From: Wenzhouxiangella sp. XN201
GTDB lineage: Bacteria; Pseudomonadota; Gammaproteobacteria; Xanthomonadales; Wenzhouxiangellaceae
DNA length: 64,000 nucleotides
Assembly (NCBI RefSeq): GCF_011008905.1
Contig: NZ_JAAIVI010000020.1
Coordinates: 124,001-188,000, forward strand
Direction: 5' to 3'
The position numbers were made by a program, and so were the translations under genes. Of the stretch, positions 1-64,000 are shown one piece after another; the first letter of the stretch is position 1; each line of letters begins with the position of its first letter. A model generated the notes under the pieces. It worked only from the letters and a program-made list of their open reading frames with translations, searched no databases and was not told the DNA's origin.

Positions 1-1
1 G

Positions 2-1912
2 CTGATCCACCCCGAGTCGCAGAACCGCATCCGTCAGTACCGGCAGTGGCGCCCGCATGTGATCACCGATCACCACGAGATGGGGCGCAACAGCACCTTC
101 TTTTTCCAGCCGGGGATTCCCGAGCGTGCCAACCCGCTCATTCCCGCGGCCAACCAGGAGCTGACCGGCACGATTGCCGAGTTCCACGGTCGTGAGCTCG
201 ACGCCGCTGGTGAGCCCTTCTACGCGCGTGAATCCTTCGACGATTTCTACATCGGCAAGGGCTCGACCTATCCGGACGTTACCGGCGGCATCGGCATCCT
301 GTTCGAACAGAGTTCGAGCCGCGGCGTGGTCCAGGAAAGCGACTACGGCCTGAAGCAATTCGACGCCACCGTGGCCAACCAGGTGCGGACCAGTCTGTCG
401 ACCCTGGATGCAGCGGTAACGCACGCCGATGATCTGATTGATTATCAGCGCGATTTTTTCGCCGACGTCCGCGACCAGGCCGGCAGCTGGGAGCAGTCCG
501 GCTGGCTGCTCGGCGATGGCGGCGACCCCGCGCGTGCGCGCGCCCTGATCGACATGCTGTTGATCCATGGCGTCGAGGTGCGGCCGGTCGATGAGGCCGT
601 GACGATCGATGAACAGCGCCACGGCGCGGGTTCGGCCTGGGTCATCCCGGCCGATCAGGACCACTTCCTGCTGCTCAAGTCGATCTTCGAGCCGGTCACC
701 GAGATGGAGGTCGAGACCTTCTACGACGTGTCCGCCTGGCCGATGCACCTGGCGCACGATCTGCCGCTCACCCCAGTCCGGCGCCTGCCGGCGGCGGGTG
801 ATGCCCTGAACGAGCCGCCCGTTCATTCCGTGGCCGCACCGGCCAGTGAGGCCGTGGCCTGGATGATCCCATGGAACCAGTACCGGGCCGACTCGGTGCT
901 GGCCGAATTGCTGGCCGACGACTACCGGGTTCAGGTCGTCTCGGAACCGTTGACGACGGCTACCGATCGCGGCGAACGCGATTTTGAACGCGGCACCCTG
1001 ATCATTCATGCCGGCATCCAGCCGGACGAAAGTGATCCGGTTGCGGACCGCCTGGCCGAGCTGTCGGCGGCGCACGGCGTCGAGGTCGTGGCCGTGGAGT
1101 CGGGCCTGGCGCGATCGGGCATCGACCTCGGCTCGCCCTCGGCACCGGTGCTCGAACCGGTTCGACCGGCATTGCTGACCGGGCACGGTGTGAGCCCCTA
1201 TGCGGCCGGGGCGACCTGGCACTGGTTCGATACCCGCCTGGGCCAGCCGGTCACGCAGCTCGACACGAGCGACATCGGCCGGACCGACCTGTCGGATTAC
1301 ACGCATCTGATCGTGCCGCCGGGCTGGTACGGCTCATCCGACGACGGACTGAAAAAGACATTGGCCGGCTTCGTGCGTGACGGTGGCACGGTCCTGGCCT
1401 TCGGTGGCGCGGCAACCATGGTCGAGTCGCTGGATCTCAAGTGGTCGATGGTCGAGGACGACGAGAAAGATGAGGAGGAAGCGGACGAAGAGGAGCTCGA
1501 ACGCCGGCCCTATGGCGACTTCCGCCAGGATTCCGCACGCGAACTGATTGGTGGCAGCGCCCTGCGCGTCGACATCGACCGCACCCACCCATTGGGCTGG
1601 GGCTATGCCGACGACGAACTGGTGCTGTTCCGCCAGGGCCGGCATGTACTAAAAGCCGTCGACAATCCCTACGCCCAGGTCGCGGTCTATGCCGACGAAC
1701 CGTTGGCGGCCGGCTATCTGTCGGAAGACAACCGTGAGCGCCTGGCCGGCACGGCGGCGGTCAGCGTCATCCGCCACGGCAGCGGCACGGTGATCCGCAT
1801 CGCCGACGAACCCCTGTTCCGCGGTTATTGGCGCGGCGGAGAAAAACTTTTCGCCAATGCGCTGTTCTTCAGCCAGTTGGTTTCGCCGACGAAACTGCCC
1901 GACGAGGACTGA
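2..1912 (+). CDS. M14-family zinc carboxypeptidase, C-terminal part
   Basis: The reading frame is open from base 2, so the true start lies before the window; 636 residues are visible. The segment begins near the third zinc-ligand region of M14 peptidases (DHHEMG) and continues with GILFEQSSS, which fits the position of the catalytic glutamate. The C-terminal half has a class-I glutamine-amidotransferase-like fold pattern (LIVPPGWYGSSDDGL, then GGTVLAFGG), as in long bacterial M14 proteins of about 850 residues. A very acidic stretch (EDDEKDEEEADEEE) interrupts it near residue 485. It is probably exported and degrades peptides, but the signal peptide and the first zinc ligands are outside the window. 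Family confident, substrate unknown. Confidence 0.85.
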   Translation: MIHPESQNRIRQYRQWRPHVITDHHEMGRNSTFFFQPGIPERANPLIPAANQELTGTIAEFHGRELDAAGEPFYARESFDDFYIGKGSTYPDVTGGIGILFEQSSSRGVVQESDYGLKQFDATVANQVRTSLSTLDAAVTHADDLIDYQRDFFADVRDQAGSWEQSGWLLGDGGDPARARALIDMLLIHGVEVRPVDEAVTIDEQRHGAGSAWVIPADQDHFLLLKSIFEPVTEMEVETFYDVSAWPMHLAHDLPLTPVRRLPAAGDALNEPPVHSVAAPASEAVAWMIPWNQYRADSVLAELLADDYRVQVVSEPLTTATDRGERDFERGTLIIHAGIQPDESDPVADRLAELSAAHGVEVVAVESGLARSGIDLGSPSAPVLEPVRPALLTGHGVSPYAAGATWHWFDTRLGQPVTQLDTSDIGRTDLSDYTHLIVPPGWYGSSDDGLKKTLAGFVRDGGTVLAFGGAATMVESLDLKWSMVEDDEKDEEEADEEELERRPYGDFRQDSARELIGGSALRVDIDRTHPLGWGYADDELVLFRQGRHVLKAVDNPYAQVAVYADEPLAAGYLSEDNRERLAGTAAVSVIRHGSGTVIRIADEPLFRGYWRGGEKLFANALFFSQLVSPTKLPDED

Positions 1913-1928
1913 GGGCGGAAGATAAGCA

Positions 1929-1985
1929 AACCGCAAAGACGCGAAGAGCGCAAAGAATTAAGAGCGGCGCGTCTCTGCGCTTGGT
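1929..1985. repeat. Degenerate intergenic inverted repeat (element A)
   Basis: Starting 17 bases after the peptidase stop codon, the sequence iterates a short unit three times (CGCAAAGA, CGCGAAGAG, CGCAAAGAA). It is followed by a partly complementary arm (GCGTCTCTGCGCTTGGT). The architecture matches the better preserved elements at 8471-8620 and 46485-46629, but the arms here are shorter and poorly matched. Confidence 0.45.
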
Positions 1986-2003
1986 CAGGAAGTCGCTGTC
2001 GGG

Positions 2004-3050
2004 ATGTTTGGAAGGCTGGGAGGCTTGCTTGAACTGACAAGGGTGTACGGTACGGCGGCTGCCGGCATTGCGGTAGTCGCTTTACTCACCAGCTTGTTTA
2101 TCGAGTCCACAACGCCGCTCAAGGTGGATCTCGATCTTGTCCTCCAGTCTTCCGGCGACTCGACTTGGCTGGAGGTCGAAGCAGGGCTTTCCCGCTGGTT
2201 TCACAGCCAGGAGCTGCTTCAAGCGGAGGAATGTGGCATTGCTTCTGCTTCCTCCGGAAATGAACACCCGGTCTTCTCCTGTACCGTCACAGCGGCCGAT
2301 GTGGACGCGTTCTTCGATGCCTTCGAATTGCTCCAGCAGGAATTTCCTGTTGATGATGTCGAGATATATGGTTGGGAAATGGCAACCCGCCTGGCGTCCA
2401 ACGATATTCCGTTGTGGTCCATCGCTGTTGTTGCCGTCCTCTATTTTGTCCTTGTAGTGTTCATGACTCGGCACCTTGATGTTGGTCAGGATCTTGCGTC
2501 TGGTGCTCAGGCTTTGCGATCTCGTCCGTGGCTGCCACTTGCTCCGTTGGGGGTCTGGTTCGTAGTTGCAAATGTCAGTTTTGGTGTAATGGCCATGCTC
2601 TTCGGCGATTCCGTGCCATTACCGTTGGCCAGTGAACCCATTGTTGGCGAACGGGATCTCGAGTCGGCATTCCGATCAGGGATGGCCGTGATGCTTACGC
2701 CCTGGCACATCCTGCTGGCCACCGTGCTGGCTCCCTTGCTGGAAGAGACCGTGTTCCGCCAGGTTGCTTATCGACGACTTGCCGCACATCGCCGCGTCTG
2801 GATTCATGCGCTGGTGAACGCCTGGTTCTTCATGCTTGCGCACATCGCGGTCGCAGGGTTGGGTTGGGTGTTTGGTGTGGTCGGCAATCCGGTTCAATCT
2901 TCTGCTGTGGTTATTCCGGTCTGGTTCTTCGTGGGCTTGCTTTTTTTCTGGGTCAGGCACCGGTATGACTCATTGAGTCTCTGCATCTTCCTTCATGCCT
3001 TCTACAACGGCGCTACTCTGGTCGCCGTCTACTTGCTGCTTACCAGCTGA
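2004..3050 (+). CDS. CPBP-family intramembrane metalloprotease-like protein
   Basis: This 348-residue membrane protein carries the CPBP (CAAX protease and bacteriocin-processing) signature: EETVFR near residue 247, an HALVNAWFFMLAH helix, and LHAFYN near the C-terminus, which supply the glutamate, arginine, histidine and asparagine of the active site. The N-terminus has one hydrophobic helix (about residues 13-33), then an extracytoplasmic domain of about 100 residues containing two cysteines, then the membrane core. It may process a membrane or secreted peptide, but nothing nearby indicates a partner. Base composition is lower in GC than in neighbouring housekeeping genes. No strong ribosome-binding site precedes the chosen ATG. 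It is convergent with hemN. Confidence 0.8.
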   Translation: MFGRLGGLLELTRVYGTAAAGIAVVALLTSLFIESTTPLKVDLDLVLQSSGDSTWLEVEAGLSRWFHSQELLQAEECGIASASSGNEHPVFSCTVTAADVDAFFDAFELLQQEFPVDDVEIYGWEMATRLASNDIPLWSIAVVAVLYFVLVVFMTRHLDVGQDLASGAQALRSRPWLPLAPLGVWFVVANVSFGVMAMLFGDSVPLPLASEPIVGERDLESAFRSGMAVMLTPWHILLATVLAPLLEETVFRQVAYRRLAAHRRVWIHALVNAWFFMLAHIAVAGLGWVFGVVGNPVQSSAVVIPVWFFVGLLFFWVRHRYDSLSLCIFLHAFYNGATLVAVYLLLTS

Positions 3051-3113
3051 TTGCGCACAGATCCGTCGCGCCCGTTCAGCGTGGTTCAGATGCTCCCTGA
3101 ATATGCTGACAGT

Positions 3114-4508
3114 TCAGACAATGCGCGAAAAACGCCCCTGCGACTGGCCGGCTGGCGCCAGGTAGGCATCGAAGGTCTTGGCGATGGCGCGCAGGAACAG
3201 CAGGCCGTTTTCGGTCACTTTGAAGCCGTGCTCTTGGAGCTCGATCAGGCGGTCGTCGGCCAGGGGCTGAAGCCGCTGGATTTCGGCGGCGAAGCATTGT
3301 TCGAAATCCAGGCCGTGGGCGCGGCCGACGGCCGGGAAGTCGAGCGCTCCGTTGCACATGATGCGCTCGATGATGTCGGCGCGGATGTGGTCATCGGACG
3401 AGCGGGTCAGACCGCGTGCGGTCGGCAGGCGGTCCTCGATCAGCGATACGGTCCAGTCCTCGAGCTTGCGGTGATTCTGGGCGAAGCTGTCGCCGACCTG
3501 GCTGATGGCGCTGGGGCCGAAGCTGACCAGGTCGAGCCCGCCGTGCGTGGAATAGCCCTGGAAGTTGCGCACCATGCTGCCGTCGCGCTTGGCCTTGACC
3601 AGCGAATCGTCGGGCCGGGCGAAGTGATCCATGCCGATGAACTCGTAGCCGGCGTCGAGCAGGCGCGCGAGCGTGTTGCGGAAGATCGCCAGCTTGGTGG
3701 CCGGGCTGGGCATCTGGTCGTCCTGGATCTGGCGCTGAGCCTTGAACAGGTGCGGCAGGTGGGCGTAGTTGAACAGCGAGATGCGGTCGGGGTTCATGTG
3801 GATGATCGACTCGACCGTGCGCGAAAAGCCCGTCGTCGTCTGCAGGGGCAGGCCGTAGATCAGGTCGACGCTGATCGATTCGAAGCCCACGCCGCGGGCG
3901 GCGCCAAGAACGGAGGCGACCATGGCGGTGTCGTGAACGCGGTTGACCGCCTTCTGCACCTCGGGATCGAGATCCTGTACGCCGATGGACAGACGGTTGA
4001 AGCCGATCTTCCTGAGTTCGCGAATGCCGGCCGGATCGACTGTACGCGGGTCGATTTCCAGGCCCAGTTCGGCATCGGGTGCAAACCTGAAGTGTGTTCG
4101 AAGTAGCGCCATGAGCTGACGGATCTGCTCGGTGCTCAGAAACGTGGGCGTGCCGCCGCCGAGATGGAGCTGGCGCACCGGCCGGTCGCGATCGAAGCGC
4201 GGCGCGACCAGGCGGAGTTCCTTTTCCAGGTTGACCAGGAATTCCTGCCCGGCGGTGGTCGAGCGAGTGATCACCCGATTGCAGGCGCAGTAGAAGCACG
4301 GGCTGGCGCAAAACGGCACGTGCACGTACAGCGACAGGCCGGCCGGCATCGGCAGCCGGTTGCTCTCGGCAATGGCCGCCTCGTATTCGGCCGGACCAAA
4401 GTCCTCGCTGAACTGGACCGCGGTCGGATAGGAAGTGTAGCGGGGGCCTTCGCCGCCGTACTTTTCAATCAGGTCGGCGTCGAATACGGGTCGCATGAGT
4501 TCTGACAT
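3114..4508 (-). CDS. hemN: Oxygen-independent coproporphyrinogen III oxidase
   Basis: This radical-SAM enzyme oxidatively decarboxylates coproporphyrinogen III to protoporphyrinogen IX when oxygen is scarce. At 464 residues it has the usual HemN length. The iron-sulfur cluster cysteines are visible as Cys67, Cys71 and Cys74 (CASPCFYCAC), and the GGGTPTF SAM-binding stretch follows. The C-terminal HemN domain is present (GLTRSSDDHIRADIIERIMCNG region). It stands alone, divergent from the S9 peptidase gene, with an FNR-type box about 70 bases upstream of its start. That fits induction together with the cbb3 oxidase operon downstream in this window. Confidence 0.95.
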   Translation of the reverse strand: MSELMRPVFDADLIEKYGGEGPRYTSYPTAVQFSEDFGPAEYEAAIAESNRLPMPAGLSLYVHVPFCASPCFYCACNRVITRSTTAGQEFLVNLEKELRLVAPRFDRDRPVRQLHLGGGTPTFLSTEQIRQLMALLRTHFRFAPDAELGLEIDPRTVDPAGIRELRKIGFNRLSIGVQDLDPEVQKAVNRVHDTAMVASVLGAARGVGFESISVDLIYGLPLQTTTGFSRTVESIIHMNPDRISLFNYAHLPHLFKAQRQIQDDQMPSPATKLAIFRNTLARLLDAGYEFIGMDHFARPDDSLVKAKRDGSMVRNFQGYSTHGGLDLVSFGPSAISQVGDSFAQNHRKLEDWTVSLIEDRLPTARGLTRSSDDHIRADIIERIMCNGALDFPAVGRAHGLDFEQCFAAEIQRLQPLADDRLIELQEHGFKVTENGLLFLRAIAKTFDAYLAPAGQSQGRFSRIV

Positions 4509-4573
4509 GGTGGCTCTGCCGCATGTTTTCGTTGATTCGGGGCCCAGCGTAGTGCTGCCGCGGGCGCCTCGAC

Positions 4574-4587
4574 TTGATTCCTGTCAA
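4574..4587 (-). promoter_or_regulatory. FNR/Anr box upstream of hemN
   Basis: Read on the hemN strand the site is TTGACAGGAATCAA, one base away from the FNR consensus TTGAT-N4-ATCAA. Its centre is about 72 bases upstream of the hemN start codon. hemN is a classic FNR/Anr target. The site also lies upstream of the divergent S9 peptidase gene, so an effect there cannot be excluded. Confidence 0.75.
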
Positions 4588-4684
4588 AAAAGTGCATTTC
4601 AGGTCCCTGAATGTCCGCGGCCCGCCCGGCCAGGGCTTTCTGCTACATTGCGGGGCCGAGATCTTCTGACGGAGGAAAACGCCC

Positions 4685-7189
4685 GTGTTCCGCATAACGC
4701 TGCTTGTCGCCATCGCACTTTTCAGTCTGCCCCTTTCTGCCCAGGACAACGGGAACGAGGGCGAGAACAACCCGCCCACGATTGAAATCGGGCGAGTGCT
4801 GTCGCTCGGACCGCTGCCGGTCGATACCGATCGCCTGTCCCGGTCCGGCCATGCTGGTGCCATGCAGCGGGCGCTGGTCGGCCAGCTCGACGAGGGTGAG
4901 CTGCCCGCCGCTGGGGGCGAATTGTCGATCTTCGGCCAGTCCGCGAGCTGGGGCGAAATCGAACCGGCGGAATTTGCGGAAGAATCGGCGCTGATGCTCT
5001 GGTGGTTTCAGCTCGAAGCCGATCGCTTCGTGCGCGGGCACCTGAAAATCGAGGGCTTCGAGAAGCCGGTTGTGTACGTCGATGGCCGACTGATCGAATC
5101 CGGCGACGACGGTTACGCCCTGGATCTTCGCAACGGCAGCCACGGCATCTGGATCGTGCACGCCGGTGCTTCGGCCGAAGGCGATCCAGCACTGCGATGG
5201 ACCGGGCGGGAGGCGCAGGACCGGGTATCGGTCTCCCTGCGCCCCGAGCGCCGTGTTTCGGCGCAGCTTCTGACCAACGCCGAAACGGTCGGCGACATGG
5301 CCATCTCGCCGGATGGTCGCTACCTGGCGCTGGCCTTCGAACGCCGTGACGAGCCGGCCGATGCCGATATCCAACGCCTTGAAATCCGCGACCTGCAGAC
5401 CGACCGCATCGTGCGGCACTGGACCGGCGAGCGTCCCGCTGCCCTGGCCTGGAGCCCTGACGGCCGCAGCCTGGCCATTCAGCAGGGTGACAGCCTGTGG
5501 CTGCTCGACCGCGAAAGCGGCCGGGCACGCGCCCTGCTGCTCGAGCACGAGGGTCTCGGCAGCTGGCGCTGGCACCCGGATTCCGATTCGATCATTTTCA
5601 GCTGGACCGACAAGGACGACAGCGAAACCGACAAGCGCCGGCGTCTGCGCGCGCTCGAGGACCGCTGGGCCGGTTTTCGCGACAATAGCCAGATTCACCA
5701 GGTCGATATCGAAAGTGGCCTCGTCCGGCCACTGACCGCCGCCGATCGTTCGGTCACCCTGCACGATGTGGAAGGCGATCGCCTGTTACTGTCGCAGCGC
5801 AGCATCGACTACGCCGAGCCACCGCACAGTCTGTTTCGCATCTTCGAGCTGAACCTCGATGGACTGGAAGAGCGCGACGTCGTCGAGTTGCGCCAGTTCG
5901 ACGATATCCGCTTTGCCGAGGATGGCTACTGGCTGCTGGCCGGTCCGGGCCTGCCGATGGGCGACGGCAAGACCCTGGGCGAGGAACGTGCCGCCAACGA
6001 GTACGACACCCAGCTCTACCTGCTGGCTGCCGATGGGGCGTCGGCGACCAGCGTCAGCCGTGACTTCGATCCGGCCTTCAGTGGCATCGAGCGCCTGGCC
6101 GACGGCGACCTGCTGCTCTCGGCCGTCGATGGCGAGCGTTCCGCGCTGGTGCATTTCGACGGCGTCGACCAAGTACTGACCCGGGTTGATATCGGCGTGG
6201 AAGTTATGGAAGGCTTCGTCGCCTCGCGTACCTCACCGCCGACGGTGGTCGTTCGCGGCAGCGATGCCACGGCACCGCAGCGTGTCCATCGGGTCGGCAT
6301 CGACGGCGGCATCGAAATCCTGTTCAATTCGCGCGCATCGTCCTATGCCGATGTGGTGTTCGGTGAGGTGCGCGACTGGTCATTCACCAATGCCGACGGC
6401 GAGGCCATCGAGGGTCGCTATTACCTGCCGCCGGACTTCGACCCCGAAAACGAGTATCCGCTGATCGTCTACTACTACGGCGGCACCATGCCGGTGAATC
6501 GTCAGTTCACCGGCCGTTATCCCTTCAACCTGTGGGCGGCCAACGGCTACGTGATCTACGTGCTGCAGCCGCGCGGCACGATCGGCTATGGCCAGGATTT
6601 CTCGGCCAGACACGTCAACGCCTGGGGCGAGTACACCGCTGACGACATCATCGAGGGCACGCAGAAGTTCGTCGCGGCGCACGAATTTGTCGACGGCGAG
6701 AGGATCGGCAACATCGGCGCCAGCTACGGCGGTTTCATGACCATGTACCTGGCCACGAAGACGGACCTCTTCGCAGCCTCGATCTCGCATGCCGGCATCA
6801 GTGCGCTGACCAGCTACTGGGGTGAAGGCTGGTGGGGCTACGGCTATTCCGGCATCGCCAGCCGCGGCAGCTTCCCCTGGAACAACCGCGAGCTCTACGT
6901 CGAACAAAGCCCGGTTTACAACGCCGACAAGATCACCACGCCCATGCTGCTACTGCACGGCGATTCCGACACCAACGTTCCACCGGGCGAGAGTCACAAC
7001 ATGTACACCGCGCTCAAGCTGCTCGGCCGCGAGGTCGAAATGGTCGAGTTCCCCGGCGAGGACCACTGGATTCTCGATCGCGAAAAGCGCTACGTCTGGT
7101 GGGACACGATGCTGGCCTGGTACGACAAGTGGCTCAAGGATGAGCCGCAGTGGTGGCAGTACCTGTATCCGGAAGCGACTGATGAATGA
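4685..7189 (+). CDS. Secreted S9-family prolyl oligopeptidase
   Basis: This 834-residue serine peptidase has a signal peptide (residues 1-19, ending SAQ), a WD-like beta-propeller region with repeats such as SPDGRYLAL and SPDGRSLAI, and a C-terminal alpha/beta-hydrolase catalytic domain. The catalytic serine is in GASYGGFM (about Ser680), with an aspartate in HGDSDTNVP (about residue 760) and the histidine in EDHW (about residue 794). The GTG start is supported by a strong GGAGG sequence upstream. It probably degrades peptides outside the cytoplasm. Its stop overlaps the start of the next gene by 8 bases, so the two are likely cotranscribed. Confidence 0.92.
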   Translation: MFRITLLVAIALFSLPLSAQDNGNEGENNPPTIEIGRVLSLGPLPVDTDRLSRSGHAGAMQRALVGQLDEGELPAAGGELSIFGQSASWGEIEPAEFAEESALMLWWFQLEADRFVRGHLKIEGFEKPVVYVDGRLIESGDDGYALDLRNGSHGIWIVHAGASAEGDPALRWTGREAQDRVSVSLRPERRVSAQLLTNAETVGDMAISPDGRYLALAFERRDEPADADIQRLEIRDLQTDRIVRHWTGERPAALAWSPDGRSLAIQQGDSLWLLDRESGRARALLLEHEGLGSWRWHPDSDSIIFSWTDKDDSETDKRRRLRALEDRWAGFRDNSQIHQVDIESGLVRPLTAADRSVTLHDVEGDRLLLSQRSIDYAEPPHSLFRIFELNLDGLEERDVVELRQFDDIRFAEDGYWLLAGPGLPMGDGKTLGEERAANEYDTQLYLLAADGASATSVSRDFDPAFSGIERLADGDLLLSAVDGERSALVHFDGVDQVLTRVDIGVEVMEGFVASRTSPPTVVVRGSDATAPQRVHRVGIDGGIEILFNSRASSYADVVFGEVRDWSFTNADGEAIEGRYYLPPDFDPENEYPLIVYYYGGTMPVNRQFTGRYPFNLWAANGYVIYVLQPRGTIGYGQDFSARHVNAWGEYTADDIIEGTQKFVAAHEFVDGERIGNIGASYGGFMTMYLATKTDLFAASISHAGISALTSYWGEGWWGYGYSGIASRGSFPWNNRELYVEQSPVYNADKITTPMLLLHGDSDTNVPPGESHNMYTALKLLGREVEMVEFPGEDHWILDREKRYVWWDTMLAWYDKWLKDEPQWWQYLYPEATDE

Positions 7190-7736
7190 ACCGGACCGAA
7201 CGCTCGCCCTGGTCGATCGGCAGGGGGTCGAGGCCTTGCTCGATGAAGTGGCCCGGGTCATGGCCCCGCAGTTGGAACCCGAGACTGCGCTGGTCGGCCT
7301 GCTCAGGCGCGGAGCGCCCCTGGCCCGGATGCTGGCCGAACGTCTCGAGCGCATCAATGGTAGGGCGCCGGAGGTGGGCGAGCTCCTGCTCAAGCGCTAC
7401 GGTGATGATCTGACGCTGCTGCACGATCGGCCCGCCCTGGACGAGGACTCGCTGGACATCGACGTTACCGGACGCCACCTGATCCTGGTCGACGACGTGC
7501 TCTACACCGGTGAATCCGCATTTCGCGCGGCCGGTTTTCTGCGTGCTGCAGGTGCCAGCCGGCTGCAAATCGCAGTGCTGTGCGCCCGCGACGAGCAATT
7601 CATGCCGGTGCATGCCGAATTCGTCGGCCGCCGGATCGACGTCGGGGAGGGCTGGGTAATCGAATGTTCGGTGCCGCCTTACGAATCCGAGCTGGGCATT
7701 GCGATCAAGCACCACTCGACGATCGCTTCGGATTGA
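7182..7736 (+). CDS. PyrR-type phosphoribosyltransferase
   Basis: This 184-residue protein has the type-I phosphoribosyltransferase fold with the PRPP loop LILVDDVLYTGESA (residues 100-113) and an upstream GLLRRGAPLA segment typical of PyrR. PyrR proteins bind UMP and have uracil phosphoribosyltransferase activity; in some bacteria they regulate pyr genes. No pyrB or pyrC is adjacent here, so the regulatory role is unproven. The ATG overlaps the end of the S9 peptidase gene by 8 bases, which implies translational coupling. An internal start of the longer open frame was chosen because the upstream part is out-of-frame peptidase sequence. Confidence 0.8.
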   Translation: MNEPDRTLALVDRQGVEALLDEVARVMAPQLEPETALVGLLRRGAPLARMLAERLERINGRAPEVGELLLKRYGDDLTLLHDRPALDEDSLDIDVTGRHLILVDDVLYTGESAFRAAGFLRAAGASRLQIAVLCARDEQFMPVHAEFVGRRIDVGEGWVIECSVPPYESELGIAIKHHSTIASD

Positions 7737-7748
7737 TCGCCGCCCAGT

Positions 7749-8462
7749 TCAACCGCCGACACACTCGACCAGGAACTGCATCCACGGATGGTCGACGGCA
7801 TGGGCCAGCCACGGCCCGGCCGCGATCAGCAGCCCGGTCAGCGCCAGCAGGGCGGCGGCCAGCCAGCGAAGGCCCGGGCGGTTGATGGCTGAGCGGAATT
7901 TCAGCATCACGAGGCCGCCGCCGAGCAGCAGGGGCACAGTGCCGATGCCGAAGGCCAGGATCATGGCGGTGGTGGCCATCGGGTCGGCCAGCATTACCGC
8001 GGTGGCGATGACCGTATAGAGCAGGCCGCAGGGCAGCAGGCCCCAGAGCAGGCCCAGGCCGATGGCGTTGTCGAGCGAGCGCACCGGCAGGAACTTCGAA
8101 AAGACCGGCATCATGCGTCGAGTCAGCGGCGCGGCGAATTGCCCGGCGACGTCGCGGAAGCGGCCGGGCAGGGCAATGTAGACGGCCATCAGCACGATGA
8201 TGGCGCCGAGCAGCCAGCGCATGATTTGCGGCGCCGCTTCGGGTATGGCGGCGGCCGGCAACATGCCGAGGCCGGTGGCGATCAGCCCGATGGCCAGGTA
8301 GCTCGAAATCCTTCCGACATGAAAACCGATCGCCAGCGCGCCGCGGCCAGCGGGTATCTGGGCATGCAGCAAGCCGACGATCCCGCCGCACATGCCCAGG
8401 CAGTGCGTCGACCCGAACAATCCGGCGAGCAGGCCTGTCAGCAGTGCAGTCTCAGCATTCAT
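7749..8462 (-). CDS. TauE/SafE-like (DsbD-type) membrane protein
   Basis: This 237-residue polytopic membrane protein has an N-terminal FGSTHCLGMCGG motif and a second LPCGLLYT motif. These pseudo-symmetric cysteine-containing segments belong to the DsbD-like/sulfite-exporter-like family found beside cbb3 oxidase genes. Homologues are usually annotated as sulfite exporter TauE/SafE family proteins; a role in metal or redox supply for oxidase assembly is suggested by context only. It lies downstream of ccoS on the same strand but is separated by about 125 bases of inverted-repeat sequence. It ends 12 bases from the convergent phosphoribosyltransferase gene. Confidence 0.8.
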   Translation of the reverse strand: MNAETALLTGLLAGLFGSTHCLGMCGGIVGLLHAQIPAGRGALAIGFHVGRISSYLAIGLIATGLGMLPAAAIPEAAPQIMRWLLGAIIVLMAVYIALPGRFRDVAGQFAAPLTRRMMPVFSKFLPVRSLDNAIGLGLLWGLLPCGLLYTVIATAVMLADPMATTAMILAFGIGTVPLLLGGGLVMLKFRSAINRPGLRWLAAALLALTGLLIAAGPWLAHAVDHPWMQFLVECVGG

Positions 8463-8470
8463 TGATGATT

Positions 8471-8620
8471 GGAACCACAGAAGGCACGGAAGACACGGAA
8501 AACGGTTGTGTGTTCATGGCGCCGGCAGCAGTCATCGTGCAAGGGTTTTCATGCATGGCATCCTGATTGTCGAACTGATCAACTCTTTCAATCCGTGTCT
8601 TCCGTGCGTTCCGTGGTTCC
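8471..8620. repeat. Intergenic inverted repeat (element B)
   Basis: Arms at 8471-8499 and 8592-8620 are complementary at 27 of 29 positions. Each arm is a threefold repeat of a 9-base unit (CACAGAAGG, CACGGAAGA, CACGGAAAA on the left). The roughly 92-base core shows no gene. The right arm is translated as the last residues of CcoS. The same design with different unit sequences is seen at 46485-46629. Confidence 0.8.
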
Positions 8621-8785
8621 ACGCTCCTTTCGCTTTTCTTGAGGCTCGTCATCTTCGTCGAGGATATCCAAAGCCGGGGTGTCGAGGTCTTCGAACTGGT
8701 CGTTGCGCATTGCCCAGAAGAACGCGCCGATGGCCAGGAGCATCAGGAGCACCGACAGGGGAATGAGGACGTAGATGATGTTCAT
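8588..8785 (-). CDS. ccoS: cbb3-type cytochrome oxidase assembly protein CcoS
   Basis: This is a 65-residue protein with one N-terminal membrane helix (IIYVLIPLSVLLMLLAIGAF) followed by FWAMRNDQFEDLDTPA, the conserved CcoS core. CcoS is needed for assembly of active cbb3 oxidase. Its ATG overlaps the ccoI stop codon (ATGA), so it is translationally coupled. The tail (GTTERTEDTD) is encoded inside the right arm of the inverted repeat at 8592-8620, which suggests that the repeat replaced or extended the original C-terminus. Confidence 0.9.
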   Translation of the reverse strand: MNIIYVLIPLSVLLMLLAIGAFFWAMRNDQFEDLDTPALDILDEDDEPQEKRKERGTTERTEDTD

Positions 8786-11196
8786 CGATTGACTCGGCCG
8801 GCTCTTCGGCCATTGGCGACGACCAGCAGGCTTGATAGGGACATGCCGATGGCGGCCGCCCAGGGCGGGACGAAGCCGGTGGCGGCCAGGGGCAGGGCGG
8901 CCAGGTTGTAGGCGAAGGCCCAGGCGAGGTTCTGTCGGATCACGCCGACTACGCGCGGGCCCAGCTCGAAGGCGCGAGCGACGGCGTTCAGACTGTGGCC
9001 GGTCAACACCAGATCAGCCTGGGTTCGGGCGATGTCGGCACCTTCGGCCAGGGCCAGCGAGACGTCGGCGCCGGCCAGCACCGGCGCATCGTTGATGCCG
9101 TCACCGACCATGGCCACGCGCGCGCCTTCGGCCTGCAGCGCGCGCACCCATGCCAGCTTGTCGGCCGGCTGAAGATCGCCCTTGAATCGGTCGATGCCCA
9201 AGCGCTCGGCCATTTGAGCAACGTTTTCGGACCGGTCACCGGAGGCGAGCAGTACTTCGATGTTGCGGGCCTTCAGCTGCGCGACCAGGGCATCGACGCC
9301 CTCGCGTAGCGGGCTGTCGAGCCGGATCCACGCGAGAACATGGTCGCTGTCAGCCAGGGCGATCCACTGGCCCGGGCCGGGCGGGGTGAGTTCAAGGCCG
9401 GTGCGTTCGGCGATCCATGCGGGCTTGCCCAGCGCCAATGCCCGGTCGTCGATTTGGCCGCGCACTCCGGCGGCCATCACCGCCTCGGCCCGCTCGACCC
9501 GGCCACCGTCGTCATGGGTTTCGAAAGCGCTGGCCACCGGATGACGGCTGATACGCTCGAGTCTTGCGGCCAGGACCAGGATCTCGTCACGCGACAATCC
9601 GGCATCCTCGATGCGGACTTCGGCCACGCGCATCTGACCTTGTGTCAGCGTGCCGGTCTTGTCCAGCACCACGTGGGTGATTTTCGGCAGATTCTCGAGC
9701 ACTTCGCTGCCGCTGACGAGCATGCCGTGGCGGGCGAAGCCGCGCGATGCCGAGGCCAGCGCCGCCGGTGTGCCCAGGGCCAGGGCGCAGGGGCAGGAGA
9801 CCACCAGCAGCGAAATCACCACCGGCAGCACCCGGGAAGGGTCGACTTGCCACCACGCAATCGCCGTGACCGCCGCTCCGGTCAGCACGAAGGCCACGAA
9901 CCAGCCGGCCATGCGGTCGGCAACCTGGGCCAGGCGCGGCTTGTGGTCGCGGGCCTGTTCGAGCAGCTGCACGATGCCGGCCAGCACCGTCGACTGGCCG
10001 AGTTGGCCGACTTCGACTACCAATTGGCCGTCGCGCAACAGCGAGCCGGCCAGCACCGATTCGCCCGCGCCACGTCGCCGCGGGCTGGCCTCGCCCGACA
10101 GCAAGGATTCGTCGACCAGGGCCTGCCCCGAGACGATGCGGCTGTCGGCCGGCACGGTCTCGCCGGCACCGATCTGGACCCGATCGCCTGCTTCGAGTTC
10201 GATCAGCGAGACCGCCTCGGGAGTACCGTCCGCGGCCAGGCGGCGTGCGGCGGCCGGCAGCGAGCGCGCCAGGGCCGAGTGAACCGAACCGGCGCGTTGG
10301 CGCGTGACCAGCACGGCGTAGCGGCCCAGCAACAGAAAGAAGATGAACATCACCACGGAGTCGAAGTAGGCCTTGCCGGCGTCGAGCAGGGTGATGACGA
10401 TGCTGGCGGTCAATGCCAGCAGCATGGCCGCGGCCACGGGCACGTCCATCCCCATGCGTCTTTGCCGCAGCGTCCGCCAGGCGGATTGGTAGAAGATCCT
10501 GCCCGCATAGAGCGCGACCGGCACGGCCACGATCATGCTGATCACCTGAAAGAAGCGTTCGCTGGTCGGGTCGATGTCCTGAAAGGCGCCGATGTAGCCC
10601 GCCAGGGCGTAGCTCATGACCTGCATCATGCCGAGTCCCGCTACGACGATGGCCTTGAGCAGGCGGCGACGTTCAATGCGGTCGCGCTGCTCGCCGGCCT
10701 GCGGCGAGTCGAGGTGGGGGCGGTAGCCGAGTGCGGCCAGGCGAGCCGCCACTTCGCTCAGGGCCGTACGCTCGGGGTCGAAATGGACCCGGGCTCGCCC
10801 GTCGCCGATATCGACCTGGATTTCGGCCACGCCGTCGAGTTCGCCGAGGAAGCGTCGTATCAGCCAGGCACAGGCGGCGCAGTGGACGTTCTCGAGCACC
10901 AGGCTGATCACGGCCTGGCCGTCGCCGTCGATATGGGCGTAATGGCGCCGAATGGCGTCGCGATCCCAGGCACTGTAGTCGTCGATCCGCGCGGCAGCCT
11001 CGGGACGCTCGGGCAGGGCGTCGCGGAATTCGTAGTAGCGGTTCAGGCCGGCCTGATCGATCAGCGTGGCCACCGCAAGACAGCCGTGGCAGCACATCGG
11101 CCGTGGTTTTCCGGAGACCGTGGTCGTCAGGTCGGTGCCCGGCGGCACCGGTTCGCCGCAGTGCCAGCAGACTGTCGCCGCCGCCGCGCGGCTCAC
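8782..11196 (-). CDS. ccoI: Copper-transporting P1B-type ATPase of cbb3 assembly
   Basis: This 804-residue heavy-metal P-type ATPase exports copper across the inner membrane for the cbb3 oxidase. In order: a cysteine-rich N-terminal metal site (Cys10, Cys13, Cys35, Cys36, Cys39), a heavy-metal-associated domain with CAAC (Cys106, Cys109), the SCPCAL transmembrane metal site, the DKTGT phosphorylation site, an SRHPVA nucleotide-binding motif, and GDGINDAP. The GTG start at 11196 overlaps the ccoH stop (GTGA). A longer in-frame extension to 11334 only reads through ccoH in another frame and was rejected. Confidence 0.93.
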   Translation of the reverse strand: MSRAAAATVCWHCGEPVPPGTDLTTTVSGKPRPMCCHGCLAVATLIDQAGLNRYYEFRDALPERPEAAARIDDYSAWDRDAIRRHYAHIDGDGQAVISLVLENVHCAACAWLIRRFLGELDGVAEIQVDIGDGRARVHFDPERTALSEVAARLAALGYRPHLDSPQAGEQRDRIERRRLLKAIVVAGLGMMQVMSYALAGYIGAFQDIDPTSERFFQVISMIVAVPVALYAGRIFYQSAWRTLRQRRMGMDVPVAAAMLLALTASIVITLLDAGKAYFDSVVMFIFFLLLGRYAVLVTRQRAGSVHSALARSLPAAARRLAADGTPEAVSLIELEAGDRVQIGAGETVPADSRIVSGQALVDESLLSGEASPRRRGAGESVLAGSLLRDGQLVVEVGQLGQSTVLAGIVQLLEQARDHKPRLAQVADRMAGWFVAFVLTGAAVTAIAWWQVDPSRVLPVVISLLVVSCPCALALGTPAALASASRGFARHGMLVSGSEVLENLPKITHVVLDKTGTLTQGQMRVAEVRIEDAGLSRDEILVLAARLERISRHPVASAFETHDDGGRVERAEAVMAAGVRGQIDDRALALGKPAWIAERTGLELTPPGPGQWIALADSDHVLAWIRLDSPLREGVDALVAQLKARNIEVLLASGDRSENVAQMAERLGIDRFKGDLQPADKLAWVRALQAEGARVAMVGDGINDAPVLAGADVSLALAEGADIARTQADLVLTGHSLNAVARAFELGPRVVGVIRQNLAWAFAYNLAALPLAATGFVPPWAAAIGMSLSSLLVVANGRRAGRVNR

Positions 11197-11711
11197 AGTC
11201 GCTCCGGTTCGAGCCCGATCCGGCCGGCGACTTCGCCGGAGAAGCGACCGGCCAGCCACCAGGTCTGTTCGAGGTCGCTCAGGATGACGCGCGCCCGTTC
11301 GGGGGCCCGGAGCTCGCCCATGACGGCCTGCCATCGTCCGGCATCGACGCGCCGGGCCACGGCCGAGATATCGCGTTCGGTATTGGTGGGGTGCTCGAAG
11401 CGGAGCAGCAGCTGGTCGGGCAGTTGGTCGGGGCGGTGCGCGCTGAGCACGAGCTCGACCTGGTCGCCGTCGACCGACAGCCAGGCACTCAGTCCCAGGC
11501 TCAGCGCCCGGTCGGCACGATGGTGAGTGTCCACCAAGGCCTTGCCCAGGGGCTGGTAGTCGCCGGTGACCATCTGCGGTGCCCGCTTGAGCCCGATGAT
11601 CAGCACGCCGGTGCCCGAGGCCACGCCCATACTCAGGATGGCGAGGATGAACCAGACCCAGAATTCCCGGTACCAGGGCCGCACGATGGTGTCGTTCATG
11701 TTCGCCGCCAT
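11193..11711 (-). CDS. ccoH: FixH/CcoH family protein
   Basis: This 172-residue single-pass membrane protein has the FixH pattern: REFWVWFILAILSMGVASG as membrane helix, then a periplasmic domain. CcoH stabilises the cbb3 complex during assembly. The ATG at 11711 was chosen because GGAG lies 7 bases upstream; ATG 11699 (MNDT) is a weaker alternative. It starts only 4 bases after the ccoG stop and overlaps ccoI by 4 bases. Confidence 0.87.
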   Translation of the reverse strand: MAANMNDTIVRPWYREFWVWFILAILSMGVASGTGVLIIGLKRAPQMVTGDYQPLGKALVDTHHRADRALSLGLSAWLSVDGDQVELVLSAHRPDQLPDQLLLRFEHPTNTERDISAVARRVDAGRWQAVMGELRAPERARVILSDLEQTWWLAGRFSGEVAGRIGLEPERL

Positions 11712-11715
11712 GCCG

Positions 11716-13104
11716 TCACTCCAGTGCGCGCGCCGGGATGAAGAAGCGCGTCTCGGTTTCGTTGAGCCGCTGCCCCTCGGCATCGGTGGTGATGATGGTG
11801 ATCTCGTGCATGCCCGGTCGCGCCTGCTCGAGCGGCAGGCCGATGGTCATCGGCTGGTTGGCCACCTCGGAGGGTGCGACCACCACCGGTTCGGTCGGTT
11901 CGATGATCCGCAGGCCGCTCAAGCCCCGTACCTCGAGACTGACCGCCACATCCCGCTCGGTGCGATTGGTGAGTTTGAGCGAGTAAGGGTTTTCTATGAC
12001 GCTCTCGGTGACGCGGTGCAGGGCGGTGCGATCGCGCAACACGTCGACCAGCAAGGGGTCGCGGCCGGTAATGACAACGCCGACCAGGGTCGCAAGGATC
12101 AGTAGGGCAAACAGGTAGATGAAGATGCGCGGCCGGAGAATGCGGGTCGGCTTTCCGGCCATGGCGTTCTCGGTGGAATAGCGGATCAGGCCGCGCGGGT
12201 AGCCCATCTTGTCCATGACCTCGTCGCAGACGTCGATACAGGCAGCGCAGGCGATGCATTCGATCTGCAGGCCGTCGCGAATGTCGATGCCGGTGGGGCA
12301 GACCTGCACGCAGCCATAACAGTCGATGCAGTCACCCAGGCCCAGTTCGGCGCGGTCGGCCGACTTGCTGCGCGGCCCGCGTGGCTCGCCGCGGGCCTCG
12401 TCATAGGAAATGACCAGGGAATCGTCGTCGAACATGGCCGACTGGAAGCGCGCATAGGGGCACATGTACTTGCACACCTGCTCACGCAAGTAGCCGGCAT
12501 TGCCATAGGTCGCAAAGGCGTAGAAGAACAGCCAGAAAGTTTCCCAGCCGCCCAGGTTGAACTCGAACAGGCGCAAGCCGAGATCGCGGATCGGCACGAA
12601 GAAGCCGACGAAGGTGAAGCCGGTCCACAGCGCGAAAGTGATCCACAGGAACTGCTTGGCCGACTTGCGCGCGATCTTCTCCCGCGTCCAGGGCCCCTTG
12701 TCGAGCTTGATGCGCTTGTTGCGGCGGCCCTCGGTCACCCGCTCCATCCACAGGAAGACTTCGGTCCAGACCGTCTGTGGGCAGGCATAACCGCACCACA
12801 GGCGCCCGGCCAGGGCGGTGAAGAAGAACAGGCTCAGCGCTGCCATCGCCAGCAGCAGCGACAGAATGATCAGGTCCTGCGGCCACAGCGTCAGGCCGAG
12901 GATGTGGAACTGGCGATTGACCAGGTCGAACAGCACGATCTGGTGGCCGTTGAAGTTGATCCAGGGCAGCACGTAGTAAAGCCCCAGTAGAACCCAGGCG
13001 GCGATCACCCGCAGCCGGGCAAAGCGGCCCTTGATCTCGCGCGGGTAGACTTTTTCCTGCTTGACGTAGAGCGGAATGGTCTCGCCGGTGGGTGTCTGGT
13101 TCAT
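11716..13104 (-). CDS. ccoG: Cytochrome c oxidase accessory protein CcoG
   Basis: This 462-residue membrane iron-sulfur protein acts in copper delivery for cbb3 maturation; homologues reduce copper(II). The N-terminal membrane part contains the conserved WCGYACPQTVWTE segment. The two four-cysteine ferredoxin motifs are visible (CIDCYGCVQVCP and CIACAACIDVC). The C-terminal part has an immunoglobulin-like domain. The ATG at 13104 overlaps the stop of the upstream small membrane gene (ATGA); the longer open frame to 13323 only overlaps that gene in another frame. Confidence 0.93.
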   Translation of the reverse strand: MNQTPTGETIPLYVKQEKVYPREIKGRFARLRVIAAWVLLGLYYVLPWINFNGHQIVLFDLVNRQFHILGLTLWPQDLIILSLLLAMAALSLFFFTALAGRLWCGYACPQTVWTEVFLWMERVTEGRRNKRIKLDKGPWTREKIARKSAKQFLWITFALWTGFTFVGFFVPIRDLGLRLFEFNLGGWETFWLFFYAFATYGNAGYLREQVCKYMCPYARFQSAMFDDDSLVISYDEARGEPRGPRSKSADRAELGLGDCIDCYGCVQVCPTGIDIRDGLQIECIACAACIDVCDEVMDKMGYPRGLIRYSTENAMAGKPTRILRPRIFIYLFALLILATLVGVVITGRDPLLVDVLRDRTALHRVTESVIENPYSLKLTNRTERDVAVSLEVRGLSGLRIIEPTEPVVVAPSEVANQPMTIGLPLEQARPGMHEITIITTDAEGQRLNETETRFFIPARALE

Positions 13105-13391
13105 TGCGGTGGATTGCGATTGAAGCGGCTGGCCGGCCGTAGCAGCAGCCAGGTAAACAGGCTCGAGGCGGCGGTGGCGGCCCAGAACAGGAAAAAGCCG
13201 ATGGTGTAGCCCGCCATCCGGCTCAGTTCCAGTTCCGGGAAGGTGATGTCTCGGAGCTCCAGCGGGTCGATCAGTGCAAAGAACAGCATGGTCGCCACGC
13301 CGGCAGCAAAGAACGACGGCCACAGGATTGCGCCCAGGCGCTGGGCCAGGGGTCGTGGTGGCGGATCGGTTGGGCGATTACTCGTCGTCAT
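13101..13391 (-). CDS. Small membrane protein in the cco operon
   Basis: This 96-residue protein has two predicted membrane helices (around FFAAGVATMLFFALI and MAGYTIGFFLFWAATAASS). It lies between ccoP and ccoG, overlapping ccoP by 14 bases and ccoG by 4, so it is clearly part of the operon. I do not recognise a named family with certainty; similar small membrane proteins occur at this position in related genera. A role in cbb3 assembly is inferred from position only. It is not CcoQ, which is present separately. Confidence 0.75.
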   Translation of the reverse strand: MTTSNRPTDPPPRPLAQRLGAILWPSFFAAGVATMLFFALIDPLELRDITFPELELSRMAGYTIGFFLFWAATAASSLFTWLLLRPASRFNRNPPQ

Positions 13392-14286
13392 CCCGGCTCA
13401 GCCCGAGGACATAGGCGGCGACCAGCCGACTGCGAGCCTCTCCGATCAGCGGTTCCTGCGCCGGCATGATGCCATTGCGACCCTGGCGGATGGTCTCACG
13501 CAGGCTGTCGAGATCGCCGCCGTAGGTATAGATGCCGGCCGTCAGGTCGGGTGCGCCGAGATGGATGTTGCCGGTGCCTTCGGGGCCGTGGCAGGCGGCG
13601 CAATTCTGCTGGAACAGGCGCTCCCCGGCGGCCGCCATGGTGGCGTCGACCGACTTGCCGGCCAGCTTCTGCGCATAGGTGGCCACGCGGGTGACGCCCT
13701 GTTCGCCCAGCGCATCGCCCAGCGGCGGCATGACGGCCTGGCGTCCCGACTGGATCGACTCGAGCACGCGCTCGGGTGCGCCGCCCCAGATCCAGTGCTG
13801 ATCGGTGAGATTGGGATAACCTTCGGCGCCACGGGCATCCGACCCATGGCAGGTCGAACAGTTATGGGCGAAGATGTTGCGCCCCATGCGTTGCGCATCG
13901 GCGTCGTCGACCAGGGCCTCGAGGGGCTGCTCGGTCAATTCCGCGAAGCGTTCCTCGAAGGCGGCGGCGGCGCGCGCCATCTGTTCTTCGTACTGGCCTT
14001 CCTGGCTCCAGCCCAGCGTGCCTTCGAAGCGTCCGAGGCCGGGATAGAGCACCAGGTAGAGCAGCGACCAGATCACCGTGCCGTAGAACAGCCACAGCCA
14101 CCAGCGCGGCATCGGGTTGTTGTATTCGCGCAGGTCCTCGTCCCAGACGTGACCAGTGGTGTCGCCACCCTCGTCGTGCGGTTCGGCCTTGACCTGCGCC
14201 CGGCCGGTGACGATGAACAGCCACACCATGGCGGCGGTAAAGCCCAGGGTGATGAGGACCACGAACCAGTGCCAGAATGCGCTCAT
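13378..14286 (-). CDS. ccoP: cbb3-type cytochrome c oxidase subunit III (CcoP)
   Basis: This 302-residue membrane-anchored dihaem cytochrome c passes electrons to CcoN. It has an N-terminal membrane helix, the conserved DGIxE-like linker (VWDEDLREYNNPMPRWW), a second helix, and two haem-binding motifs, CSTCH and CAACH, each followed by a methionine-containing loop. The start is the ATG at 14286, overlapping the ccoQ stop (ATGA). The open frame extends further upstream only as antisense-like sequence. Confidence 0.95.
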   Translation of the reverse strand: MSAFWHWFVVLITLGFTAAMVWLFIVTGRAQVKAEPHDEGGDTTGHVWDEDLREYNNPMPRWWLWLFYGTVIWSLLYLVLYPGLGRFEGTLGWSQEGQYEEQMARAAAAFEERFAELTEQPLEALVDDADAQRMGRNIFAHNCSTCHGSDARGAEGYPNLTDQHWIWGGAPERVLESIQSGRQAVMPPLGDALGEQGVTRVATYAQKLAGKSVDATMAAAGERLFQQNCAACHGPEGTGNIHLGAPDLTAGIYTYGGDLDSLRETIRQGRNGIMPAQEPLIGEARSRLVAAYVLGLSRDDDE

Positions 14287-14441
14287 GATCGATGCTCCTT
14301 GTCCTGTTCGGTCTTGTCGTCCTCGTCGAGGGGCAGATTGGCCTGCTCGTCGAAGTCTTCCTTGCGCTTGATAACGAATACCCAGATGACGATGGCGACG
14401 AAGGCGAGCATGGCCAGTCCCGTGATGATGCCGCTGCTCAT
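14283..14441 (-). CDS. ccoQ: cbb3-type oxidase subunit CcoQ
   Basis: This small gene encodes 52 residues: one membrane helix ([19 protein letters not shown]) followed by a charged tail. CcoQ/FixQ stabilises the interaction of CcoP with the CcoNO core. It overlaps ccoO at its start and ccoP at its end by 4 bases each (ATGA), and lies in the canonical N-O-Q-P order. Confidence 0.92.
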
Positions 14442-15082
14442 GAGTCGTCTCCTCCAGCGCGAGGCGCAACGCGCTGACCGGTCCATTCCGTGCCCAGGCC
14501 CTGCAGGTAGGCGATGACGGCCTCCAGCTCGGTGCGGCCGGCAACGGCATCGGCCGCTTCCTCGATGTCCTCGTCGCTGTAGGGGTCGCCCAGGGTCTGG
14601 AGGACGCGCATGCGGGCCTGGATCTTGTCCGGATCGACGAAGCGTTCGGCCAGCCAGGGATAGGCCGGCATGTTTGATTCCGGCACCACGGCGCGCGGGT
14701 CGATCAGATGCAGCTCGTGCCAGTCGTCGCTGTAGCGGCCGCCGACGCGGGCCAGGTCGGGCCCGGTGCGTTTCGAGCCCCACTGGAAGGGCCGGTCGTA
14801 GACGAACTCGCCAGCCACCGAATAGTGGCCGTAGCGCTCGGTCTCGGAACGGAAGGGCCGGATCTGCTGACTGTGGCAGTTGTAACAGCCCTCCGACACG
14901 TAGACGTCGCGGCCGGCCAGTCTGAGCGGACTGTAAGGCTCGACGCCCTCGGACGGCTCGACCACGGTGGCCTTGAACATCAGGGGCACGATCTCGACCA
15001 GCCCGCCGAAGGAAATGGCAACCACGATCAGTACGGCCATCAGACCGGCGTGTTTCTCGATTTTGTCGTGCATGCTAGCCAT
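14438..15082 (-). CDS. ccoO: cbb3-type cytochrome c oxidase subunit II (CcoO)
   Basis: This 214-residue monohaem cytochrome c subunit has an N-terminal membrane anchor and the haem motif CYNCH followed by SQQIRPF, typical of CcoO. Its axial methionine is probably in SNMPAYPWL. It begins 20 bases after ccoN with a GGGAG sequence upstream. A second ATG lies three codons in (MASM). Confidence 0.95.
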
Positions 15083-15102
15083 GACTCATATCTCCCGTGC
15101 GA

Positions 15103-16533
15103 TCAGGCGTGAGCGGGTGCCTTGACCGGCACGTCCAGGTTGTCGCTAGTGCGCATCTGCCAGGTCTTCCAGACATTCCAGGCCATCATGAACATGCCCG
15201 ACAGGAACACCAGTCCGCCGAGCAGGCGCATCAGGTAATAGGGCTCGGTCATGCGCAGCACTTCGATGAAGGTATAGGTGAGCGTGCCGTCGTCATTGAA
15301 TGTGCGCCACATCAGGCCCTGCATCACACCGGCGATCCACATCGCCACGATGTAGAGCACGGTGCCGATGGTCGACACCCAGAAGTGCCATTCAACCAGC
15401 TTGGTCGAGTACATCTTCTCGACGCCGAACAGGCGCGGGAACAGCGAATAGAGCGCGCCGATGGAGATCATCGCAACCCAGCCCAGGGCGCCGGCATGAA
15501 CGTGGCCGATGGTCCAGTCGGTGTAGTGCGACAGGGCGTTGACCGTCTTGATCGACATCATCGGCCCCTCGAAGGTCGACATGCCGTAGAAGCTGAGCGC
15601 GACGATCATGAAGCGAAGGGTCGGGTCGGTCCGGAGTTTGTACCAGACCCCCGACAGGGTCATGATGCCGTTGATCATGCCGCCCCAGCTCGGCGCCAGC
15701 AGCATCACCGAGAACACCATACCGAGCGACTGCACCCAGTCGGGCAGCGAGGTGTAGTGCAGGTGATGCGGGCCGGCCCACATGTAGATGGCGATCAGCG
15801 ACCAGAAGTGCACGATCGACAGCCGGTACGAATATACGGGCCGTCCGGCCTGCTTGGGCACGAAGTAATACATCATGCCGAGGAAGCCGGCGGTGAGGAA
15901 GAAGCCGACGGCGTTGTGACCGTACCACCACTGCACCATGGCATCGACGGCGCCGGAATAGACCGGGTAGGAGTGCCACCAGTCGGTCGGTATGGCCAGG
16001 TTGTTGACGATGTGCAGCACGGCGATGGTCAGGATGTAGGCGCCGTAGAACCAGTTGGCCACGTAGATGTGGCGCACTTTGCGCTTGACCAGGGTGCCGA
16101 AGAAGACGATGGCGTAGGCGACCCAGACCAGGGCGACCAGCACCGACAGCGGCCAGGCCAGCTCGGCGTACTCCTTGCTCATGGTGAAGCCCATCGGCAG
16201 CGTGATGACCGCGCCGATGATCACCGCCTGCCAGCCCCAGAAGGTGAAGGCCGCCAGGCGGTCGGAAAACAGCCGCGCGTGGCAGGTGCGCTGAACCACG
16301 TAATAACTGGTTGCGAACAGGGCCGATCCGCCGAAGGCAAAAATCACGGCGTTGGTGTGCAGCGGACGCAGCCGGCCGTAGCTCAGCCAGGAAATGCCCC
16401 CGCCCAGTTCGGGCCAGATCAGCTGAGCGGCGATGAGCACGCCGACGAGCATGCCGACGATGCCCCAGAGCACGGTCGTCCAGGCGAACTGTCGGACCAC
16501 TCGGTCGTTGTAGGTGATCGATTGCGACATCAT
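15103..16533 (-). CDS. ccoN: cbb3-type cytochrome c oxidase subunit I (CcoN)
   Basis: This is the 476-residue catalytic subunit, containing haem b and the haem b3-CuB oxygen reduction centre in about 12 membrane helices. Recognisable segments include [18 protein letters not shown] with a CuB-ligand histidine, [14 protein letters not shown] with the following histidine pair, and HVHAGALGW near the haem ligands. It opens the cco operon; AGGAAG precedes a double ATG. An exact FNR consensus box lies about 74 bases upstream. Confidence 0.96.
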
Positions 16534-16600
16534 GCTTCCTTGGTCGTTATGGGTACGGCGCCATCGGCGCGCATTATCGGCGCGGCCTGCGACAGCTTAC

Positions 16601-16614
16601 TTGATCAGGATCAA
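16601..16614 (-). promoter_or_regulatory. FNR/Anr box upstream of ccoN
   Basis: TTGATCAGGATCAA matches the FNR consensus TTGAT-N4-ATCAA at every defined position. It is about 74 bases upstream of the ccoN start and about 47 bases upstream of the divergent DUF2868 gene. FNR/Anr control of cbb3 operons is well established, so this is the likely oxygen switch for the whole cco cluster. Confidence 0.88.
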
Positions 16615-16653
16615 TCATTGCCGGTGCCCGGGTATGATTGGCGCCATGTTTGA

Positions 16654-18123
16654 ATGCATACTCACCGCCCCGTGAGCCGGATTCTTCTGGATGACTGGCT
16701 GCTGGTCGAAAGCATCCGCCACCGAGAGGAGCGTTCCGGCCGCCTGCCCGACGAGGCGGCGATGGCGGTTGGGCGCCGGCGTGGCGGATCGCTCGAACAG
16801 CGCCTGGTGGCGCGCTCGCGCGCCCTGCCGCCGGCAGCGTCGCTAAAGCGCGATATCCAGCGCCTGCTCGGCTTTTTCGGGGGGGCGGCCTACGGGCTGG
16901 CCTTTCTCGGTCTGGTCTCCGGGGTCGTCGCCGCTCGCTCGGTGATCGCCGATCGCCAGGTCGACGTACTGCTGGCCGCAGCCGCACTGCTGATCGTGCC
17001 AACGCTGATGCTGCTGGGCTGGCTGGTGCTGATGCTGGCCGGCTGGCGACAGTCCGGCTCGGGCAGCGCGCTCGGCGGGCTGGTGGCGGCCGGTCTGCGG
17101 CGGCTTGGGCCACGTCTGCTGGCTTCGCCGCAGGCGGGCGATCTGATGGCGGCCTTCGCCGGCGCGCTCGCCACGCCCTGGGGACGCTGGAAGCTCGGCG
17201 CCATCAGCCATGTGTTCTGGCTGGCGTATTCGGCTGCAGCCTGGGTCACGCTGATCGTGATTTTCAGCGTGGTTCAGTATGACCTGACCTGGGGCACAAC
17301 CTTGCTCAATGATGCCCGTGTGGTGCGCCTGGTCGAGGCGCTGGCGGCATGGCCGTCGCTACTGGGGCTCATGCCGCCGGCCGATCCGGCCTGGATCGTG
17401 GCAGGCCGTGAGGGTGCCGGGGAGCTGGCGGCGCGCGCCGAGTGGTCGCGTTTCCTGCTGGCCATGATCGTCGCCTACTCCCTGCTGCCGCGCCTGCTGG
17501 CCTGGTTTATCTGCACAGCCCTGGCATGGCATTCGGCCCGGCGCCTGCCGCTGGAGACCACCCATCCCGGGCACCTGCGCCTGGCCGCTGAACTGATGGC
17601 CGACGAGCGCGTGCCGGAGCCGTCGGGCCCGCCCGTTCCGGACAGTCCTTCCAGGCCGCGCCGCAGTCGCCGGCCTGATGCCGGCGCTGGTCTGATCGTG
17701 GCGATCGAGCTCGAAGACGCACCCGGCAACCTGGCCGACCTGGTGCCCGGCGTCGAGTTGCTCGATCTGGGCCGCGCCGACGACCGTGCGGGTCGCCGGG
17801 CTGCCCTGGCCTCGGCCGGGCGCCTGAGTCGTCCGGCCTCGGCCGTGCTTGCGGTCTGCTCGATGTTGCGCACCCCCGATGCGGGCACGGGCGGTTTTCT
17901 CGAACGCCTGGCCGATGCCGCCGATGCGCCGTTGTGGCTGGTGCTCGACGAGGGCGGGAAACTGAAGGCGCGCGGCGGACCGCTGGCCGAGCGCCGGGCC
18001 GACTGGGAAGCGCTGGCCGGGCGTATCGGAGCGGCCGTGATCGTGCTCGATCTGGATGCGCCCGAGGCTGGCGCGGTGGCGGAGCTGCACCGGGCTATCA
18101 GTGAAGAGGAGAATTCGTCGTGA
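16654..18123 (+). CDS. DUF2868 membrane protein
   Basis: This 489-residue protein begins with a short soluble region (LLDDWLLVESIRHREE), then two membrane helices (about residues 72-135), a further pair around residues 190-215, and another near residue 280, matching the DUF2868 family. The C-terminal third is soluble. No enzymatic function is established for DUF2868. It overlaps the next gene by 4 bases (GTGA); DUF2868 next to a DUF3482 GTPase is a conserved pairing, which suggests they work together at the inner membrane. The start is uncertain; a GTG at 16672 is an alternative. Confidence 0.8.
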   Translation: MHTHRPVSRILLDDWLLVESIRHREERSGRLPDEAAMAVGRRRGGSLEQRLVARSRALPPAASLKRDIQRLLGFFGGAAYGLAFLGLVSGVVAARSVIADRQVDVLLAAAALLIVPTLMLLGWLVLMLAGWRQSGSGSALGGLVAAGLRRLGPRLLASPQAGDLMAAFAGALATPWGRWKLGAISHVFWLAYSAAAWVTLIVIFSVVQYDLTWGTTLLNDARVVRLVEALAAWPSLLGLMPPADPAWIVAGREGAGELAARAEWSRFLLAMIVAYSLLPRLLAWFICTALAWHSARRLPLETTHPGHLRLAAELMADERVPEPSGPPVPDSPSRPRRSRRPDAGAGLIVAIELEDAPGNLADLVPGVELLDLGRADDRAGRRAALASAGRLSRPASAVLAVCSMLRTPDAGTGGFLERLADAADAPLWLVLDEGGKLKARGGPLAERRADWEALAGRIGAAVIVLDLDAPEAGAVAELHRAISEEENSS

Positions 18124-19523
18124 CGGACCGGTCGCTCAGCATCGCGGTGGTCGGCCACACCAACACCGGCAAGACTTCGCTGGTGCGCACGCTGACCCAC
18201 AACCGCGCCTTCGGTGACGTGCAGGATCGCGGCGGTACCACGCGCCGCGTCATGGCCGGCGACCTGGTGGCGGCCGACGGTTCGCGCATCGTGCTGTTCG
18301 ACTCCCCCGGTCTTGAAAATGCGCCTGAGCTGATTGAACGCCTTGATGATGAAGGGTCCGGTGATCGTCACGATGGCCCGCAGCGCGTACGGCGGTTGCT
18401 CGCCGATGACGACGCTCGCCGGCAGTTCGATCACGAAGCCCGCGTGCTCGAACTGATGCTCGAGGTCGACATCGCCCTGTACGTCATCGACGCGCGCGAA
18501 CCGGTGCTGGAAAAGTACCAGGACGAACTGGCCGTGCTGGGGCTGTGTGCGCGGCCGATCGTGGCCGTGCTCAATTTCGTCGCGGCAGCCGAAAGCCGTG
18601 AAGCCGAGTGGCGCGAGGCGCTGGCCCGGGTTGGCCTGCACACTGTGCTGGCTTTCGACGCGGCGGTGCGCGATGCGGCCACCGAGCGTCGCTTGTTCGA
18701 AAAGCTCAAGAGCCAGCTCGATGCGCACGCCGTGGTGATCGATGCCTGGCTGGCGCAGCGTGACAAGGAAGAACGACAGCGTCGGCACGCCGCGCTCGAG
18801 GCCATCGCCGCCATGCTGCTCGATGCCGCAGCCTGTGTACGCGAGATTCGCCGCGGCGACGAGGCCGAGCGGGAAAGTGCCCGGCGCTCCGTTCGCGATG
18901 CCATTCGCCAGCGTGAACGGGCTTGCCTGGAGACGATTCTCGAACTCTACCGCTTCGGCCAGGTTGACTTCGAGGACAGCGAGTTAGTTATCGACGATGC
19001 GCAATGGAAGGCCGACCCCTTTGATCCGGAAGCCCTGCGGCACTATGGCCTTAGCGCCTCGGGTTACGCGGCCGTTGGCGCGGGTGCCGGTGCCGTGGTC
19101 GATGTCGGAACCGGCGGACTGTCGCTCGGCCTGGGCACGTTGACCGGGGCCGCGTTGGGCGCCGGTACGGGCCTGGTACGCTCAGGCGGCTCGCGCCTGA
19201 TCAGCCGCTGGCGCGGTCGGGAGAGACTGCAGGTCGACGATGTCGTGCTCAAGCTGCTGATGGCGCGTTCGATCTCCCTGCTCGAGTCCCTGCTGCATCG
19301 CGGCCATGGCCACCCGGAAAGGATTCGGCTGGCACTGGGAAAACGACTGGAACGAAAGGGCCTGCCGCGCATGCTTCGCCGCGCGCGCTTCCATCCTGAA
19401 TGGTCGGGCCTGAATCAAGGCGCCGCCTCTGCCCGCGATGCCGCCCTGACCGAATTAGTCAACTCACTGGATGCGCTGGTTTTTATCGGTTCGACGGCGT
19501 ACAATGAAAGTCGCCTGTGGTAA
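18120..19523 (+). CDS. GTPase with DUF3482 domain
   Basis: This 467-residue protein starts with an Era/TrmE-like G domain: P-loop GHTNTGKTS (residues 12-20), a GGTT switch, and DSPG. The NKxD motif is not clear (VLNFVAAAES stands at that place), so nucleotide specificity may be relaxed. The C-terminal DUF3482 part has a glycine-rich hydrophobic stretch (GYAAVGAGAGAVVDVGTGG) that could insert into or contact membrane. It is translationally coupled to the DUF2868 gene upstream. Cellular role unknown. Confidence 0.82.
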   Translation: MTDRSLSIAVVGHTNTGKTSLVRTLTHNRAFGDVQDRGGTTRRVMAGDLVAADGSRIVLFDSPGLENAPELIERLDDEGSGDRHDGPQRVRRLLADDDARRQFDHEARVLELMLEVDIALYVIDAREPVLEKYQDELAVLGLCARPIVAVLNFVAAAESREAEWREALARVGLHTVLAFDAAVRDAATERRLFEKLKSQLDAHAVVIDAWLAQRDKEERQRRHAALEAIAAMLLDAAACVREIRRGDEAERESARRSVRDAIRQRERACLETILELYRFGQVDFEDSELVIDDAQWKADPFDPEALRHYGLSASGYAAVGAGAGAVVDVGTGGLSLGLGTLTGAALGAGTGLVRSGGSRLISRWRGRERLQVDDVVLKLLMARSISLLESLLHRGHGHPERIRLALGKRLERKGLPRMLRRARFHPEWSGLNQGAASARDAALTELVNSLDALVFIGSTAYNESRLW

Positions 19524-19639
19524 ATGGCGAATGCGAATTCAGTTGGATCCCTCCCGTTTTTGGTAGGCAGCCTGCGAAAATCCCATCCTCATCTACCCTG
19601 GGTATATTTCGTTTTTTGATTACATAGGTAGCAAGTATC

Positions 19640-19843
19640 ATGGCAACAGGTTCAGTCAAGTGGTTCAACGAAGCCAAGGGCTTCGGTTTCATCAGTCAGG
19701 ATGACGGTGGCAAGGACGTCTTCGTGCACTTCTCCGCCATCCAGGGCTCCGGCTTCAAGACGCTGGCCGAGGGACAGAAGGTGTCCTTCGACATCCAGGA
19801 CGGCCCCAAGGGTCCCCAGGCAGCCAACGTGCAGCCGGCCTGA
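19640..19843 (+). CDS. CspA-family cold-shock protein
   Basis: This 67-residue single cold-shock domain is nearly all OB fold, with RNP1 KGFGFI and RNP2 DVFVHF. Such proteins bind single-stranded RNA and DNA and melt mRNA structure. It is a monocistronic gene with a 116-base upstream region that is visibly AT-richer than its surroundings (likely promoter and leader) and a clear intrinsic terminator downstream. Whether it is cold-induced cannot be told from the sequence. Confidence 0.95.
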
Positions 19844-19870
19844 AGCGAACCGCTTCACCCAAGATTGGCA

Positions 19871-19897
19871 AAACCCCGCTGCGGCGGGGTTTTTTTT
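19871..19897 (+). terminator. Intrinsic terminator of the cold-shock gene
   Basis: A stem CCCCGC/GCGGGG with a TGCG loop, extended by A-T pairs, is followed directly by a run of eight T residues. It lies 28 bases after the stop codon of the cold-shock gene. Confidence 0.92.
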
Positions 19898-19971
19898 GCC
19901 CGCACGGTGCGGCATGCAGACGGCGCGAATCTCGTGGATAATCGAACGGGCATTCGAGCGAGGAGAATCCG

Positions 19972-20568
19972 ATGTTCAATCCGGGCAAGACCATCGAGCT
20001 GGTCAGGGGCAGTCTGACAGAGCCTGCTGAAACCTGGCAGTCGTACCTGGGCGAAGACCCGGGCTGGCAGCGCACGGCCATGGAACTGACCGTACCGCTG
20101 GTGGTGGCCGCCATCGTGATCGGCTGGCTGCTGTCATTGATTTTCGGCGGCTACTTCTATTTCGGTTACGGCCGCGGCGTCATCCTCGGACTCATCTTCG
20201 GGCTGCTCAGCGCGGCGATCAGTGTGACCGTGCTCAGTTTCCTGGTGAGTTTTTTCGCCGACAAGTTCGGCGGCGAGTCGGATTTCGATCGCGCCTTTGC
20301 CGGCGTCTCTCTGGCCATCATCCCCGGCTGGATCGGCGCTGCCCTGAGCGGCATACCGTTCCTCGGCCCGCTGTTGCAACTGGCCGGCACGATCATCGGT
20401 CTGGTCTTTCTCTACAAGATCATCCCGCTGGCCGTGCGCGTGCCCGAGGACAAGCGCGTCGTGCATTTCGTGGTGGTTATCATCGCGGCCATCGTCGTGC
20501 AGCTGATCATCGGTCTGATACTCGGTGCCGGGACGATGGCCGGTAGCGCTGGAATGGGCCGGATGTAG
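19972..20568 (+). CDS. Yip1-family inner membrane protein
   Basis: This 198-residue protein has about five membrane helices and the bacterial YIP1-domain layout: a short soluble N-terminus (PGKTIELVRGSLTEPAETW) and then hydrophobic helices rich in glycine. GAGGAGAAT precedes the ATG. Function is not established for the bacterial family. It is convergent with the following lipoprotein gene, 5 bases away. Confidence 0.75.
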   Translation: MFNPGKTIELVRGSLTEPAETWQSYLGEDPGWQRTAMELTVPLVVAAIVIGWLLSLIFGGYFYFGYGRGVILGLIFGLLSAAISVTVLSFLVSFFADKFGGESDFDRAFAGVSLAIIPGWIGAALSGIPFLGPLLQLAGTIIGLVFLYKIIPLAVRVPEDKRVVHFVVVIIAAIVVQLIIGLILGAGTMAGSAGMGRM

Positions 20569-20573
20569 AAGGT

Positions 20574-21092
20574 TCAGGACGTCGGCTTCTCGTCGTCGTC
20601 CAGGGGTGGCTGGCTGCGCGCTTGCGGGCAGTGAAAGGGCTGGCCGTCGCGGCCGGCGTGATAGGCGTACTCGCGCTCGCCGGCCTTGAGCCGGATGTAG
20701 AAGCCCTCGACCAGGGCCTGGGTATACATCGCGCCTTCTTCGGGGCAGCCCAGGGCGCCGCTGCGCCAGGTGACCTTGCGCGCCTGGGCGATGGTGATGG
20801 CATCGGGTGCTACGCCTGAACGTTCGGCCAGGTCGCTACGGGCCGCTTTGATGGCCTCGGCCAGGTCGAGCGGATTTCCATTCGACGCATTCATGTCATC
20901 CTCCGGAGATTGCGACGGATCGGCGGGGGCGGGCTCATCGGTTGCTGGCTCCTCTGGCGCTTCGGCTGATTCACCGGCGCTTGCAACGGGCTCGTCGGGC
21001 ACCTCAATCGTATCTTCCGCCGAATCGTTCTGACAGGCTGCGAGCACAAGCAACGCGCCGGCCACCAGGAGGATCTGCAATGTGCTGCGCAT
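20574..21092 (-). CDS. Putative lipoprotein
   Basis: This 172-residue protein has a type II signal peptide with lipobox LAAC (cysteine at about residue 20). A long low-complexity linker rich in proline, glutamate, aspartate and serine follows, then a small C-terminal domain (WRSGALGCPEEGAMYTQALV to YHAGRDGQPFHCP) with two cysteines that may form a disulfide. The ATG at 21092 was chosen because the signal peptide starts there. Function not recognised; probably anchored in the outer membrane. Confidence 0.78.
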   Translation of the reverse strand: MRSTLQILLVAGALLVLAACQNDSAEDTIEVPDEPVASAGESAEAPEEPATDEPAPADPSQSPEDDMNASNGNPLDLAEAIKAARSDLAERSGVAPDAITIAQARKVTWRSGALGCPEEGAMYTQALVEGFYIRLKAGEREYAYHAGRDGQPFHCPQARSQPPLDDDEKPTS

Positions 21093-21166
21093 GGTTCGAC
21101 TCCAAGTTTTCAGACCGGCCTGATTATGGCATCGTGACGCCAGGCCTGCATCTCGACCCGCTTTGA

Positions 21167-21634
21167 TCACCAACGGTGATAGGCCGGGTGCCCCGGCTTG
21201 ACGGCCACGAACCGCCCCGTCGCCCGGTCGCAGACTTCGCCGCCGGCGCTGAGCTCGGCTTCGACACTGACGATGCCCTTCTCGTCGGTGTCGGTCACCC
21301 AGGCTTCCAGGTGCAGCGGGCCGTCCGAAGGGGTCGGCCTTCTGAGCTTGACGGCGTATTCCATCGTCACCGTGCACGGTGGCTTGTCCAGGTCCTGTGA
21401 TTGCATCAGGTGCCAGGCCGCGGTCCAGTTCATGTGGCAGTCGAGCAGCGAGCCGATGATGCCGCCGTTGATCACGCCGGGAAAGGCTTCGTGGTGCGGC
21501 TCGGGTTGCCAGTCGGCGACCACGCGCTCGCCCTGCGCGAAGGAGCGAATGCGCAGGCCTTTTTCATTGGACGGTCCGCAGCCGAAGCAGGCGTTGTGCG
21601 GGGCGTAGCGTTCCTGAAGGCAAGGTTCGTTCAT
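21167..21634 (-). CDS. PaaI-family hotdog thioesterase
   Basis: This 155-residue hotdog-fold protein has the PaaI-like core: CFGCGPSNEKGLRIR near the N-terminus, then VINGGIIGSLLDCHMNW, where an HGG-type catalytic region is replaced by NGG. It probably hydrolyses acyl-CoA thioesters; the substrate is unknown. Its ATG overlaps the end of the dienelactone hydrolase gene upstream (ATGA), so the two are cotranscribed. Confidence 0.82.
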   Translation of the reverse strand: MNEPCLQERYAPHNACFGCGPSNEKGLRIRSFAQGERVVADWQPEPHHEAFPGVINGGIIGSLLDCHMNWTAAWHLMQSQDLDKPPCTVTMEYAVKLRRPTPSDGPLHLEAWVTDTDEKGIVSVEAELSAGGEVCDRATGRFVAVKPGHPAYHRW

Positions 21635-22473
21635 TCTTCCTCCGCATCGTTCGTGTCGGGGCCGATGGTGCGATCGAGATAGGCGCGCAGGCGCTCCCAG
21701 GCATGGGCGGCGGCCGGGCGCGCATCGTGCGGATCGCGTTCGGTATACAGCCAGAAGCCGTGGTCGACGGCATCATAGATATGGACGTCGTTGTCGATGT
21801 CGGCCGCGCGCAACGCGGTGACGAAAGCCTCGACCTCGTCGACGGGAATACCCGTGTCCTCCTCGGCGAACGTGCCGTAGACCTCGTGGTCAATGTGACG
21901 CATTTGTTCGGGGTCGTCGATCAGTGAGCCGTAGAAGATGGCGGTACCGTCGTGTTCATCTCCGCCGAGCGCGTAGGACAGCGCCACGCCGCCGCCAAAG
22001 CACCAGCCGATGGTGGCGATGCGCCCGGTCGTCGGCGTATTGGCTTTCAGCCAGTCGACGGCGGCATCGAGGTTGTCGATGATGCGTTGCTCGTCGGCGC
22101 GCGCCTCGCGCATCAGCGCGATGTTTTCCTCGCGGTTCGAACCCGTACGGCCACGGTAGAGATCGGCGGCCAGCGCGATGTAGCCGTGTTCGGCGAAGGC
22201 GTCGGCGGTCTGGCGGATGCGATCGACCAGGCCGTTCCACTCGTGAATGAGGATCACGGCCGGGAAGGGGCCGTCGCCCTCGGGGACGGCGAGGTAGCCG
22301 CGCGTGGCCTCGTCTTCGGAGAAGTAGGCGATGTCGCGTCCACCCGGCTCGCCGGCCTGGCCGGAGATGGCGCGCATCATTACGTCCTCGGCCGGTCGCT
22401 CGCCGGCAGCGGCACTCAGCGCGAGCGTAAAGATCACCAGTCCGATCATCGTTTGCATCAACTTGCCGTACAT
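21631..22473 (-). CDS. Secreted dienelactone-hydrolase-family protein
   Basis: This 280-residue alpha/beta hydrolase has a signal peptide (ending SAAAG). The nucleophile elbow is GWCFGG, with cysteine as nucleophile as in dienelactone hydrolases. The aspartate (EEDTGIP) and histidine (AVDHGFW) of the triad are in the expected order. The oxyanion region HEWNG is present. Substrate unknown; export suggests action outside the cytoplasm. It is coupled to the downstream thioesterase gene. Confidence 0.87.
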   Translation of the reverse strand: MYGKLMQTMIGLVIFTLALSAAAGERPAEDVMMRAISGQAGEPGGRDIAYFSEDEATRGYLAVPEGDGPFPAVILIHEWNGLVDRIRQTADAFAEHGYIALAADLYRGRTGSNREENIALMREARADEQRIIDNLDAAVDWLKANTPTTGRIATIGWCFGGGVALSYALGGDEHDGTAIFYGSLIDDPEQMRHIDHEVYGTFAEEDTGIPVDEVEAFVTALRAADIDNDVHIYDAVDHGFWLYTERDPHDARPAAAHAWERLRAYLDRTIGPDTNDAEEE

Positions 22474-22520
22474 GGTCTGCCTCCTGCCGGATCGGCTCGA
22501 AGTCGAACCCTCCGGTCGCG

Positions 22521-25500
22521 TCAGTTGTTCACGGTATAGCTTAGATCAACACCGGTATCGCGTTCACCCGAGACCACCCGCACGCCCCAGCGCCGCGACA
22601 GTTCGTAACGGCCGGACAGGACGTTGCCGGTCTCGAACAGGCCCACCCCGTAACTGACGAACAGTTTCGGCAGCAGGTAGAAGCCGACGTTGAGCGCGCC
22701 CTGGCCGCCGGCGTGGTCGAAGTCCGAGCCGGTCACGACGTAGGCCAGGGCCTTCTCCTGACTGGTCGGCGGGTCGGTGTAGAGCTCGATTTCGGGATTG
22801 CGGGCGGTGCCGGAAATGTGTACGCCGGCCGCTTCGACTTCGGCATCGCCGAAGATGTCGCGCACCGCGCGGATGTCGAGGCGAGGATTGTCGATCGGCC
22901 GTCCGGTAAAGATCACCTCGCCGTCGCTGATCTCCAGGTTCTGGCCGTAGGTCTGGTAGTTGCCCTGGGGCAGACGGATGGTGCCGCGGCCATTGGGCAT
23001 CACGCTCTTGTCCCACAGCAGCTCCAGTTTGCCGGCCAGGCGGGTATCCAGGCCGGCTGCGACCAGGCTGGCGTCATCGCCCAGGTCGATACCGAGCCGG
23101 CCGCTGATGCGTCGGGTCGCCGCCGGCAGCGGGTCTTCCTCGTCCTCGATCTCGCCGAGAACTTCGACATCCGGTGACGGGTCGACGCGCTCGGCTGTGC
23201 CCGGTGGCATGCCAGCTTGCAGCCGGTCGATGAGGACATCGCCGTCGATCGTGAGCTGCCGCGGATCGGCGCGCAGACTGACTTGCGGACTGGCTTCGAG
23301 CTGCAGCCAGCCGGCATCGGCGAAGGTGAAGCGCTCGCCTTCGACCTGGCCTTCGATCTGCCAGCCTTCGGCCACCGACTGCGCGTTGGCCGTCAGTTCC
23401 AGCCGGCCTTCGCCCGATCGTGCGCTACCCGTGAGACGGGCCCGATCGACATCACCGGCCAGTTCGACCTGAACTTGTCCAACATCCAGGCCCAGGGGGG
23501 CATGAACGACCCGACCATCCACGATGGACAGCTGGCCCTCGATGGTGGGCTGGCCCAGAACACCGCCGACTTGCATGCGCCCGCTGGCGCGGCCCTCGAT
23601 CCGGTCGAACTCGGTGAGCAGGTGAGCGAATGCGCCGATATCGGGCAGATCCAGTTGCGCGTCGGCCTCGATGCGCGATTCGGCCAGGCGCTGCAGGTCG
23701 GCCACCTGGGCTTGCCCGGTCAGTTCCGTGCGGCCTTCGAGTCGGGCCGCCAGATCCACACGCACTCCGTTGTCCGACTCGGGCGTGAAACTTATTTCAA
23801 TGCCGTCGACGGCCAGCAGGTCGCGCTCGCTTTCAAGCGGCCGGAGTGCACCGCTGGCGAGCTCGAGATGACCTTCGAGCTGCGTGAGACCGGTTTCGTT
23901 CCAGCCGGCTTCGATCTGGCCGGACAGCGGTGAGGTCAGGGAAACGACCGGATCGAGTGGCAGCAGGAACAGGTCCATGGGGACGTCGACCAGACGCAGG
24001 CCGACCCGGCCCGTGCCGTTCGTCGACAGTTGATCCAGGCACAGGGCGGCGTTGCCGGCGGCTGCCGTGACCAGGCAACCGGCACCGATCCGGGTCGTGC
24101 CGGCTTCGAGAGCGATCGGCAGCGGTTCATCCAGCCGCCAGTCGCCGGCGATGGTCTCGCCCAGGTAGAGCCGCTCGAGCTGGCCCTGCCAGTTGCCGGG
24201 CTGTTCCAGGCAGCCGGGCAGGGCGCCGCTGCCGGCCAGGTCGATGCTGCCGCGCGATCCCGTGGTAGTCAGCACCAATTCGTGCTGGTCGCAGTCGCCG
24301 TCGAGCGACAGCTCGAACTGCTCAAGGCGTTCCCAGGGCCGAACATCGATATCGGAGGCCAGAAAATGCAGGGCGACGGTCGGTGAAGCCATCCAGCTCA
24401 GCTCGGCCTCGAGCCCCGCCTCGGCCAGGCGGTACTCCTGCCAGCTCAGGTCTTCGAACTCGCCTTCGAATGCGGTGCGCCCTTCGGACGGTTCGACCTG
24501 ACCGCTCAGCCGGGCGCGACCGCCCAGGTCCGGCCAGAGTTGCTCGAGCGCACCCGCGTCCAGCGTGAATTGCCAGGGCGCTTCGGCCTCTCCGCTCAGG
24601 CTCAGGCGATTGTCGCCGACCGTCAGGTCAAGATCGGCGCTTTGCGCGGTCTGTCCGGACAGGGCGAAGTTGCCGCTGCCGGAAACCGACTGGCCACGCA
24701 GCTGGCCGGCCAGGCTCTCGAGATTCACCCGGGCCTGCCAGAGCTGATCTCGCTCGAACGAAATCCGGGCCCGCCCGTCCAGGCGGCCGGGCAGGTCGGC
24801 GCGGAAGATCGCCGGGTCGAATTCGTTGAATGCCAGGGCCAGTTCGCCCCGCGGCGAAGGCGCCCAGCCGACCTGACCGTCGATGCGCATCGATCCGCCT
24901 TCGCTGCTTATCGAAAGTTCCTCGATGCTTGCCTGCGAGTCATTGCCGCTGATCCGCCCCTGAACGCGCGAGTCGGGCGCATTCGGGGTCTGCAACAGAG
25001 CGTCGAGCTGCAGGCGCCACTCGCTGATGCGCCCCTCCAGCTCGAGCCGGCCGGAGTCACTGGAAACGATGGGTTCGGCGTCGTCGGTCACCGGCGGCCA
25101 GGCGAACTGCTGCCACTCCAGGCTCACGTCGATCCGGTCGTTGGCCGGATCGATCAGCCCCTGGCCGCTGACGCTCAGGTCACCCGGGTCGGCCCGTAGT
25201 GCCAGGCTTTCGAGTTCGATCACGCCCTCGCGGGTCGATGCTGCCAACTCGCCGCTGATGCGTCCCTGGTTGGGCCATTCCGGATAGAGCGGCGTGAGGT
25301 CCAGGTTCTCGAATTGCACCCGGGCCTGGCTGGCCGGGGCGGATTCGCTCCAGTCCAGCTCCCCGCTGCCGGTGATTTGTCCGTCGAGGATGTCGGCCTC
25401 GAGCGTTTCGATCGTCAGGGCCTGCATGCTGCCGGACAGGGCCATCGACCACTCGCCCGGCGGGATGTCGGGCCCGGTCACCCGCGCACTCGATTGAGCG

Positions 25501-26351
25501 CGCCAGTCATTCGGATTGCCGTCGAGCGTGAGTACCAGGTCCTCGATTCGCAGCGGCAGCCCGGGCCAGCCGGCCAGCCCGCCGGTGATCTCGGCCTCGA
25601 CCGAGGGCGTCCCCGGCAGGCCGCGCAATCGACCGCGTCCTTCCACGGTGGCTGACGGGCCGCTGCTGGTCAGTACGAAATCGAGTGCGTCGAGGCGGCC
25701 TTCAAGATCGAGCCGGGCCGTCTGTTCGCTGTCGTCGTCCAGCCGCATTGTTGCGTTCACGCTCAAGTGGCCGCTGCCGCGCTGCGTCAACGCCCACTCG
25801 CCCTGTGCCGTGGCCTGCCCGGGATCGGCCACGATTTCGAAGCGTTCGAGTTCGAGTCGATCGCCGTAGCGGCCGGCCAGGGCCACACGCTCGATTTCCA
25901 GCGGTTCCTCACTGCCGTGGACGGTGATCTGTCGCAGTTCGACCTGCTCGACGATGACTTCCACCGGGCTGGCCAGGGCGGACAGGTCGAAAGGCTCGGC
26001 GGCGGGCTCGTCTGGGGCGTCTTCCCGGGGCAGGTGGACGTCGATGCCGCGACCGCGCAGGTGGCGCACGACCACGCGCGGTCCGGCGAACAGTTCGATA
26101 CGCGCGGCCAGTTCGATCGATTCGGCGTTCACGCGTGTGCCGGCATGGGCGAAGCGCAGACCTTCCAGGGTGATGCCCGAGGCCAGGCCGCCGGAGAGCG
26201 CGTCGTACTCGAGTTGCTCGACAGTTCCGGCCGCACGAGCCAGCGCCCAGCGTGCGCCGCTTTCGCTGCGCGTCAGCCACAGCCAGGCCGAACCGGCCAG
26301 CAGCAGGATGACGAGGACGGCGATGCCGGCAATGATCAGCCACTTCTTCAT
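22521..26351 (-). CDS. tamB: Translocation and assembly module subunit TamB
   Basis: This 1276-residue protein has one N-terminal membrane helix (IIAGIAVLVILLLAGSAWLW), a very long repetitive beta-rich region, and a C-terminal DUF490 domain (GTIRLPQGNYQTYGQNLEISDGEVIF to the end). TamB-type proteins bridge inner and outer membrane and support outer membrane protein insertion and lipid transport. The length is typical. Its start overlaps the tamA stop by 4 bases, giving the usual tamA-tamB operon. Confidence 0.93.
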   Translation of the reverse strand: MKKWLIIAGIAVLVILLLAGSAWLWLTRSESGARWALARAAGTVEQLEYDALSGGLASGITLEGLRFAHAGTRVNAESIELAARIELFAGPRVVVRHLRGRGIDVHLPREDAPDEPAAEPFDLSALASPVEVIVEQVELRQITVHGSEEPLEIERVALAGRYGDRLELERFEIVADPGQATAQGEWALTQRGSGHLSVNATMRLDDDSEQTARLDLEGRLDALDFVLTSSGPSATVEGRGRLRGLPGTPSVEAEITGGLAGWPGLPLRIEDLVLTLDGNPNDWRAQSSARVTGPDIPPGEWSMALSGSMQALTIETLEADILDGQITGSGELDWSESAPASQARVQFENLDLTPLYPEWPNQGRISGELAASTREGVIELESLALRADPGDLSVSGQGLIDPANDRIDVSLEWQQFAWPPVTDDAEPIVSSDSGRLELEGRISEWRLQLDALLQTPNAPDSRVQGRISGNDSQASIEELSISSEGGSMRIDGQVGWAPSPRGELALAFNEFDPAIFRADLPGRLDGRARISFERDQLWQARVNLESLAGQLRGQSVSGSGNFALSGQTAQSADLDLTVGDNRLSLSGEAEAPWQFTLDAGALEQLWPDLGGRARLSGQVEPSEGRTAFEGEFEDLSWQEYRLAEAGLEAELSWMASPTVALHFLASDIDVRPWERLEQFELSLDGDCDQHELVLTTTGSRGSIDLAGSGALPGCLEQPGNWQGQLERLYLGETIAGDWRLDEPLPIALEAGTTRIGAGCLVTAAAGNAALCLDQLSTNGTGRVGLRLVDVPMDLFLLPLDPVVSLTSPLSGQIEAGWNETGLTQLEGHLELASGALRPLESERDLLAVDGIEISFTPESDNGVRVDLAARLEGRTELTGQAQVADLQRLAESRIEADAQLDLPDIGAFAHLLTEFDRIEGRASGRMQVGGVLGQPTIEGQLSIVDGRVVHAPLGLDVGQVQVELAGDVDRARLTGSARSGEGRLELTANAQSVAEGWQIEGQVEGERFTFADAGWLQLEASPQVSLRADPRQLTIDGDVLIDRLQAGMPPGTAERVDPSPDVEVLGEIEDEEDPLPAATRRISGRLGIDLGDDASLVAAGLDTRLAGKLELLWDKSVMPNGRGTIRLPQGNYQTYGQNLEISDGEVIFTGRPIDNPRLDIRAVRDIFGDAEVEAAGVHISGTARNPEIELYTDPPTSQEKALAYVVTGSDFDHAGGQGALNVGFYLLPKLFVSYGVGLFETGNVLSGRYELSRRWGVRVVSGERDTGVDLSYTVNN

Positions 26352-28255
26352 AGCAGTTGCGTGCCGATGGTGAAATGCAGCCGCCAGGGTTGGTCGACAT
26401 CGTCCAGGGCCTGGGCGATATCGATCTGCAGCGGCCCGATCATCGTATACCAGCGAAAGCCAACGCCCACACCGCGCTTGAGCTTGCGCTGGTCGAGATC
26501 GTTGAAGGCGTTGCCGATGTCGGCGAAGGCCGCCAGCGACCAGTTCTCGCCGACCCGGAATTCATATTCGACCGAGCCGACCAACAGGTGATTGGCACCG
26601 TTGCGGTTGGTGCTCAGATTCTCGTAGCCGTAGCCGCGCACGGTGCGATCGCCGCCGGTCTTGAAGCGATAGCGTTCGGGCAAGTCGGTGATGGCCAGAT
26701 CCAGAATGCGATCGTCGAGTTCGATGTCCAGGCGGCGGGTATCGGCCTCGGTGTAGCCGATTTCGCCTCGCAGCAGCAGCTTGTGGCGCTCGCCGAAGCG
26801 CAAGTGCCAGCGGCCGCTGCCCCAGGCCTGGGCAAAACTGACGTCGGAGCCGATCGACTCGTGCGCGCCCAGTAACTGTGCCTGCAACACCAGGCCGCGG
26901 GTGTTGAATCCGGTGCCGCGAATCGAGGGCAGGCGCCAGCGCGCGCCCAGGGCGACGGCGGTCGTGTCGGTCTGGAGAAAGGGTGCCAGTTCGGGATTGG
27001 CCTCGAGCAGGGCCTCGTTTTCGCTGCTGAAGGATCCTTCGCGGAAGGCGTCGAAGCTCTCATCGAGTAGCGACAGGAACAATCGTTCTTCCAGGGGCTG
27101 GAAATGTTCGGTCAGGAGCCGGCGTTCCTGCAGTCGGCCGAAAGTCAGCTCGGCCTGCTCGCGGCGGCCGCTGAAGGCTTCGAACACCGGTTCGACCCGG
27201 TTCTCGTCGTAGAAGCGGAAGTTGTCCTGTTCGCTGCGCAGCACGGCACCGGCGGTGAGAAACTCGGAGGGCCGGTCGCCGCGAGGATGCTGGTATTCGC
27301 TTCTGAGCACGAACTCCTCGCGCCGCTGCTGGGCGCCGAAGGCGGTGTCCAGGCGATTGCCGCGTGACGAAAGGTAGTGCCGGGTCCAGCCCAGCTGCAG
27401 CCGCGCGCCGGTATCCGTGCCGAAACCGACCGTGCTGCGCCAGGTGTTGGGCGGGCGTTCCCGCAATTGGTAGTGCAGGTTGACCCGCCGCTGCTCCGTG
27501 TCGCGCTCGGGTTCCACGACCACGCGTTCGAACAGGCCCGATCGCACCAGCACTTCGCGCTGCCGGTCGAGTTCCTCGATGTCGTAGGGATCGTCGGCCT
27601 CGAGGGTGTGCAGCCGATTCATCAGGCGGGTGCCGAACGGCGTTTCCGAGACTTCGTAGTGGCCGAATCGGTAGCGCTCGCCGGTGTCGTACTTGAGCCG
27701 GATTTCGGCCTCGCGCTGGTCCGGGTCGACGATCACCCGCCGCTCGTCGAAATGCGCATCGAAGTAGCCGCGCGCCTCGGCCAGCCGCTCGAGCGACTGC
27801 AGGCCGGAGCGCCAGATCCGGTGATCGAGCACCTGGCCGGTCGGCAACGGCCATTCTTCCTGCCATTCGTCGAATTCCGGGTCCTCGGCCCCGCCGCCGA
27901 GAATCTCCAGCCGCAGTTCTGTGACGGTAACGGCGCGGCCGGGATTGACCTCGATGTTTGCCTGCCAGTGCTCGCCTTCGGTATCGGGTTCGATCAGGCG
28001 CACCTGGATGCGGGGGCGGTAATAGCCGAAAGGCCTGAGGGCCTGCCGGGCTTCCTCGCGGGCGTCGTCGGCCATCTGACGCAAGCGCCACAGCGACAGG
28101 TCTTCGAATCGTTCCGCCCGCACCAGCGACAGCGAGGCGCGCAGGTTGGCCAGCAGCTCACCGTCGACGCCGCTGATCTCGGTTCGCACCGAAGCGGCCT
28201 GCAGGGCAGGCGAAATCAGCAGTGCGATCAGCAACAATCGACGAGCCAGCGCCAT
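26348..28255 (-). CDS. tamA: Outer membrane translocation protein TamA
   Basis: This 635-residue Omp85-family protein has a signal peptide (ending LQA), three POTRA-like domains in the first 270 residues, and a C-terminal 16-strand barrel. The conserved VRGYGYENLS segment near residue 555 matches the RGY motif of Omp85 proteins. It works with TamB in outer membrane assembly. It is the first gene of the tamAB operon; the 62-base space to the convergent-side comM end holds its promoter region. Confidence 0.93.
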   Translation of the reverse strand: MALARRLLLIALLISPALQAASVRTEISGVDGELLANLRASLSLVRAERFEDLSLWRLRQMADDAREEARQALRPFGYYRPRIQVRLIEPDTEGEHWQANIEVNPGRAVTVTELRLEILGGGAEDPEFDEWQEEWPLPTGQVLDHRIWRSGLQSLERLAEARGYFDAHFDERRVIVDPDQREAEIRLKYDTGERYRFGHYEVSETPFGTRLMNRLHTLEADDPYDIEELDRQREVLVRSGLFERVVVEPERDTEQRRVNLHYQLRERPPNTWRSTVGFGTDTGARLQLGWTRHYLSSRGNRLDTAFGAQQRREEFVLRSEYQHPRGDRPSEFLTAGAVLRSEQDNFRFYDENRVEPVFEAFSGRREQAELTFGRLQERRLLTEHFQPLEERLFLSLLDESFDAFREGSFSSENEALLEANPELAPFLQTDTTAVALGARWRLPSIRGTGFNTRGLVLQAQLLGAHESIGSDVSFAQAWGSGRWHLRFGERHKLLLRGEIGYTEADTRRLDIELDDRILDLAITDLPERYRFKTGGDRTVRGYGYENLSTNRNGANHLLVGSVEYEFRVGENWSLAAFADIGNAFNDLDQRKLKRGVGVGFRWYTMIGPLQIDIAQALDDVDQPWRLHFTIGTQLL

Positions 28256-28317
28256 GAGGAGTCCGGGCCAAAACCAATGAGTATGGTAACGCTCGGACAG
28301 TCCGGCCGGCGTGATGT

Positions 28318-29826
28318 TCAGGCGGTGTGTGCCAGGACGTCCTGGCGCCGATCGAGTTGCCGGTAGCCGACCGCCTCGCTCAGATGGCGCGCATCGATGT
28401 CGGCGGCGCCGTCGAGATCGGCAATGGTGCGCGCCACGCGCAGGATGCGATGGTGCGCCCGGGCCGACAGGCGCAACCGCTCGCAGGCCGTTTCGAGCAG
28501 CCCGGCACAGCGCTCATCGAGCGCGCAGTGCTCGCGGATGCCGTTGATATCCAGGCGGGCGTTGATGCGGCCACGTGCCGACTGACGTTTGCGTGCAAAG
28601 AGCACCCGCTCGCGCACGGTCGCCGATGGTTCGCCCTGCGGCAGGTCTTTGAGGGACTGGTGCGGCACGTCCACGTGCAGGTCGATGCGATCGAGCAGCG
28701 GCCCGGAAATGCGGTCGCGGTAGCGGCGGATCTGGTCGGGCGTGCAGTTGCAGCGCCCCGAGGGATCGCCCTCGTAGCCGCAGGGGCAGGGATTCATCGC
28801 CGCGACCAATTGAAAGGCGGCTGGAAATTCAGCCTGCACCGCCGCGCGCGAGATCACCACGCGGCCGGATTCGAGCGGTTCGCGCAGCACCTCCAGCACG
28901 TGCCGGGAAAACTCCGGCAGTTCGTCCAGGAACAGGACGCCGCCGTGGGCCAGCGAGATTTCACCCGGCCGCGGTTTCGAGCCGCCACCGACCAGGGCCA
29001 CGCCCGAAGCCGTGTGGTGCGGAGAGCGGAACTTGCGCTGCCGCCAGGTGGCCGGGTCGAGCTCGCGGCCGGCGACCGAGGCGATGGCCGCCGCTTCCAG
29101 CGCCTCGGTCTCTTCCATCGGCGGCAGGATGCCGGCCAGGCGCGAGGCCAGCAGGGTCTTGCCGGTGCCCGGCGGACCCATCAAAAGCAGGTTGTGGCCG
29201 CCGGCGGCAGCGATCTCCAGCGCCCGGCGTGCGCGGTGTTGTCCCAGCACGTCGGCCAGGTCCGGGCCGCTCCAGGTTCTGCATTCCGTGCTCTTGGTGG
29301 CGCGCGCCAGCGCCTGCCGACCGTTGAGCGCCGCGGCGACCTCGCTCAGTGATTCGGCCAGGTAGATCTCGGCATCCTCGACCAGGCCGGCTTCCTCGGC
29401 ATTGGCTCGGGGCAGGACCAGTTTGCGGCCGTTCTCGCGCACCCGCAGGATGGCCGGCAGCGCACCCTTGACCGCGCGCAACCGGCCGGTCAGCGACAGC
29501 TCGCCGAGAAACTCCCATTCATGGAGTTCTTCATCGGGCACCTGGCCGGAGGCGGCCAGTACGCCGACGGCAATCGGCAAGTCGAAGCGCGCGCCTTCCT
29601 TGGGCAGATCAGCCGGGGCCAGCGATATCGTGGTGCGCCAGGAAGGCAGCTCAAAATCCGAGTTCTTCATCGCCGCGCGCACACGGTCCTTGCTCTCGCG
29701 CACGGCCGTTTCCGGCAGACCGACGATGGTCACCATCGGCAGCCCCGGCGAAAGATTGACCTCGCAGAGCACCTGCGGCGCCTCGATCCCGACGGCGGCG
29801 CGTGAAAGCACGGTTGCCAAGCCCAT
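28318..29826 (-). CDS. comM: ComM/YifB family branch-migration helicase, intact copy
   Basis: This 502-residue protein has the normal ComM layout: an N-terminal Lon-like domain, an AAA+ domain with Walker A GPPGTGKT (around residue 220) and LFLDELPEF as Walker B, a CPCGY cysteine motif, and a C-terminal Mg-chelatase domain. ComM is a hexameric helicase that extends heteroduplex during natural transformation. The ATG at 29826 was chosen by alignment with the truncated second copy. The first 282 codons are duplicated at 34007-34852. It lies downstream of the cargo operon, on the same strand. Confidence 0.93.
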   Translation of the reverse strand: MGLATVLSRAAVGIEAPQVLCEVNLSPGLPMVTIVGLPETAVRESKDRVRAAMKNSDFELPSWRTTISLAPADLPKEGARFDLPIAVGVLAASGQVPDEELHEWEFLGELSLTGRLRAVKGALPAILRVRENGRKLVLPRANAEEAGLVEDAEIYLAESLSEVAAALNGRQALARATKSTECRTWSGPDLADVLGQHRARRALEIAAAGGHNLLLMGPPGTGKTLLASRLAGILPPMEETEALEAAAIASVAGRELDPATWRQRKFRSPHHTASGVALVGGGSKPRPGEISLAHGGVLFLDELPEFSRHVLEVLREPLESGRVVISRAAVQAEFPAAFQLVAAMNPCPCGYEGDPSGRCNCTPDQIRRYRDRISGPLLDRIDLHVDVPHQSLKDLPQGEPSATVRERVLFARKRQSARGRINARLDINGIREHCALDERCAGLLETACERLRLSARAHHRILRVARTIADLDGAADIDARHLSEAVGYRQLDRRQDVLAHTA

Positions 29827-29904
29827 GGTGACTCCGCTGTTGAGACTGGGGACAGCTTGCTCCAAGCACCTGCGGCCGCGAAATAGCCGCTTCGCGTGAC
29901 GGCT

Positions 29905-29920
29905 TGTAGGAAATTTGCTA
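29905..29920 (-). promoter_or_regulatory. Conserved motif upstream of comM
   Basis: Read on the comM strand the block is TAGCAAATTTCCTACA, ending about 79 bases before the ATG. The truncated comM copy has the same block with one change at nearly the same distance (77 bases), while the sequence between block and ATG is not alike. This marks it as a probable regulatory site; the factor is unknown. Confidence 0.55.
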
Positions 29921-29974
29921 TTCCGCCAGCAGATCGCGCGACTGCGGCGGCAATTCGGCGCCATTCGCTGGGTG

Positions 29975-30000
29975 TCCCGATTCCGCTTCCCGATTCCGCT
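29975..30000. repeat. 13-base perfect tandem duplication
   Basis: The unit TCCCGATTCCGCT occurs twice without a gap, in the noncoding sequence upstream of comM. It may be a small replication slippage product near the element boundary. Confidence 0.8.
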
Positions 30001-30046
30001 ACATCAAAGGGTTATGAGTGGGCGTAATGCCCGGAAGGTGAAGTCT

Positions 30047-30096
30047 GTTAGTCGCGCTCCTTCTTGAAAAGTAGCGTTAATTGTTGCGACTTGACA
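30047..30096 (-). repeat. Transposon-end-like repeat, copy 2
   Basis: Read on the minus strand it starts TGTCAA and contains CAATTAACGCTACTTT and then CAAGAAGGAGCGC. It is closely similar to, and in the same orientation as, the sequence at 33959-34006. Two related units of about 20 bases (starting GCAACAATTAACGC and TCAAGAAGGAGCGC) can be set out within it, as in transposase-binding repeats of Tn7-like and related elements. Confidence 0.65.
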
Positions 30097-30153
30097 ACTG
30101 CACCTGGGATCTGCCCCGCAGCTAGCCCATGGAAAGCCGGTAATGCTCCAGCC

Positions 30154-30185
30154 AAAAATCCCCTGCCCAATTCAAGGCAGGGGAT
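30154..30185 (-). terminator. Intrinsic terminator of the secreted-protease operon
   Basis: On the minus strand a perfect 10-base stem (ATCCCCTGCC / GGCAGGGGAT) with a short loop is followed by TTTTT. It lies 32 bases after the protease stop codon and separates the cargo operon from comM. Confidence 0.9.
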
Positions 30186-30216
30186 ATGAGGTTGCTGATG
30201 ATTTCAAGGGAATGGG

Positions 30217-31683
30217 TTACGGGCAAGTAAAGGAATACTGATCAAGTGTCGTTCCGTACGGGTTGGTTGTTGCGAGATTCACTTGTACTGGCTGTCCGGA
30301 GGAGCAAGTTCCCGTTAAGACCACCGAAGTCGAAGAGTGACCAGTACTCGATGTCCAGCTTATTTCCGGCCACCCTTGTGAATGTATGTTATCCAGCGCG
30401 CAGAAAAAATTTTCTGGCGCATGGAGTGTCGTGTCAGGGCAGATAGAAGTGTTCACTGGCGGGTTCACCCCATGTGAGGTTAGCATAGTCAATGAAAATG
30501 CGTCAGTGCTGTCATCAGCTGGCCAAAAAAATGTTCTATCCGCTCCGGTCTCACACGTGCTCCCGGCTGGATCCACTCCTACATTAGTTCCTTGTGCTTG
30601 TAGTGTGCCAGCCCCCACCCAAGAACCGCCGGAATCCCCAGGTTCAGAGCAGGATCCATTCACTTCAGTTACTCCGTCTATGGTAATGGAGTAAGGATAG
30701 TACGGTAAATCAAATGCCTGCTCTGCGTCCCAAGCGTTTATAGTTCCGCAGTGCGGACCTCCGCTCGTCCCACCATATCGACAGACGGTATTACCGATCA
30801 GCGCTCGGTCTAATCCCGCCCATTCCGCAGGTATCGAAAAGACACCAGATCCGTAACCTTGAACCTCCGGAACGGGGTTCCAGGCAGACGTAGTATCGAC
30901 CCAGCCTCTGTCCTCTGGACCCCAATCCGACTGCTGCACGGTTCCTAGAGCTACTTCAGTCGGAGTAACTATATCGTTTCCAACGTAACCGCAGTGTCCT
31001 GCCGTGACATAGCCCCCTTCAACGGCAAAACCGGCGGAACATTTGAAGTCCTCAAAAGTCTTATCTGGGTCGCTTGCTCCCCACGTTGAGTTTCTAGTCG
31101 GAACCGCCCCTCGAAGTGCGCCGGATGAGAATACGGGCAAACTTGAGACTTCCCTTACATGTACACTATCGCGAATCTGTAAACCGACCATCGCTGCTTC
31201 AATGAAAGCAGAATTTTCATCCTTGAAATCGACTTCAACTGCATTGATCCGAGGATTTACAGCGATACGAACTATTGCGTGAGCTAGCCTAGTGTCGGAG
31301 GCTAGCAGTGACTTGAGCGCCGTTCGCGCTCTCACAAGATCATCCAGGCTCCGTTGCACCAAAACCGGATCACCGCCCATTCTCTCGACGAAGTCCTCAT
31401 CATTTCGATCGGAAATAGCAACCTTAAGTGAAAGCGACTCAGCATCAAACCAGCTGCCCGCGTAACTGGCAATCGAAGATGCTTCAATCTTTCGCGCAAA
31501 ATCTGTTGCCTCAGCTTCTTTAGCTAGTCGTAAAATGGCCTGTTCTTCCGTAGAGCCATATAATTCCTGCACCTGTTTTAGGATATCTGTCTGCTGGCCA
31601 ATTGTTCCAGCAAGTGCAAATGGCGCGAATAGAATTAGCGCAATAATTATCAGCATTTTTGAATGATCAATTGACTTTTTCAC
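30217..31683 (-). CDS. Secreted S1E-like (alpha-lytic/streptogrisin type) serine protease
   Basis: This 488-residue protein has a signal peptide (ending FALA), a pro-region of about 180 residues, and a chymotrypsin-fold catalytic domain. The histidine is in TAGHCG and the serine in SEPGDSGGSW, the form used by alpha-lytic protease and streptogrisins; TVCRYGGTSGGPHCG corresponds to their conserved disulfide region. A further C-terminal cysteine-containing domain of about 90 residues ends in YSFTCP. It probably matures by removal of the pro-region and acts outside the cell. The GTG start has GGGAGAAG upstream. It is the second gene of a two-gene operon and is clearly lower in GC than the chromosome around it. 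Confidence 0.87.
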   Translation of the reverse strand: MKKSIDHSKMLIIIALILFAPFALAGTIGQQTDILKQVQELYGSTEEQAILRLAKEAEATDFARKIEASSIASYAGSWFDAESLSLKVAISDRNDEDFVERMGGDPVLVQRSLDDLVRARTALKSLLASDTRLAHAIVRIAVNPRINAVEVDFKDENSAFIEAAMVGLQIRDSVHVREVSSLPVFSSGALRGAVPTRNSTWGASDPDKTFEDFKCSAGFAVEGGYVTAGHCGYVGNDIVTPTEVALGTVQQSDWGPEDRGWVDTTSAWNPVPEVQGYGSGVFSIPAEWAGLDRALIGNTVCRYGGTSGGPHCGTINAWDAEQAFDLPYYPYSITIDGVTEVNGSCSEPGDSGGSWVGAGTLQAQGTNVGVDPAGSTCETGADRTFFWPADDSTDAFSLTMLTSHGVNPPVNTSICPDTTLHAPENFFCALDNIHSQGWPEISWTSSTGHSSTSVVLTGTCSSGQPVQVNLATTNPYGTTLDQYSFTCP

Positions 31684-31714
31684 AGTACTTCTCCCAGCCC
31701 ATTTCCCCTTGTGA

Positions 31715-33691
31715 TTACTTCGGTGTCAGATGAAGGATGTATGCACGAGTTTCTGAACGAGTAAACGGCCGGTTGGGGGTCCGTCCTTCGATCAGTATCA
31801 TCGAGCCATCGCGCGAAATGCTGCGCGCATTCATGCTGCCCCATTCGCTATCCTTCAGTTCTGGAACCTCCGTCAATGAACGTGACGACGTAATACCGGT
31901 GTTTTGGGTCCAAATGAAGGCCCTGGCTAGCAGCCTGTCGTCTGAGTCCACTGTAGCGTAGTGTCCGACGATGATTGAGCCATCGCCGGACATGGCACGT
32001 GGAAGGTACGGGGGGTCTTGAATGGCCACTATCGTATCAGGCAATTCGCCGAGAAATCCAAATTCCCCAGTGGGTTTCCAATACCAGGCCTGTCGGAAAT
32101 GGGGATGATCAGGTAAAGCCAAAGGGGTATCGCCGCCAGCCACCAGGCTGCAGTCAAAATTGCAACTTGTTGCGGGCCCCAGTTGTTGCCCGCTCGGGGT
32201 ATACAAAAATTGCGGCTCGTTGTCGTTAACCCATCGGAGCCCCGCCGTCCATTCTGATGCGGATCCGTTACTGAAATGCAGGCTATCACCCACTACCGTG
32301 CTGCCGTCATTGGAGGCTGCAAATGCCCGCACGATGGGAGTTTCGTCGGACTTGTTCAGCGCGACTTGTCCATTGTCGGCGCTCCAGATCCACGGGACGT
32401 CGCCAGAAATATCCGGGCCGCTACCTCGGCCGACCAGGTGACTTCTATCCTGTGACGCGCCCTCCAGGATCGATCTCTCGAAGATCAGGCCCTGGAGTGG
32501 TTGCCAACCAGTATCATCCCGCCACCTCTTGAGACGCACGTCTCCACTCGAAACCTTATCCATTGCGAACAGCGCACTGGAGTCTGGAACGATCACCGGG
32601 TCAGTGCTGATCAAGTCCGACCCCAATTGGTCCATTGTCTGGTCGCCAAATCGCCAACGGTACACCGTGTTGCCATCAGCCCCACCTACACGTACTGCGA
32701 TAACCGTTCCGTCATCTGCGATATCACGAGCCTGAATGTTCGTTGGCCCACCGTCATAGACAACGGGGATCTCGGTCACGCTCAACTCATATAGGTCCGA
32801 AAGCTGTGGAGGTTTCCATGGACAAGCGGGTTGGCTCAAATGTGTCAGGCGATCAAGGCTCAGCATGCCGAATCCAAATTCGGGGAATTCCGAGTCATAC
32901 TGCGCTGTTCCACCGCCGCAATCGATATCGAGCGTCAACGAGCCCCACTCGGTGTACTCGATGTCATTGGCATTGAATGCCTCGCCGAATCCTGTCCCCC
33001 CGGTCGAATACAACACCGGAAAGTCGATCTTTCCATCCTCGAAGGTGCCAGTGCCAATCATCCAGTACTGGTTACCGTCGAGGTCGTAGCTGAACCAGAT
33101 CAGTACTGCCTGGTCGCGTGACATCCACTGCAGGGTGTAGCCTTCGCCACTGTGAGTCGGGTCATACCAGGAACCGCTCTGGCCGGCATACTCGCGTACT
33201 GGCTGGCCCGGAACACCGTGTATGGGCTGACAGCCTGCCGCCATGGTTTGACTCAAGCGGACCACGGAGATGGTTTCGCTCTGGTCGAAGGCCGCGTAGC
33301 TGAACTCACCATGATCGCAATCTGAAAAGCTGAGTATTGCCTCGCCAACCACCTCGTACTCCACTTCATTGGGATCGAAGTTCGGGCCAAATCGTCCGCC
33401 GCGGGTCACGGTCAGTTCCGGAAAGATAATCTCGTCGCCGCTGATTTCACCGACATCGATCAGCCAGCGCTGATTGCCCTCCTCGTCGTAGGTGAACCAG
33501 TAGAGTAGGGCCGCGTCGTCGCTGAGTATCTCCAATACCAGACCCTCGCCGCTGCGATCGGGGTTGAACCAGTGGGCGCTCAGGCCGGAGGTGACGGAGA
33601 ACTCTTCGGCAAGTGCGGGTGAAACAGGCAGGATCAGGGCAAAGGCGCACAGCCAACGGCGCAATGCACCTGCGGAGGTCGCAAGCTTCAT
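31715..33691 (-). CDS. Secreted protein with two N-terminal SGEG/GNQ domains and HAF-type repeats
   Basis: This 658-residue exported protein has a signal peptide ending ALA. Two copies of a domain of about 120 residues follow, each with SGEG, a WF(T/S)YD core, GNQ and a tryptophan (for example DRSGEGLVLE and THSGEGYTLQ). The C-terminal 350 residues hold repeats of the ISDDGS-like kind (IADDGTVIAV, SNDGSTVVGDS, SGDGSIIVGHY, SRDGSMILIEG), as in HAF-repeat extracellular proteins with a propeller-like layout. The start at 33691 was chosen for its AGGA site; 33718 is an upstream alternative. It precedes the protease gene by 31 bases. Function unknown. Confidence 0.75.
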   Translation of the reverse strand: MKLATSAGALRRWLCAFALILPVSPALAEEFSVTSGLSAHWFNPDRSGEGLVLEILSDDAALLYWFTYDEEGNQRWLIDVGEISGDEIIFPELTVTRGGRFGPNFDPNEVEYEVVGEAILSFSDCDHGEFSYAAFDQSETISVVRLSQTMAAGCQPIHGVPGQPVREYAGQSGSWYDPTHSGEGYTLQWMSRDQAVLIWFSYDLDGNQYWMIGTGTFEDGKIDFPVLYSTGGTGFGEAFNANDIEYTEWGSLTLDIDCGGGTAQYDSEFPEFGFGMLSLDRLTHLSQPACPWKPPQLSDLYELSVTEIPVVYDGGPTNIQARDIADDGTVIAVRVGGADGNTVYRWRFGDQTMDQLGSDLISTDPVIVPDSSALFAMDKVSSGDVRLKRWRDDTGWQPLQGLIFERSILEGASQDRSHLVGRGSGPDISGDVPWIWSADNGQVALNKSDETPIVRAFAASNDGSTVVGDSLHFSNGSASEWTAGLRWVNDNEPQFLYTPSGQQLGPATSCNFDCSLVAGGDTPLALPDHPHFRQAWYWKPTGEFGFLGELPDTIVAIQDPPYLPRAMSGDGSIIVGHYATVDSDDRLLARAFIWTQNTGITSSRSLTEVPELKDSEWGSMNARSISRDGSMILIEGRTPNRPFTRSETRAYILHLTPK

Positions 33692-34006
33692 CGTCAGATT
33701 CCTGGGTCGGGATTTCATTTGGATGCGCCAACACCACTTTTGCTATTACCTCGCCCCCCTTTCGAACGTACGCGAGACTTGAACGACAAGTCAAGAATTG
33801 TCGAAGAGAACCATCGTGACTCAGGTCATGCTTTTTCGTTGCCCGGCTTGGTGTAGCACGACTCGATACCTGGAATCCGAGCGAAGGATCGCTACGAACA
33901 AAGGGGTGCAAAATTAGCGCGATAGCTGGTGGTGTCTCTTCGGCACATGCAAGGGATTGCGGTAGCGCAAATTCTTGTAAAGTAGCGTTAATCGTTGTAA
34001 TTGACA
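33692..34006. other. Noncoding stretch between cargo operon and truncated comM
   Basis: It presumably holds the promoter of the cargo operon. A small perfect inverted repeat, GACTTG-AACGA-CAAGTC, lies at 33776-33792 and could be an operator or hairpin. The last 48 bases are the transposon-end-like repeat. No gene is seen. Confidence 0.6.
33959..34006 (-). repeat. Transposon-end-like repeat, copy 1, abutting truncated comM
   Basis: On the minus strand TGTCAA starts directly after the GGC codon of Gly282 of the truncated comM. Two tandem related units of about 20 bases follow (ACAACGATTAACGCTACTTT and ACAAGAATTTGCGCTACCGC, 13 of 20 positions equal). A TGT terminus with internal tandem repeats is typical of element ends bound by TnsB/TniA-type transposases. 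It shares ATTAACGCTACTTT and CAAGAA with copy 2. Confidence 0.65.
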
Positions 34007-34852
34007 GCCGCCGCCGACCAGGGCCACGCCCGATGCCGTGTGGTGCGGCGATCGGAACTTGCGCTGCCGCCAGGTGGCCGGATCGAGCTCGCGGCCGGCG
34101 ACCGAGGCGATGGCCGCCGCTTCCAGCGCTTCGGTCTCTTCCATCGGCGGCAGGATGCCTGCCAGCCGGGAGGCCAGCAGGGTCTTGCCGGTGCCCGGCG
34201 GGCCCATCAGCAGGAGATTGTGACCGCCGGCGGCGGCGATCTCCAGCGCCCGGCGCGCCCGGTGCTGGCCCAGCACGTCGGCCAGGTCCGGCCCGCTCCA
34301 GGTTTTGCATTCCGTGCTCTTGGTCGCGCGCGCCAGCGCTTGCCGGCCGTTGAGCGCTGCGGCGACCTCGCTCAGTGACTCGGCCAGGTAGATTTCGGCA
34401 TCGCCGACCAGGCCGGCTTCCTCGGCATTGGCCCGGGGCAGGACCAGTTTCCGACCGTTCTCGCGCACCCGCAGGATGGCCGGCAGCGCGCCCTTGACCG
34501 CGCGCAACCGGCCGGTCAGCGACAACTCGCCGAGAAACTCCCATTCATTGAGTTCTTCATCGGGCACCTGGCCCGAGGCGGCCAGAACGCCCACGGCAAT
34601 CGGCAAGTCGAAACGTGCGCCTTCCTTGGGGAGATCAGCCGGGGCCAGCGATATCGTGGTGCGCCAGGAAGGCAGTTCGAAATCCGAATTCTTCATCGCC
34701 GCACGCACCCGGTCCTTGCTCTCGCGCACGGCGGTTTCCGGCAGGCCGACGATGGTCACCATCGGCAGCCCCGGCGAAAGATTGACCTCGCAGAGTACCT
34801 GCGGCGCCTCGATCCCCACGGCGGCACGCGACAGCACGGTTGCCAGTCCCAT
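34007..34852 (-). pseudogene. comM: Truncated comM copy (first 282 codons)
   Basis: The translation matches the intact ComM over residues 1-282 with only three substitutions (His to Asn in the EEL-EWEFL stretch, Glu to Gly before DAEIY, Arg to Lys in TEC-TW). It then stops matching at VGGG and reads about 30 foreign codons before a stop at 33914. It retains Walker A but lacks Walker B and the C-terminal domain, so it cannot be a working helicase. At the DNA level 12 of 180 bases differ in the stretch I compared (29041-29220 against 34067-34246); all those I translated are silent. Confidence 0.92.
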
Positions 34853-34931
34853 CAACCCGTTCCGTTTAAAGCCTGCCGACAGAATGGATCAGTTCACGTC
34901 GTTCTGACGATGGCCGTATGGCGTAGCGTGC

Positions 34932-34947
34932 TGTAGGAAAATTGCTA
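34932..34947 (-). promoter_or_regulatory. Conserved motif upstream of truncated comM
   Basis: On the comM strand the block reads TAGCAATTTTCCTACA, one base different from the block upstream of the intact copy and at the same distance from the ATG. It shows that the truncated copy kept its own upstream region. Confidence 0.55.
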
Positions 34948-34974
34948 TCCGTTCTCCAGTCTGATCTTGACATC

Positions 34975-34991
34975 GGTACGTGATACGTACC
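34975..34991. promoter_or_regulatory. Palindromic operator candidate of higBA
   Basis: GGTACGT-GAT-ACGTACC is a perfect 7-base inverted repeat 11 bases before the toxin ATG and just after a TTGACA sequence (34967-34972). HigA antitoxins repress their own promoter through such palindromes. The -10 element is not clear. Confidence 0.65.
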
Positions 34992-35002
34992 ACAATACAT
35001 GC

Positions 35003-35281
35003 ATGATTCGAAGCTTCGGCTGCGACGAAACCCGAAAACTGTTCGAAACGGGTAAGAGTCGCCGATTTTCGGCCATCGCCAAAGTGGCCTTGCGCAAGCT
35101 GGATCAGTTGGACAACGTCACCCAGCTTCGCTCATTGGCTGTCCCGCCCGGCAACTGCCTGGAGGCGCTGAAGGGTGATCGAATTGGCCAATTCAGCATC
35201 CGGATCAACAGGCAGTGGAGAGTTTGTTTCCGCTGGAGTGACGATGGCCCCGAAGATGTTGAGATCGTTGATTACCATTGA
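35003..35281 (+). CDS. higB: HigB-type RelE-family toxin
   Basis: This 92-residue protein matches the HigB family in length and layout: SFGCDETRKLFETG at the start, LRSLAVPPGNCLEALKGDRIGQFSIRIN in the middle and WRVCFRW, which is typical of these ribosome-dependent mRNA interferases. Toxin-first order with the antitoxin next is the normal higBA arrangement. The ATG at 35003 was chosen by family length. It lies 150 bases from the truncated comM start, divergent from it, so it may belong to the same acquired block. Confidence 0.9.
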   Translation: MIRSFGCDETRKLFETGKSRRFSAIAKVALRKLDQLDNVTQLRSLAVPPGNCLEALKGDRIGQFSIRINRQWRVCFRWSDDGPEDVEIVDYH

Positions 35282-35289
35282 GGTGCGAT

Positions 35290-35574
35290 ATGAACAGAGT
35301 GACCACACACCCCGGTGAGATGCTTCGGGAAGAGTTCATGGTGCCGTTTGGTCTGTCCGCCCGCGAACTGGCGCGAGCGCTGGATGTTCCCCACAACCGG
35401 ATTTCTGAACTGGTAGCCGGGCGCCGATCCATGACTGCCGACACGGCCCTGCGCCTGGAGCGCTACTTCGGTATGGAGGCCAGGTTCTGGCTCAACCTGC
35501 AGACCGCGCACGATCTTTCGCGTGCCCGAGCAGAAGGACGCTTTGACCACATCGAGCCGCGCGAAGCCGCTTGA
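35290..35574 (+). CDS. higA: HigA-type antitoxin
   Basis: This 94-residue protein has the HigA start (HPGEMLREEFM) and an XRE-type helix-turn-helix (ARELARALDVPHNRISELVAG). It binds HigB and represses the operon. The ATG at 35290 is preceded by GAGG overlapping the toxin stop region; a TTG at 35278 is possible but less likely. It follows higB by 8 bases. Confidence 0.9.
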   Translation: MNRVTTHPGEMLREEFMVPFGLSARELARALDVPHNRISELVAGRRSMTADTALRLERYFGMEARFWLNLQTAHDLSRARAEGRFDHIEPREAA

Positions 35575-35647
35575 TGATCGCGAGTCACAGAGCTGACTTC
35601 TGCGGAAACTCGAATGAATTCGTGTCTAGCAGGGCTCGGCATCGCTT

Positions 35648-36238
35648 ATGAACAGAGTATTCATTGCAATTGGTTCTACATTCATTCTCTGCTCGATCGC
35701 TTTCGGCGGCCTTGCTTCCGAGCGAGCGGGGGCCGGACAAGATGAGCCCCCACGCTTTGCAACGGCTTGTCCATCGGTTTCCGCTGACAGTCGTACAAGA
35801 ATCGAAAAGGAGATTTCTGGCGTTCTCGGCGATCAGTTACGGCGGTATCACGGAGGAGATGCGCTGCCCCTGAACACCAGTTTGGAACCACTGGTTGATA
35901 GCGAGCATCGGAAGGCCTGCGAGTACTTGACGCGCGTGTACAAGAATCTTATTAACAAGACGTACCAGAGGTCCGAGGGTTCCCAGCCGAGCTATGAGTA
36001 TTCGGTGGCCTATTTTGAAGCGGGCTCATTTTACTTTGTGCTAATCGATATCCATCCGGATCAACTTGTGAGTTCTGATCCAAGGTTTGATCGTGTGGTT
36101 ATCAGCTCGGCTACAGGTCCGCGAGTGCATCTAAAAGAGAATATGGAACGTGTAAGTGATCAGAAGGGTTTTGTCTATGGGCCCAAGTACCAAAAACTTG
36201 TGAACGACCGAATCCGCGAGCGGTTGGAAGGCCATTGA
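35648..36238 (+). CDS. Hypothetical exported protein
   Basis: This 196-residue protein has a probable signal peptide (IAIGSTFILCSIAFGGLAS) and no motif I recognise. The mature part has two cysteines (ATACPSV and KACEYL), a tyrosine-rich middle (YEYSVAYFEAGSFYFVLIDI) and a basic C-terminus. Base composition is well below that of the surrounding genes, in line with transfer together with the comM-adjacent material. It has no clear ribosome-binding site and no obvious partner. Confidence 0.6.
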   Translation: MNRVFIAIGSTFILCSIAFGGLASERAGAGQDEPPRFATACPSVSADSRTRIEKEISGVLGDQLRRYHGGDALPLNTSLEPLVDSEHRKACEYLTRVYKNLINKTYQRSEGSQPSYEYSVAYFEAGSFYFVLIDIHPDQLVSSDPRFDRVVISSATGPRVHLKENMERVSDQKGFVYGPKYQKLVNDRIRERLEGH

Positions 36239-36366
36239 TAGTGATCGGCACCAACGGTTCGCTGGTCTTGCACTTCGCCGTTAATTGCATGTTTGCCAAT
36301 TCAAAGCAGTTTGCCTGAAGTTGCCGGGCGGCTATCATCGAACGACTTTCCGCTTCGGGACGACTG

Positions 36367-37698
36367 GTGAACATCCATATTCGACTTGCGATTCTGCTGG
36401 CGGCGATGACCGTCCTGATGCGGCCGTTAGCCGCGGCCGAGTGGCTGGAGCTGACCGATCTGACCCTGTTCGACGGTACGGGGGAAGAGGCCAGGGCGGT
36501 GGAGCGCCTGGTCGTTCGCGATGGCGAGATCGTGGCCATTGACGGGGATGGTGAAGCACTTCAGGCCGGACCGGATGACACGGTGACCCGCATTGACCTG
36601 GGCGGGGCGTTTGTGATGCCCGGCCTGATCGATACGCACGTGCATTTGGCCAATTGGCCGCGCCCCAGGGATGAACTGGTCGAGCGCCTGGACTGGGCGC
36701 TGGATCACGGCGTGACCGGGCTGCGCGATCTGGGCAGCGACGCGCGAGTGCTGGCCGAACTCCGGCGGGCCGTCGAGCTCGGGCAGGTGCCCGGACCGCG
36801 GATTCGTTTTTCCGCCATTTTCGGGGGCAAGACCTTGTTCGATCATCCGGCCATGAGCCAGTCGGCGCCGGGCTTTGCGCCGGGGACTGCGCCCTGGCTG
36901 CGTGCCGCCTCGGGTGAGGTCGAATTGCCGGTGCTCGTGGCGCAGGCGCGAGGTGCCGGCGTCGATGCCCTGAAGCTCTACGGCGATCTTGATGCCGAAC
37001 GGGTCGAGGAACTGGCGGCCGAAGCGCGGCGCCAGGACATGATGGTCTGGGCTCACGCCACGGTGTTTCCGGCATCGCCGCAGGAGCTCGTTGCCGCCGG
37101 CGTCCAATCGCTTTCGCACGCGCCTTACCTGGTCTGGGCGGCTGCCGACGAGGTGCCGGCCGACTATGACTATCGAACGCGCGGGCGCTGGGAGGAGGTG
37201 GCGCCGGATCATCCCCGCATTCTCGAGTTGCTCGATGCCATGGCCGAAAAGGGTGTGGTGCTGGATGCCACGCTGGCGATGTTTCGCGACATGACGAAGT
37301 ATCGACCGCCCGAGGGGATCGAGTGGGCCATGCAGGCCTTTGAATGGGGCGTGGCAGTTACGCGCCTGGCGCATGAGCGCGGGGTGGCCGTGTCGGTCGG
37401 TACCGATGCCTTCTTCCCGGTCAATGCCCACGCGCCGCCCAATACCCAGATAGAAATGCGCACCCTGGTCGAGGATGTCGGCCTGACGCCGGCCGAAGCG
37501 CTGGTGGCGGCCACCCGTAACAGCGCAAGGGCCGCCGGTCTGGATGCGCTGGTCGGGACGGTCGAGGTGGGCAAACGCGCCGACCTGCTGGTACTCGGCG
37601 CAAATCCCCTCGATGACATCGCCGCCGTGGGCGATATCCGCTGGGTGATCGTGGACGGTCGCATTCACCGCCGACCGGCGTCCGGAACGCGTCCATGA
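36367..37698 (+). CDS. Secreted amidohydrolase-family protein
   Basis: This 443-residue metal-dependent hydrolase has an N-terminal export signal (ILLAAMTVLMRPLAAA). The first metal site is DTHVHL, with later metal-binding regions WAHATVF, LSHAPYL and the aspartate in GTDAFFP; the C-terminal KRADLLVLGANPL closes the beta-sandwich domain. It is probably an imidazolonepropionase-like or prolidase-like enzyme; the substrate is unknown. GTG start. Its end overlaps the next gene by 4 bases (ATGA). Confidence 0.85.
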   Translation: MNIHIRLAILLAAMTVLMRPLAAAEWLELTDLTLFDGTGEEARAVERLVVRDGEIVAIDGDGEALQAGPDDTVTRIDLGGAFVMPGLIDTHVHLANWPRPRDELVERLDWALDHGVTGLRDLGSDARVLAELRRAVELGQVPGPRIRFSAIFGGKTLFDHPAMSQSAPGFAPGTAPWLRAASGEVELPVLVAQARGAGVDALKLYGDLDAERVEELAAEARRQDMMVWAHATVFPASPQELVAAGVQSLSHAPYLVWAAADEVPADYDYRTRGRWEEVAPDHPRILELLDAMAEKGVVLDATLAMFRDMTKYRPPEGIEWAMQAFEWGVAVTRLAHERGVAVSVGTDAFFPVNAHAPPNTQIEMRTLVEDVGLTPAEALVAATRNSARAAGLDALVGTVEVGKRADLLVLGANPLDDIAAVGDIRWVIVDGRIHRRPASGTRP

Positions 37699-38588
37699 CC
37701 CTGCTGTGGATCGTCACGCTCGGCTGGGCGTTCAGCTTTTCGCTGATCGGGGTGTACCTGTCCGGTGAAGTCGACAATTTCGTGTCGGTATTTCTGCGCG
37801 TGGTGCTGGCTCTGGCGGTGTTCGCGCCGCTATTGCTGCGCACCCGCGTGGCTGGTCGAACGGCCCTGGCCCTGATGGCAATCGGTGCGGTGCAGATCGG
37901 CCTGATGTATCTGTTCCTGTTCCACGCCTATGGCTATCTGAGCGTGCCCGAGCTTTTGCTGTTCACGATCTTTACCCCGCTGTACGTGACCCTGATCGAC
38001 GAGCTCTGGATCGGCCGGCGTCACCTGCCGGGGCGCTTCTGGCTGGCGGCGGCCCTGGCCGTGGCCGGGGCGGCGGTGATCCGCGTCGGCTCGATCGGCG
38101 GGGACTTCCTGTTCGGTCTGGCGCTGGTGCAGGCGGCCAACCTGTGTTTTGCCGCCGGACAGGTCGCCTACAAGCGGCTCGAGCTGGGCGATACGGTCTC
38201 TCAGGTGCAGAGTTTCGGCTTTTTCTTCCTCGGCGCCACGCTGGTGGCCGCCCTGAGCCTGCTGCTGTTCGCCGATCATTCCCGCTGGCCGCAGACTTCC
38301 CTGCAATGGGGTGTCCTGCTCTGGCTGGGGCTGGGCGCCTCCGGCCTCGGTTACCTGGGCTGGAACCTGGGCGCGAAGCGGGTCAATACCGGTGTACTCG
38401 CGGCCATGAACAACATGCTCATTCCCGCCGGCATTCTGATTAACGTCGTGTTCTGGAATCGCGACGCGGACTGGCTGCGGCTGCTGCTGGGCAGCGCCGT
38501 CATCGTGGCCGCGGTCTGGGTCTCTCGTGGCCCGTCGATGCCGGCGGGCCGGTACAATACGGGTCATGGAACTGCAAGTAAACGGTGA
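37695..38588 (+). CDS. EamA/DMT-superfamily transporter
   Basis: This 297-residue protein has ten predicted membrane helices in two EamA halves, typical of drug/metabolite transporters that exchange small metabolites across the inner membrane. Recognisable features are the glycine-rich helix ends (GASGLGYLGWNLG) and the charged loop after the fourth helix. It is coupled to the amidohydrolase gene, and its last 23 bases overlap thiS in another frame. Substrate unknown. Confidence 0.87.
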   Translation: MTLLWIVTLGWAFSFSLIGVYLSGEVDNFVSVFLRVVLALAVFAPLLLRTRVAGRTALALMAIGAVQIGLMYLFLFHAYGYLSVPELLLFTIFTPLYVTLIDELWIGRRHLPGRFWLAAALAVAGAAVIRVGSIGGDFLFGLALVQAANLCFAAGQVAYKRLELGDTVSQVQSFGFFFLGATLVAALSLLLFADHSRWPQTSLQWGVLLWLGLGASGLGYLGWNLGAKRVNTGVLAAMNNMLIPAGILINVVFWNRDADWLRLLLGSAVIVAAVWVSRGPSMPAGRYNTGHGTASKR

Positions 38589-38766
38589 AACCCGGGAAAT
38601 GTCCGATAACCTGACGGTGACCGGCCTGCTCGAGGAACTTGGCTACGGTGACAAGCGTGTCGCCGTGGAGCGTAACGGCGAGCTGGTGCCGAAGTCCCTG
38701 CATGCGGAGGTCACGGTCAACGACGGCGACCGCATCGAAATCGTCCAGGCCATCGGAGGCGGTTGA
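38566..38766 (+). CDS. thiS: Thiamine biosynthesis sulfur carrier ThiS
   Basis: This 66-residue ubiquitin-like protein ends in the required Gly-Gly (QAIGGG). Its C-terminal thiocarboxylate donates sulfur to ThiG in thiazole formation. The ATG lies inside the end of the transporter gene. A TACAAT sequence 12 bases upstream may serve as -10 element. thiG follows after 3 bases. Confidence 0.92.
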   Translation: MELQVNGETREMSDNLTVTGLLEELGYGDKRVAVERNGELVPKSLHAEVTVNDGDRIEIVQAIGGG

Positions 38767-38769
38767 GCC

Positions 38770-39564
38770 ATGGCGAGTACCCCTGAAGACCGGCCGCTGG
38801 TCATCGCCGGCCGGACCTACCAGTCACGCCTGCTGACCGGCACCGGCAAGTACGCCGACCTGGAAGAGACCCGCGCGGCCACCGAGGCCGCCGGCGCCGA
38901 AATCGTCACCGTGGCGATCCGCCGATCCAATATCGGGCAGGACCCCGACGAGCCCAATCTGCTCGAGGTGCTGCCGACCGAACGCTATACCATCCTGCCC
39001 AACACGGCCGGCTGCTTCACGGCCGACGATGCGGTGCGTACCTGCCGCCTGGCGCGCGAGCTGCTGGATGGCCATTCGCTGGTCAAGCTCGAGGTGCTCG
39101 GCGACAAGCGCACGCTCTTTCCCGACGTGGTCGAGACACTCAAGGCCGCCGAGACCCTGATCGCCGACGGCTTCGACGTGATGGTCTACACCAACGACGA
39201 CCCGATCCTGGCGCGGCGCTTCGAGGAAATGGGCTGCGTGGCCGTGATGCCGCTGGCCGCCCCGATCGGTTCGGGCCTGGGCATCCAGAACCACTGGAAC
39301 ATCCTCGAGATCGTGGAGAACACGAGCGTGCCGGTGCTGGTCGATGCCGGCGTCGGCACGGCTTCGGACGCGGCCATTGCCATGGAACTGGGCTGCGACG
39401 GCGTGCTGATGAACACCGCCATCGCCGGCGCGAAGGACCCGGTGCGCATGGCCCGTGCCATGAAGCTGGCGATCGAAGCCGGCCGCGAGGCCTACCTGGC
39501 CGGGCGCATCCCGAAGAAACGCTATGCTTCGGCCTCGTCGCCGATTGAGGGTACGTTCTTTTGA
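38770..39564 (+). CDS. thiG: Thiazole synthase ThiG
   Basis: This 264-residue TIM-barrel enzyme forms the thiazole phosphate moiety of thiamine from deoxyxylulose phosphate, dehydroglycine and ThiS thiocarboxylate. Conserved regions are RLLTGTGKY at the start, the lysine-bearing VKLEVLGDK, and the phosphate-binding [11 protein letters not shown]. thiS-thiG are adjacent; the other thi genes are not in this window. Confidence 0.96.
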
Positions 39565-39610
39565 GGTTGGCTGGTTCGCTGGTTAGCTCGTTTGCTGGTT
39601 CGACTTCGAC
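39565..39610. repeat. Short imperfect GCTGGTTCG-type repeat
   Basis: Between thiG and trmB the sequence iterates GCTGGTT, GCTGGTTAGC and GCTGGTTCG within about 40 bases. It may be slippage-derived; no gene or site is apparent. Confidence 0.5.
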
Positions 39611-40294
39611 ATGAATGATCAACCCCGTCTCCGCCGAATCCGTAGCTTTGTTCGCCGACCCGGACGCCTGACGCCGGGGCAGAAGCGGGCGCTTGATGAA
39701 CTGCTGCCGCGCTACGGCATTGAGCCGGACCTGACCGACCTGCGTACGGCCTTCGAGCGGGAGGCGCCGCTGGTGGTCGAGATTGGTTTCGGCAATGGTC
39801 AGGCCCTGGCCTGGATGGCGGCTAACGAGGCCGAGAAAAACTTTGTCGGCATCGAGGTGCACGAGCCGGGGGTGGGGCGCTTGCTCAAGAGTGTCGATGA
39901 GGCCGGGCTGGGCAACGTGCGTGTGGCCATGCGCGATGCTGTTGAAGTGCTCGACGAGCAGGTTGTGCCGGCCAGCCTCGATGAAGTCCGGATCTATTTT
40001 CCCGACCCTTGGCCCAAAAAGCGCCATCACAAGCGGCGCCTGATTCAGCCCCCGGTTCTGGAGCGCCTTGCCGCGAAGCTGCGCCCCGGTGGCTTGCTGC
40101 ATCTGGCCACCGACTGGAAACCCTACGCGGAATGGATGCTGGAAGCGCTCGAGCAGGTGCCGGCGTTTGAATTGATGGGCGATGCCTTCGTGCCGCGGCC
40201 GGCCTGGCGTCCGCAGACGCATTTCGAGCAGCGCGGCCAGAAGAAAGGCCACGAAATCGTCGATATTCTCTGCCGGCTCAGGAGCGCCGATTGA
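39611..40294 (+). CDS. trmB: tRNA (guanine-N7)-methyltransferase TrmB
   Basis: This 227-residue SAM-dependent enzyme makes m7G46 in tRNA. The SAM-binding motif is VVEIGFGNGQAL, and the family signature IYFPDPWPKKRHHKRRL holds the catalytic and tRNA-binding residues. The C-terminal THFEQRGQKKGH motif is typical. It overlaps the convergent ispA gene by 17 bases at the 3' ends. Confidence 0.95.
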   Translation: MNDQPRLRRIRSFVRRPGRLTPGQKRALDELLPRYGIEPDLTDLRTAFEREAPLVVEIGFGNGQALAWMAANEAEKNFVGIEVHEPGVGRLLKSVDEAGLGNVRVAMRDAVEVLDEQVVPASLDEVRIYFPDPWPKKRHHKRRLIQPPVLERLAAKLRPGGLLHLATDWKPYAEWMLEALEQVPAFELMGDAFVPRPAWRPQTHFEQRGQKKGHEIVDILCRLRSAD

Positions 40295-41165
40295 GCAGGC
40301 GTTCGGCGAGCCAGCTCAGGCCCTCCGTGTTTTCTCCGAACTGAGTCAGCGCCTCGGCCGCTTCGGCGGCCAGTTCGTCGATGCGCGCCCGGGCGGCGTC
40401 GACCCCGAACAGTATCGGCCAGCTCGCTTTCTGCCGAGACGAATCGCTGTCGCAGGATTTGCCGATGGAGTCGGTATCGCCCTCGATTTCGAGCAGATCG
40501 TCGCGGATCTGGAAGGCCAGGCCGACGGCATCGGCGAATCGCGCCAGGGCCTCACGCCGGGCTGGCGCCAGTTCGGGACGAAGCGCGGTGGGCATCATGA
40601 CGGCGGCCCGGATCAGGGCGCCGGTCTTGCGCCGGAACATGTCTTCCACGGCGGCCTGGTCGGGCCGCTCGCCCTCGAACTTCAGGTCCAGCGCCTGGCC
40701 GCCGGCCATGCCGATCACGCCGCAGGCGCGGGCGAGTATCGCGGTCATGCTGTGGGGTGCCTCGGCACCGTCGCCTTCACTGAGCATCTCGAAGGCCAGC
40801 GCCTGCAGGGCATCGCCGGCGAGAATCGCCGTGGCCTCGTCGAAGGCGACGTGAACGGTGGGCCGGCCGCGACGCAGCGCATCGTTGTCCATGGCCGGCA
40901 GATCGTCATGGACCAGGGAGTAGCAGTGAATGAGTTCGACCGCGGCCGAAGGGGCATCGAGCGCCGCCGGCGCCAGGTCCAGCGCCTCGCCGGTCGCATA
41001 GACCAGCAGGGGGCGCAGCCGTTTGCCGCCGTCGAGCGCGGCATAGCGCATGGCCTCGGCGAGTTTCGAGCCGGTCGCCGGCAGCGACTGCAGGCGCTCG
41101 GCCAGCACCCGCTCGACGCGCGCGATCAACTCATCGGCGCGAGCGGCGAATGCGGGCTCGGTCAT
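40278..41165 (-). CDS. ispA: Farnesyl diphosphate synthase-type polyprenyl synthetase
   Basis: This 295-residue trans-prenyltransferase condenses isopentenyl and allylic diphosphates. The first aspartate-rich motif is HDDLPAMDND and the second QIRDDLLEIEGD. Length and motif spacing match bacterial IspA. No xseB or dxs gene adjoins it here, unlike the common xseB-ispA-dxs arrangement. Confidence 0.93.
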   Translation of the reverse strand: MTEPAFAARADELIARVERVLAERLQSLPATGSKLAEAMRYAALDGGKRLRPLLVYATGEALDLAPAALDAPSAAVELIHCYSLVHDDLPAMDNDALRRGRPTVHVAFDEATAILAGDALQALAFEMLSEGDGAEAPHSMTAILARACGVIGMAGGQALDLKFEGERPDQAAVEDMFRRKTGALIRAAVMMPTALRPELAPARREALARFADAVGLAFQIRDDLLEIEGDTDSIGKSCDSDSSRQKASWPILFGVDAARARIDELAAEAAEALTQFGENTEGLSWLAERLLNRRS

Positions 41166-41201
41166 GGGCTGATGTTGATTTCCAGACAGTGCGGGAACCG
41201 A

Positions 41202-42011
41202 TCAGTCAAACGGCCACAGCCGGCGCCACAAGCTCGGTTTTTCCTCTGTGCGATCGACATCGCCGTAGTTGTGCTCGAGCACCTGGCGCGTGTCGGCCGC
41301 CAGTTGCTCCAATTCGAGCTTGTCGTAGGCGCGTGCCATCAGGTCGAGCGCGTCGATATTGGCTGGCGCCTGTGGATAGTTTTCGATCACGTGTTCGGCC
41401 CGGTGGATGGCCGCAATGTAGGCACCGCGGCGAAAATAGTATTCACCGATGACGATGTCCTGCTCGGCCATGATGTTGCGCAGAAAGACCATGCGCTGGC
41501 GGGCATCGGCCACGTAGCGGCTTTCGGGAAAGCGCCGGATCAGTTCCTGGAACTCCATGAACGCCTGGCGGGCGCTGGTCTGGTCGCGGTCAACCACCTG
41601 CCCCGGGAACAGCTTGCGCAAGAAACCCATCGACTGGTCGTAGTTGACCAGGCCCTTGAGATACCAGGCGTAGTCGACATTCGGATGCGTGGGATAGGTC
41701 CGAATGAAACGATCCAGAGAGGTGAGGGCTTGCTCGGAATCTCCCGCCTTGTATTGTGCGTAGGCCATGTCCAGCTGCGCCTGCTCGGCATGGCGACCGA
41801 ACGGATAGCGGGTGGTCAGCTGTTTGTAGCGGGCAATCGCCTGCCGCCAGGCCTTGGCCTGCAGGGAAGCATGGGCCTCCTCGTAGAGCTGTTCGGCCGG
41901 GATGGTGTCGTCGACTTCCTCGCGGTTGCATGCCGAAAGCATAAGAGCCAGTGCGGCGACGATCAGCACGGCCGGACGAAACAGGCGGCGAGTTGAAGCG
42001 GGATTCTGCAT
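41202..42011 (-). CDS. bamD: Outer membrane assembly lipoprotein BamD
   Basis: This 269-residue protein has a type II signal peptide with lipobox LSAC and five TPR-like repeats, starting with YEEAHASLQAKAWRQAIARY. BamD binds BamA and is an essential part of the outer membrane protein insertion machinery. The ATG at 42011 fits the signal peptide. It is divergent from rluD, as in many gammaproteobacteria. Confidence 0.94.
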   Translation of the reverse strand: MQNPASTRRLFRPAVLIVAALALMLSACNREEVDDTIPAEQLYEEAHASLQAKAWRQAIARYKQLTTRYPFGRHAEQAQLDMAYAQYKAGDSEQALTSLDRFIRTYPTHPNVDYAWYLKGLVNYDQSMGFLRKLFPGQVVDRDQTSARQAFMEFQELIRRFPESRYVADARQRMVFLRNIMAEQDIVIGEYYFRRGAYIAAIHRAEHVIENYPQAPANIDALDLMARAYDKLELEQLAADTRQVLEHNYGDVDRTEEKPSLWRRLWPFD

Positions 42012-42095
42012 AATGATCTCGTGTTTGAATATGGCACGCTGCGGCGGGCCATTATGCCATTCCTGCGCCAATCCTGTCCGTCAGCGGCCGACTAC

Positions 42096-43046
42096 ATGAA
42101 TACGCGAGTCAACAAGCAAGACCAGATCGACCCCGCCCGGGCCGGCCAGCGCCTGGATGCGGCGCTGGCTGAACTGTGGCCGGAGTTTTCCAGGAGCCGG
42201 ATCGCAGGCTGGATACGCGATGGACGGGTGCAGGTCGACGGTGCGGTGGTCAAGCCGAAACTGCGCCTGGCCGGCGGCGAGCAGGTCTTGCTGGACGCCG
42301 AACTCGTCGCCCACGCCGAACTCGAACCCCAGGCGATCGCACTCGACGTGCTGATCGACGATCCGGCCTTCCTGGTGATCAACAAGCCGCCCGGGCTGGT
42401 CGTGCATCCCGGCTCGGGCAATCGCGACGGCACGCTGGTGAACGCGCTGTTGCACTTCGACCCCAACCTGGCGCCGCTGCCGCGCGCCGGGCTGGTCCAC
42501 CGACTCGACAAGGACACCAGCGGCTGCCTGCTGATCGCGCGAACCACGGCCAGCCATCGCGCGCTGGTGGCGGCGCTGAAACACCGCGACATCAAGCGCC
42601 GCTACCGTGCCCTGGTCTGGGGCGAGATCATTGCCGGCGGCAAGGTCGACGAGCCGCTCGGTCGTCATCCCGTGGATCGGCGGCGCCAGGTGGTGCGCCA
42701 CGATGGGCGACGTGCGGTCACCCACTACCGGGTGGCGCAACGGCTCAAGGGCGCAACCCTGCTCGACGTTGAGCTCGAGACCGGCCGTACTCACCAGATC
42801 CGCGTGCACATGGCGCATATCCGCTACCCCATCATCGGGGATCCCGCTTACGGAAGACGCGGCGCTCCGGCGGGGTTGAGCGAAGCCCAGCGCGCAGCCT
42901 GGCAGCGCTTTCCGCGCCAGGCTCTGCACGCCTGCGAACTGAGCTTTGCCCACCCGGAAACCGGCGAGCGGGTCTGCGCCAGAGCGCCACTGCCCGAGGA
43001 CATGCAGCGACTGATCGACCTGCTGGCCGGCGATGAAAGTCATTGA
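42096..43046 (+). CDS. rluD: 23S rRNA pseudouridine synthase RluD
   Basis: This 316-residue enzyme forms pseudouridines in helix 69 of 23S rRNA. It has an N-terminal S4 domain (GQRLDAALAELWPEFSRSRI) and the catalytic motif HRLDKDTSG with its aspartate. The start at 42096 aligns with the known RluD N-terminus; in-frame upstream ATGs (42021, 42054) are less likely. It overlaps pgeF by 14 bases. Confidence 0.94.
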   Translation: MNTRVNKQDQIDPARAGQRLDAALAELWPEFSRSRIAGWIRDGRVQVDGAVVKPKLRLAGGEQVLLDAELVAHAELEPQAIALDVLIDDPAFLVINKPPGLVVHPGSGNRDGTLVNALLHFDPNLAPLPRAGLVHRLDKDTSGCLLIARTTASHRALVAALKHRDIKRRYRALVWGEIIAGGKVDEPLGRHPVDRRRQVVRHDGRRAVTHYRVAQRLKGATLLDVELETGRTHQIRVHMAHIRYPIIGDPAYGRRGAPAGLSEAQRAAWQRFPRQALHACELSFAHPETGERVCARAPLPEDMQRLIDLLAGDESH

Positions 43047-43704
43047 ACCCGACTGGTCGCTGGGCGAGCGGGTCGGTGCTTTCACCACCACGCGCGACGG
43101 CGGGGGCGATTCGGAAGTCGACTCCACCCATCCGGCCGGACTGGCCCAAAGGCTGCCGGCCGAGCCGTGCTGGCTCGAACAGGTACACGGTTCGCGCGTT
43201 ATCCAACTGGACGACTGGCGGGCGGGCATCCAAGCCGATGCCGCCTGGACCGACCGCGACGGCGAGGTTGTGGTCATCAAGACCGCCGATTGCCTGCCCA
43301 TCCTGTTGGCCGACCGAGATGCCAGCGTGGTCGCCGGGATTCACGGCGGCTGGCGTTCGCTCGCTGCCGGCATTATCGACAACACCCTGTCGGCCCTGCC
43401 GGTGCCCGGCACGGAACTGAGCGCCTGGATCGGCCCGGCGATCTGCGGACGCTGCTACCAGGTCGGCGGCGAAGTGCGCGCGGCTTTTGTCGATCACGAC
43501 CCGGTGCTGGCCGCGGCGTTCCAGGCCGACGCCGATCGCTGGCGCGCCGATCTCAAGTGGATCGCCGCCCACCAGTTGCGCGCGGCCGGCGTATCGGTGT
43601 TCGACAGTGGCCGCTGCACCTTCGAGGAGTCCGATGCCTTCTATTCCTTCAGGCGGGATGGGGGGACCGGGCGGATGGCGTCGGTGATCTGGAAGTCTCG
43701 ATAG
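43033..43704 (+). CDS. pgeF: Purine nucleoside phosphorylase/laccase-domain protein YfiH
   Basis: This 223-residue DUF152 protein carries the metal-binding motifs TADCLPILLAD, HGGWRS and the cysteine in GPAICGRCYQVG. Family members have purine nucleoside phosphorylase and adenosine deaminase activity and are linked to peptidoglycan editing in E. coli. It directly follows rluD with a 14-base overlap, the usual arrangement. Confidence 0.93.
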   Translation: MKVIEPDWSLGERVGAFTTTRDGGGDSEVDSTHPAGLAQRLPAEPCWLEQVHGSRVIQLDDWRAGIQADAAWTDRDGEVVVIKTADCLPILLADRDASVVAGIHGGWRSLAAGIIDNTLSALPVPGTELSAWIGPAICGRCYQVGGEVRAAFVDHDPVLAAAFQADADRWRADLKWIAAHQLRAAGVSVFDSGRCTFEESDAFYSFRRDGGTGRMASVIWKSR

Positions 43705-43756
43705 CCCTTCGGCGCGGGCTGGCCGTTGGGCGACTTCGACGCAGCCGAGGAACGCA

Positions 43757-47947
<4,191 letters not shown>

Positions 47948-47971
47948 CCTAACTGGGGAAACTCGACCGGC

Positions 47972-49789
47972 ATGAGCATGCTGGCCGAGGTCATCATCTT
48001 CCTGGCTGCCGCGGTGGTCATGGTGCCGCTGGCCCGCTGGTCGGGCCTGGGTGCGGTGCTGGGTTTTCTGGCCGCCGGCGTACTGATCGGTCCCTGGGTG
48101 CTGGGCCTGATCGACAATGTCGATACCATCCTGCATTTTTCCGAGCTCGGCGTTGTACTGCTGCTGTTCCTGATCGGCCTGGAACTGAAGCCTTCCAGGC
48201 TGCGGGTGCTTCGCCGCATCGTTTTCTTTGTCGGCTCGATGCAGCTTCTGATTACGACCCTGCTGCTGTGGCCGCTAGCGGCCTGGTGGTCCGGCAGCTT
48301 GTGGATCGGCCTGCTGATCGCCGTCGTCCTGTCGCTGTCGTCGACGGCGATGGGTGTGCAGATCCTGGCCGAGAAGAAGCAGTTGGCCGCGCCCCACGGC
48401 CGGCAGGCCTTCGGCATCCTGCTGATGCAGGACATCGCGGTCATTCCGCTGCTGGCCATCATTCCGCTGTTTGCCGCCGGTGAGCTCGGGTCCGAGGTGG
48501 ACGGTTCCATTGTCTTCGGACTGCTGCAGGCGGCCGCCGTGATTGCCGGTCTGATCCTGGCCGGTCGTTTCCTGCTCCGCCCGACCCTGCGTGCCATCGC
48601 CGCCACCGGCGTGCCCGAAGTGTTCGTGGCGATGGCGCTGCTGGTGGTGCTCGGGACTGCGGCGCTGGCCGACTATGCCGGTCTGAGTATGGCCCTGGGT
48701 GCCTTCCTGGCGGGCGTGCTGCTGGCCGACTCGGAATACCGCCACGAGATCGAAGCCGCAATCGATCCGTTCAAGGGCCTGTTGCTGGGTCTGTTCTTTA
48801 TCGCGGTGGGCATGTCGATCGATTTCGGTCGGGTGATGGCTTCACCCCTTTCGATTCTCGGTCTGGTGGGCGTGATCATGAGCGTCAAGGTGCTTGCCCT
48901 CCTGGTGGTGGGACGCATCGCCGGCCTGAACCGGGCCTCGACCGCGGCGCTGGCCATGGCGCTGCCCCAGGCCGGTGAGTTCGCTTTCATCCTGTTCGCG
49001 GTGGCCGTGACCGAAGGGGTGATGGGCTCCGGCCTGGTCGATCCCCTGATCGTGGCCGTCACGATCTCGATGGCGCTCACGCCGCTGATGTACGTCATCA
49101 ACGAGAAGCTGCTGCAGCCCTGGCTGGCGAGCTCGGAGCCCGAGCCCGAGCCGGACAGAATTCCCGACGACCATGGCGAACCGCGCGTGATCATCGCCGG
49201 ATTCGGCCGGGTGGGGCAGATCGTGGGCCGCAACCTGTCGATGCTGGGCATTCACTTCACGGCCCTGGATAACAACCCCGAGCACGTCGAATTCGTGCGC
49301 AAGTTCGGACACAAGATTTTTTACGGCGATGCCAATCGCCTTGACGTACTGCGTGCCGCAGGGGCCGCCGAGGCGCAACTGTTCATTCTCACCATCTCCG
49401 ATCCGGAACGCTCGATCCAGACCGCCCAGATGGTGCGGCGGCATTTTCCGGAACTGAAGATCCTGGCCCGTGCCCGCAATCGCGACCACGCCATGGAGCT
49501 GATGGCTCTGGGCGTCGACGAGGTGATTCGCGAAACCTGGCTGTCGAGCCTGGCGCTGGCGCGCAATGCGCTCTACGCGCTGGGGGTGCGCAAGGCCGAT
49601 CACTACGTCGATCGTTTTGTCGAGCACGACGAGGCTACTTTGCGCGAGCAGGTCGAGCATCGTGGTGACCAGGAGCGCCTGGCCCGCATCGAGCGCAAGA
49701 GCCGCGAACAGCTCGAGGAGCTCTTCAGCGAAGACCGCAGATTGCTCCGCGAAGGCGAAGAAGGGAGCGATTCCAGGCAGCGCGACTGA
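47972..49789 (+). CDS. CPA2-family cation:proton antiporter with RCK domain (KefB type)
   Basis: This 605-residue protein has about 12 N-terminal membrane helices with the family pattern GLGAVLGFLAAGVLIGP and LLLFLIGLELKPSRL, then a Rossmann-fold RCK_N domain (VIIAGFGRVGQIVGRNL, about residue 408). It probably exchanges potassium or sodium for protons under nucleotide or glutathione-conjugate control, as KefB/KefC do. The acidic-basic C-terminal tail is long. It follows eno by 24 bases and may be cotranscribed. Confidence 0.9.
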   Translation: MSMLAEVIIFLAAAVVMVPLARWSGLGAVLGFLAAGVLIGPWVLGLIDNVDTILHFSELGVVLLLFLIGLELKPSRLRVLRRIVFFVGSMQLLITTLLLWPLAAWWSGSLWIGLLIAVVLSLSSTAMGVQILAEKKQLAAPHGRQAFGILLMQDIAVIPLLAIIPLFAAGELGSEVDGSIVFGLLQAAAVIAGLILAGRFLLRPTLRAIAATGVPEVFVAMALLVVLGTAALADYAGLSMALGAFLAGVLLADSEYRHEIEAAIDPFKGLLLGLFFIAVGMSIDFGRVMASPLSILGLVGVIMSVKVLALLVVGRIAGLNRASTAALAMALPQAGEFAFILFAVAVTEGVMGSGLVDPLIVAVTISMALTPLMYVINEKLLQPWLASSEPEPEPDRIPDDHGEPRVIIAGFGRVGQIVGRNLSMLGIHFTALDNNPEHVEFVRKFGHKIFYGDANRLDVLRAAGAAEAQLFILTISDPERSIQTAQMVRRHFPELKILARARNRDHAMELMALGVDEVIRETWLSSLALARNALYALGVRKADHYVDRFVEHDEATLREQVEHRGDQERLARIERKSREQLEELFSEDRRLLREGEEGSDSRQRD

Positions 49790-49842
49790 ATAGCATCGAT
49801 GCGCGGCCGGCTCGATTGATCAGGACAGTGCTTAACGTTGTA

Positions 49843-49861
49843 AATGCAAATGGTTATCGTT
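49843..49861 (+). promoter_or_regulatory. Fur box candidate upstream of the iron-binding gene
   Basis: AATGCAAATGGTTATCGTT resembles the 19-base Fur consensus, with the ATGGTTATC core kept. It is about 42 bases before an iron ABC transporter gene, where Fur control is expected. Confidence 0.6.
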
Positions 49862-49902
49862 AGAATTGCGCTTCCCTTTTCAAACGATCGAGTGATCTGA
49901 TC

Positions 49903-50976
49903 ATGAGAATCCTGCTGCCCGTCCTGATGCTCCTGTTGACCGCCTGTGGCGCTGAGCCGCCGGCAGAGGAGGCCAGTACGGCCGCTTCGGGTGAAAGCTC
50001 GACGGTCGCAAGCGAAGCTGCAATGACCGAGTCCGCCGAGCCGGCCCGCCTGGTGGTCTACACGTCGCGCCAGCCGCACCTGATCGAACCGCTGTTCGAT
50101 CGCTACACCGAACAGACCGGTATCGACATTGACTACATCAATGACAATGAGGCCGCGCTGATCGAGCGCCTCGACGCCGAAGGCAGCGGCACCGTGGCCG
50201 ATATTTTCATGACCGTCGACGCTGGCAACCTGTGGCATGCGGCCGAGCGCGGCTTGTTGCAGCCGATCGAGTCCGAGTCACTGCAGGCGGCGGTGCCCGA
50301 GGCCCTGCGCGACGATCAGGGCCGGTGGTTCGGCCTGTCGGTGCGTGCCCGCACCATCGTCTACCATCCCGAGCGCGTTGATCCGGATGCCTTGTCCACC
50401 TACGAGGCCCTGGCCGAAGAAGCCTGGGATGACCGCCTGTGCCTGCGGACCTCGCAGAAGGTCTACAACCAGTCGCTGGTGGCCATGCTGATCGAGCACC
50501 ATGGCGAGGACAGAACCGAGGAGATCGTGCGCGGCTGGGTCGACAATCTGGCCACCAACCCGTTTTCTTCCGATACCCGCCTGATCGAGGCGATCGAGGC
50601 CGGACAGTGCGATGTCGGCATCGTCAACAGCTACTACCTTGGGCGCAAGCTGGCCGAGAATCCGGACTATCCGGTCACGCTGTTCTGGGCCAACCAGGAC
50701 ACGACCGGCACGCACGTCAATGTCTCCGGCGCCGGCGTGACTCGCCATGCGCCGCGCGCCGAGGCCGCGCAGGCCCTGCTCGAGTGGCTGGCTTCACCCG
50801 ATGCGCAGGCCGAGTTCGCCCAGAACAACCTGGAGTTTCCGGTCAATCCCGACGTCACGCCGCGCGGCATCGTCGAGGAATGGGGCGACTTCCGCGCCGA
50901 CGATACGCCGCTGCAGATCGCCGGCGAGCGCCAGGCCGAGGCCGTGCGGCTGATGGACCGTGCCGGCTATCGCTGA
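49903..50976 (+). CDS. Iron(III) ABC transporter substrate-binding lipoprotein
   Basis: This 357-residue protein has a lipoprotein signal peptide (lipobox LTAC), a short alanine/serine/glutamate linker, and a ferric-binding periplasmic domain starting LVVYTSRQPHLIEPLF. The FbpA/FutA-type features KVYNQSLVAM and NSYYLGRKLAENPDYPV are present; the tyrosine pair of the latter probably contacts iron. It delivers iron to the permease encoded next, with a 17-base overlap. A Fur box precedes it. Confidence 0.9.
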   Translation: MRILLPVLMLLLTACGAEPPAEEASTAASGESSTVASEAAMTESAEPARLVVYTSRQPHLIEPLFDRYTEQTGIDIDYINDNEAALIERLDAEGSGTVADIFMTVDAGNLWHAAERGLLQPIESESLQAAVPEALRDDQGRWFGLSVRARTIVYHPERVDPDALSTYEALAEEAWDDRLCLRTSQKVYNQSLVAMLIEHHGEDRTEEIVRGWVDNLATNPFSSDTRLIEAIEAGQCDVGIVNSYYLGRKLAENPDYPVTLFWANQDTTGTHVNVSGAGVTRHAPRAEAAQALLEWLASPDAQAEFAQNNLEFPVNPDVTPRGIVEEWGDFRADDTPLQIAGERQAEAVRLMDRAGYR

Positions 50977-52567
50977 GGCGATTCACCAACGGCTCTGGCC
51001 GCGGGCCGATCGGCGCTGGCTGATCGGCCCGTTACTGTTGCTGGTCGGCATCCCGCTGCTGATGCTGCTGGCCAGCTGGGCCCAGCCCCAGCCCGATATC
51101 TGGCAGCACCTTTCGAAATACCTGCTACCGCGCCTGATCGGTCACACCGCCCTGATGATGGTCGTCGTCGGCCTCGGTGTGGCCGTCCTCGGCGTCGGCC
51201 TGGCCTGGTTGTCGGCCTGCTGCGACTTTCCGCTGCGTCGAATTCTCGACCCGCTGCTGGTGATGCCGCTGGCCTTTCCCACCTACGTGCTGGCCTTCAT
51301 CTACCTGGGCATGCTCGACTACGCCGGTCCGGTGCAGACCTTCTGGCGGGATACATTCGGTTCCTCTCCGGCCCTGTTCGAGGCATTCAGTCGTCCCGGT
51401 GGCGTCCTGTTCATCCTGGTGCTGGCCTTCTATCCCTACGTCTACCTGCTGGCCCGGGCGGCCTTCGTGAGTGGCGGGCTGGCCGCCTTCGAGGCGTCTC
51501 GCAGCCTTGGTCAGGGGCCGCTACGCACATTTTTTCGCGTCAGCCTGCCGATGGCTCGCCCCGCGCTCGTGGCCGGACTGGCGCTGGCGTTGATGGAGAC
51601 CCTCGCCGATTTCGGTGCAGTCTCGATCTACGGCTTTGATACCTTCACGACAGCCATTTATCGCACCTGGCTGGGCATGTTCAATCTCACAGCGGCGGTG
51701 CAACTGGCCTCCATCCTGATGCTGTTCGTGCTGCTTCTGGTCGGCGTGGAGCGGCTCAGCCGCAATGCCCGCAGTACTCAGGCCGAACGCCGCCCCACCG
51801 GTCACCGAATCCGCTTGAAAGGCCTGCGCGGCTGGGCGGCGACCGCGGCGCAGATCACGGTGCTCATGCTCGGCGTCGTGCTGCCGCTCATTCAACTGCT
51901 TGTCTGGGCCTGGCCGCAGTTGTCCGGACTGGCCGACCCGCGCCTGGTCCGGGTGGTCGCCAATACCATGGTGCTCGGCATGACCGGAGCGCTGGCCGTG
52001 GTCGCCGGCGGCATCCTGCTGCTGGTCTCGACGCACCGGGCGTCGCGTCGGCAGCAACTGCTTGGCGAAATGGCGGCACTTGGCTACGCCATTCCGGGGA
52101 CCGTGCTGGCCGTGGCGATCATGTTCGCCTTTTTGCGGCTGGATCAGCTGGCCGGTACCGCCCTGGCCGGCGGCATGAGTGCGCTGGTGATCGCCTACCT
52201 GGTCCGCTTCGTGCGCGTCGCCTGGGGTCCGCTCGATGGCGTGGCGTCACGCATTCGTCCGCATTATGTCGAGGTGGCGCGCAGTCTCGGTGTGCCGCGC
52301 TGGTACCGGCTGTGGCGCGTCAACCTGCCCCTGCTCTGGCCCGGCCTGGTCACCGCTTTCCTGCTGGCGCTGGTCGAAGTGGCAAAGGAAATGCCGGCCA
52401 CGCTGGTGTTGCGGCCCTTCGGCTGGGAAACCCTGGCCGTGCGCATCTACGAATTGACCGCCGAGGGGCAGTGGGAAATGGCGGCGGTTCCGGCTTTGCT
52501 GCTGGTCATTCTCGGCGCCATTCCGGTCACCGTGTTGATCCGTTCGGGGCGGGTCCGGGCGATATAA
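50960..52567 (+). CDS. Iron(III) ABC transporter permease (fused two-domain)
   Basis: This 535-residue FbpB-type permease has about 12 membrane helices in two homologous halves. Each half carries an EAA loop for the ATPase (EASRSLGQGPLRTFFRVSLP and EVARSLGVPRWYRLWRVNLP). GTG start inside the end of the binding-protein gene. The matching ATP-binding subunit gene (fbpC type) is not downstream; gcvT follows, so the ATPase must come from elsewhere. Confidence 0.93.
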   Translation: MPAIAEAIHQRLWPRADRRWLIGPLLLLVGIPLLMLLASWAQPQPDIWQHLSKYLLPRLIGHTALMMVVVGLGVAVLGVGLAWLSACCDFPLRRILDPLLVMPLAFPTYVLAFIYLGMLDYAGPVQTFWRDTFGSSPALFEAFSRPGGVLFILVLAFYPYVYLLARAAFVSGGLAAFEASRSLGQGPLRTFFRVSLPMARPALVAGLALALMETLADFGAVSIYGFDTFTTAIYRTWLGMFNLTAAVQLASILMLFVLLLVGVERLSRNARSTQAERRPTGHRIRLKGLRGWAATAAQITVLMLGVVLPLIQLLVWAWPQLSGLADPRLVRVVANTMVLGMTGALAVVAGGILLLVSTHRASRRQQLLGEMAALGYAIPGTVLAVAIMFAFLRLDQLAGTALAGGMSALVIAYLVRFVRVAWGPLDGVASRIRPHYVEVARSLGVPRWYRLWRVNLPLLWPGLVTAFLLALVEVAKEMPATLVLRPFGWETLAVRIYELTAEGQWEMAAVPALLLVILGAIPVTVLIRSGRVRAI

Positions 52568-52568
52568 T
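52563..52568 (+). promoter_or_regulatory. Candidate -10 element of gcvT
   Basis: A perfect TATAAT overlaps the stop codon of the permease gene, 34 bases before the gcvT start. No convincing -35 is present at the standard spacing. Confidence 0.45.
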
Positions 52569-52601
52569 GCCCGCCTGTTTCAGACCAGGCATCGTTCCGA
52601 T

Positions 52602-53675
52602 ATGAGTTCAAGAACCCCGCTGCATGAAGCGCACCTCGCCGCCGACGGCAAGATGGTCGATTTCGCCGGCTGGGAACTGCCGATTCACTACGGCTCGCAG
52701 ATGGAAGAGCACAAGGCGGTCCGGGAGGCCGCCGGGATGTTCGACGTTTCGCACATGACGGTGGTCGATATCCAGGGCGCCCAGGCGCGTGAATTTCTGC
52801 GTCGCCTGCTGGCCAACGACGTCGACAAGCTTTCCGAGCGTGGCCAGGCGCTCTACGGCTGCATGCTCGACGAACGTGGCGGTGTGCTCGACGACCTGAT
52901 CACCTACTGGCTCGACGACAACTTCTACCGCACGGTGGTCAATGCGGCCACGCGTGAAAACGACCTGGCCTGGATGCGACGGGTGGCCGAGGATTTCGAC
53001 GTCGAGGTGATCGAGCGCGACGATCTGGCGATGATCGCCGTCCAGGGTCCGGAAGCGCGCGAGAAGGTCATCGATGTGCTGGGCGCGCGCGACGCCGAGT
53101 CGCTCAAGCCTTTCCGCGCAACCACGCATGGCGACTATTTCATCGCCCGTACCGGCTACACCGGTGAGGATGGTTTCGAGGTGCTGATGCCGGCCGGCGA
53201 GGCCGAAGGGTTCTGGCAGGCGCTGATGGAAGTCGGAGTCCGGCCCTGTGGACTGGGCGCACGCGACAGCTTGCGCCTGGAGGCAGGCCTGAATCTGTAC
53301 GGCCAGGACATGGACACGACCACCACACCGCTGGAATCCAATCTCGGCTGGACCGTGGCCTTCGAGCCGGACGACCGCGACTTCATCGGCCGCCGGGCGC
53401 TGGCGGTACAGAAGTCAGACGGCGTGCCGCGTCAACTGGTCGGCCTGGTACTGGGTCGCGGCGGCATTCCCCGCACGGGTGCGAAAGTGCATACGACAGC
53501 CGGCGAAGGGCAGGTGACAAGTGGCGTGTTCGGCCCCACCACGCAGTGCCCGGTAGCTTTGGCGCGCATCCCGGCGGGCGAGTTTGATGAAGTCGAGGTC
53601 GAACTGCGCGGCAAGCGACTGACGGCCCGCGTGGTCAAGCCGCCGTTCGTTCGCCAAGGGAAGGTGAGGATCTAG
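52602..53675 (+). CDS. gcvT: Aminomethyltransferase of the glycine cleavage system (T protein)
   Basis: This 357-residue enzyme transfers the aminomethyl carbon from lipoylated H protein to tetrahydrofolate. Conserved parts are MVDFAGWELPIHYGSQMEEH, FDVSHM, GYTGEDGFE, and the folate-binding arginine region GARDSLRLEAGLNLYG. gcvH and gcvP are not adjacent. No glycine riboswitch fits in the 34-base leader. Confidence 0.96.
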   Translation: MSSRTPLHEAHLAADGKMVDFAGWELPIHYGSQMEEHKAVREAAGMFDVSHMTVVDIQGAQAREFLRRLLANDVDKLSERGQALYGCMLDERGGVLDDLITYWLDDNFYRTVVNAATRENDLAWMRRVAEDFDVEVIERDDLAMIAVQGPEAREKVIDVLGARDAESLKPFRATTHGDYFIARTGYTGEDGFEVLMPAGEAEGFWQALMEVGVRPCGLGARDSLRLEAGLNLYGQDMDTTTTPLESNLGWTVAFEPDDRDFIGRRALAVQKSDGVPRQLVGLVLGRGGIPRTGAKVHTTAGEGQVTSGVFGPTTQCPVALARIPAGEFDEVEVELRGKRLTARVVKPPFVRQGKVRI

Positions 53676-53679
53676 GCAA

Positions 53680-54183
53680 CTACTCAATCGCCTCGAACCG
53701 ATTGGCGTCGCGGTTCTTGCGCACGGTCTTCGGATCCCAGATGCGGCCGTTCATGGCGATCCACACGCCCGGCGGCAGGGCCTGCACGGCGCCGACCGCG
53801 CAGCCGATGTTGAACACCGCATCGGAATCAATGAAGCGTGCGGGATTGAGCGCTCCGGTCAGCACGATCACCCGCTCGCCTACATCGCCGAGGGTGGCGG
53901 CGGTTTCCACCATGGTGTCGGTGCCGTGGGTGATCAGGTAGTGACCTTCATCGCTGCTCATCACCGCCTGTCGGATCAAGCTTCGATCCGCCTCGCCCAT
54001 ATCGAGCGAATCCTTGCGCATGAGTGCCCGGATTTCCCAGTCGAAGGCCACGTTCATGGCCTTGAGGATGCGGCTGATCTCCGGCTCGCCGATCTGGTAG
54101 TCGGACTTGTCGTCGTAGTAGATCTTGTCGATCGTGCCGCCGGTGGTGAGGATGTGAAGCCTGTTCAAAGCTGCCTTCCGCAT
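53680..54183 (-). CDS. Small asparaginase-domain protein
   Basis: This 167-residue protein contains only the N-terminal domain of type I/II asparaginases, including both active-site threonine motifs: TTGGTIDK (residues 13-20) and THGTDTM. The C-terminal domain that normally completes the dimer is absent. Such short forms occur as stand-alone genes in proteobacteria, so this is probably not a broken gene. Activity is uncertain. It is divergent from the large exported protein gene that follows and convergent with gcvT. Confidence 0.82.
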   Translation of the reverse strand: MRKAALNRLHILTTGGTIDKIYYDDKSDYQIGEPEISRILKAMNVAFDWEIRALMRKDSLDMGEADRSLIRQAVMSSDEGHYLITHGTDTMVETAATLGDVGERVIVLTGALNPARFIDSDAVFNIGCAVGAVQALPPGVWIAMNGRIWDPKTVRKNRDANRFEAIE

Positions 54184-54221
54184 GATGCTCAGTGTTCGGG
54201 GAGTCAGGTAGTATAGCGGCC

Positions 54222-56825
54222 ATGCAATCCCGCCTGTTCAATCCCTGGCTGCTCGCGCTGGCCATCGCATTGTCGACACCGGTTTCGGCGCAGTCGCTGT
54301 CGGACGAACTACTGGCCCTGCACTGGCACCCGGCGACCAGCGATCAGGCGCGCAGCCGGACCCTGGCGGCGGCAGCCTGGCTCGAGCGCGACACGGTCGA
54401 GGAGGACTGGCGCGGCGCCCTGGATGCGATCGTGCTGCGCATGGAGCGCTCGCTCGAGCATGCCGGTCCCCGCCCGGTATCGCCGGTCGATGGCGCGCTG
54501 GCCTGGCTGGTACGCCAGCAAGAGGTCAACCTGCGTGATGCCTCGGCGGCCTTTCCCGAACCCGACCCCGCCGGCATCGGCGAGCTGATGCAGTCGGATC
54601 GGGCGGCCGGTCGCCTGGCACGGCTGCACTCTGCGGTTCATTGGCAGGCGCCCAACATTTGGCAGCGCGTGGCCGAGCGGATCGGCGAGGACGCTGTTGA
54701 GTCCATTCGGGACTGGTGGTCACCCCTGTTGTCACAACGCTCCGCCACGGTAGCGGCTGACGGGGACCCGGTCGGCTCCTACGCCCGGGCGCAGGCCGAG
54801 CGGGTGCGCCAGCTCTCTGGTAGCCAGGACTCGGCTGAACAGGCGGCGATCCGCGATTCGGTACTGCGCGCCGCGGCGGATTTCACGTGGCGAAACGGTC
54901 GCGTACTAGACGCCGTCTGGCTGACCTTCGAAGCGCAGTTACGCCTGACCCAGCTTGACGAACCGGCCGAGCTGGCCGGCGGCTGGCAGGACTGGTTGGA
55001 GCGGCTCGATGCTGAGCGTGTGCGCGAGACGCGGCTGATCGACCTGGATCTGCCGCTGATCCTCGCGTTGCTTGGTGATGCGGCCGGCTACATGGCGTCG
55101 CCCGAGGCGGCCGTCGACGCGGCACTGGATGAACTGGCCGATGTCTATGCTCGTCTGGCCCTGTTCGCACCCGACCTCGCTTTCTATCTCGATCAGCCGG
55201 TGCGTCAGCCCGTCCGGCGCGCGATTGCCGACTGCAACCCCGACCCCCTGCTGATTGGCCCGCTACCGCGCGAGGTCTTCGAGCGTTGCGCCCGCAACCT
55301 CGAAGCACTGCTGCAAGATGGGCTGGCCAGCGACGAACTGGTGGGGGGTGCCCAGGGCCCCTTCGCCGCTGAGTTCCTTCGGCGCGAACTGGGACTGGTG
55401 AGCTGGCAACGAGCGGCCTATCTCGACGGGCATCTCGACTGGCTGGTGCAGGCGCAGTGCCAGTCACCTGCATGGATCAACGTGATGGAATGGTCCCTGC
55501 TGGTCGATCACCTGGTTCGCTGGATTGGCCAGCGCCCGGTCTATTTCGGCGGAAGCCGCTGGCAGGCCACCCTCGACGGAATCACTGCCCGAATGCGCGA
55601 ACTCGGCCGCGCCCACGTGGAATGGCTCGACTGCATCACCGGCCAGGGCAGTGAGCGGCGCGATCCCATCATGCGCCTGCTCGATCGGCATCGCGCTGCC
55701 CTGACCGAGCTCGCCGCGCTACTGGCCGAAGCCGGCCGGGCCTTCTACGAGAGCGTAACGCGCCCGGGCGCCGATATCGACCTGGCCGGCCCGGCGGACC
55801 AGGTCACCGCCTACCGTCCCGAGGGATTGGAAATCGGCCCTTGCCCGGAGGCGAACACCTGCGGCGCGCGGGTCTCGCTGCCGGTCAGCCGGGCCCTGCT
55901 GGGGATGTTCCCGAATGCCTTCCTGCTCGGTGACCAGATCGGTCTGGGCGAGCTGGACCTGTGCTATGAACGGGTGCGCTGGGTCGATCGGCGCGCCACG
56001 CCGGCACGGCGGTCAAGCAGCCGGGTGGCTGACTACCACGGCCGGTTGAGCTTTGACCTGGTCGGCACCTTCGGTCGCGAGGACGGACAGCAGACCGTCT
56101 TTCGCTACCGACTGACCGACAGCGAGCGCCGGCACTACCTGTTTGCCGCCGAAAGCGAAGACACGCTCGCCCTGGATTGCCCGCAGGAGTTGATCGGGCA
56201 ATCGATCGCCAGCCAGTTGCCCGACGATCACCCCGGCCTGGTGCCGAATCGGCTGACCTATTTCGCCAGTGCGCCGACCACGCCGGAGGCGCAGCTGGCA
56301 GCCAACTGGAGTGCGGGTGCGGAATGGCGCGACTGGTTCGTTACCGGTCGACGCGTCGAACGCCTGGAGGCGGTCGACGGCAGCGCCCTCGAGACCGAGG
56401 TCCAGGCTCGCCTGGCGGCACTTTCCGCGCGGCGGGAGCGGCAATTGAGCGCACCGTTGATCAACCCCGCCCGGGCCGGAGAGAGCGAAGCGCTGGCGCT
56501 GGCCATGGCGCGTGCGTCCGACACCGCAGCCCTGATACGCCGCAGCCTGGAACTGCACTATCCGCGAATCATCCGGCAGCATGCCGCGGTGCGCGCGATG
56601 CTGGCCGGCGAGGCCGGACTGGTCACACGCGACCGCGTGCGCCTGATGCGCGAGAGTGGTATGCCTGTGGCGCGCATGCCGCGGCTGGGTCTTGATCGGG
56701 TCGATCAATTGACGCGGGCCTGGCTGGCACTGCCCGAGGCCCTGCGCGAACAGGGCCAGCGGGCGCCCGAGGTGGACTACGCGCTCGAGCGGCTTGCGGC
56801 CCTCAAGCGCCGGATGAATGAGTGA
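54222..56825 (+). CDS. Large exported protein of unknown function
   Basis: This 867-residue protein has a clear signal peptide (LALAIALSTPVSAQ) and no domain I recognise. The first 550 residues are helix-rich, with many arginine, glutamate and leucine residues. The region around residues 545-700 is beta-like with cysteines (CPEANTCGARV, LDLCYERV) and ends LALDCPQEL. A basic, helical tail follows (RLMRESGMPVARMP). No transmembrane segment is seen, so it is likely periplasmic or secreted. The ATG at 54222 starts the signal peptide. Convergent with DUF2069. Confidence 0.7.
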   Translation: MQSRLFNPWLLALAIALSTPVSAQSLSDELLALHWHPATSDQARSRTLAAAAWLERDTVEEDWRGALDAIVLRMERSLEHAGPRPVSPVDGALAWLVRQQEVNLRDASAAFPEPDPAGIGELMQSDRAAGRLARLHSAVHWQAPNIWQRVAERIGEDAVESIRDWWSPLLSQRSATVAADGDPVGSYARAQAERVRQLSGSQDSAEQAAIRDSVLRAAADFTWRNGRVLDAVWLTFEAQLRLTQLDEPAELAGGWQDWLERLDAERVRETRLIDLDLPLILALLGDAAGYMASPEAAVDAALDELADVYARLALFAPDLAFYLDQPVRQPVRRAIADCNPDPLLIGPLPREVFERCARNLEALLQDGLASDELVGGAQGPFAAEFLRRELGLVSWQRAAYLDGHLDWLVQAQCQSPAWINVMEWSLLVDHLVRWIGQRPVYFGGSRWQATLDGITARMRELGRAHVEWLDCITGQGSERRDPIMRLLDRHRAALTELAALLAEAGRAFYESVTRPGADIDLAGPADQVTAYRPEGLEIGPCPEANTCGARVSLPVSRALLGMFPNAFLLGDQIGLGELDLCYERVRWVDRRATPARRSSSRVADYHGRLSFDLVGTFGREDGQQTVFRYRLTDSERRHYLFAAESEDTLALDCPQELIGQSIASQLPDDHPGLVPNRLTYFASAPTTPEAQLAANWSAGAEWRDWFVTGRRVERLEAVDGSALETEVQARLAALSARRERQLSAPLINPARAGESEALALAMARASDTAALIRRSLELHYPRIIRQHAAVRAMLAGEAGLVTRDRVRLMRESGMPVARMPRLGLDRVDQLTRAWLALPEALREQGQRAPEVDYALERLAALKRRMNE

Positions 56826-58098
<1,273 letters not shown>

Positions 58099-59433
58099 AT
58101 GAACAGATCCGAATCCAGCAGTGAAAAGAAATCTAGCCTACCCACTTCCGGCGTCGTGTCAAAGGCGGGCAGGACAAGTTGGCTCCAGGCCCGCTACGAT
58201 GTGGGCTGGGTGCAAGCCTTCAACACTCACCTCTGGCGCCATTTTCGCGAGGACCGAAGTTTCGAGGCCGCCGCTGCCCTGAGCTACACCAGCTTGCTGG
58301 CGCTGGTGCCGCTGATGGCCGTCATGCTCGGCGTGATTTCCGCCTTTCCGGTCTTCGACCAGTGGGCCGCCGATGTGGAATCCTACATCTTCTCCAACTT
58401 CGTTCCGACCGCCGGCGATGCCATCCAGCAACATCTCAATGAATTCGTCGAGCGTACGGCCGGGCTGACCGGTGCCGGCACGGTCTTTCTGATCGTCACG
58501 GCCATTTTGCTGATGTCGACGATCGAGCGCAGTTTCAATCGCATCTGGCGTGTGGCCAAGCCGCGCGGCATCACCGGAAGACTGCTGACCTACTGGTCGG
58601 TGCTCACGCTCGGGCCGCTGCTGATGGGCGGGTCACTGGCGTTGACCTCCTATCTGGCGGCGGTACCGCAGTTGGCGCCGGAGGCTGTTCGTAGCGTGCT
58701 ACAGGCATTCATTCTCAACCTGACGCCGTTCTTCGTGTCCCTGATCGGCTTCGCTCTGGTCTTTCTGGTGGTGCCCAATCGCAAAGTGCGGCTGCGACAT
58801 GCCCTGGTCGGTGCGTTCATCTCGGCCGTGCTCTTCGAACTGGCCAAGCGCGGCTTCGTGCTCTATGTCACGCATTTCCCGACCTACGAACGACTCTACG
58901 GTGCGCTGGCTACCGTGCCCATCTTTCTGGTCTGGATTTACCTGTCCTGGGTGGTGGTGCTGCTTGGCGCCAGCGTGGCTGCCGCCCTGACGACCTTCAA
59001 CTACCGCAAGAGCGACTGGCGCTGGTCGCGACGGCATGAACTGGTTTTGGCGCTGCGCCTGCTGGGGCACTTCTGGCACACCCAGCGTCAGGGGCGGGCG
59101 CTGTCCCAGCCCGAGCTGCTCTCGCGCGAACCGGCTGCCAGTGATGCCCAGATCGGATGCATTCTCGACTGGTTCCACCAGGCCGGTTTCATCCAACCCG
59201 ATGAGGACGGCGATTGGCTGCTTTCGACCGATCTTGATGATATATCTCTCGGGGAACTCTATCGTGCCGGACCGTTCATACTACCCATCGGTGAGCTCGA
59301 TTCGGTGCCGGTCGACAGTCACTGGGACCGGGCCCTCATTTCCAGTCTCAAGCCAGTCGATGAATCCGGACGACCGGCGTTGAACCGCTCGATCAAGTCA
59401 CTGCTCAAATTCCAGGTAGGAGAAGCTTCGTGA
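58099..59433 (+). CDS. YihY/UPF0761 family inner membrane protein
   Basis: This 444-residue protein has six membrane helices with the family segments FEAAAALSYTSLLALVPLMAV and ERSFNRIWRV, then a soluble C-terminal region of about 150 residues that looks like a winged-helix domain. The family was once called ribonuclease BN, a name no longer supported. The ATG at 58099 is directly adjacent to the arsC ATG on the other strand (CATATG), leaving no leader; a GTG at 58156 is an alternative start. It overlaps the tlpA-like gene by 4 bases. Confidence 0.87.
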   Translation: MNRSESSSEKKSSLPTSGVVSKAGRTSWLQARYDVGWVQAFNTHLWRHFREDRSFEAAAALSYTSLLALVPLMAVMLGVISAFPVFDQWAADVESYIFSNFVPTAGDAIQQHLNEFVERTAGLTGAGTVFLIVTAILLMSTIERSFNRIWRVAKPRGITGRLLTYWSVLTLGPLLMGGSLALTSYLAAVPQLAPEAVRSVLQAFILNLTPFFVSLIGFALVFLVVPNRKVRLRHALVGAFISAVLFELAKRGFVLYVTHFPTYERLYGALATVPIFLVWIYLSWVVVLLGASVAAALTTFNYRKSDWRWSRRHELVLALRLLGHFWHTQRQGRALSQPELLSREPAASDAQIGCILDWFHQAGFIQPDEDGDWLLSTDLDDISLGELYRAGPFILPIGELDSVPVDSHWDRALISSLKPVDESGRPALNRSIKSLLKFQVGEAS

Positions 59434-59879
59434 GGCCCTTATTGTTTTTGCTGCTGTTACTGGCCGGCCCGGCGACCGCCGAACTCGATTTCGAGCTCCC
59501 GACGCTGGACGGCGGATCCGAGCGTCTGTCGGATTATCGCGGTCAGTGGGTGGTGGTCAATTACTGGGCGACCTGGTGCAAGCCCTGCCGCAAGGAAATC
59601 CCCGACCTGTCCGATCTGCACGACAGCCGTGACGACATCACCGTGCTCGGGCTGGCCTTCGAGGATACCGAGCCGGCCGATTTCGAGGCCTTTCTCCAGT
59701 CCTTTCCCGCGAGCTATCCGATCCTGATCGTGGATGTCTACGACCCGCCGGCCGATCTGGGGTCGCCGCGTGTCCTGCCGACCACGTATCTGATCGACGG
59801 CAGCGGTGCGATGGTCGAAACCTGGCTTGGACCGGTCACCAGCGAAATGATCACGGCGTGGATCGATGAGCGAGACTGA
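59430..59879 (+). CDS. TlpA-like thioredoxin-fold protein
   Basis: This 149-residue exported protein has a signal peptide (LFLLLLLAGPATA) and a thioredoxin fold with the active-site WCKPC motif (about residue 51). It probably exchanges disulfides in the periplasm, as TlpA/ResA proteins do; the partner is unknown. GTG start within the end of yihY, and its stop overlaps the acylphosphatase gene by 14 bases. Confidence 0.88.
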   Translation: MRPLLFLLLLLAGPATAELDFELPTLDGGSERLSDYRGQWVVVNYWATWCKPCRKEIPDLSDLHDSRDDITVLGLAFEDTEPADFEAFLQSFPASYPILIVDVYDPPADLGSPRVLPTTYLIDGSGAMVETWLGPVTSEMITAWIDERD

Positions 59880-60141
59880 ATCGAGAAAATGGCTGATTGC
59901 CGGGCGCGTCCAGGGGGTCTTCTTCCGCGAATCGACCCGGCGCCAGGCCGAATCCCTGGGCCTTTCGGGGCATGCCATCAACCTGCCCGATGGGCGGGTC
60001 GAGGTGGTGGCCGCCGGCGCGGCATCTGCGCTCGACGCGCTTGAACGCTGGCTGCAACACGGTCCGGCTGCGGCGCGCGTCGATGCCGTCGAGAGGGCCG
60101 AGGCACCCGGGACCGTATCGCAGGGCTTCTCGACCGGCTGA
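59866..60141 (+). CDS. Acylphosphatase
   Basis: This 91-residue protein has the acylphosphatase fold: AGRVQGVFFRESTRRQAE with the phosphate-binding arginine, then GHAINLPDGRVEV with the catalytic asparagine. It hydrolyses acyl phosphates in the cytoplasm. It is the last gene of the yihY-tlpA-acyP set. Confidence 0.93.
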   Translation: MSETESRKWLIAGRVQGVFFRESTRRQAESLGLSGHAINLPDGRVEVVAAGAASALDALERWLQHGPAAARVDAVERAEAPGTVSQGFSTG

Positions 60142-60164
60142 TAATCCAGGGATCTGAATTGAAT

Positions 60165-60188
60165 CCGGCCGGCACCGTGGCCGGCCGG
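60165..60188. terminator. GC hairpin between convergent genes
   Basis: A perfect 9-base stem (CCGGCCGGC / GCCGGCCGG) with loop ACCGTG lies between two converging genes. No T-run follows on either strand, so it may slow polymerase rather than act as a full intrinsic terminator. Confidence 0.5.
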
Positions 60189-60212
60189 TCGATCGAGAAT
60201 CGTGCCCGGGAC

Positions 60213-61487
60213 TTACTGCTCGATCGTATCGAAAGGCCTGCGCGGCCCGTCTGAGTTCTCCCCGATCGTGAAACCGCGGCTGCGCGTTTCCAGTACGGCC
60301 ATGCGCCCCTGGTCGATCAGCTGCACTTCACGCACCTCGAAGGGCGAGGTCAGCCCGGAGTCGAGCACCAGGTCGGCCGGTACGTCGAGCTGCAGCTGGT
60401 CCTGGCCGGCTTCGAGCACGGCCGCCGTCTGGGCCATGGCCAGCGGCTGGAGCGTGCCATCCCCGGCCGTGCCCCAGATCTGGCCGCTGACCTGGTAGCG
60501 GCCGGTGGCGGCCACTTCCACATCGAGGGCAATCTGCAGTCCATTGTCGCTACGGGCGTCGAGGCCTTCGGACAGGCGGGCGGTGGGCGCCGCGATTCCC
60601 AGCGCCACCTTCAGGTCGCGACGAATCTGGGTCTCGCCATGGCGACCATCGAGATAGGCGTGCACTTCATACAGCCCTTCACCGGCATCCGGCAACTCAC
60701 TGGGCGCGGTTCCGGTCAGTGTGAAGCCGTCATCGGCAACTTCCAGCGGCCAGGCCTGGGCCGCGTCCGGGCTGACCAGGACGGCCTGAATCGACTGCGC
60801 GGCAAAGCGCCCGTCGTCCCTGCCCAGGCTGACATCCAGCTTGAATGCCTCGCCAGCCAGAAGATTGTGGCGTTCGGCCGCAAGCCGGCCGACCCAGGGG
60901 CTTTCGGGCTCGAAGACATGCACCACCAGAGGCTGGTCGGCGGGTGCGCCGGCCAGTTGTAGCTGAAGGGCGCTCGGTTGCCCCTGCTTCGGCAGTTGAA
61001 AGGCCAGGCTGTCGCTGGGTACTGACAGGCCCTGCGCCTGCAGTTCGCTGCCGGAGAACAGCGTGAGTCCGCCAGCGCCTTGCGTGACCGGCAGGGATTG
61101 CCCGTCGACTTCGACCTGGAGAAGTTCGGCGTCCAGCAGTGTACCGCTGCCTTCCGTCAGGGCCGAGACGCGAACGATGGCGCCGGCCGAACTGAGCGGA
61201 AGTTTGAGGCCTTTCTCCAGACCCAGGCCGGTGGTATCGACCCAGTACTGGCGACTTTCCATGGACGGACCCGCCGGTGCCGATTCGGCCCGGTCGATCG
61301 TCAGCGGCCAGGCAAAGTGAACCGGTTCGGTTTCGGTATGCCGGCTGGGTGGAACGGCCGGGACGGAACTGGGCAGGCTGTCGATGCGCATGTCATCGGC
61401 GCTGTTTGGTGCCCACGTAACCGGCTCGGCGGCAAAAGCGCTCGCCGCGAGCAGCGGGAGGGCGGTCAGGATGGTGAAATTTTTCAT
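60213..61487 (-). CDS. Exported DUF4785-like protein
   Basis: This 424-residue protein has a signal peptide (LLAASAFAA) and a series of beta-sandwich, immunoglobulin-like regions without cysteines. The overall pattern (VHVFEPESPWVGRLAAE, EGLYEVHAYLDG, TRSRGFTIG near the end) fits DUF4785, a domain of secreted proteins. The ATG at 61487 has GGGAG upstream. It lies 17 bases after the secreted hydrolase gene on the same strand, so both are likely one transcript. It may act with the hydrolase outside the cytoplasm. Confidence 0.72.
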   Translation of the reverse strand: MKNFTILTALPLLAASAFAAEPVTWAPNSADDMRIDSLPSSVPAVPPSRHTETEPVHFAWPLTIDRAESAPAGPSMESRQYWVDTTGLGLEKGLKLPLSSAGAIVRVSALTEGSGTLLDAELLQVEVDGQSLPVTQGAGGLTLFSGSELQAQGLSVPSDSLAFQLPKQGQPSALQLQLAGAPADQPLVVHVFEPESPWVGRLAAERHNLLAGEAFKLDVSLGRDDGRFAAQSIQAVLVSPDAAQAWPLEVADDGFTLTGTAPSELPDAGEGLYEVHAYLDGRHGETQIRRDLKVALGIAAPTARLSEGLDARSDNGLQIALDVEVAATGRYQVSGQIWGTAGDGTLQPLAMAQTAAVLEAGQDQLQLDVPADLVLDSGLTSPFEVREVQLIDQGRMAVLETRSRGFTIGENSDGPRRPFDTIEQ

Positions 61488-61504
61488 GTCGGCTCCCTTT
61501 CGGT

Positions 61505-62365
61505 TCACAGGTCGTTGCGCAGGATGGTATCGAGGCCGAAGCAGTTGCGACGGCTCTGGTGATGCGAAAGCACGCGATCACCGCTGGTGCGCCAGGTGTC
61601 GTAGAACCACAGGCTGCCTGCGCCGTTCTGGCTGGAGCACTCGAGAAAACCGTCCGAACAGTTGTCGAGCCAGTTCTGCGTGAATTCCAGACCCACTTGC
61701 TTGTCGTAGCCACCGCAGTAGGCGTTGCTGCTCCAGAAGCCGGAAACCACATCGCTGCCGACCACGTTCCAGAAACCGACCGGCAGCGAGGGGCGGCCGG
61801 CGGTGCCGTAGAGCCAGTTGGCGTTGTAGCTCTGCATCCAGCTGACCTGCTGCATGCGCACCGCATCGCTCTGATAGCCGAGCAGCCAACCCAGCGAGGA
61901 TTCGAACACGTTGCCCTGCATGACCGCATCGGCCAGCGGCGTTCCCAGGCTGGACGGGGCCAGTGCATTGACCCAGCGGGTGTTCTCGATGATGGTCGGA
62001 TAGCGCGAGTCCCAGGTCGGATTCGACAGGATCCAGCGCATCACGTTGCCGCCATTGGAATGGGTAATGACCACCAGATCGTCGATGCCGCGACTATTGA
62101 TGAAGTTGTAGAGCTGACCGGCCAGGCAGCCGGCGGCGCGCGAATCCCACATGTACTGCTCGAAGTCGCAGTTGACGACGGTGTAGTTGGCGGAATTCGG
62201 CAGGCCCTGGCGGACCGAATTGACCATGCTGCTGGTCCAGTAATCGTTGAGTGCGTCGGTTTGATGCCCGGTGCCGTGGACAAAGGCGACGCCGGTGGCG
62301 CCCCATACGGTACCGAATGTCAGTAGCCCAAAAAAGGCCAAGGTGACTCGTAATGATCGAGACAT
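61505..62365 (-). CDS. Secreted alpha/beta-hydrolase (lipase/acyltransferase-like)
   Basis: This 286-residue protein has a signal peptide (ending VWGA) and an alpha/beta-hydrolase core: VAFVHGTG for the oxyanion strand, then the nucleophile elbow THSNGGN with serine. Late histidines (VLSHHQS) are candidates for the catalytic base. Six cysteines in the mature part suggest disulfides and secretion. GAGAGGAGAA precedes the ATG at 62365. It starts the two-gene unit with the DUF4785-like protein. Substrate unknown; lipase or esterase is likely. Confidence 0.75.
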   Translation of the reverse strand: MSRSLRVTLAFFGLLTFGTVWGATGVAFVHGTGHQTDALNDYWTSSMVNSVRQGLPNSANYTVVNCDFEQYMWDSRAAGCLAGQLYNFINSRGIDDLVVITHSNGGNVMRWILSNPTWDSRYPTIIENTRWVNALAPSSLGTPLADAVMQGNVFESSLGWLLGYQSDAVRMQQVSWMQSYNANWLYGTAGRPSLPVGFWNVVGSDVVSGFWSSNAYCGGYDKQVGLEFTQNWLDNCSDGFLECSSQNGAGSLWFYDTWRTSGDRVLSHHQSRRNCFGLDTILRNDL

Positions 62366-62467
62366 TCTGGGGTTCTCCTCTCTTTGTGGTCGGTTACAGT
62401 CCCTCTTTTCACTATAGCCCGGGAGCGTGACTCGATTCAAACGGGCGCCGTCACAACGAGATGGGAG

Positions 62468-63058
62468 TCAGAAAAGCGAGGCCTGCTCGACCGGCCGAAA
62501 GCTCCGACGGTGGACGGGGCAGGGGCCGTGCTCGGCCAGGGCAGAGAGGTGTGCCGGGGTGGGATAGCCCTTGTGGCGATCGAATCCATAGAGCGGCCAC
62601 TGCCGGTGCAGGTCGAGCATCAATGCGTCGCGGTGGACCTTGGCCAGGATGCTGGCCGCCGAAATCGCCCGGTCGCTACGGTCGCCGCCGATCACGGTCT
62701 GGACCGGCCAGGGCAGGCCGGTGGGGGCCCGGTTCCCGTCGATGCGCACCAGCGCCGGCTCGATCGCCAGTGCTTCCAACGCCCTGCGCATGGCCAGAAA
62801 GGTGGCCTGGAGGATATTGATCCGGTCGATGTCTTCCACTTCGGCCACACCGATGCCCAGGGCACAGGCGCGCGAGCGGATCGACTCGGCCAGCTGTTCG
62901 CGGCGACGGGCCGAAAGCTGTTTGGAGTCGGCCAGCCCGGCTACGGGCCGGCGCGGATCGAGAATGACGGCAGCGGCCACCACGGGCCCTGCCAGCGGTC
63001 CGCGCCCTGCTTCGTCCACGCCGGCCACCGGCAGGTTCGGGGTCTCAGGCCCGGCCAC
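62468..63058 (-). CDS. rnhB: Ribonuclease HII
   Basis: This 196-residue endonuclease cuts RNA of RNA-DNA hybrids, including single ribonucleotides. The active-site [14 protein letters not shown] with the aspartate-glutamate pair, ADSKQLS and RIDGNRAP are present. The GTG at 63058 is inside the end of lpxB (14-base overlap), the classical lpxB-rnhB arrangement; the longer frame to 63271 only overlaps lpxB out of frame. Confidence 0.95.
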
Positions 63059-64000
63059 GATCAGCCAGTTCCAGCACGGCCCGGGCCGCGTTTTCGCTGG
63101 CGCCGGCGGCCAGCTCGCGCCGACAGCGTTGGGCCGCCTGCCGGTAGGCCGAGCGACGCCGGGCATCGTCAATCCAGGCCAGTGCCTCGCGCCCGAGACT
63201 GTCGGCCTGCGCACGGTCCTGCACGAACTCGGGTACCAGTGCCCGGCCCTGCAGAATATTGGGCAGGGCAATGAACTGCGACCGCACCAGGCGCAGTCCG
63301 CGCAGCAACCAGTAGGTGGTCGGCGCCAGCCGGTAGTAAACCACTAGCGGACACTCGAGCAGAAAGGCCTCGAGCGTGGCCGTACCCGAAGCACTGACGG
63401 CTGCATCGGCGCGTAGCAGCCCGTCGCGGGTCTGCGCGCAGACGATATCGACACCGCTTTCGGCCAGGCTTGCACCAGCCAGTTGCTCGACCAGTTCACG
63501 CTGCGCCCGGCGGGCCAGCAGCATGGTCAGGCGAAGTTCAGGGCGGTTGCGCCGCAGCCAGTTCGCGGTTTCGGCGAGCAATCCGACATGGCGCTCGATT
63601 TCGCTGCGGCGGCTGCCGGGCAGCAAGGCCACTTCCGCCTGGCGTTCGCCAGCCTGCGCTCGCGGCAGGCGAGCGTCGCCAGCAATCTCGTCGGCCAGCG
63701 GGTGACCGACAAAGCGACTGGCCAGTCCGTGTGCGCGAAACAGGGCCGGCTCAAAGGGGAACAAAGTGAGGACCAGGTCGACCGAGCGCGCCACGACCGC
63801 GGCGCGGCCGGCCCGCCAGGCCCAGACCGTGGGTGCGACATACTGCACGGTGCGCAATTCGCGCTTGCGCAATTGGCGCGCCAGGCCGAGATTGAAGTCC
63901 GGCGCATCGATGCCGACGAAGGCGTCGGGCGCCCAGTCCAGGATGCGTTGCCTGAGCCGGCGCCGCAGGGCAAACAGACGCGGCAGGTGGCGCAGGACTT
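63045..64000 (-). CDS. lpxB: Lipid-A-disaccharide synthase, partial
   Basis: The gene runs out of the window at its 5' end; about 317 C-terminal residues are visible. [32 protein letters not shown] and the acceptor region [23 protein letters not shown] are diagnostic of LpxB, which joins UDP-diacylglucosamine and lipid X. The reading frame continues past 63872 to the window edge, so the ATG-like codon there is internal. Confidence 0.95.

Follow-up and report, generated by a model that had tools for sequence, protein, structure and literature searches.

The locus studied here raises the question of what two genes for secreted proteins, lying between two copies of the DNA-uptake gene comM in Wenzhouxiangella sp. 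XN201, do together and how they came to that place. The window, that is, the whole stretch of 64,000 nucleotides analysed (contig NZ_JAAIVI010000020.1, positions 124,001 to 188,000), carries both on the minus strand: the gene of an exported partner protein of 658 aa (31715..33691) is followed after 31 bases by that of a 488-aa serine protease (30217..31683), which starts with GTG. A signal peptide was evident by eye at the start of both proteins. A rho-independent terminator on the same strand (30158..30185), found by a terminator scan, lies 32 bases beyond the protease stop codon and consists, from 30185 to 30158, of a stem of 11 bp, 7 of which are G-C, and a run of T; as the scan of the region returned 7 sites against 4.6 expected from shuffles, weight is placed on the quality of this one. 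The G+C content was 50.2% in the protease gene (44% at third positions) and 56.9% in the partner gene (64%), compared with 64.8–69.4% (77–88% at third positions) in six neighbouring genes; a further neighbour, the ORF at 35648-36238, likewise had a low value of 51.1%. These data support a pair that is secreted and compositionally foreign. They agree with the initial annotation, which had described a two-gene operon of secreted proteins, 31 bases apart, ending in a strong terminator and visibly lower in GC than its surroundings. That the cargo does not consist of defence genes, as also stated there, is in keeping with the PADLOC defence models, no family of which matched either protein. A phage origin of the pair was rejected, the PHROGs search having given no match, and a search for RNA and tRNA genes at the locus found none.

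The protein encoded at 30217-31683 was confirmed as an alpha-lytic-type protease of S1E, with predicted activity and self-processing. It consists of a signal peptide, a pro-domain (residues ~31-185), a catalytic domain (~193-402) and a PKD-like C-terminal domain (406-488). The triad H230, D258 and S351 was invariant in all eight aligned relatives, and a profile search matched alpha-lytic protease (E 3.5e-26). The window protease itself had no Pfam match at E 0.01 or 0.1; the Pfam Pro_Al_protease domain, absent from it, was found in 5 of 8 relatives. The predicted model was of moderate confidence (pLDDT 70, with 99 residues below 50). In it, the pro-region aligned to 4pro_D (Z 12.2, 149 residues, 2.2 Å), the catalytic domain to 2alp (Z 11.5, 178 residues, 3.9 Å) and the C-terminal domain to the PKD structure 6aem_A (Z 9.3, 80 residues, 2.2 Å). 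Structure and profile thus bear out the S1E-type protease with pro-region that had been read from the sequence. With the alpha-lytic protease/streptogrisin family, which we take to be MEROPS S1E and in which the pro-region acts as foldase, the window protease shares the pro-region, the chymotrypsin-like fold, the triad and the conserved cysteines. It differs by the extra PKD-like C-terminal domain and by its constant propeller neighbour, neither of which was present in 100 other protease loci. The pair represents a novel form of an established protease type.

The partner protein had been annotated as a HAF-repeat exported protein. Export was borne out by the signal peptide; the HAF-repeat label was rejected, having found support in neither NCBIfam nor Pfam. 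The HAF model, which we take to be part of the NCBIfam library under that name, matched none of 15 members of the protein family at E 0.1, and a single weak YD-repeat match was obtained among the 15 relatives. The predicted model (pLDDT 86) instead shows two N-terminal beta domains (residues ~30-290) and a seven-bladed beta-propeller (~300-658), with a blade count that rests on the arrangement of the strands and on the structure matches, namely 7roo (Z 23.9, 305 aligned residues, 3.7 Å) and 2gop_B (Z 21.6, 286 aligned residues, 3.4 Å). Both partner proteins of genome G363 are devoid of the N-terminal beta domains, which leaves the propeller as the invariable portion of the partner. Weak CBM_56 matches were seen in 3 of the 15 relatives, the best with E 0.0012.

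The association of the two genes was examined in 398 genomes of the order, 30 of which had a protease match. Proteases with the C-terminal domain were encoded by 11 genes in nine genomes (two each in G053 and G038, and one each in G000, G363, G013, G019, G043, G068 and G385), and all 11 had an adjacent propeller gene. The remaining protease loci of the order that were fetched, several weaker second copies being left out, had no propeller within 1.5 kb (0/21), nor had any of 79 loci from actinobacteria and other bacteria within flanks of up to 8 kb. Among 110 loci in all, the C-terminal domain was present in 10 and the propeller neighbour in the same 10, so that the presence of one agrees with that of the other at every locus; as L130 and L063 are one Dokdonella locus, the 10 stand for nine independent places. 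The protease frame was broken in G068, G385 and one of the G038 copies. The order propeller-protease was restricted to the window and G043, the reverse order being found elsewhere. The initial annotation had proposed a search of other genomes for pairs in comM or other insertion sites; the pair recurs in eight others, in unrelated places and never in comM. Neither was it conserved at this locus by vertical inheritance across the family, which had been named as the finding that would speak against mobile cargo, given that G003 and G027 have no pair beside comM. By eye, the ORFs around the other pairs included no obvious mobile genes.

The two partners have different gene trees. The window protease groups with those of G053, G363/G385 and G038 (support 100/99) and its propeller is nearer to those of G017, G043 and G011 (72/86). 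Forcing the window propeller into the protease-like grouping was rejected by the AU test (p 0.003), as was joining the window with G043 for the protease (p 0.012). The trees contain long branches, and the groups tested were picked once the trees had been seen. For tree building a G385 protease shortened to 330 aa was used, the G385 propeller was omitted, and of the further propeller paralogues only G043 C2 was included. Given this conflict, the partners have probably been re-paired, which favours a functional bond between them, with the reserve that the groups were chosen after inspection. The protease with the C-terminal domain and the propeller together look like an undescribed working unit, and a search of the literature on HAF proteins and on alpha-lytic protease/propeller operons found no paper on such a pair.

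With regard to the place of the pair, the initial annotation had it inside an interrupted comM, and this did not hold in that form. A complete comM (yifB) of 502 aa (28318..29826, minus strand), with Mg_chelatase domains and a TIGR00368 match over residues 6-489 (E 1.2e-192), adjoins the pair on one side. On the far side, beyond the cargo, lies a 5' remnant of comM comprising codons 1-282 in an open frame (34007..34852, minus strand), 98% identical in amino acids to the intact copy, from which it is 5 kb distant. The sequences upstream of the two, both on the minus strand, have different affinities: that of the intact gene (29827..29922) is G003-like, with 75% identity over 133 nt, and that of the remnant (34853..34948) is G011-like, with 86.5% over 126 nt, the first 30 coding bases being included in each case. 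The copies have 93.4% of their bases in common and differ at 56 of 846, which over the 282 codons amounts to 52 silent and three amino-acid codon differences (dS 0.266, dN 0.0057, dN/dS 0.022). When 56 random changes were simulated in comM, the mean was 37 amino-acid differences and never fewer than 23 in 5000 trials. Because the divergence is nearly silent, the copies diverged as whole working genes under selection, most simply in different lineages, and one of them was probably imported recently. At informative sites the intact copy was G003-like before codon 283 (91:46) and G027-like after it (73:37), a switch of affinity with Fisher p 4.6e-7. The available relatives, at about 80% identity, are too distant to tell which copy is native, and at that distance the pattern is only suggestive of a mosaic around codon 283. 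The signal could stem from recombination in the relatives instead.

The comM remnant stops exactly where a TGT begins, at the same nucleotide at which Tn7-like elements are inserted in comM of G049, G072 and G236. This TGT (34006-34004) opens a Tn7-like end of the left-end type (33961..34006, minus strand) with TnsB-site-like repeats at +14 and +34. Among the 398 genomes of the order, the junction pattern comM|TGT was found in seven, lying inside comM in four of them (the genome under study, G049, G264 and G072); the cases of G363, G376 and G291, outside comM, were set aside. G236 is a fifth genome with an insertion at the comM site, recognised by its split comM. In G264 the element reaches the contig start and had no Tns match within it, and G087 was left out, as its comM is split at codon 284, its junction differs and its TnsA match is weak. 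G049, G072 and G236 carry relatives of the TnsA, TnsB, TnsC, TniQ and 509-aa proteins of G049. The Pfam domains of the transposition proteins were checked in G049; the 509-aa protein has none and is taken for TnsF by its place alone. A second Tn7-like end lies beyond the pair in the window (30050..30096, minus strand; TGT at 30096-30094), with two TnsB-site-like repeats 20 nt apart and the orientation of the first. Each of the six ends, the window's two and the four of relatives, has a pair of putative TnsB sites, one near +14 and the other near +34, with a spacing of 20 nt. For the direct orientation of the second end, a tandem insertion is one guess.

The end motif of the window had no further copy with up to two mismatches in its own genome or in the 398 genomes of the order, and the Tns proteins of G049 gave no match in the window. 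A cognate transposase elsewhere in the genome was considered and rejected, only a distant TnsB-like ORF having been found (27% match). The right end of the element was not found, and no target-site duplication could be paired; the G049 element has GCGGC, a 5-bp repeat, on both sides. In the absence of any tns gene and of a right end, the structure is called, on its sequence, the left-end remnant of a Tn6022-like element rather than a transposon. Tn6022 and Tsy are described as targeting comM through TnsF (PMC10293859). The window shares with Tn6022-like Tn7 the TGT end and the TnsB-type repeats at the comM site of tnsABC/tniQ elements (those of G049, G072 and G236), and differs from it in having no tns genes, no right end, a complete comM and the protease pair as cargo (PMC10293859). 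Of the earlier reading as mobile cargo of a comM insertion, the transposon end at a known Tn7-like target was thus recovered, and the insertion itself must be replaced by a stranded remnant beside a comM that is intact again. On the whole, that reading was correct for the operon and its mobile surroundings, too simple for comM, and went further than the evidence in the matter of function.

A history that would join these observations is as follows. A comM-targeting Tn7-like transposon of the Tn6022/TnsF type would have inserted after codon 282 and brought the two-gene cargo; its transposition genes and right end would later have been lost. A sister lineage would then have supplied a complete comM allele, presumably by transformation, which recombined in downstream and restored comM; the left end, the cargo and the former 5' part of comM would have stayed behind as a scar. 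Together with a secreted, docked module as its product, we regard this account as somewhat probable. Against the account stand the missing right end and target-site duplication, for want of which the insertion cannot be closed, and the direct orientation of the second end.

Other histories were weighed against it. The element itself might have restored comM by bringing along a comM 5' part with a promoter, in the manner of certain integrative elements at their target genes, and an intact comM accompanied by an additional comM fragment does occur in G008, G040, G051, G099, G106, G113 and G135. However, in G051, G099, G106 and G135 the fragment is a 3' part that runs from codon ~342, a different arrangement; the 3' part of comM stays separate and unrestored in G049, G072 and G236; and a right end would be required at the junction of a Tn7-like insertion, whereas codons 282 and 283 of the intact gene are contiguous, with no end between them, all of which makes self-restoration decidedly improbable. 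Slightly less improbable, although still quite unlikely, is that the pair is ordinary chromosomal content which landed upstream of comM by chance, the transposon end being an older, unrelated scar. The scattered places of the other pairs, apparently free of mobile genes, and a protease-less propeller gene directly upstream of the intact comM of G011 would fit this, but the pair is low in GC, its start lies some 315 bases inward of the transposon end, and a second such end flanks it on the other side. Least probable of all, and by some way, is an assembly artefact or a simple in-place duplication of comM: similar copies 5 kb apart are a known trouble spot and the assembly alone was analysed, yet neither in-place decay nor sequencing error gives 56 differences that are nearly all silent, the stated contamination is 0.03% and the contig is 494 kb long.

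As to function under the preferred history of a transposon-borne cargo, the protease would cross the inner membrane by its signal peptide, fold with the alpha-lytic pro-region and keep its PKD-like C-terminal domain, by which it would dock on the exported propeller protein. The latter would hold or regulate it at the cell surface, where it may degrade proteins of prey or debris, so that a role in predation or nutrition can be inferred. The docking is proposed because the C-terminal domain occurs only in proteases beside a propeller gene, and we hold it as a tentative step, rather doubtful in itself. Its main rival takes the propeller protein for an inhibitor or self-protection partner of the enzyme instead of a docking or display partner. 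The constant adjacency and apparent re-pairing are what an enzyme-guard pair would have, and in G363 a single protease gene is followed by two propeller genes, the products of which both lack the N-terminal domains. Against this, the protease comes with a pro-region of its own, and that of alpha-lytic protease acts as an inhibitor of the enzyme as well; moreover, propeller genes stand without a protease in G011, G017, G023 and, in one case, G043, so that inhibition appears unlikely, more so than docking.

A further proposal concerns the control of the pair. The comM remnant has retained its promoter region and is oriented directly towards the cargo, and a minus-strand scan from the comM remnant to the propeller start found no terminator and no sigma-70-like promoter. 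Reading through from the remnant, comM's own signal would therefore switch on the protease during competence, and the pair would be a domesticated weapon under competence control, whose prey-digesting protease couples killing to DNA uptake. We consider this improbable; if true, the imported comM would restore DNA uptake itself while killing by the protease is competence-coupled.

Related cases are known for both halves of the locus. In Acinetobacter baumannii, salvage of comM by recombination has been raised as a possibility, with a recent recombination tract over comM in 35 of 386 genomes with complete comM (PMC11472951). The likeness with the window lies in an interrupted comM being recovered through recombination with homologous DNA, there as a possibility, and the difference is that in the window the cargo and the earlier 5' allele persist as a scar next to the restored gene (PMC11472951). 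Within the genus, Wenzhouxiangella AB-CW3 is reported to prey on Gram-positive cells, and the authors infer outer-membrane-anchored lytic proteases (PMC7691419). That strain is predatory and proteolytic, and a term search of the paper found neither an alpha-lytic protease nor the propeller pair (PMC7691419).

The present analysis defines a module of two genes that recurs, in which an S1E protease carrying a C-terminal domain of its own is paired with a propeller protein; binding, anchoring and inhibition can be tested directly in it. The locus in turn looks like a natural scar, in which a comM broken by a transposon was regained from another lineage with the cargo kept, and it is relevant to the conflict that has been proposed to exist between mobile elements and natural transformation.

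Islands of ~22-31 kb interrupted comM near codon 303-308 in the compared genomes G019 (loci L038/L039), G048 (L042/L043) and G084, and the split point of the gene corresponded to the Walker B region. A Tsy type of comM-targeting element has been described (PMC10293859), and these islands would be consistent with it. In G135 (L246, L247), G051 (L045), G099 (L245) and G106:C4, intact comM was accompanied by extra pieces of the C-terminal part of the gene, with their first codon near 342. G135 carried four such fragments, all on a single contig, and an HTH gene in divergent orientation adjoined fragments in G135 and G051. Fragments beginning near codon 342 look like the sign of a different element family.

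Upstream of both comM copies in the window, at ~100 bases, TTTCCTAC was located inside GCAAATTTCCTACA-like sequence (29906-29921 and 34933-34948). The same arrangement was present in 8 of the 9 aligned comM upstream regions of the genus, these two included, and is possibly a common control site. A HigB-like toxin and HTH antitoxin pair (34967-35574, + strand) was found immediately upstream of the comM remnant.

Genes of the exported beta-propeller family also occurred outside the protease pair. In G011, a full-length one without protease (L051, 3861-5963) directly adjoined intact comM in divergent orientation, and three consecutive family members were found at G049:C6 145541-151981.

The window's own genome, G000, may harbor a further Tn7-like element elsewhere, since a 794-aa ORF (L234, G000:C17:179283) resembles, as judged by eye, a fused TnsA-TnsB transposase.
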